Below are positions 1 to 33,384 of a stretch of DNA of 33,384 nucleotides, piece after piece; the first letter of the stretch is position 1; each line of letters begins with the position of its first letter. The notes beneath the pieces are model-generated. The model had not been told where the DNA came from. It worked only from the letters and a program-made list of their open reading frames with translations, and ran no database searches. Source of the stretch: Rhodospirillales bacterium (GTDB lineage Bacteria > Pseudomonadota > Alphaproteobacteria > Rhodospirillales > Defluviicoccaceae). The stretch lies in assembly GCA_007695045.1 (NCBI GenBank), contig REEP01000027.1:1-33384 (forward strand). The letters are read 5' to 3'. Made by a program: the position numbers and the translations under genes.

Positions 1-1059
1 GCGGACGCCGGGCACGGAATCGAGCATCGTGTCGTCTCGCTGATGGATGATGGCAACTACGGTCGGGAACTGCGCGCTGCCGGCGTCGCGTTGCATTGCC
101 TGAACCTGCACCAGCCCACGTTCTCTCCCGGGGCGGCGCTTGGGCTTGCTGGCATCATCCGGCGGTACCGGCCCGACACGCTCATGACGTGGCTGTATCA
201 CGCCGACCTCATGGGCACGCTGTGCGCCATGCTGGCGGGCGTGAGCCCGCGTCGCGTGGCCTGGAACCTGCGCTGTTCCGATATGGATTTCGACAGCTAT
301 GCGCCGACCACGCGTCGCGCCGTTCGCATGCTGGCCCGAATGTCGGCGTGGCCCGGCATCATCGCCGTTAACTCCGAAGCCGGCAAGCGGCACCACAAGG
401 CCCTCGGCTACCGGCCGCGCGCTTGGGCCTATCTGCCCAACGGACTGGACACGAACGAATGGCGTCCCGACCCTGGGGACCGCGCCCGGGTGCGTCGGGA
501 ACTGGATGTGTCGGACGGCGACGTGTTGATCGGCATGGTCGCACGCCGGGACCCTCAGAAAGACCACGCAACCTTCCTGGACGCCTGCGCGCGCTTGGCC
601 GCCGACCATCCGAACGTCCGTGTCCTGATGGTCGGACGGGGCACGTCCGAGCTAAGCCTTCCCGACGAACTCCACGCACGAGTCACGGCCCTGGAGTTTC
701 GGACCGACGTCCCCCGCCTGATGCGGGGGCTGGACCTGCATGTGTTGAGTTCCGCCTATGGCGAGGGCTTTCCCAACGTGGTTGCCGAAGCGATGGCCAG
801 CGAAGTGCCGTGCGTTGTCACCGACGTCGGCGATGCGGCCATGCTGGCGGCGAATCACGGATTAGTGGTGCCGCCGCGCGACCCGGCCGCGCTGGCGCGG
901 GCTATGTTGGCCCTCCTGACAGAAGGAGAGCAGCAACGGCAGCAGAGAGGTCGCGTCGCCCGAACGTACATCGTCGAAAATTTTCAGATCGACAAAGCTC
1001 TTGAACGCTACCGCACGGTTTGGCAACGGACATGGAGATCAAGCCTGTCTGGCCCATAA
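1..1059 (+). CDS. GT4-family glycosyltransferase, 5' end cut by window edge
   Basis: Retaining glycosyltransferase that would transfer a sugar from a nucleotide-sugar donor to a growing polysaccharide or glycolipid at the cytoplasmic face of the inner membrane. The reading frame is open from base 1, ahead of the first ATG at 43, and the usual N-terminal GGAE-type segment is missing, so roughly 40 residues lie outside the window. The C-terminal Rossmann half is complete: GMVARRDPQKDH begins the second domain, and YGEGFPNVVAEAMA (about 757–801) is the E-x7-E donor-binding motif typical of GT4 enzymes. The neighbouring AsnB-type amidotransferase and PrsT-like protein suggest an exopolysaccharide/exosortase locus extending to the left. 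The sugar specificity cannot be read from the sequence. The family call is strong; the pathway is inferred. Confidence 0.9.
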   Translation, partial: ADAGHGIEHRVVSLMDDGNYGRELRAAGVALHCLNLHQPTFSPGAALGLAGIIRRYRPDTLMTWLYHADLMGTLCAMLAGVSPRRVAWNLRCSDMDFDSYAPTTRRAVRMLARMSAWPGIIAVNSEAGKRHHKALGYRPRAWAYLPNGLDTNEWRPDPGDRARVRRELDVSDGDVLIGMVARRDPQKDHATFLDACARLAADHPNVRVLMVGRGTSELSLPDELHARVTALEFRTDVPRLMRGLDLHVLSSAYGEGFPNVVAEAMASEVPCVVTDVGDAAMLAANHGLVVPPRDPAALARAMLALLTEGEQQRQQRGRVARTYIVENFQIDKALERYRTVWQRTWRSSLSGP

Positions 1060-1136
1060 CGTCCTCTTTGCGCCTCGGTGTTTACGCCGGGCCGTCGCCT
1101 CGACATTATTCTGAATGAGGCCAAAATTGCTGAACC

Positions 1137-3038
1137 ATGTGCGGCATTGCCGGGTTGATTGACGCCGGTCGCGGCGGGGATGCGGCGGGGGTGGAGGGCG
1201 TGGCGGTGGCTATGGGTGACGCCATCGCCCATCGCGGGCCCGATGGCGCCGGGGTCTGGGTGGATGCCGGGGCGGGGCTGGCCCTCGCCCATCGCCGCCT
1301 CGCCATCGTCGATCTCAGCCCGGCCGGGGCGCAGCCGATGGTCTCATCCTGCGGGCGGTTCGTGATCGCCTACAACGGCGAGGTCTACAACGCCGGCGAC
1401 CTGCGCCGCCACCACCTGCCGGGCATCCGCTTCCGCGGCCATTCCGACACGGAAGCCATCCTTGAGAGCATCGCCGCCCGCGGCCTCGACACCACCCTCG
1501 CCGAGATGAACGGCATGTTCGCCTTCGCGCTGTGGGACCGGCAGGCGCGGATGCTGCACCTGGTCCGCGACCGGCTCGGCATCAAGCCGCTGTTCTTCGC
1601 GGCGGAGGGGCGGCGGCTGCTGTTCGGCTCGGAGTTGAAGGCGCTGCTGGCCGCCGGGCTCAGGCGGGACCTCGACCCGTCGTCCGTGGCCGCCTTCCTC
1701 CGCTATGCCTACGTCCCCGGACCGCACGCGATCTTTCGTGGCGTCGAGAAGGTCATGCCGGGGGAGGCGGTGACCATCGCCGCCGACGGCGCCATCGCAC
1801 GCCGCCGCTACTGGTGCCTGGACGAGATCGCCGCCGGCGGCCGCGCCGAGCCCATGGACGTGAGCGATGCCGAAGCGGCCGACCGGCTGGAGGCGTTGCT
1901 GGGCGATGCCATCGCCCGCCAGATGCTGGCCGACGTGCCGCTCGGCGCGTTTCTGTCGGGCGGGGTGGATTCCGCCACCGTGGCCGCGCTGATGGTCAAG
2001 GCCGGCAAGGGCACGGTGCGCACCTTCTCCATCGGCTTTCCCGATTTCGGCTTCGACGAATCGCCCCACGCCGCGGCGGTGGCCCGCCACCTCGGCACCC
2101 GGCACACGGAACTCACGGTGACGGCGCGGGAGGCCCTGGACGTGGTGCCGCGGCTGCCCGAGATGTACGACGAGCCGTTCGCCGACTCCTCGCAGATCCC
2201 GACCCACCTCGTCTCACGGTTGACCCGAAACCACGTCACCGTAGCGCTGTCCGGCGACGGCGGCGACGAACTGTTCGCCGGCTACAACCGCCATACCCTG
2301 GCCGCCGTGCATTGGCCACGGATCGCCCGGGTTCCGGCGCCCTTCCGCCGCGCCGTCGCTCGCATGATGGGGTGCATGTCGCCGGCGACGGTAGACAGAC
2401 TGGTCCGTCACATACCCGGGCTGCCGGCGCAACCCGGCGATAAGCTCGCCAAGCTGGCCGCCGTGCTGGCGCTGGACGGGCCCGACGCCTACCACCGCCT
2501 GGTGAGCCAGATCCCCGATCCCGCCCGTCACATGGACGCGCCGGAATACCGCACCCCGCTGGCGGCACCGCACGGCCTGAGCCTGCTCGACCGCATGCGT
2601 TTCGCCGACACCCTCACCTACCTGCCCGACGACATCCTGCAGAAAGTGGACCGCGCCTCCATGGCGGTGGCGCTGGAGGCGCGGCCGCCGCTGCTGGACC
2701 ACCGCCTGGTGGCGTTCGCCTGGCACCTGCCGCAGCGGTTCCTGATCCGCGGCGGCCGATCCAAGTGGCTGCTGCGCCGCGTGCTCGATCGCCACGTGCC
2801 GCGCGCGCTGATCGAACGGCCGAAGATGGGCTTCGCGGTGCCGTTGGCGGACTGGCTGCGCGGGCCGCTCAAGACCTGGGCCGAACACCTGCTCCTGGCC
2901 CCGGACTACGGCGGCGGCCTGTTGCGCCCGCAGCCCGCCCGCACGCTATGGCACGGGCACCAGAGCGGCGGCCGCAACCACGCCTACCAGCTCTGGACCC
3001 TGCTCATGTTCGAGGCGTGGCGCCGGCGCTGGGCGTGA
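1137..3038 (+). CDS. asnB: Asparagine synthase (glutamine-hydrolysing) / AsnB-type amidotransferase
   Basis: Uses glutamine-derived ammonia and ATP to amidate a carboxylate: aspartate in true AsnB, a sugar or surface-polymer substrate in polysaccharide-cluster paralogues. The protein of 633 residues starts MCGIAGLID, so Cys2 becomes the N-terminal nucleophile of the class II glutaminase domain (about residues 2–220; RHRGPDG-like and YNGEVYN motifs are present). The synthetase domain carries the PPi loop SGGVDS at residues 274–279 and SGDGGDELFAGY further on. Length matches the family. The start is fixed by the required Cys2, although the only upstream purine-rich stretch (GAGG) sits unusually far from the ATG. 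It follows a glycosyltransferase by 77 bp and converges on the PrsT-like gene with a 40 bp gap. Context favours a polysaccharide-linked amidotransferase over housekeeping asparagine synthesis, but this is inference. Confidence 0.92.
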   Translation: MCGIAGLIDAGRGGDAAGVEGVAVAMGDAIAHRGPDGAGVWVDAGAGLALAHRRLAIVDLSPAGAQPMVSSCGRFVIAYNGEVYNAGDLRRHHLPGIRFRGHSDTEAILESIAARGLDTTLAEMNGMFAFALWDRQARMLHLVRDRLGIKPLFFAAEGRRLLFGSELKALLAAGLRRDLDPSSVAAFLRYAYVPGPHAIFRGVEKVMPGEAVTIAADGAIARRRYWCLDEIAAGGRAEPMDVSDAEAADRLEALLGDAIARQMLADVPLGAFLSGGVDSATVAALMVKAGKGTVRTFSIGFPDFGFDESPHAAAVARHLGTRHTELTVTAREALDVVPRLPEMYDEPFADSSQIPTHLVSRLTRNHVTVALSGDGGDELFAGYNRHTLAAVHWPRIARVPAPFRRAVARMMGCMSPATVDRLVRHIPGLPAQPGDKLAKLAAVLALDGPDAYHRLVSQIPDPARHMDAPEYRTPLAAPHGLSLLDRMRFADTLTYLPDDILQKVDRASMAVALEARPPLLDHRLVAFAWHLPQRFLIRGGRSKWLLRRVLDRHVPRALIERPKMGFAVPLADWLRGPLKTWAEHLLLAPDYGGGLLRPQPARTLWHGHQSGGRNHAYQLWTLLMFEAWRRRWA

Positions 3039-3078
3039 GCCGCATCTTCTCCCGCCCAACTCGCCGCTTCCGAACCCC

Positions 3079-5907
3079 TCAGCCCTTGGCCTCCAGCTCG
3101 CGCAGCATCGCCTCGGCCTCGTCGCGCTTGGTGAACGGCGTGCCGAGATCGAGGGCGCGCCGCAGGACGTCGCGGGCCTCCTCCGTCTGGCCGGCCGCGG
3201 CCAGTGCCTGGGCGAAATGGTACTGGATCGTGGCGTTGTCGGGGACGCCGCTCGCGGCTTGGCGCAACAGCGTCACCGCCCGGGCCGTCTCCCCCCGCGC
3301 CAGCTCGATCATGCCAAGGGTGTCGGCGACGCCCGGATGATCGGGCGCCACGTCATGGGCGCGCAGGGCGTGCCGACGCGCTTCCGAGATGGCACCGTCC
3401 TCATACAGGAACCAAGCCAAATTGTTCTGCGCGACCCAGACGCCGGGCTCGATCCGGACAATGTCCCGCAGAACCGCTTTCGCATCGTCACGCCGATCGA
3501 GCGCGATGTAATACTCGCTCAGCCGCACCATGAGCGCCAGATTGTCCGGGTGGGCGGCGAGCCCGTCCTTCAGTGCGGCAATCGCCGCGTCGGGGTCGCC
3601 GGCTTGCCAGCGGGCGAGCGACAGGGCCGCTGAGAGTTCGACGCTGGGCACCTGTTCCAGAGCCTGCTCGTAGAACGCAGCGGCCTCGGCGGGGTTGCCT
3701 TCCGCCGCGGCCAACTGCCCCTGAAGGACGATCACGCCGACGCGCTCCGGATCGCTGGCGGCAAGCTCCGTCACCAGCGGTCGCGCCGCCTCGACATCGC
3801 CGGCGCCGATCATCACGCCGGCCAGGGCGGACTTGGCGCCGAAATGTGCCGGATCCAGCTCCAGGGCCCGGTTCAAGGCGTCCTTGGCGTCGTCCAGACG
3901 CTGCAGGCGCAGGTAGGCCCCGCCGAGCAGGAAATGTCCCTCGGCCACGTCCGGGGCCGCCGCCGTGAGGCGCTCCAGATCGCGCGCGGCCTCGGCCGGC
4001 CGGTCGGTTTGAAGGTACGCTTGGCCACGTACCGCCAGCATCGCCGCATTCTCGCCCGCGGCCTCCGCCACTGGCTCCGTGATCTCAAGCGCCCGTTCCG
4101 GGGCGCGTTCCGCCATGAAGCCCTGGGCCAGCCCCAGCCGCGGGGCGATCGCATCCGGGTTGGCCGCGACCGCCTGTTCCAGCCGCTCTCGCGCCATCTC
4201 CGTGCGTCCGGCGTTCTGTTCCAGCGCCGCCAGGCGCATCAGCGTCGGGAAATGGTCCGGCTGGCTTTCCAGGACGCTTTCCAGCAAAGTCCGCGCCTCA
4301 TCCACGTCGCCGTCCTGAAGCGCGATCTGCGCCAGATTGTTAGCGGCATCGCTCCGTCCCGGCTCCAGTTCCAAGGCCCGCTCGAAGGCGACTCGCGCGG
4401 CGTCGACGTCGCCCTTGCCGGCATGGGCGCCGCCTGAGAGCACCAGCCAGGCGACGTCGTCCGGATCGTCCGCCAGTTCTCGCTGGATCACCGCAAGCGC
4501 GTCGTCGAACCGGCCTTCGCGCATGTACCCCAAAGCCAGCGCCGCCTGCGCCCGCTGGAACTCGGGCGAGTCCTGAAGCCGCGGATCCAGTTCCAGCGCG
4601 GCCAGCAGTTCCTGTTCCGCGGCGCCGGTGTCGCCGGCCGCCATGCGCAGGACGCCCAGACGCGCGCGCAACCCGGCCTCGTCCGGCGACAGGGTCACCG
4701 CCCGTTCCATGAACGTGACGCTCTGCTGCATCCCCCCCTGTCCCTGGGCCGCGGCCGCGCTCAACAGGGTGAGATAGGCGTCGTCGTCCGGGATCCCCGC
4801 CGGCGCCGCCATCAGGGTCTGGTAGGCTTGGGTTTGGGCGCCGAGGCGCAGCTGCACGCCACCCAGCAGGCGGCGGGCGTAGGTATCCTCCGGCGCCTGC
4901 GCCAGATAGCGGGCGAGTTGATCGCGGGCCTGTTCGAAGGACGCCAGGCCGGCGTTCGCCGCGCCGGCGATGAACAAGGCCTGTCGGTGGTTCGGCGCGA
5001 GGCGCAGAATCTCATCGGCATGGCTGCGCGCCGTTTCCAGGTCCTGCTGCTGCAGGGCCACCAGCCCTTTTAACAAGGCAACGTCCCGGTTATTGCCGGC
5101 GCGCGCCCCCAGGCTTTCGAGCACGGTGGCGGCATCGTCCGCCCGGTTCTGAAAAACCAGTGACCGGGCGAGGCCGATCTGGGCCGAGACGCCCTGGGGC
5201 GCCAACGCCACCGCCTGCCGGTAGGCCGCCTCCGCCGCTTCCGGCTGACGCTGGGCCAGAAGCACGTCGCCCTTCAGGGCATTGAGAACCACGTCATCGG
5301 GGACCGCCGCGAGGCCCTCTTCGGCCAGTGCAAGGGCCTGCTCAAGGTCGTTTCGGGCGATGGCGGTCCGCACCAGCATCGCTTGCGCCCGGGCATGAGG
5401 CCGGTCCTGTTGCGCCTGGTCCAGCGCTTCCTCCGCCTCGTCCAGCCGGCCGAGCCGGAACAGCGCCTCACCCCGAACCGCGCGCCACTCCGCCGGTTGC
5501 GCCGCCGTCGGCAGTTCGGCGTCGGCGGCCGCGACAACGGCTTCGACGTCGCCGGTCAGAAGTCGGGCCTGCGCCAGTTTGAGCCGCACGTCCTCGTCGT
5601 CGAGGCCGAGGTTCTGCGCCCGTTCGAGCTGGTTGATCGCCCCGGCACCATCGCCTTGAAGCAAGTGGAATTCGCCCAGCAGGCGACGCGCCTCGGCATT
5701 CTGCGGTTCCTTCTGCAAGGCGTTGCGCAATTCGATGACGCCGGCGGCGATGTCGTTCTCGGCCTGGAACTCGATGGCACGGGCGACGTGCTCTTCGGCC
5801 GTGCGGGGCGGCGCCCCGTCGCATCCGGTCGCGCCAAAGATGCTCACGGCTCCCAGCACGGCGGCCACGCGGGTGCCGCGCCACACACCTTGGGTGAAGG
5901 ACTTCAT
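3079..5907 (-). CDS. prsT: PrsT-like TPR-repeat lipoprotein (PEP-CTERM/exosortase system)
   Basis: Large TPR protein of 942 residues with a hydrophobic N-terminal signal ending ATGCD, a plausible lipobox that would place the lipidated cysteine at residue 29. The rest is almost entirely tandem TPR-like helical hairpins (recurrent A-x-x-x-Y/L-x-x-A-L-x-L-x-P patterns such as ALELDPAHFGAKSALAGV and AVALAPQGVSAQIGLA). Length, lipoprotein signal and repeat architecture match the PrsT family found beside XrtA-type exosortase and EPS genes. Its role there is thought to be scaffolding of extracellular polysaccharide or protein export; the biochemical function is not established. Asp30 at +2 after the lipid cysteine would favour inner-membrane retention if the E. 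coli Lol rule holds. The start is supported by AGGAGG ten bases upstream of the ATG. The other exosortase genes would have to lie outside the window to the left. Confidence 0.75.
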   Translation of the reverse strand: MKSFTQGVWRGTRVAAVLGAVSIFGATGCDGAPPRTAEEHVARAIEFQAENDIAAGVIELRNALQKEPQNAEARRLLGEFHLLQGDGAGAINQLERAQNLGLDDEDVRLKLAQARLLTGDVEAVVAAADAELPTAAQPAEWRAVRGEALFRLGRLDEAEEALDQAQQDRPHARAQAMLVRTAIARNDLEQALALAEEGLAAVPDDVVLNALKGDVLLAQRQPEAAEAAYRQAVALAPQGVSAQIGLARSLVFQNRADDAATVLESLGARAGNNRDVALLKGLVALQQQDLETARSHADEILRLAPNHRQALFIAGAANAGLASFEQARDQLARYLAQAPEDTYARRLLGGVQLRLGAQTQAYQTLMAAPAGIPDDDAYLTLLSAAAAQGQGGMQQSVTFMERAVTLSPDEAGLRARLGVLRMAAGDTGAAEQELLAALELDPRLQDSPEFQRAQAALALGYMREGRFDDALAVIQRELADDPDDVAWLVLSGGAHAGKGDVDAARVAFERALELEPGRSDAANNLAQIALQDGDVDEARTLLESVLESQPDHFPTLMRLAALEQNAGRTEMARERLEQAVAANPDAIAPRLGLAQGFMAERAPERALEITEPVAEAAGENAAMLAVRGQAYLQTDRPAEAARDLERLTAAAPDVAEGHFLLGGAYLRLQRLDDAKDALNRALELDPAHFGAKSALAGVMIGAGDVEAARPLVTELAASDPERVGVIVLQGQLAAAEGNPAEAAAFYEQALEQVPSVELSAALSLARWQAGDPDAAIAALKDGLAAHPDNLALMVRLSEYYIALDRRDDAKAVLRDIVRIEPGVWVAQNNLAWFLYEDGAISEARRHALRAHDVAPDHPGVADTLGMIELARGETARAVTLLRQAASGVPDNATIQYHFAQALAAAGQTEEARDVLRRALDLGTPFTKRDEAEAMLRELEAKG

Positions 5908-6333
5908 TGGGTCTGGGCCTCCTGATGATTTTCGGATCGATGCGCGGCGGACCGCATGGTCAGGGCCTCTACCGCATGATCACGCACGTCCCCCACGTAC
6001 CTCGCTTCACTCACGGTTCCGTTGGATGGTTTCTTGCGTTGCCTCAAGCCAGACGCATTTAACACGGACCGTGACACAATTTAAGGTGTTGGTTCAAGGC
6101 GATTCTTCAAACCCGAATGCACGCGTCCCGGGCAGCGCCGCTGCCCGCGTGACGTCATGGCTGTATGTGTGTGCATCTTCGCCGAAATGGCCGAAGAAAC
6201 GCTCGGGTCGAAAGATCCATTGGGACTTTATCGCGTGCCGTGCCCTGGCGGCAAGTGGGCGCTTCGCCTGGCCGGTCCTCGCCGGTGTCGCACCTGCTGC
6301 GGGCGCCTGCGTGCACCGCCCCGAAGGGGTCGA
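5908..6333. other. Intergenic region upstream of the PrsT-like gene
   Basis: A 426 bp stretch between the SDR stop and the PrsT-like start, both on the minus strand. It includes the strong Shine-Dalgarno AGGAGG for the PrsT-like gene near 5918–5923 and a GC-rich hairpin at 6129–6147. An AT-richer part around 6055–6110 is the likeliest place for a promoter, but no convincing -35/-10 pair and no sigma-54 -24/-12 element was found on the minus strand. The small open frames here lack ribosome-binding sites and protein-like composition. Confidence 0.5.
6129..6147. repeat. GC-rich hairpin downstream of the SDR gene
   Basis: Perfect 8 bp inverted repeat CGGGCAGC–GCC–GCTGCCCG, with a further CACG/CGTG pairing at 6120–6123 and 6148–6151 across an asymmetric bulge. 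It lies about 190 bp beyond the stop of the SDR gene (minus strand) and has no adjoining T-tract, so it is at best a weak terminator or RNA-stabilising stem. Confidence 0.4.
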
Positions 6334-7200
6334 TCAGCCGCCGGCTTCGAACCCCGGATACAGCATCATACCGCCGTCCACATACAGTGTCGTGCCGGTG
6401 ATGTAGTCGGCGTAATCGGAGGCCAGCCACACCGCCGCCCGCCCGATGTCCGACGGCTCGCCGATACGGTTGTAGGGAACCAGTTTCATCAACGCGTGGT
6501 ATGCCTCGGGTGTTTCCCAGGCGTCGCGGTTGATCGGCGTCCGCACGGCACCGGGCGAGATGGCGTTGACCCGAATGCGCCAGGCCGCGACCTCCTGCGC
6601 CAAGCTCTTCATCATCATCAGGACGCCGCCCTTGGAGGCGGCGTAGTTAGCATGACCGGCCCACGGGATGGAATCGTGGACCGAACTCATGCAGATGATC
6701 TTGCCGGCGGCGCACGACACCTCGGGCACCACACCCTTGCGCCGGAAGGCGCGCACCGCTTCCCGGCAGCACAGGAACTGCCCGGTGAGGTTCACTCGGA
6801 GAACCATGTCCCAGTCGGCGAGGCTCATCTCGTCGAACGCGGCATCCCGCTGCACGCCGGCGTTGGCGACCAGGATGTCGATGCCGCCGAAGGTTTCCTG
6901 TATGCGCTGGAACATGCCCTGGACGGCGGCTTCGTCGGACACGTCGGCCTGGTGAGCGTAAGCCCGCACGCCGCAACGCTGCTCCACGGCCTCAACGACC
7001 TCCTGAGCCTCCTCGTCGCCGGAGTTGTAGTTGACCACCACGTCGGCACCGGCCCAGCCGAGTTCGATGGCGATCTCCCGCCCGATGCCGGAACTGCCGC
7101 CGGTGACCAGGGCCTTCTGGCCTTTAAGCGACAACTGACGCTCCGGGCTGGGCAGGACCGCTGGCGGGTAGCAGTCCGCCGCAGATGGCCGGTCGGTCAT
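6334..7200 (-). CDS. SDR-family oxidoreductase, glucose 1-dehydrogenase-like
   Basis: Short-chain dehydrogenase predicted to oxidise a sugar or polyol with NAD(P)+; best resemblance is to bacterial glucose 1-dehydrogenases (beta-D-glucose to gluconolactone). It shows the TGGSSGIG cofactor loop, VANAGV, MSSVH (catalytic Ser) and NYAASKGG (catalytic Tyr-x-x-x-Lys), and ends with TGTTLYVDGGMM as in classical SDRs. The ATG at 7200 is chosen over an upstream GTG at 7224 because AAGGAG sits eight bases before it; this gives 288 residues with a longer Pro-rich N-terminus than the usual 250–260. It lies 31 bp downstream of the GH15 gene on the same strand, so the two are probably cotranscribed: hydrolysis would release glucose and this enzyme would oxidise it. 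The exact substrate is inferred from fold and neighbour. Confidence 0.88.
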   Translation of the reverse strand: MTDRPSAADCYPPAVLPSPERQLSLKGQKALVTGGSSGIGREIAIELGWAGADVVVNYNSGDEEAQEVVEAVEQRCGVRAYAHQADVSDEAAVQGMFQRIQETFGGIDILVANAGVQRDAAFDEMSLADWDMVLRVNLTGQFLCCREAVRAFRRKGVVPEVSCAAGKIICMSSVHDSIPWAGHANYAASKGGVLMMMKSLAQEVAAWRIRVNAISPGAVRTPINRDAWETPEAYHALMKLVPYNRIGEPSDIGRAAVWLASDYADYITGTTLYVDGGMMLYPGFEAGG

Positions 7201-7231
7201 GTCCACCTCTCCTTTCTCTGTCACCGCGTTT

Positions 7232-9073
7232 TCAAGTCCCCGGCCCCAACGCCCGGTCGAGGTTCACGGCGGCGCTGATCAGCGCCAGATGGGTGAAGGC
7301 CTGCGGGTAATTGCCGAGCGCCTCGCCACAACTGCCCGTCTCCTCGGCATACAGGCCGACGTGGTTGGCATATCCGGTCATGCGCTCGAACATCAGCCTG
7401 GCCTCCTCCAGCCGGGCGGGATCGTGGCGACCGGCCCGGGTCAGCGCCTCCACCAGCCAGAAGGTGCAGATGTTGAATGTGCCTTCATCGCCCTGAACCC
7501 CATCGGCGCTTTCGCTCAGGCTGTAGCGATAGACAAGGTTGTCCGCCGTCAGCCCGCCCTTGTCGGGGGGCGCCAGGATGGCATCCAGGGTCGCGAGCAT
7601 GCGCGGATCCGTCGGCGCCACGAAGAAGGTCAGGGGCATCATCAGATTGGATGCATCCAGGCTGCTACCGTCATAGTGCTGAACGAACGCTCGGCGCGTC
7701 CCGTTCCATCCTCGCTGCATGATGTCGTTGTAGATGTCGTCGCGCACCTTGAGCCAGCGCGCCCGGTTGGCCGGAAAGGAGCGCTTGTCGGCGAGGCGGA
7801 TGCCGCGGTCCAGGGCAACCCAGCACATGAGCTTGGAATAGACGAACTGACGGCGACCGCTCCGTACTTCCCAGATGCCGTCGTCCGGCCGCTGCCAATG
7901 CTCGCAAACCCATTCGATCATGTGGTGAAGTGTTGTCCACAGATCGTAGGAAATGGGCTCCACATGCTTGTTGAACAGGTAGACGGCGTCCAGAAGTTCC
8001 CCATAAATGTCCAACTGGAACTGGTTGCGTGCATCATTGCCGATGCGGATGGGGCGTGACCCGCGGTAGCCCTCCAGGTGATCGAGGATTTGCTCAGGGG
8101 GCGCGGGGCCGCCGTCGATGCCGTACATCAGCTGCAACGGCCCATCCTCTTTCGGGGCCTTGCACACCTTGTCCAGGAAACCCATGAACTGTTCAGCTTC
8201 TGTCGTGAAGCCCAGGCGGATGAAGGCGTACACCGTGAACGCCGCGTCCCGCACCCAGGCGTAGCGGTAGTCCCAGTTGCGCTCGCCGCCGACACCCTCG
8301 GGCAGACTGCAGGTGGGGGCGGCGACGATGGCACCGGTCGGCGCGTAGGTCAGCAGCTTGAGGGCCAATGCCGAACGGTGCACCATCTCGCGCCAGCGCC
8401 CGCCGTATTGCGACCTTCCGAGCCAGTTGCGCCAGTAGGCGACGGTGTCCCGGAACATTTGTTCCGCTGCATCCGGGTTGACGGCCATGGCGGCGTCATC
8501 CTCGGCCGACAGCAGTTCGAGCACGAAGACGGCGGTTTCGCCCTCGCAAAGAGTGAAAGCGGCCGACACGCCGTTGCCGTCACTGCGCTCGAACGCGCAG
8601 TCGCCGGTCAGGCCCAGGCTGAGATCGGCCGCATTGAACATGACGCCATTGCTGGTTATGCGGACCACGTGTCGGGCGCGGCCGTAATCGAACGCGGGCC
8701 GGCAGTCGAGGCGAAAGGTCAGTTCGCCGCGATTGACGGTCAGCCGGCGCACCACCCGGTGATGATGGCGCTTGGCTGACGCACCGGATTCCAGCGGCAT
8801 AAAATCGGTCAGCTCGGCGGCCCCTTCCCGGGTCAGGAAGCGGGTGACGAGGACGTTCGTTTCCGGCCAGTAGAACTGCTTGTAGGTGACGTCCTCGATC
8901 GCCGGCGCGATCCGGAAGCGACCCCCCTTTTCGTCGTCCAGGATCGCCGCGAACACGCTGGGGGAGGCGAAGTTGGGCAGGCACAGCCAGTCGATGGAGC
9001 CGTTGATCCCGACCAGGGCGACCGTGTGCAGATCGCCGATCATTCCGTAGTTCTCGATCGGCTGGTAGGCCAT
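7232..9073 (-). CDS. Glycoside hydrolase family 15 protein (glucoamylase/trehalase-like)
   Basis: Cytoplasmic GH15 enzyme of 613 residues, expected to release glucose from the non-reducing ends of alpha-glucans or from trehalose by inversion. The N-terminal segment [20 protein letters not shown] with [17 protein letters not shown] is the beta-sandwich entry typical of bacterial GH15 'trehalase-like' proteins. The (alpha/alpha)6 barrel shows [21 protein letters not shown] and ends with [19 protein letters not shown], a family hallmark. There is no signal peptide. The start is supported by GGGAGG five bases before the ATG. It precedes the glucose-dehydrogenase-like SDR and lies in the same strand run as a starch-binding coiled-coil protein, which favours an internal glucan or trehalose substrate; substrate choice cannot be settled from sequence alone. 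Confidence 0.92.
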
Positions 9074-9171
9074 GCCTGCCTCCCGCGTGGACCGTTGTCG
9101 TTGTCCGGCAGGTGAGGACGCGCGGACGGCGGTTCAATGGTCCCGCCGCCCGCTTGTCCCGAAGGCCGTCG

Positions 9172-10866
9172 TCAGGACGCTTTCAGTCCCGGAAAATCGT
9201 CCTCCCAGTACTCGTGGGCGCCGCGCTGTCCAAGGCCCCGCATCTCCGCTTCGTGCTTGCGCAATTCCACCCGGCGGATTTTGCCGGAAATGGTCTTGGG
9301 CAGATCGCCGAACTCCAGCCGGCGGATGCGCTTGAACGGCGCCAGGTGCTCCCGGGTGAAGCGGAAGATGTCCTCGGCCAGCTCACGGCTGGGCTCGCGT
9401 CCGCCAATCAGCGCCACCACCGCCTTGGGCACGGCCAGGCGCACCGGATCGGGGCTCGGCACCACCGCGGCCTCGGCCACCGCCTCATGCTCCAGCAGCA
9501 CGCTCTCCAGCTCAAACGGGCTGATGCGGTAATCGGACGCCTTGAACACGTCGTCAGATCGGCCGACGTAGGTCAGATACCCATCTGCATCCCGCATCGC
9601 CACGTCACCGGTCCGGTAGAAGCCGCCCTCCATCACCCGGGCGGTCATGCCCGGGTCGTCCTTGTACCCGACCATGAGCCCCACCGGCCTCGGGTCGAGC
9701 ACCAAGCTGATCTCGCCTTCGTCGGCCGGCTTGCCGTCGGGGTCGAGCAGGACCACCTGGTAGCCGGGCATGGGCCGGCCCATGGACCCTGGCTTCAGGC
9801 GCTGACCCGGGGAATTGCCGATCTGCGCCGTGGTCTCGGTCTGGCCGTAGCCGTCACGAAGGTCGAGCCCCCAGCCTCTCTTGACCTGATCGATGATTTC
9901 GGGATTGAGCGGCTCGCCGGCGCCGATCACCTCCCTGAGCTTGACCGGATGCGCCTTCAGGTCTTCCTGGATCAGCATCCGCCACACGGTCGGCGGCGCG
10001 CACAGGGTGGTGACGCCGCAGCGTCCGAGCACGTCGAGCATGGCCGGCGCGTGGAAGCGGCTGAAGTTGTAAATGAAGATGGTTGCCTCGGCGATCCAGG
10101 GGGCGAAGAAGCAGCTCCAGGCATGTTTGGCCCAGCCGGCGGAACTGATGTTCAGGTGGATGTCGCCGGGGCGCAGCCCGATCCAGTACATGGTCGAAAG
10201 ATGCCCCACCGGATAGCTCTGGTGGGTATGCTCCACCAGCTTCGGCTTGGACGTGGTGCCGGAGGTGAAGTACAGCAGAAGGGGATCGTCGGCGCGGGTG
10301 GGCCCGTCCGGCGTGAAGCTGGCATCGGCCCCGTAGGCATCCTCGAAGGTGTGCCAGCCGGCGGCGGTGCCGCCCACCACGATGCGCGAGTAGTCGCCGG
10401 CCAGTTCAGCGAACTTTTCGGTGTCCTGGGCACCGACCACCACATGGCGGACGTTGCCGCGCTCCAGCCGGTCCACCAGATCGTCGTGGGTGAGCAGGGT
10501 GGTCGCCGGGATCACCACCGCGCCCAGCTTGATGGCCGCCAGCATGACCTCCCACAAGGGCACGACGTTGCTCAGCATCATCAGGATGCGGTCGCCGCGG
10601 ACGACCCCGAGGCCGCGCAGGTGATTGGCGACCCGATTGGACCGCTCCGACATCTCGGCGAAGCTGAGCCGGCTTTCGGAGCCGTCCTCGTTCACCACCC
10701 ACAGCGCCGGCCGATCGTTGCCGCGGGCAATCATGTCGAAGTAGTCCAGCGCGAAATTGAAGTGCCCAAGCTGAGGCCACTGGAAACCCTTGTAGGCGGC
10801 TTCATAATCCTCGCGGTTGGCCAGGAGAAAGTCCCGGGTCTGGATAAACTGCTCGGTGGGAGTCAT
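9172..10866 (-). CDS. AMP-forming acyl-CoA synthetase (ANL superfamily)
   Basis: Activates a carboxylic acid to acyl-AMP and then acyl-CoA in the cytoplasm. Motifs in order: YFTSGTTSKPKLVEH (ATP/AMP-binding P-loop, signature A3), GYGQTE (A5), YRTGDVAMRD (A7), GRSDDVFK (A8) and PKTISGKIRR with the C-terminal catalytic lysine (A10). The ATG at 10866 is preferred over an in-frame upstream start at 10974 because GGAGGA precedes it and the extra 36 residues are low-complexity and lie over an inverted-repeat region; this gives 564 residues, a usual family length. The overall look is of the medium-chain/acetyl-CoA-synthetase-like branch; the substrate is not predictable. The gene lies 98 bp upstream of the GH15 gene and downstream of the starch-binding coiled-coil gene, all on the minus strand. 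Confidence 0.92.
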   Translation of the reverse strand: MTPTEQFIQTRDFLLANREDYEAAYKGFQWPQLGHFNFALDYFDMIARGNDRPALWVVNEDGSESRLSFAEMSERSNRVANHLRGLGVVRGDRILMMLSNVVPLWEVMLAAIKLGAVVIPATTLLTHDDLVDRLERGNVRHVVVGAQDTEKFAELAGDYSRIVVGGTAAGWHTFEDAYGADASFTPDGPTRADDPLLLYFTSGTTSKPKLVEHTHQSYPVGHLSTMYWIGLRPGDIHLNISSAGWAKHAWSCFFAPWIAEATIFIYNFSRFHAPAMLDVLGRCGVTTLCAPPTVWRMLIQEDLKAHPVKLREVIGAGEPLNPEIIDQVKRGWGLDLRDGYGQTETTAQIGNSPGQRLKPGSMGRPMPGYQVVLLDPDGKPADEGEISLVLDPRPVGLMVGYKDDPGMTARVMEGGFYRTGDVAMRDADGYLTYVGRSDDVFKASDYRISPFELESVLLEHEAVAEAAVVPSPDPVRLAVPKAVVALIGGREPSRELAEDIFRFTREHLAPFKRIRRLEFGDLPKTISGKIRRVELRKHEAEMRGLGQRGAHEYWEDDFPGLKAS

Positions 10867-10907
10867 GAAAAAGCTTCCTCCGTCCCTGTCGGGTTCTGTT
10901 GTTGTTA

Positions 10908-10990
10908 CCTCGGGCCGAGGGGCAGGACGCCCTGACGGTCGCGGGACCGTACCGCTCCGTCCGCGTTCTGGCAATCCGGTTCAGGGCGTC
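10908..10990. repeat. Multi-stem inverted-repeat element between two genes
   Basis: A perfect 10 bp inverted repeat, GACGCCCTGA (10926–10935) and TCAGGGCGTC (10981–10990), encloses an inner perfect 6 bp hairpin ACGGTC-gcgg-GACCGT (10935–10950; its first base is shared with the outer arm) and a possible second arm ACCG/CGGT (10951–10954 with 10977–10980). A further CCTCGG-G-CCGAGG palindrome follows at 10908–10920. Read on the minus strand it lies from 19 bases after the coiled-coil gene stop to 42 bases before the acyl-CoA synthetase start. No T-tract is present. Function unknown; transcript stabilisation, processing or termination are possible. Confidence 0.5.
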
Positions 10991-11008
10991 TCGGCTGCGG
11001 CCGCCGGC

Positions 11009-11914
11009 CTATCGCCGGCGCACCGGCTTGCGGTCAGACCAACGCCCGTCGGCATCGAGCCAGCCGCTCCGGCCGCGATGCAGGTCGCCGGTCTTGTGGG
11101 TTGCGGCGTCATTGAACACCAGCGACGCCGCTCCGATCCCGTCCAGGCGGTGGACGTACCAGCCGTCGCCCTCCGCCGTCATCGCCACACCGGGCCACGC
11201 GGTTGCGCGCACCAGCGGCTCCGCATTCCAGTAGTGCAGGTAGACCGGCTCCGACCAGTCGGCCGGCTTCCGGAAATGCACCTCGAGGCCACCTGGGTCG
11301 CTTGCCGTCGTGGTCTGAGGCGTTGCGGATGGCGGTACCGCGGTCTCGGCAGCCTGGCGCAGTCGTGCGATTTCCCTATCCCGGTCGCTGATCCCCGCTT
11401 CCGCCGTGATCAGGGCTTGGCGCACCTGGGCCAGTGTCGCCTGTGCCTGGGCCAGTTCCTGGCGTGAGCCGTCTTGCGCCTGCCGCGCATCGGTCAATTC
11501 CCGGGCGAGATCGCGGATGCGGGTCTCATGGCGCGCGACCGTCTCCGCGCCCTCCGAACGCAGTTCTGCCAGTTCCGCTTCCAGCCGGACGCTCAGGTTC
11601 CGGGCTTCCGCCAGATCGGCCTGGGCCTGATCCCGTTCGGCCCGGGCCGTGTCGCGGTCCGCCCGCACATCCGTGAGGTCGCGGGCGAGGTCGGCGATCC
11701 GCGCCTCCAGGGCCGCAACCGCGCGCTCGCCCTCGGCACGCTGTTCTGCGAGTTCCGCTTCCAGCCGGGCGACGAGGCGGCGTGCCTCGTCGGGCTCGGG
11801 CTTCGTTTCATCGGCCGTGGCACTGCGCTGAGGCGCCGCGGCCGCGCCGTCGGGCGAACTCGCCTCGGACAATGCCTTCAACCACTGCTCCATCCAGAAC
11901 AAGCCGATGTGCAT
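11009..11914 (-). CDS. Coiled-coil protein with C-terminal CBM26-like starch-binding module
   Basis: Protein of 301 residues with no recognised enzyme domain. Residues 8–40 are a short helix and Pro/Ala-rich linker; residues 42–188 are a charged, heptad-like coiled coil containing two aligned 60-residue units (49–108 and 109–168, both with RLEAELAE and IxDLAR followed by LTD). Residues about 208–290 resemble a CBM26-type starch-binding module: HFRKPADW, VYLHYWN, AWPGVAMT, GWYVHRL, LVFNDA. These modules bind alpha-glucan through the aromatic residues. There is no signal peptide, so binding would be to intracellular glycogen; this is inference. The ATG at 11914 is chosen because GGGAGGGG lies just upstream; an upstream in-frame start at 11995 would sit at the predicted transcription start. 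It could act as a glycogen-granule scaffold. Confidence 0.8.
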   Translation of the reverse strand: MHIGLFWMEQWLKALSEASSPDGAAAAPQRSATADETKPEPDEARRLVARLEAELAEQRAEGERAVAALEARIADLARDLTDVRADRDTARAERDQAQADLAEARNLSVRLEAELAELRSEGAETVARHETRIRDLARELTDARQAQDGSRQELAQAQATLAQVRQALITAEAGISDRDREIARLRQAAETAVPPSATPQTTTASDPGGLEVHFRKPADWSEPVYLHYWNAEPLVRATAWPGVAMTAEGDGWYVHRLDGIGAASLVFNDAATHKTGDLHRGRSGWLDADGRWSDRKPVRRR

Positions 11915-12000
11915 CACTGGTTCCCCTCCCGTTTTTTTGCTGCGGTCCGCAAGCCCACACCTGCCACGGTCCCACGGCGGACAGGCGCCTTTCAACCTTC

Positions 12001-12028
12001 ATTGTAGGCAATGAGAGCCGGGGCTCAA
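12001..12028 (-). promoter_or_regulatory. Sigma-70-like promoter for the coiled-coil/CBM gene
   Basis: On the minus strand TTGAGC (12028–12023) and TACAAT (12006–12001) are separated by 16 bp, in the gap after the helicase stop. Transcription would begin near 11994, leaving a leader of about 80 bases before the ATG at 11914. The hexamers are good matches, but the start has not been demonstrated. Confidence 0.5.
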
Positions 12029-12127
12029 TCGTCAGCGCCGACCGGCGGCGGAGACCCCGCGCGACCGCCCACCGCCATAGCGGCTTGGCCCGGTCGCCGT
12101 GCGGTCGTGACGGCCCTATCCCGAGCC

Positions 12128-15100
12128 TCAGTCGGCTCCCAACAGGTACTCGACATCGTCCTCGCTGATATCCAGCGCGGTCTTGCCGTCGGGATCGAAC
12201 AGGCCCTCGGCGAGCGCCCGTTTGCGCGCCTGCAACTCCTGCATCTTCACTTCGATGCTGTCACAGGTGATCAGCTTGTGCACGAACACCGGGTTGCGCT
12301 GGCCGATGCGGTGGGCGCGGTCGGTGGCCTGCGCTTCCACCGCGGGGTTCCACCACGGGTCGTACAGGATCACCGTGTCGGCGGCGGTGAGGTTCAGCCC
12401 GGTGCCCCCGGCTTTGAGGCTGATCAGGAACAGCGGCACCTTGCCTTGCTGGAACTGCCGGACCGGGGCCGCCCGGTCGCGGGTCTGGCCGGTGAGGGTG
12501 ACGAAGGGGATGCCCTGCACGCTCAGGTCCGGCGCGATCAGGTCGAGCATGCCGGTGAACTGCGAGAACAACAGGATCCGGCGCCCCTCCGCGATAAGCT
12601 CCGGCACCATCTCCATCAGCCGGTCGAACTTGGCCGATCCCGGCGGCTTGCGCCGCCCGGCCAGGGTGCCGAACAGGCGTGGATCGCAGCACACCTGGCG
12701 CAGGCGCAACAGCGCCTCCAGCAACTCGATGCGGCTTCGCGCCAGGCCTTTGCGGGCGATGGCATTGCGCACCTTGTGATGCATGGCGAGGCGGATGCCT
12801 TCGTAGAGAGCGCGCTGGTCCGTGTGGAATTCTATATTTTCGATGATCTCCGTCTTGTCCGGCAGGTCCTTTTCCACCTCCGCCTTGGTCCGGCGCAGCA
12901 GGAATGGACGCACTCGGCGAGACAGCCGCATCTGCCGCTCCTGGTCGCCCTTCTTCTCGATTGGCGTGCGCCATTGGCGGGTGAAGCCTGTGCGATCGCC
13001 GAGGAACCCGGGCAGAACGGCGTCGAACAGCGCCCACAGCTCGCCGAGGTTGTTCTCAACCGGCGTGCCGGTCAGCGCGAACCGCTGGCGTGCGTCCAGC
13101 CGGCGCAGCACCTTGGCGGCAGTCGTGGACGGGTTCTTGACCATCTGCGCCTCGTCCAGGAACAGCACATGCCACGGCTGAGCCGTCAGCACCTGGCCGT
13201 CGATTCCCAGCAGCGGATAGGTGCTGAGCACCAGGTCTTGCTCCGCCAGGCGGCCGAAGTCCTGCTTGCGCGCGGGGCCCTGCAACGCCAGCACGTTCAG
13301 GTGCGGGGCAAACACCGTCGCCTCATGGCGCCAGTTGGGGATCAGGCTGGTGGGGGCAATCACCAGCGCCGGCCGGTCCAGCCGCCCCGCGGCCTTCTCG
13401 ATCGCCAGGTGGCCCAGTGCCTGCACCGTCTTGCCGAGTCCCATGTCGTCAGCCAGCACGCCGCCAAGCCCGCCAGCGCCAAGGAACTGCAGCCAGGCGA
13501 CCCCCTGCTGCTGGTACGGACGAAGGGTGCCGTTGAAGTCCGCCGGCATGGCGGCCGGCGGGATGCCGGCATGATCGCCGAGCCGCCGTCCCAGCGCCCG
13601 CAGGGCATCGCCGCCCCGCCAGACCATGCCGGCGCCGGCGGCCGCGTCCTCGAACGCGGCCAAGTCGACCGCATCGGCGGCGGTCAGGTGCAACTTGGCG
13701 GTCCTCGGGCCCACGCCGAACAGTCGGGTCATCGCCAGCAGGATCGGCCGAACTTGGCCGAACGTCATCACCAGGATCCGCCCGTCGGTCAGCGGCAGGC
13801 GAATGCGCCTGCCATCCCGCGTGTCGTCGCCCAGCACATTCTCCAGGTCGTCGGTCGGGAGCCGGTTCAGCAGGTCGACCAGTGCTGGCAGAACATCCAC
13901 CCGCTCGCCGTCGACCGGCACACCCAGGTTGAGTTCGAACCAGTCGATGCCGGTGCCGGAGCCCGGCTCGGTCACCGCCGCCTCGATCGGCCCCTCGCTT
14001 GCGCACGGGCGCAGCGGGAAGTCCTCGTCGAGGGCGACCTCCCAGCCCCGGGCTCGCAGCACCGGCACCTCGTCCAGCAGGAATGCCAGCCAGACGTCAT
14101 CGACGTCCACATCGGGCCCGCCCGCCGCGGGGAGGAAATGGGAGCGAAATGCTGTCCGAATACCCAGGTCGTAGCGCGCGCTCGCCGGCACGAAGCCCAG
14201 GCCCTTGAGGGTTTTCAGCGCCGCGCGCTCCGCCGCCATATCCCGCACCACTTCCACCACAAGGTCGTCGCTGACGCGGCTGACGATCGGGTCCTGTTCT
14301 TCGACATCGATGACGGCGTCCTCATACCGGAACGACAGCGCCGCAAGCTTGACCGTGATCAGGCTGGACCCGGGATCGCGGCCGGAACCCCAATAGGGAT
14401 GCCGGTGCACGGGCTCGCAGTGAAGTCGCAGGCACGGCGCCGGCGGGCCGGTGACCTGTCTCGGCGGCGGCAGCTCCGCCGGCAGTTTTGCCGTGCTCTC
14501 GGGCAGGATAGTCTGCAGGCGGGTGCGGACAGCCGCAACGGCGGATGCCGGCAGGGGCGGGGAGGCGAGCAGCGTCTCCAGCACCGGCGCCGGCATGTCG
14601 ATGGTGACCGGCCCGCAACGGGCGCCTTCGGGATGGTCCAGCTCCAGATACCACGGCGGGGTCACCGGCAGGACAAGCAACTCCGGATCGTTCTCGCCCC
14701 TGTCGATGGTGACCATGGGACTCTGCCGGCCATCGGCCTCGAGGACCCAACTCACCGCCCCCGGCCGGGCCGGGCCCTCGCTCAGCAATCGACCGTCCAC
14801 GGCGCCCCAGCGTGCCCGCCCGGTGCCCAAGATCATCGCCAGCACTTCTGCCCCGGCCTCGCCGCGGAGCGTGTAGCCCTCCAGGTTGCGGGTGGACTGA
14901 ACGATCAGCCGCCGCAGGATGGTCCGGTCGGATGGGCGCAGGAAGCGGGCCCCGCCCTGGGCCACATTGGCCGCATGGTACAGGGATGCGTTGCGGGAGA
15001 ACGATCCATCCTTCAGCAGACGCACCGACATTGGCGCGACGCGAAGTTCCAATGCGCCAACCGGCCAGATGTGCAGGAACAGCCGATAGATCAGGCGCTG

Positions 15101-15562
15101 GCGCAGGTCGGGCGGATAGTCTTCGCCGGCGCCCTCGACCGCGCACTTCATGTCCGCGAGCCAAGCCGCTACGTCCGTCGGGACTAGGTCCTGGGCTGCA
15201 CCGGGCCGCAAACCGGCTAGGCGTGAACCGGTGGCAAAGTCGCCTTTGGGCATCTGGCCGCGAAACAGCCCGTCTTCCATGGCCTGCAAAAGCAGCGCCA
15301 CCGCATGCTTGCACATCTGCCCAACGGGGCAGGTGCAGTGCGAGCGGATCCGCACTAGGCCCTGCGCCTTTGGCTCGACATGAACCCGGGTATCGTAAGG
15401 CCACACCCCGGACCCAGCGACGTCGCCCGCCACGAACCAGCCGTCCTCCTCCAGCCCGATCTCGAGCACCGTGGCGCGCCCGCCACGAAAGTAGGCTCGC
15501 CCCCTGCTGACGGCTTGGTACGAGAAAGACTGGCTCAGCCGGTCCGAGGTGAGCCGTGGCAT
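12128..15562 (-). CDS. SNF2-family DEAD/DEAH-like helicase with SWIM zinc finger
   Basis: Double-stranded-DNA translocase of the SNF2/HepA type, 1144 residues from the ATG at 15562. Near the N-terminus a SWIM zinc-binding motif C-x-C-x5-C-x-H is seen (Cys76, Cys78, Cys84, His86), followed by a long poorly recognisable region to about residue 660. The ATPase core then shows DMGLGKT (Lys711), VIAPTSLIPNW, DEAQ (803–806), LTGTPVENN, and in lobe 2 LLFSQFTGMLDLI, LKAGGTGLNL and QATDRAHRIGQ. The start at 15562 avoids overlap with argH, whose stop is at 15663; an in-frame start at 15709 would overlap it. Bacterial proteins of this build are common, and their cellular role (chromatin or transcription-complex remodelling, repair) is largely unknown. 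Confidence 0.9.
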   Translation of the reverse strand: MPRLTSDRLSQSFSYQAVSRGRAYFRGGRATVLEIGLEEDGWFVAGDVAGSGVWPYDTRVHVEPKAQGLVRIRSHCTCPVGQMCKHAVALLLQAMEDGLFRGQMPKGDFATGSRLAGLRPGAAQDLVPTDVAAWLADMKCAVEGAGEDYPPDLRQRLIYRLFLHIWPVGALELRVAPMSVRLLKDGSFSRNASLYHAANVAQGGARFLRPSDRTILRRLIVQSTRNLEGYTLRGEAGAEVLAMILGTGRARWGAVDGRLLSEGPARPGAVSWVLEADGRQSPMVTIDRGENDPELLVLPVTPPWYLELDHPEGARCGPVTIDMPAPVLETLLASPPLPASAVAAVRTRLQTILPESTAKLPAELPPPRQVTGPPAPCLRLHCEPVHRHPYWGSGRDPGSSLITVKLAALSFRYEDAVIDVEEQDPIVSRVSDDLVVEVVRDMAAERAALKTLKGLGFVPASARYDLGIRTAFRSHFLPAAGGPDVDVDDVWLAFLLDEVPVLRARGWEVALDEDFPLRPCASEGPIEAAVTEPGSGTGIDWFELNLGVPVDGERVDVLPALVDLLNRLPTDDLENVLGDDTRDGRRIRLPLTDGRILVMTFGQVRPILLAMTRLFGVGPRTAKLHLTAADAVDLAAFEDAAAGAGMVWRGGDALRALGRRLGDHAGIPPAAMPADFNGTLRPYQQQGVAWLQFLGAGGLGGVLADDMGLGKTVQALGHLAIEKAAGRLDRPALVIAPTSLIPNWRHEATVFAPHLNVLALQGPARKQDFGRLAEQDLVLSTYPLLGIDGQVLTAQPWHVLFLDEAQMVKNPSTTAAKVLRRLDARQRFALTGTPVENNLGELWALFDAVLPGFLGDRTGFTRQWRTPIEKKGDQERQMRLSRRVRPFLLRRTKAEVEKDLPDKTEIIENIEFHTDQRALYEGIRLAMHHKVRNAIARKGLARSRIELLEALLRLRQVCCDPRLFGTLAGRRKPPGSAKFDRLMEMVPELIAEGRRILLFSQFTGMLDLIAPDLSVQGIPFVTLTGQTRDRAAPVRQFQQGKVPLFLISLKAGGTGLNLTAADTVILYDPWWNPAVEAQATDRAHRIGQRNPVFVHKLITCDSIEVKMQELQARKRALAEGLFDPDGKTALDISEDDVEYLLGAD

Positions 15563-15662
15563 CGGCCCCACGTACGTATTGCTGGCAGCATTGCTTCCAC
15601 CAGGCGAAGACTGGTGGGACTTGTCGTTCACGGCGACGTTCCGACCAACTCGTGGACACGCA

Positions 15663-17081
15663 TCAGTCGAGAAACCGTTGGCGCGCCGCCGCGACGGCGG
15701 CCCGGACATTGGCCGGGGCGGTGCCGCCCTCGCTCACCCGGCTGGCCACCGACGCCTCCACGCTGAGCGCGGGTCGCATCGGATCGCCCAGCGCCGGGTC
15801 CACCGCGGTCAGCACCTCGTCCGGCAGGTCCTCGATGCCGCACCCCCGGCGCTCCGCTTCCCGTACCAGAGCCCCGACCACATGGTGCGCGCGGCGGAAC
15901 GCCATGCCCTGAGTGCGCACCAGCCAGTCGGCCAAGTCGGTGGCGGTGGCAAAACCGCGACCCGCCGCCGCCTGCATCCGCGCGCGGTCAAAGCTGGCGC
16001 CTTCGATCATGCCGGCCATCGCCCGCACTGACACGGAAAGGGTGTCGGCGGCATCGAACACCGGTTCCTTGTCCTCCTGCATGTCCTTGGCGTAGGCCAG
16101 CGGCAGCCCCTTCAGCACCACCAGCAGGCCGGTGAGCGCACCGATCACCCGACCGGCCTTGGCCCGCACCAGTTCCGCCGCGTCCGGGTTGCGCTTCTGC
16201 GGCATGATCGAGCTGCCGGTGGCGAAGCTGTCCGAAAGGCGGATGAATCCGAACGGGTCCGAGGACCAGATCACAATCTCCTCCCCCAGCCGCGACAGGT
16301 GGGTGGCGAGGATGGCGCCGGCGGCCAGGAATTCCAGGGCGAAATCCCGGTCGGACACCGCGTCCAGCGAGTTGGCCATGGGCGCAGCGAAGCCGAGCGC
16401 GGCCGCGGTCATCCGCCGGTCGATGGGAAAGGCGGTGCCGGCCAGCGCCGCCGCCCCCAGCGGGCACTCGTTGAGCCGGGCCCGGGCATCCCGCAGGCGG
16501 CCGCGGTCCCGCCCAAGCATCTCCACGTACGCCAGGAGATGGTGGCCCAGAGTCACCGGCTGTGCCGTCTGAAGGTGGGTGAAGCCCGGCATCACCGCGT
16601 CGGCGTAGCGTTCCGCCTGGTCGATCAGCGCGCCCTGAAGCCCCTTGAGAGCGCCATCGAGATCGTCGATGGCATCGCGCACCCACAGGCGCAGGTCCGT
16701 CGCCACCTGGTCGTTGCGCGAGCGCGCGGTATGCAGGCGTCCGGCCGCTTCCCCGATCAGCTCCGCCAGGCGCCCCTCCACGTTCATGTGGATGTCTTCC
16801 AGGGAACGCCGGAAGGTGAAGCGGCCTTGCGTGATCTCCGCCAGGATGGCATCCAGGCCGCCCAGGATGGCTTGGCCGTCGGCCTCGGTGAGGATGCCCT
16901 GGGTCACCAGCATGCAACAATGCGCCTTGGAGGCGGCGATGTCCTGGGCGTAGAGCCGTCGGTCGAAGTCGATGGAGGCGTTGATCTCGGCCATCAGCGC
17001 GGCCGGTCCGGCCTCGAAGCGGCCGCCCCAGATGGGGCTCGTGGCCGGTGCCGTCGGCGGCGGGCGCCCGTCTTCAGTCAT
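15663..17081 (-). CDS. argH: Argininosuccinate lyase
   Basis: Last step of arginine biosynthesis: argininosuccinate to arginine plus fumarate, in the cytosol as a homotetramer. The fumarase/aspartase-superfamily signature [19 protein letters not shown] is present, along with [16 protein letters not shown] and the active-site [12 protein letters not shown] region. The ATG at 17081 (472 residues, close to the usual 460–470) is preferred over an upstream in-frame start at 17132 because the extra N-terminus is an arginine-rich low-complexity stretch and a GAGG lies about eight bases upstream of the chosen ATG. The protein begins with a short Pro-rich tail before IWGGRF, the conserved start of ArgH. 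It is 121 bp downstream of purC on the same strand. Confidence 0.97.
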
Positions 17082-17202
17082 CCGTACAACCTCGCGGGAC
17101 CGGCGGGCAAGCCGTCGCCGGCGGCGGCGCATTGGCCGCGATTGTCACCATTCCGCCCGGCGGGGCAAGAGGGAGGCAGCCTGCCGCACTCACCCGTCCC
17201 AC

Positions 17203-18186
17203 TCAAAGATAGGGGGTAAGGCTCCTCCGGATGCGCTCGCGCACCGGCAGGTTGGTGTCGGGCGGCGCAAAGGTCTCTCCGGTCACCGTCTCATACAGCG
17301 CGATGTACCGGGCGCTGAAGTCGATCAGCGTGTCCTTCGGGATCTCCGGGATGGGGTCCCGGTAGGGATCGCAGCGGGCGCTGATCCAAAGGCGGAGGAA
17401 TTCCTTGTCCAGGCTCTCCGGCTCCTCGCCGGCGGCCAGTCGCGTCTCGTAGGTGTCCAGCTTCCAGTACCGGCTGCTGTCCGGGGTGTGGATCTCGTCG
17501 GCCAGGGTGACGGTGCCGTCGCGGTCGACCCCGAACTCGTACTTGGTGTCCACCAGGATCAGGCCGTTGCGGGCCGCGATCTCGCGCCCGCGCGCGAACA
17601 GGGCCAGGGCCTGCGCGGCCACTTCGTCCCACTGGTGGCGGGGCAGAAGCCCGCTTTCGACAATCTCGGCCGGCGTGATCGGGGCGTCGTGGTCGCCGGC
17701 GGCGGCCTTGGTGGTGGGCGTCAGGATGGTTTCCGGCAGCTTCTGGTTCTTGACCAAGCCGTCGGGCAGGTGGATGCCGTACATCGTCCGCACGCCGTCC
17801 CGGTACATCGGCCAGATGGAGGTGGCGGTGGAGCCGGTGAGGTAGTCGCGCACCACCACTTCCACCGGCAGCATGCTGAGCGACTTCGCCACCAGGACGT
17901 TGGGATCCGGATGATCGATCACGTGGTTGGCGACGATGTCGCGGGTGGCATCGAACCAGAACCGCGCGGTCTGTGTCAGCACCTGCCCCTTGAACGGCAC
18001 CGCCGCCAGGACGTGGTCGAACGCGCTCTGCCGGTCGGTGGCGATGATGATGCGCCGGCCGTCCGGCAGGTCGTAGCTGTCGCGCACCTTGCCGCTTGTG
18101 TGCCCGGGCAGGTCGGGAAAGTGGGCGTCCACCAGCACATTGTCGATCTGGGCTGCGATCAGGTCACGAAGGTCGGATGAGGACAT
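17203..18186 (-). CDS. purC: Phosphoribosylaminoimidazole-succinocarboxamide synthase (SAICAR synthase)
   Basis: Purine biosynthesis: condenses CAIR with aspartate using ATP to give SAICAR. The 327-residue protein belongs to the longer PurC type. It shows [26 protein letters not shown] at the N-terminal nucleotide-binding domain, [26 protein letters not shown] with [12 protein letters not shown] (the conserved metal/substrate segment), and LDKEFLRLW. It lies 43 bp downstream of greA and 121 bp upstream of argH, all on the minus strand, so it may be part of a carB–greA–purC–argH transcript, although the gaps allow separate promoters. Confidence 0.97.
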
Positions 18187-18229
18187 GACATACCCGCGGC
18201 AAAAGGTGAAGACGGAGGGTTCGAGGCGA

Positions 18230-18703
18230 TCACGGATAGGCGATGCGGATCAGTTCGTAGCTCTTGTGCCCGCGCGGGGTGGTCACTTCCACCATGTCGC
18301 CCCGTCGCTTGCCGATCAGCGCCCGGCCCAGCGGGGAGGTCACGGAGAGCTTGCCCTGACTGGCATCGGCCTCGTAGCTGCCCACCAGCTGGAACGAGCT
18401 TTCCTCATCGGTATCCTCATCGCACAGCATCACGGTGGCGCCGAAGCGGACCACGTCGCCGCTCTGGGTCGCGGCGTCGATCACCTGCGCCCGGCTGATC
18501 ACGTCTTCCAGTTCGGCGAGCCGACCCTCGATCAGGCTCTGGCGTTCACGGGCGGCGTGATACTCGGCGTTCTCGGACAGATCCCCATGCTCCCGGGCGT
18601 CGGCGATGGCACGAATCACGGCCGGCCGCTCCTCGCTGCGTAGCCGTTTCAATTCCGCCTCCAGCCGCGCATATCCTTCGGGAGTCATCGGGATCTTTTC
18701 CAT
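18230..18703 (-). CDS. greA: Transcription elongation factor GreA
   Basis: Binds the secondary channel of RNA polymerase and stimulates cleavage of backtracked transcripts. Its 157 residues are the normal length. The N-terminal coiled-coil hairpin carries the conserved tip acidic pair in [15 protein letters not shown], and the C-terminal FKBP-like domain includes [18 protein letters not shown] and the closing YELIRIAY. It follows carB by 81 bp and precedes purC by 43 bp. greA next to carB is a common arrangement in proteobacteria, from general knowledge. Confidence 0.97.
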
Positions 18704-18784
18704 GAAAACGCTGCGTCCTCGTTATGCAGGCGGCCGCATCGACGGTTGCAGACGCACTGCTGGCGTCGACGCGGGCCGAGTCGG

Positions 18785-22060
<3,276 letters not shown>

Positions 22061-22178
22061 TTGTGCTGGCTTTGCGGTGAACGGTCGGCGGCGGGCTGCC
22101 GCGGGCGATGTATAACAGGGCAAGCACCCCGGATGCGAGCCCCCGTGGCGCCATCACGGCGAAGCGATACCTTTGTAA

Positions 22179-22466
22179 CGGAGGGGCGCCGCTTGGCTGG
22201 TGCGAAGCAGGTTGGGGCAAGGAGATGCATGCGACCACCTGCTTGCTCCACCGGGATCGATCTCTCAGGATGCGACCATGGCTCCGAGACCCTCGCGGTT
22301 GGGGTCAGGGATCCAACGGTGCTTTCCTCCACGAGCCGTCTGCACGTGGCTGAGCGGCGGCCGGCCATTGGACGGTGTCGAGACTTGGCATTGCAACTCC
22401 CCAATCTGGATCGTGCTGCGCGGTGACACCGTGCCCCGCTTCGTCACCGCTTATCCGGAGGGTTGA
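22179..22466 (+). pseudogene. ORF fragment preceding the DUF4926 gene
   Basis: Open plus-strand frame after an in-frame stop at 22176; the first usable start is a GTG at 22200 (88 residues). The last 25 or so residues look protein-like, with the close SPIWIVLRGDTVPRFVTAYP, reminiscent of the ends of DUF6883-type proteins often encoded just ahead of DUF4926 proteins (recalled, not searched). The N-terminal part is arginine- and cysteine-rich and lacks the expected domain start, so this is probably a decayed or frameshifted remnant. Its stop is three bases before the next ATG and its tail contains that gene's ribosome-binding site, so the pair was likely a translationally coupled operon. Confidence 0.35.
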
Positions 22467-22469
22467 TCG

Positions 22470-22700
22470 ATGACGATTGGCATCCTCGACACCGTGGTGC
22501 TGGCCAAGGACCTGCCGCAGCACGGCCTCAAACAGGGCGACGTCGGCGCCGTCGTCATGCTCTATCATCCCGATGGTTTGGAGGTTGAGTTCGTAACCGG
22601 CGACGGCCACACGCAGGCGCTACTAACGCTGCACATCACGGACGTCAGGCCGGTCGGGCCCAGGGACATTTTGGCCGTGAGGACCCTCGACGCCGCCTGA
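22470..22700 (+). CDS. DUF4926 domain-containing small protein
   Basis: Protein of 76 residues that fills one DUF4926 domain: it starts ILDTVVLAKDLPQHGLKQGDVGAVV and continues with YHPDGLEVEFVTGDGHTQALLTL, a small all-beta, SH3-like fold by appearance. GGAGGG lies eight bases upstream of the ATG, inside the tail of the preceding ORF. DUF4926 proteins are short, of unknown function, and commonly follow a DUF6883-type gene; an association with toxin or immunity-like modules is possible but not shown. The gene is divergent from carB and is the only complete accessory gene between carB and gabD. Function unknown. Confidence 0.75.
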   Translation: MTIGILDTVVLAKDLPQHGLKQGDVGAVVMLYHPDGLEVEFVTGDGHTQALLTLHITDVRPVGPRDILAVRTLDAA

Positions 22701-22878
22701 AGGGGAGTGCCGCCCACCATCCGGCGCAGTGACCGGGGCGCCCCCAGGATTAAAGTCCTTTGCGGGGCTCGTCTCGCCGTGCTAATGTCTTGGGCTTTTT
22801 GCTGCGGCCTCGCGGCCGGCTGCGGCTGGATGACCAAGCCATTGATTCCCAGGCGGAAAATCTCCAAAAGGCATGGTT

Positions 22879-22898
22879 TTGTATACAAGTGCATGCAC
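22879..22898. promoter_or_regulatory. Two abutting 10 bp palindromes, GntR-like operator candidate
   Basis: TTGTATACAA (22879–22888) is immediately followed by GTGCATGCAC (22889–22898); each is its own reverse complement. The first fits the TNGTNNNACNA pattern known for FadR-subfamily GntR regulators. It lies about 290 bp upstream of the gabD start. No regulator gene is adjacent, so the binding protein is unknown. The palindromes are seen directly; the operator role is inferred. Confidence 0.45.
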
Positions 22899-22966
22899 CG
22901 CGGGCGCCGGATCGCCCGACTTTCCTTTCCTGACAAGGGGTTGGCGTGAAAAACCGTGCCAAAACT

Positions 22967-23008
22967 GATCAGGATCGCACTTTTCCCGTCCTGAATCGCA
23001 GTTTTTTT
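22967..23008 (+). terminator. Stem followed by T-run in the gabD leader
   Basis: GATCAGGA (22967–22974) can pair with TCCTG-a-ATC (22989–22997, one-base bulge) across a 14-base loop; four bases later comes a run of seven T (23002–23008). It looks like a weak intrinsic terminator on the plus strand, and could end a short transcript from the palindrome region or attenuate gabD. The stem is AT-moderate and the loop large, so confidence is low. Confidence 0.3.
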
Positions 23009-23187
23009 GAACCGAGCGAGTGGCGCTCGGGCGGCGAACTCAAGGCTCCGGCCACGTGTTCTCCCCACTGGTGCCGCCCCGCGATGGCGTCGGGGGCGGA
23101 CTTGGTGCAAGGGGACGGCCGCGAGACCCTCTGAGCGGGGCGCCCCTGAGCGGACCTTGAGCCTGAGCAGATCTGGAAGGACAACCC

Positions 23188-24642
23188 ATGCAGCTCGCCG
23201 ATCCCGACCTTTTCCGCCACCAATGCTTCGTCGACGGCGCCTGGATCGATGCCGATGCGGGTGGCCGGCAGGAGGTCACTAACCCCGCTAGCGACGCGGT
23301 GCTCGGCACCGTTCCGGCCGTCAACGAGTCGGAGACCCGGCGCGCCATCGTCGCCGCCGATGTCGCCGGTGCCGGCTGGCGGAGCCTCACGGCCAAGGAG
23401 CGGAGTGCCGTGCTGCGCCGCTGGTTCGAGCTGATCATGACACACCAGGAGGACCTGGCCCGGCTGATGACGGCGGAACAGGGCAAGCCGCTGAGCGAAG
23501 CCCGCGCCGAAGTGGCCTACGGTGCCGCCTTCGTCGAATGGTTTGCCGAGGAGGCCAAGCGGGTCTACGGCGACACCATCCCCCAGCATCAGCGGGACAA
23601 GCGGATCGTGGTGATAAAGCAGCCGGTGGGCGTGGTGGCGGCGATCACGCCGTGGAACTTCCCGATCGCCATGATCACCCGCAAGTGCGCGCCGGCCTTG
23701 GCGGTAGGCTGCACGGTGGTGGCCAAGCCGGCATCGTCGACACCGTTCTCGGCCCTGGCCCTGGCGGTCCTGGCTGAACGTGCCGGGCTGCCGCCCGGGG
23801 TGTTCAACGTCATCACCGGGCCGGCGGCGGTGGTGGGGGGGGAACTCGCCACCAACCCGATCGTCCGCAAGCTCACCTTCACCGGTTCCACCGAGATCGG
23901 CAAGGTGCTGATGGCCCAGTGTGCCGGCACCGTGAAGAAGCTGTCGCTGGAGCTGGGCGGCAACGCCCCGTTCATCGTCTTCGAGGATGCCGACCTGGAC
24001 GCGGCGGTGGAAGGCGCCATCGCCTCCAAGTTCCGCAACTCCGGCCAGACCTGCGTCTGCGCCAACCGCCTCCTGGTGCAGGCAAGCGTGTACGAGGCGT
24101 TCGCCGAGCGCCTGGCCGCCGCGGTCGCGCGCCTGAAGGTCGCCGATGGCTTGGTGGAGGGGGCGGAGCAGGGGCCGCTGATCGACATGGCGGCGGTGGA
24201 GAAGGTGGAGGCGCACATCAAGGACGCCGTGGCCAAGGGGGCGCGCGTCCTGACCGGCGGCAACCGCCACCGCCTCGGCGGCGGTTTCTTCACCCCGACC
24301 GTCCTGATCGACATGACGCCGGACATGCTGATCAGCCGAGAGGAGACGTTCGGACCGGTGGCACCGCTGTTCCGGTTCGATACCGATGAGGAGGCGATGC
24401 GGCTTGCCAACGCCACCGAATTCGGTCTCGCCGCCTACTTCTACGGCCGTGACATCGGGCGCATCTGGCGGGTGGCGGAAGCCCTGGAGTACGGTATCGT
24501 CGGCATCAACACCGGGCTGATCTCCACCGAGGTGGCGCCGTTCGGCGGCATGAAGGAATCCGGCATCGGCCGCGAAGGCTCCAAGTACGGCATCGAGGAA
24601 TTCCTCGAGATCAAATACCTCTGCCTCGGCGCCATTGGCTAA
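23188..24642 (+). CDS. gabD: NAD(P)-dependent succinate-semialdehyde dehydrogenase
   Basis: Aldehyde dehydrogenase superfamily enzyme of 484 residues, predicted to oxidise succinate semialdehyde to succinate (GABA shunt or 4-hydroxybutyrate breakdown). It shows AITPWNFPIAMITRK, FTGSTEIGK, ELGGNAPFIVF with general base Glu255, and SGQTCVCANR with catalytic Cys289 and neighbouring Cys291, the pair typical of GabD; it ends GGMKESGIGREGSKYGIEEFLEIKY. GGAAGGA lies about eight bases ahead of the ATG. It sits alone between a long palindrome-bearing leader and a REP-like hairpin cluster, with no gabT nearby. A related semialdehyde substrate is possible, but the sequence is strongly GabD-like. Confidence 0.93.
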   Translation: MQLADPDLFRHQCFVDGAWIDADAGGRQEVTNPASDAVLGTVPAVNESETRRAIVAADVAGAGWRSLTAKERSAVLRRWFELIMTHQEDLARLMTAEQGKPLSEARAEVAYGAAFVEWFAEEAKRVYGDTIPQHQRDKRIVVIKQPVGVVAAITPWNFPIAMITRKCAPALAVGCTVVAKPASSTPFSALALAVLAERAGLPPGVFNVITGPAAVVGGELATNPIVRKLTFTGSTEIGKVLMAQCAGTVKKLSLELGGNAPFIVFEDADLDAAVEGAIASKFRNSGQTCVCANRLLVQASVYEAFAERLAAAVARLKVADGLVEGAEQGPLIDMAAVEKVEAHIKDAVAKGARVLTGGNRHRLGGGFFTPTVLIDMTPDMLISREETFGPVAPLFRFDTDEEAMRLANATEFGLAAYFYGRDIGRIWRVAEALEYGIVGINTGLISTEVAPFGGMKESGIGREGSKYGIEEFLEIKYLCLGAIG

Positions 24643-24646
24643 CCTA

Positions 24647-24861
24647 CCCCTCGCCCGCGGAGCGGGAGAGGGAGGAGGAGAGAGAGCGCCCTTAAGCCCC
24701 TCTCCCGCGGAGCGGGAGAGGGAGGGGCCCGTCCGGCCGCAGGCCGGATGGGAGGGTGAGGGTTCGTAACGAGAGCGCGATTTTTGAGGACAGGGCGCCA
24801 CCCCGGCCCGTGGGAGATTTGTTTTTACGACCCCTCACCCAACCTCTCCCCCTCCGGGGGA
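24647..24861. repeat. REP-like intergenic hairpin cluster
   Basis: Between the convergent gabD and MgtC-family genes lie two near-identical units exactly 50 bp apart (24647–24675 and 24697–24725). Each is built on CCCTCTCCCGC-gga-GCGGGAGAGGG, an 11 bp stem with a three-base loop; the first copy has one mismatch. They are followed by TCCGGCC-gca-GGCCGGA (24732–24748) and TCCCCC-tcc-GGGGGA (24847–24861). Such units are usually dispersed palindromic repeats that can also act as transcription barriers between convergent genes. No transposase remains. Confidence 0.6.
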
Positions 24862-24935
24862 AAGGGGCTGTTGGGGGAGCCTCTTGGAGGCGGAGGCAAG
24901 CCAGCCCTTTCGCCTGCGCCGGGGCGGATGCGCCG

Positions 24936-25400
24936 TCAATCGCGCCGCACGATGCGGTGGAGAAGCCGTTCTGCCAAGGCGAGCACGACCAGGATCATCA
25001 CGGCGATGGCGGTTGCCGCCGCCGCATGGGGGTAATAGCCGAAGCCGCAGGCGGTGCCGATGGCGCCGACCACCCACACACTGGCGCCGGTGGTGGCGCC
25101 GCGCACCCGATCGTCACGGTGCAGGACGCCGCCCATGGCGATCAACCCGATGCCGGCTGCGATCCCCTGCAGAACGCGGGAGGGATCGACGAATGCGCGC
25201 TCTGTCTCCCCGCTTCCGTAGTTCATCGCCAGTTCGGATCCCAGCAGCGCGAACAGGGCGGTGCCGACGGAGACCAGCATGAACGTGCGCAGGCCCATGG
25301 TCTTGCGGCGCAGTTCGCGATCGATGCCGAGTATGCCGGCCAGCGCCGCCGCGGTTCCCAGGCGGAGGAGTATCTCCCACGTGTCGATCGGCGTATCCAA
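24936..25400 (-). CDS. MgtC/SapB-family membrane protein
   Basis: Small inner-membrane protein with the MgtC N-terminal domain: WEILLRLGTAAALAGILGIDRELRRKTMGLRTFMLVSVGTALFALLG, then RVLQGIAAGIGLIAMGGVL and a last pair of hydrophobic segments (about four to five membrane spans). Family members are linked to magnesium stress and F-ATPase modulation in pathogens; the role in free-living bacteria is unclear. I place the start at a TTG (25400; 154 residues), because the family normally begins close to the WEILLRL segment and GGGGGA lies just upstream. A GTG at 25472 would add 24 non-conserved residues. It lacks the C-terminal ACT-like extension of long MgtC proteins. It is divergent from ctaA and convergent with gabD. 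Confidence 0.85.
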   Translation of the reverse strand: MDTPIDTWEILLRLGTAAALAGILGIDRELRRKTMGLRTFMLVSVGTALFALLGSELAMNYGSGETERAFVDPSRVLQGIAAGIGLIAMGGVLHRDDRVRGATTGASVWVVGAIGTACGFGYYPHAAAATAIAVMILVVLALAERLLHRIVRRD

Positions 25401-25631
25401 AACACAATTCCCCCGTTGCCCGGCTGACCGGCCGCCACCCTCGGCGAGCCGCCATTCGCCGCCGCGGTGCACGGCTCTAACCCGTGACTCGGCCCGGCTC
25501 GCGATCTAAGTGTGGAACGGCACATGGTACGGCGGCGGCAGGAACGCGGGCAAGACATCCCGGCCGCGGCAGAGACCGTCCCGGGCCGGATCGGGTCAGG
25601 GACGGGGGGTTGATAAGGAGCGGCAACAGCG

Positions 25632-26729
25632 ATGGCGACGGCGGAACGGGCGGAACAGGTTCGGCGGCAGCGGCTCATGGCGCTATGGCTTCTGGGCGTG
25701 GCGGCCATGGTGTTTGCGATGGTGGTGATCGGCGGTCTCACGCGTCTCACCGGGTCGGGCCTGTCCATGGTGGCGTGGCGGCCGGTGACCGGGTGGTTGC
25801 CGCCCCTGTCGGAGGCGGAGTGGTTGGCGGTGTTCGAAGCCTACCGCCAGTCGCCGGAGTATTTGTACGTCAATCGCGGCATGAGCCTCGCCGACTTCAA
25901 GGACATCTTCTGGCTGGAGTACATCCACCGGCTGTGGGGTCGTCTGATCGGGGTTGCCTTCGCCGTGCCGCTGATCATCTTTGCCGTCAAGGGCTGGATC
26001 GCCCGGTGGCTGGCGCCGCACCTGGTTGTGGCCCTGGTGCTGGGCGGTCTGCAAGGGGCGCTCGGCTGGTTCATGGTGCAGAGCGGCCTGGTCCATGAGC
26101 CGGCGGTGAGCCAGTACCGTCTGGTGGCACACCTCGGCGCCGCGCTGGCGATCTATGTCTATCTGCTGTGGCTGGCCGCACGTTTGCTGGAATTGCGGCG
26201 GCCGGAACCAGTGGCGCCGGCCGGTGCGCGGCGGGGTGCGCTGGCGGTGACCGGGCTCGTGACCCTCACCATCCTCTCCGGCGGCTTCGTGGCCGGCCTG
26301 GACGCCGGCCTGATCTACAACACGTTTCCACTGATGGGTGGCGGTCTCATGCCGCCGGAGGCGTTCGGCACAACCCCGGTCTTGCTGGCACCGTTCGAGG
26401 ATGCGGCGACCGCGCAGTTCGTTCACCGCGTTCTGGCGCTGACGACGCTCGCCGCCGTGGTGGCCCTGTGGGTAACATGGCGGCGTCGGCCGTTGGCCGT
26501 GCCCGCGCGGCGGGCGCTCACCCTTTTGGCCGGCGCGGTCTTGGTGCAGGTGGGCCTCGGCATCGCCACCTTGCTGACGATGGTGCCATGGCACCTCGGC
26601 GCATTGCATCAGGCGGGTGCCGTGCTGGTCCTCACCGCGGCCGTGTGGACGGTGCATCAACTTCGTACCGGGCCGGCCGAAGCACCGGCGGCGGTGCCTA
26701 TGGCTACGGCGGGGTCGGCCCGCCCTTGA
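25632..26729 (+). CDS. ctaA: Heme A synthase (COX15/CtaA)
   Basis: Inner-membrane monooxygenase that oxidises the C8 methyl of heme O to give heme A for aa3-type cytochrome oxidase. The 365-residue protein has eight hydrophobic segments in two related halves. The four expected heme-ligand histidines appear in EYIHRLWGR, LVAHLGAALA, QFVHRVLAL and GALHQAGAVLVL, with the early signature GGLTRLTGSGLSMV and DAGLIYNTFPLMGG in the second half. This is the type 2 (Cox15-like) form found in alphaproteobacteria. AAGGAG lies about eleven bases before the ATG. Its 3' end overlaps the convergent response-regulator gene by 26 bp. ctaB and the oxidase structural genes are not in the window. Confidence 0.96.
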   Translation: MATAERAEQVRRQRLMALWLLGVAAMVFAMVVIGGLTRLTGSGLSMVAWRPVTGWLPPLSEAEWLAVFEAYRQSPEYLYVNRGMSLADFKDIFWLEYIHRLWGRLIGVAFAVPLIIFAVKGWIARWLAPHLVVALVLGGLQGALGWFMVQSGLVHEPAVSQYRLVAHLGAALAIYVYLLWLAARLLELRRPEPVAPAGARRGALAVTGLVTLTILSGGFVAGLDAGLIYNTFPLMGGGLMPPEAFGTTPVLLAPFEDAATAQFVHRVLALTTLAAVVALWVTWRRRPLAVPARRALTLLAGAVLVQVGLGIATLLTMVPWHLGALHQAGAVLVLTAAVWTVHQLRTGPAEAPAAVPMATAGSARP

Positions 26730-27339
26730 CGGGTCGGCACACGGCGGTCATCCGCACTAGGTCCACCGATGACCGGGCCCCCATCTTGTGCATGATGCTG
26801 TGACGGTGCAGGTCCACCGTGCGCGTCCGCAGGCCCAGTTCCTCGGCGATTTCCCGGGTGGAGCGGCCGTCCACCACCATGTCCAGCACCTCGCGCTCGC
26901 GCGGCGACAGGGCGTTCATGCGATCCAGGATCTGGGCAGCTTCCAGTTTCCAGCGCCGCCACTGCGCATCGAGCGCCAGCGACTGGCGGATGCGTTCCAG
27001 CAACTCCGGGATCTGGAACGGCTTCTGGATGAAGTCCACGGCGCCGGCCTTCATCGCGCGGACGGCGGTGGGCACGTCGGCATGGCCGGTCAGCACGATG
27101 ACCGGCCGGCCATCCCCGCGCGACGCCAGACGTTCCAGCAGTTGCAGGCCCGACATGCCCGGCATTTGCAGGTCGAGAAGCAGGCACCCCGGCCGCTGCA
27201 CGTCGTAGCTGTCGAGGAACGCTTCGGCGGAATCGAAGGCCTCGGCCTTGATGCCCGCCGTCTCGATCAGCCGGCGCAGCGAACTGCGCATGGTGCGCTG
27301 ATCATCGATGATAAAAACCGTACCGTCATCCCCGCTCAC
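26704..27339 (-). CDS. FixJ-like response regulator (receiver + LuxR/NarL HTH)
   Basis: DNA-binding response regulator of 211 residues. Receiver domain (about 6–120): acidic pair Asp12–Asp13, phospho-acceptor Asp56 in LLLDLQMPGMSG, Thr84 in IVLTGHADV and Lys106 in QKPF, the FixJ-type sequence. The C-terminal LuxR-type helix-turn-helix (about 140–200) has LSPREREVLDMVVDGRSTREIAEELGLRTRTVDLHRHSIMHKM. Its start overlaps the end of the histidine-kinase gene by 14 bp, so the two are translationally coupled and form a cognate pair. The target genes are unknown; the 26 bp tail overlap with ctaA may matter for expression but does not show a regulatory link. Confidence 0.93.
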   Translation of the reverse strand: MSGDDGTVFIIDDQRTMRSSLRRLIETAGIKAEAFDSAEAFLDSYDVQRPGCLLLDLQMPGMSGLQLLERLASRGDGRPVIVLTGHADVPTAVRAMKAGAVDFIQKPFQIPELLERIRQSLALDAQWRRWKLEAAQILDRMNALSPREREVLDMVVDGRSTREIAEELGLRTRTVDLHRHSIMHKMGARSSVDLVRMTAVCRPVKGGPTPP

Positions 27340-29389
27340 GTTCTGCCTCCCCCGCTGGCAACACGAAGCTTACGCGCGCGCCACCGGCATGTGGAACCTC
27401 GGCGATGATGGATCCGCCGTGAGCCTCGACAATGGTTCGGCAAATAACCAGCCCGAGACCAAGGCCGTCGGGCTTGGTCGTTTCGAATGCGGTGAAGAGG
27501 CGCTGAAGCTCCGGGCCGAAACCCGGTCCGGTGTCTTCCACCGCCACCCGCACGCGGGCCCGGCCGTCATCGCCCGCGACGGCCTCGGTGACGATGACAA
27601 CCTGGCGCTCATCGGCCGGTCGCTGCGCCAGCGCCGCGGTACTGTTGCGTACAAGGTTGACGACCACCTGTTCGATCTCCACCGCATGCGCCACCACTAC
27701 CGGGAGCTGGTCGGCGAGGTCGAGAATCAAGGCGATCCCATGCCGCTCCAGATCCTTGCGCACGAGGTCGGTGACCCGGTCGACCAGTTCGTTGATACAG
27801 ACTCTGGCGCGCGTCGCCGCCCCCCGGCGCACGAAGGCAGCGATGCCCTGCAAGATCGCTGCGGCCCGTTCGGCATCGCGGCACACCTCATCGATCGCCG
27901 ATGCCACCGCATGCCAAGTCTTGTCGGCAGGCAGTTGCGATCGCGCTGCATGGCCGTTGGCAATCACCGAGGTGAGCGGCTGGCGCAACTCGTGAGCGAT
28001 TGCCGCCGCCATCTCGCCCATAACGGCAACCCGCTGGCAATGTATCAGGGCCGCTTGCGAGGCGCGAGCCTCGGTCTCCCAAGCCCGCTGGTCGGTCACG
28101 TCCCGGCCGATCAGCGCCACCGCTGACACCGCGCCAAACGCCCCCGGAATCGGTTGCAGACAAGCCGCCAGCACCCGCCCATGACGTGCCAAGTCCCGTC
28201 GGCAGGGTCGGGCGGCTGCGATCACGGCACTGAGGTCCGTATCGACCGCGGCCGTGTCAAGGCTTGCCGCATCGGGAAGATCACCGCGGCGCAGTTCGCT
28301 TTCCGCCCGCGCAACGCCGGCGGCCTGCAGAACCGCGGCCAGCCGCCGGCCGATCACCGCATCCGGTGTCAGGCCCAGCCACGCGGCCCCGAAGCGGTTG
28401 ACGGTGAGGACGATGCCCGATCGGCTGATGGTCAGGATCAGCGCATCCACATGGTCGAGCAGGGCCTGCCCCGCGGCGCGGCTGTGCCGGGCCTTCCAAT
28501 CGCCCTGCTGCCGGACGGTGACGTCGCAGCCGATCGTCACGATGCCGCCATCCGGGCACGGATGATCCCGAAACGCAACGGTCCTGCCGTCTCCCAGCCT
28601 CTCGGTGCGTGCGTCCGGATCGAACGCCCGCTCGGCAGGCGGTTCCGTTGCGGCAGAGTGTTCCTCCCGTCCCGAATCCGCTGTCAGCGTCAATGCCGAC
28701 CGCAGCCGGTCGAACGCGGGGTTGGAGAACACCAGGTGTCCCGCCCGGTCGCGGACTGCCACGCCCTCATCCAAGGCCTCCAGAGCCGCCTTCAGGCGGG
28801 CCTCGTTCGCTCGCAGCGCTGTCCGCTCCCGCCACAGGTCCGTGACGTCGTCGACGGTGCCGATCAGGCGGATCACGACCCCTTCATGGTCGCGAACCGG
28901 GCCAACCGCGATCCGCCAGATGCGCTCTCCCATGCCGGTACGCCGTCGGGCCTGCCATCCCAACGGCTGTCCACTGTCCGCACAACAGCGGCAGTAGGTT
29001 TCGGCTTCGGGTCCGAGCATGGCCGCGAGGAAGTCGGGTTCATCCTCGGCAGCGGATTCGCCGTCGGTATTCGCCAACACCCGCAAGCGGCCATTGACGG
29101 TGATGGTGTGCATGCCGCCGTCGGGAAGCAGTTCCACCGCGAACGCGGCGCTTGGCCAACTGTCGAGCATGGCGGAAAGGTCGCGATGGTCGAGGGTGGC
29201 AAGAAGGTCGGCACCGTTCAGCATGCTGGCGGTTTCCGCATCAGGCGCCATGCCGAAGACCGGTTCCGCATCCGGCTCCGAGGCCGGTTCAGCCTGAGGT
29301 TCGGGGCCAGTGCCACCCCCCGGCAGGGCCTGCGGTGTCAGGCGGAAAGCAGTTTCGAAGCTGCTGGCGAGCGTGGACGATGTAACCAT
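27326..29389 (-). CDS. Soluble PAS-domain sensor histidine kinase (FixL-like)
   Basis: Cytoplasmic kinase of 687 residues without membrane segments. After an acidic Pro/Glu/Ala-rich N-terminus (about 20–55) come three PAS-like regions (about 65–190, 195–310, 310–440), then a HisKA domain with AAIAHELRQPLTS (phospho-acceptor His466) and an HATPase domain with VNLVRNSTAAL (N box), VEDTGPGFG and DGLGLGLVI (G boxes). The first PAS carries a tight cysteine cluster YCRCC (Cys133, 135, 136), which could bind metal or respond to redox; no ligand is certain. The start at 29389 has only a weak ribosome-binding site. The partner is the overlapping FixJ-like regulator. The signal is unknown; oxygen or redox sensing is a guess from architecture. 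Confidence 0.9.
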   Translation of the reverse strand: MVTSSTLASSFETAFRLTPQALPGGGTGPEPQAEPASEPDAEPVFGMAPDAETASMLNGADLLATLDHRDLSAMLDSWPSAAFAVELLPDGGMHTITVNGRLRVLANTDGESAAEDEPDFLAAMLGPEAETYCRCCADSGQPLGWQARRRTGMGERIWRIAVGPVRDHEGVVIRLIGTVDDVTDLWRERTALRANEARLKAALEALDEGVAVRDRAGHLVFSNPAFDRLRSALTLTADSGREEHSAATEPPAERAFDPDARTERLGDGRTVAFRDHPCPDGGIVTIGCDVTVRQQGDWKARHSRAAGQALLDHVDALILTISRSGIVLTVNRFGAAWLGLTPDAVIGRRLAAVLQAAGVARAESELRRGDLPDAASLDTAAVDTDLSAVIAAARPCRRDLARHGRVLAACLQPIPGAFGAVSAVALIGRDVTDQRAWETEARASQAALIHCQRVAVMGEMAAAIAHELRQPLTSVIANGHAARSQLPADKTWHAVASAIDEVCRDAERAAAILQGIAAFVRRGAATRARVCINELVDRVTDLVRKDLERHGIALILDLADQLPVVVAHAVEIEQVVVNLVRNSTAALAQRPADERQVVIVTEAVAGDDGRARVRVAVEDTGPGFGPELQRLFTAFETTKPDGLGLGLVICRTIVEAHGGSIIAEVPHAGGARVSFVLPAGEAERERG

Positions 29390-29936
29390 GGCTCAGGATG
29401 AGAGGAAACCCGTCCCGGTCGACGGCGCACAGTCCGCACAACCGTGCCGAACCGCCCTTGGAGCATGAGAACTGTCGACAGACCGACAAAATGTTGTGGC
29501 GTTCAACCGAAACAACCATGGTTTTGGCGTGCGATGCAACTGACTTCTGGATCCGGGAAAGTGCTGCCCGGCGCACGCGCTGCGCCCCGTGCCAAGCCCG
29601 ACGCTGCTGTCGCCGCGACGGGGCCGCTGTGCCGGATTCCCGGACGCACCCATTTGCGCCCGCTGTTCGGCTCTCATGCCAAAGGCTCTCGCAGCGGGCA
29701 GAATCGCGGCCATGTCAACGCCGCCTGCGACCATGCCCCGCAACGGGATGGCCGGTTGATTCGCCGGCGTGCCCGTCAAGCTCCTTGTCGCGCCGGGTTG
29801 CGCCGGGCACGCAGATCGGTCAAGAGATAGGCAGGCGGGTTCGGGTGCCGCGGGCTGGTGCCGACCTGACGGCGGGCTTGGTTTCCGCGCGGAGCGTGCG
29901 AGGACACGTTCGACACGGCTTGGTGGGAGATGAGCG
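29390..29936. other. Divergent intergenic region between kinase and mlaD
   Basis: A 547 bp stretch between two divergently oriented genes. Near the kinase start there are two perfect 10 bp palindromes, CTGTCGACAG (29472–29481) and AACCATGGTT (29514–29523), in the most AT-rich part (29460–29530), which is a likely promoter and operator zone. The rest (29560–29900) is GC-rich with frames that lack coding character. No NDUFA12-type gene, which I would have expected near mlaD–DUF2155 in related bacteria, was found. Confidence 0.45.
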
Positions 29937-30419
29937 GTGCAGCGACACGTCATCGAATCGGTGATGGGGGCCGTAGTCATTTTGGTGGCTGCGGGTTTTA
30001 CGTACATCGCGCTGGATACGGCCCGGGTCGGCACCCGCGCGGGCTACCCTGTCACGGCCGAATTTTTCCGGATCGGCGGGCTGACGGTGGGGAGCGACGT
30101 GCGTTTGAGCGGCATCAAGGTCGGCACCGTGTCGGAAACCCGTCTTGACCCGGACACCTTCGACGCGGTGGTGGTGATGATCATCGACCACGGCGTGTCG
30201 TTGCCGGAGGACACCGTGGCGGGCATCGAGAGTCAGGGCATCCTGGGCGGCAAGTATGTGCGGTTGCAGCCGGGCAGTGCCGAGGCGCGCATCGCCGCCG
30301 GCGGCCGCATCGAGAACACGCAGCCTTTCCGCTCCCTGGAAGATCAGGTGGGTGAAATCATCTTCCTTGCCACCACCCCGGCCGGCGACCGGGGAAACGC
30401 CGGACCGTCATCGCCATGA
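29937..30419 (+). CDS. mlaD: MlaD-family outer-membrane lipid asymmetry protein
   Basis: Periplasmic substrate-binding subunit of the Mla phospholipid transport system, anchored in the inner membrane. The 160-residue protein has one N-terminal membrane segment (about 8–26) after the typical IESVMGAVV opening, then the MCE domain with YPVTAEFFRIGGLTVGSDVRLSGIKVGTV and SQGILGGKYVRLQPG. The start is a GTG at 29937 with GGGAG about nine bases upstream. The stop overlaps the next gene's ATG (ATGA), so the two are translationally coupled. mlaE and mlaF are not adjacent and must lie elsewhere. Confidence 0.94.
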   Translation: MQRHVIESVMGAVVILVAAGFTYIALDTARVGTRAGYPVTAEFFRIGGLTVGSDVRLSGIKVGTVSETRLDPDTFDAVVVMIIDHGVSLPEDTVAGIESQGILGGKYVRLQPGSAEARIAAGGRIENTQPFRSLEDQVGEIIFLATTPAGDRGNAGPSSP

Positions 30420-30877
30420 CCCGAGCGGGGTCAAGCCGGCGTCGGCGGCCGGCGTGTCGGCGTCTCACCGGTCCCGGCGGGCTGCTGGCCGTCTTGCTGT
30501 CCGCCGTCGTGGCCGCGGGCGTGGTCGGTCTGGCGAGCCTGCCCGCCGCGGCGGACCCCTATCCCATCGCCGTGCTACGGACCCTGGACAAAGTCACCGC
30601 GCGGGTCGCCACCCTGGAAGTCCCTGTGGGCGAAGCCGTGGTGTTCGGCAGTCTGGACGTGCTGGTGCGCACCTGTCACCGTCGCCCTCCCGAGGAACCG
30701 CCGGAGTCGGCTGCGTTCCTGGAGGTGGAGGAGCATCTGCCGGGCGAGCCGCCGGCTCTCGTGTTTCGCGGCTGGATGTTCGCTTCAAGCCCTGCGGTGT
30801 CGGCCATGGACCACCCCGTTTACGACATCTGGGTGTTGGACTGCACCAGCACCCCCGCCAGCGCAGCCGACAACTGA
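30416..30877 (+). CDS. DUF2155 domain-containing exported protein
   Basis: Protein of 153 residues with a long cationic N-terminus and a signal peptide ending near LPAAADPYP, so it is probably periplasmic. The mature part is a DUF2155 domain: [48 protein letters not shown], then [26 protein letters not shown]. Two cysteines (in RTCHRR and WVLDC) could form a disulfide. Function is unknown. It overlaps mlaD by four bases (ATGA) and its last 58 bases overlap the tail of the opposite-strand aat gene. The association with mlaD and aat is a recurring one in alphaproteobacteria, from memory. Confidence 0.9.
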
Positions 30878-31506
30878 GGCGACTCGTCCGGCGGAAAGTA
30901 CGCCGCCCGGCCCACGGCATCCGCGAGACAATCCAGGTAGCGCGGCGCCGCAAGCTCCACCGCACCGAACTGGCGCAGATGATCGGTCACGAACTGGACG
31001 TCGAGCAGCACGAAGCCGCCCAGGCGCAGCCGCGCGATCAGGTGAACCAGGGCCACCTTGCTCGCGTCAGTGGTGGTCGAAAACATGCTCTCGCCAAAGA
31101 AGGCCGCGCCGAGAGCAACGCCGTAGAGACCGCCGACGAGATCTCCATCTTGCCAGACCTCGATGCTGTGGGCGAAGCCGAGCCGGTGCAGGTGGATGAA
31201 ACCTTGGAGAATCGCGTCGTTGATCCAGGTTTCGCTGCGCCCGGCCTCGGGCGATGCACAGGACTGCATGACCGGCTCGAACGCGGTGTCGGTGGTTATC
31301 CGAAACGCTGCCCGCCGAACCGTGCGGGCAAGCCGGCGCGGGACATGAAAGCCCTCGATCGGCAGCACGCCCCGCATTGACGGGGCCACCCAGTGCACCA
31401 CCGGATCGTCGCGATCCCGCGCCATCGGAAAGATGCCGAGCGCGTAGGCCCTCAGGATCAATTCCGGGGTCAGCCGCTGGCTCGCGCCGATGGCTCGTAT
31501 GCTCAT
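30820..31506 (-). CDS. aat: Leucyl/phenylalanyl-tRNA–protein transferase
   Basis: N-end-rule enzyme that adds Leu or Phe to proteins with N-terminal Arg or Lys, marking them for ClpS/ClpAP degradation. The 228-residue protein shows [60 protein letters not shown] and [11 protein letters not shown], the family signatures. The ATG at 31506 has GAGAG about eight bases upstream; the frame runs further upstream into aroQ but without family resemblance. The C-terminus SNTQMS is typical of the family, so the 58 bp antisense overlap with the DUF2155 gene is genuine. It lies 46 bp downstream of aroQ. Confidence 0.96.
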
Positions 31507-31552
31507 CCGACTCTCGTCCCGACCAAAGCTCCGCCCGACCGGCGTGGCGTTT

Positions 31553-32041
31553 TCAAGCTTGGTTCTCGCTTGGGCGCATTTCGGCGCGCCCCAATTGGTG
31601 GGCGGCCGCCTCCAGCGCGAGTTGGTAACCGAGGCCACCGAAACCGCAGATCACGCCGGTGGCCGCCATCGACACATAGGATTTGTGACGAAAAGGTTCC
31701 CGTCGAAAAACGTTCGACAAATGCACCTCGTAAACCGGCACGTCGAGCGACCGGAGCGCGTCGAGAATGGCAATCGAGGTGTGGGTGTACGCCCCGGCGT
31801 TCAGAATCAGGGCGGCAGCCTCGTCGCGGGCGCCCTGAATCCAGGTCACGATCTCACCCTCGACGTTGCTCTGACGGAAATCGATCGCAAGGCCGAGATC
31901 GGCCGCCCGGGCCACGCATGCGGCTTCGATATCGGCCAGGGTTTCCCGGCCGTAGATGTCGGTCTCGCGGCAGCCCAGGAGGTTGAGGTTGGGACCGTTG
32001 ATGATCATGACCGTGGGCAGATCCGTAGGCAGGCGTGGCAA
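31553..32041 (-). CDS. aroQ: Type II 3-dehydroquinate dehydratase
   Basis: Third step of the shikimate pathway: dehydrates 3-dehydroquinate to 3-dehydroshikimate as a dodecamer in the cytosol. It shows [49 protein letters not shown] and [20 protein letters not shown], matching the catalytic Tyr (DIYG), Asn and His segments. The start is uncertain: a TTG at 32041 has AAGGAG six bases upstream (162 residues); the ATG at 32008 (151 residues) has no ribosome-binding site and starts directly at the conserved strand; a GTG at 32044 is too close to the AAGGAG. It is upstream of aat on the same strand; accB and accC, often found between them, are absent. Confidence 0.93.
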
Positions 32042-32111
32042 CACACTCTCCTTTGCGGCTTGATCGGCCAAAACTGGCCGCCGCGGCATGGCCGGCATGC
32101 ACCTCGTTACC

Positions 32112-32139
32112 TTGTGACAACGTCGGCTAAGACTATGTA
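32112..32139 (+). promoter_or_regulatory. Candidate promoter for the thiS–thiG gene
   Basis: TTGTGA (32112–32117) and TATGTA (32134–32139) are separated by 16 bp in the gap between divergent aroQ and the thiazole synthase gene. Transcription would start near 32147, leaving about 70 bases of leader. Both hexamers match consensus at four of six positions, so support is modest. No TPP riboswitch core is visible in this leader. Confidence 0.3.
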
Positions 32140-32217
32140 ACCGCTTGAGCCGGCGGAGACGAGGGTGCCGTGGATCCGTTTCGCCGGCGGCCCGGGCACG
32201 CGAACGAGAGGCAGATC

Positions 32218-33222
32218 ATGCAGATTACCATCAACGGCGAAAGCCGGACCTTCGAAGCCCCGATGACGGTGGCGCAACTGCTGGCCACCGTCGGCCTTGA
32301 CGCGCGCAAGGTCGCGGTGGAGCGGAATTTGGAGATCGTGCCCAAGTCCGGCTACCACGATATCGAGGTCGTGCCCGGCGACCGTCTGGAAATCGTCCAT
32401 TTCATCGGCGGCGGCGCTCCTGACACCGCCGAGGCGCCGGCAACGACCGCCCTGGACGACCCGCTGATCGTGGCCGGAACCGCGTACCGATCCCGGCTTC
32501 TGGTGGGTACCGGCAAATACAAGGATTTCGCCGAAACCGCCCGCGCCATCGAAGCCTCGGGGGCCGAAATCGTGACGGTGGCGGTGCGCCGGGTGAACGT
32601 CACCGATCCGAACCAGCCGATGCTGGTGGATTACGTGGACCCCCGCCGCTACACCTACCTCCCCAACACCGCCGGCTGCTTCACCGCCGCCGATGCGGTG
32701 CGCACCCTCAGGCTCGCCCGGGAGGCCGGCGGTTGGGACCTGGTCAAGCTGGAGGTGCTGGGCGATCAGAAGACCCTCTATCCCGACATGACTGAGACGC
32801 TGGCCGCCGCCGAGACCCTGATCGGCGAGGGGTTCAGGGTAATGGTCTACTGCTCCGACGACCCGATCCTGGCCAAACGCCTGGAGGAGATGGGCTGCGT
32901 GGCGATCATGCCGCTGGCGGCGCCCATCGGCTCCGGTCTCGGCGTGCAGAACCCGGTCAACATCCGCCTGATCGTGGAACAATCCGGCGTCCCGGTGTTG
33001 GTGGATGCCGGCGTCGGCACCGCGTCCGACGCCGCCATCGCCATGGAGATCGGCTGCGACGGCGTGCTGCTCAACACCGCCATTGCCGAAGCCAGGGACC
33101 CGATCCGGATGGCCCGGGCGATGAAGCTCGGGGTGGAGGCGGGCCGCCTCGCCTACCTCGCCGGGCGCATGCCGAAGAAGCGCTACGCCGACCCGTCCTC
33201 CCCGGTGGCCGGCCTGATTTGA
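32218..33222 (+). CDS. thiG: ThiS–ThiG fusion (sulfur carrier / thiazole synthase)
   Basis: Thiamine biosynthesis: ThiG makes the thiazole phosphate from 1-deoxy-D-xylulose 5-phosphate, dehydroglycine and sulfur carried as a thiocarboxylate on ThiS. Here both are one 334-residue chain. Residues 1–66 are ThiS-like ([22 protein letters not shown], then [14 protein letters not shown] with Gly64–66). A short Ala/Thr-rich linker leads to ThiG from about residue 81 ([20 protein letters not shown] with Schiff-base Lys177; [19 protein letters not shown]). The ATG at 32218 has GAGAGG upstream; an in-frame earlier start at 32170 would add an Arg-rich tail. In free ThiS the GG is the C-terminus that is thiocarboxylated, so the fusion needs cleavage or another sulfur route. 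ThiO, ThiF and ThiE genes are not adjacent. Confidence 0.95.
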
Positions 33223-33224
33223 GT

Positions 33225-33240
33225 GCCGCCCGTGGGCGGC
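33225..33240. terminator. Hairpin between convergent thiG and cynS
   Basis: GCCGCCC-gt-GGGCGGC forms a strong GC stem two bases after the thiazole synthase stop and 22 bases beyond the stop of the opposite cyanase gene. There is no T-tract on either side, so it may be a stem-only terminator or an RNA-stabilising structure for both transcripts. Confidence 0.3.
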
Positions 33241-33262
33241 TCGCTTGAGGCGGCCGTCGCTC

Positions 33263-33384
33263 TCAATAGCGGCGGTAGGGCAGGAATTTGCCGTTCATGG
33301 TGATCTTGACGCGGTCCCCCTTGGGGTCTTCGACCCGCTCGATGTCCATGGAGAAGTCGATGGCGCTCATGATGCCGTCACCGA
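33263..33384 (-). CDS. cynS: Cyanate hydratase (cyanase), C-terminal part only
   Basis: Last 39 codons of a minus-strand gene that continues beyond the right edge. The translation starts [20 protein letters not shown] and ends [14 protein letters not shown] before a TGA, which matches the C-terminal domain of CynS, including the conserved serine in GDGI-x-SAI that contributes to the active site. Cyanase converts cyanate and bicarbonate to ammonia and carbon dioxide. The N-terminal helical domain and the start lie outside the window. Confidence 0.88.

Follow-up and report, generated by a model that had tools for sequence, protein, structure and literature searches.

Starch-binding modules of family CBM26 are best known from secreted amylases. 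The locus described here raises the question of what such a module does at the end of a protein that has no enzyme domain and no visible export signal. It lies in a window, i.e. the whole stretch of DNA analysed, of 33,384 nucleotides (contig REEP01000027.1 of assembly GCA_007695045.1, from a Rhodospirillales bacterium of the Defluviicoccaceae). The protein is probably a non-enzymatic rod with a starch-binding tip, located inside the cell and serving to attach something to the glycogen that the cell itself stores, a task best known to date from the starch-targeting proteins of plants. It has three parts, a motif (residues 1-23), a long helix (41-190) and a CBM26 (208-297), and the features of the gene and its product are as follows.

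11009..11914 (-): gene for the coiled-coil and CBM26 protein (P0001), 301 residues, ATG start
11923..11930 (-): likely ribosome-binding site GGGAGGGG, 8 bases upstream of the ATG
11846..11914 (-): N-terminal motif, residues 1-23 (MHIGLFWMEQWLKALSEASSPDG), from conservation in 4 aligned sequences
11345..11794 (-): single long charged helix, residues 41-190, predicted in the AlphaFold model
11024..11293 (-): CBM26 domain, residues 208-297 (Pfam match 212-279), from profile, model and fold
11195..11236 (-): putative ligand-platform positions H227, W229 and W240, from alignment to the CBM26 of Bacillus halodurans and conservation

The reading frame from which a preliminary description of this DNA had quoted the strings YLHYWN, WPGVAM and LVFNDA is real, and all three are present in its translation. 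A full-length relative (L022) is 77% identical to the 301-residue protein. Between the window's genome (G000) and a same-genus relative (G001; the genus is g1 hereafter), 28 of the 90 CBM codons carry silent differences and 8 carry differences that alter the residue, which argues for a frame under selection rather than a chance open reading frame. The GGGAGGG of the ribosome-binding-like stretch is also kept in the same-genus relative. In both genomes a GTG stands immediately 5' of the ATG, so that translation might begin one codon further upstream; with the TTG at 11995 as start, the protein would have 328 residues. A sigma-70-like match lies near the gene at 12001-12028 (-), and a search for a terminator-like site near the gene found none.

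The C-terminal module is a CBM26 by profile, model and fold. Pfam CBM26 (PF16738) matches residues 212-279 with 67.9 bits (E 8.7e-19, cut-off 28.1), and a search of PDB sequences returned Ruminococcus bromii Amy16 (2.1e-09) and alpha-amylase G-6 (2c3g, 1.4e-08). A full-length model built on 3 rows gave a poor CBM, and a model of the domain alone (pLDDT 93.5) was used instead, built on an alignment of 17 sequences that leaves out match C25 of genome G008 and the near-copy in G003 of the G007 sequence. This model matches the CBM26 of B. halodurans in 2c3g with Z 16.1 and, over 91 residues, an rmsd of 1.2 and 30% identity, and that in 2c3h, by its title a CBM26 solved with maltose, with a Foldseek E of 1.4e-07 and TM 0.84. 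The earlier call of a CBM26-like module is thus borne out, structure prediction having found the CBM fold with matches to 2c3g and 2c3h; CBM48 had no Pfam match in the protein at E up to 0.001. In the alignment of the PDB sequence search, H227, W229 and W240 correspond to Y23, Y25 and W36 of the B. halodurans module, which we take to be its maltose-binding platform. As for the putative aromatic binding residues, W229 and W240 are invariant in 17/17 aligned CBM26s. The remaining platform position is not a tyrosine: H227, where the solved module has Y23, is H in 15/17 sequences and Y in 2/17. Judged from these sequence and model comparisons, the CBM26 likely binds glycogen.

In the whole protein only CBM26 exceeded its Pfam cut-off, and profile searches found no enzyme domain in the 301 residues, in agreement with the preliminary description. 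The only other Pfam family at E up to 0.001 was OVT1, below its own cut-off; the matches of the coil to coiled-coil families were likewise below cut-offs and were disregarded. Of the 147-residue charged coiled coil described earlier, the charged helix stands as a prediction (150 residues, 41-190), and its self-pairing is putative. The pLDDT of this helix is mostly above 95, with ten-residue means of 90-98 that fall to 88 and 69 at its end. Acidic residues and arginine (D, E, R) make up 58 of its 150 positions, and lysine (K) is absent. The coil repeats internally: shifted by 60 residues, which is not a multiple of 7, it is 48% identical to itself, whereas the best offset in 2000 shuffles has its 99th percentile at 27%.

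Residues 1-23 form a hydrophobic, tryptophan-bearing stretch, for which a helix (3-18) is predicted at low confidence in the AlphaFold model, and M1, W7, W11, L12, K13 and S16 are invariant across the 4 aligned sequences. No signal peptide was seen by eye, as the preliminary description had also judged: E9, Q10 and K13 are present, and the longest run of small or hydrophobic residues in the first 37 is 6. A membrane helix is not a convincing reading of the motif, as the hydrophobic moment of the N-terminal 18 residues does not rise above shuffled sequences (583, 419, 204 and 980 of 5000 shuffles reach it). The motif is kept in all four sequences while the coil diverges. Compared with its counterpart in the same-genus genome, the window's protein is most alike in the CBM (identity 0.91) and in residues 1-23 (0.87), less so in the coil (0.73), and least in the two linkers (0.53 and 0.47). 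Both ends are therefore constrained and the rod less so, a pattern expected of a two-ended linker.

With the whole protein as query, matches were obtained in 10 of the 11 genomes of the window's family, 17 in all, 13 of which are CBM26s outside the coiled-coil form. The form itself, marked by its N-terminal motif, occurs in 4/11 family genomes and in two of the family's six genera: the window's own, its same-genus relative, and G004 and G005 of genus g3. The motif scores 52.7-59.7 bits in these four and at best 18.4 in the rest of the family. A search of 317 genomes of the order singled out these four again, its next two matches (21.0 and 18.7 bits) being read as due to chance and not as sharing of the motif by other proteins. 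The architecture search across Rhodospirillales suggested by the preliminary description thus found the form in four genomes of the window's own family. The G005 version has a longer coil (421 residues in all), and in the G004 assembly the gene is split between reading frames, through sequencing error or decay. The form is missing from 7/11 family genomes, some of them incomplete, and so is not required for glycogen storage. CBM26 is above its cut-off in 12/317 genomes of the order (10 of them in the window's family), in 1/385 of the class (the window's own) and in 4/398 of the phylum, the window's own included. In a tree of 18 of the 19 matches from the order, C25 of G008 being left out as cut by a contig end, the four coiled-coil CBM26s do not form one clade, as one GH13 CBM falls among them (support 45/85); their common origin is not rejected (p-AU 0.467).

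The genes around the coiled-coil CBM26 gene, all identified by profile matches, are the following.

12128..15709 (-): SNF2-type helicase, upstream neighbour
9172..10863 (-): AMP-binding acyl-CoA ligase, downstream neighbour
7232..9073 (-): GH15 or trehalase-like hydrolase, further downstream
6334..7224 (-): SDR of the glucose-1-dehydrogenase type, further downstream

The preliminary description had drawn on the hydrolase and the SDR as evidence that the protein may coat or tether intracellular glycogen. The order SNF2, coiled-coil CBM26 gene, acyl-CoA ligase, GH15, SDR and TPR is kept only in the same-genus genome, where the SDR was recognised through an open reading frame antisense to it. These two enzymes hence lend the role little weight. 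Relatives of the ligase, 75-93% identical, occur in 7 other family genomes, and six ligase loci from genera other than g1 (4.9-20 kb) have none of 14 window open reading frames beside the ligase at E up to 1e-8. With these six loci lacking the coiled-coil CBM26 gene alongside, the neighbourhood was discarded as evidence for role. The other two genomes have different neighbours: those identified in G005 are a pirin gene upstream (L023 11102-12079 (-)) and a VWA gene, and those in G004 a pirin-like frame upstream (by eye; L024 upstream of 10550 (-)) and ABC-transport genes. A pirin gene thus adjoins the coiled-coil CBM26 gene in both g3 genomes, by eye in G004. Glycogen genes were not recognised beside the gene among all neighbours in the window, nor in G001 by comparison with the window's genes, nor in G005 (4 neighbours profiled) or G004 (2 profiled, the rest by first letters only). 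As to the enzymes themselves, the SDR is glucose-dehydrogenase-like as had been proposed (glucose-1-dehydrogenase subfamily, 225.7 bits against a cut-off of 215, with the FabG cut-off also narrowly passed). The GH15 protein, in contrast, is closest to archaeal trehalases and below cut-offs (TreH1, 389 bits, far below 820), and by this match it may not act on glycogen at all. The two genes (6334-9073 (-)) are possibly a trehalose- or glucan-to-gluconate pair. Elsewhere in the window, 3079-5907 (-) encodes an XrtA/PEP-CTERM system TPR protein PrsT (627.9 bits, cut-off 312.2), which with a nearby AsnB-type asparagine synthase and a glycosyltransferase is probably one end of an exopolysaccharide/exosortase locus, and 32170-33222 (+) holds ThiS and ThiG domains in one frame, a sulfur carrier/thiazole synthase fusion.

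More is learnt from the other CBM26s of the family. Twelve of the 13 outside the coiled-coil form continue into GH13 sequence, in one case (G004) across a broken frame, and the thirteenth, in G008, is the one at the contig end; GH13 sequence also follows the CBM26 in the two genomes of the order outside the family. This reading rests on Pfam for two genes and was made by eye for the rest. The CBM26 stands at the very start of these GH13 proteins, directly behind an ATG (GTG for L025 and L049). No signal peptide was seen in them by eye, in open frames that extend further upstream, so that a longer start is possible. Within the window's genome, the CBM26 of the CBM26-GH13 amylase and that of the coiled-coil form are 58% identical over the aligned domain. 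Genome G004 carries both the coiled-coil form and a CBM26-GH13 gene, the latter within a glycogen cluster whose gene names are taken from Pfam domains:

L031 8195-10963 (+), genome G004: CBM26-GH13 amylase with Fn3_assoc and CHB_HEX_C_1, no signal peptide seen

The order is an epimerase (galE-like), glgP, glgA, pirin and CBM26-GH13, with a GT4, a debranching-type amylase and a GlgE following some 2.7 kb further on. The pirin (L031 7256-8089 (+)), another one than that next to the coiled-coil gene, lies between glgA and the CBM26-GH13 gene, and the amylase may be the kind of enzyme with which the family's CBM26 evolved. Elsewhere, a few dozen GH13 enzymes with CBM26 are described, in GH13_48 (PMC11239784). 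Since 12 of the 13 other CBM26s head GH13 sequence with no signal peptide seen, one of them in a glycogen cluster, the family's CBM26, that of the coiled-coil form included, most likely meets internal glycogen; the intracellular alpha-glucan setting proposed earlier is accordingly a likely one on sequence grounds. A glycogen/starch synthase domain (PF08323) was found in 11/11 family genomes, above 200 bits in 10, and also in 12/14 control genomes, so widespread a domain being weak support. In the window's genome, glgA adjoins a GH57-like gene (GH57 by eye), and the PHA synthase subunit PhaE is present.

By analogy with plant PTST1 (see below), we favour a soluble cytoplasmic glycogen adaptor, a reading for which we put the chances at about even. 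The CBM26 would hold glycogen of the cell itself by its alpha-1,4-glucan chains, and the long helix would pair with itself into a coiled-coil rod that presents at least two CBM26s together, so that weak single contacts would add up. At the far end, the N-terminal aromatic motif would dock a client protein, or another copy, and the client would thereby be held at the glycogen surface. Such a protein would probably have arisen by joining the CBM26 of a CBM26-GH13 amylase of the family to a coiled coil. We infer both the client and the role.

The main rival is the idea of the preliminary description, a phasin-like coat, in which many copies would sit on glycogen through their CBM26 with charged rods outward and no specific client, controlling granule size, keeping granules apart or keeping enzymes off. 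The highly charged, lysine-free rod, the lack of an enzyme domain and the CBM as best conserved part of the protein all agree with it. A mere coat would nevertheless have no need of the strongly conserved aromatic motif, and residues 1-195 gave no match to a phasin profile at E up to 0.1; we regard a coat as rather unlikely, and a scaffold or adaptor, by analogy, as fitting at least as well. Alternatively, the motif might sit on a second surface, such as the inner membrane or a PHA granule, with the rod setting the distance to glycogen. The stretch is indeed hydrophobic and tryptophan-bearing, and PhaE occurs in all four genomes with the protein; it occurs in two genomes without it as well. 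The hydrophobic moment is unexceptional (204-980 of 5000 shuffles reach it), and lipid-binding scores D of 0.02-0.38 stay under the threshold of 0.68. Glycogen-accumulating Defluviicoccus cycles glycogen and PHA (PMC9041414), its genomes having been reported to hold genes for both. A kinship of the window's organism with Defluviicoccus was suspected; among ten Defluviicoccus probes, some of which lie outside the partial 16S piece of G000, TFO_DF218 differs at 2/18 bases and each of the remaining nine at no fewer than 4, and the general probe EUB338 matches exactly. Taken together, such a bridge appears improbable.

Less probable again is a free-standing sensor of alpha-glucan or maltooligosaccharide, in which ligand on the CBM26 would alter the coil and signal to a partner, much as has been proposed for the glycogen-binding domain of AMPK beta. 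A CBM26 has been solved with maltose, and the protein lacks a catalytic domain; against this, no conserved regulatory neighbour was recognised in the two lineages. That the gene is a decaying fusion without function, as the broken frame in the G004 assembly and the patchy occurrence (4/11 family genomes) might suggest, is very hard to reconcile with a frame open in G000, G001 and G005, with mostly silent changes in the CBM between the first two, and with the same N-terminal motif in two genera.

To our knowledge, no bacterial protein devoted to the glycogen surface and lacking enzyme activity has been described. None was recognised among the titles and abstract openings listed from the open-licence literature, which is weak evidence of absence for being open-licence only, and no paper there combined CBM26 with a coiled coil. 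Passages of a review of prokaryote alpha-glucans (PMC11046441) refer to glycogen granules and to no such adaptor, CBM26 is absent from its available text, and the term CBM is absent from the main text of PMC9041414. It is tempting to speculate, with some doubt, that certain glycogen-storing Rhodospirillales evolved, independently of plants, a dedicated non-enzymatic means of placing proteins on glycogen, in the shape of a rod tipped with a glucan-binding module and bearing a conserved docking end for clients. If so, bacterial glycogen would be an organised body with recruited proteins and not a bare polymer, and the adaptor would offer a handle on the organisation of glycogen particles as well as a natural glycogen tag.

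Among known systems, the CBM26 of the B. halodurans amylase shares the fold and two of the three aromatic platform positions; there it is an accessory module of an amylase, whereas no other domain was recognised in the present protein, which is non-enzymatic and has H227 for Y23. The CBM26-GH13 alpha-amylases of the same family (L001, L029 and L031 among them) resemble the protein in their CBM26 and in showing no signal peptide, but have a GH13 catalytic domain and lack the coiled coil and the N-terminal motif. Secreted CBM26 amylases differ in having a glycoside hydrolase domain in the chain, and the apparently cytoplasmic setting sets this CBM26 apart. Animal STBD1 binds glycogen, is no enzyme and ends in a starch-binding domain, but this is a CBM20, its N terminus is membrane-anchored and it has no long coil; 8x8k, presumably the CBM20 of STBD1, ranks low in structure searches with the CBM model. 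Phasins of PHA granules share the idea of a non-enzymatic granule coat, although the present protein has no phasin profile match and carries a glucan-binding module. In domain order the protein resembles plant PTST1, in which a coiled coil leads into a C-terminal glucan-binding module with no enzyme, and which brings granule-bound starch synthase (GBSS) to starch (PMC4339375); here, too, a helix that is a putative coiled coil precedes the glucan-binding module. PTST2 and MFP1 place starch initiation (PMC10801857). With CBM48 and a plastid in the plant and a CBM26 in the bacterium, the protein is not a member of the PTST family, and GBSS, the client of PTST1, has no known counterpart in the window's bacterium. 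If the adaptor reading is right, the protein would be a convergent counterpart of the plant starch-targeting proteins.
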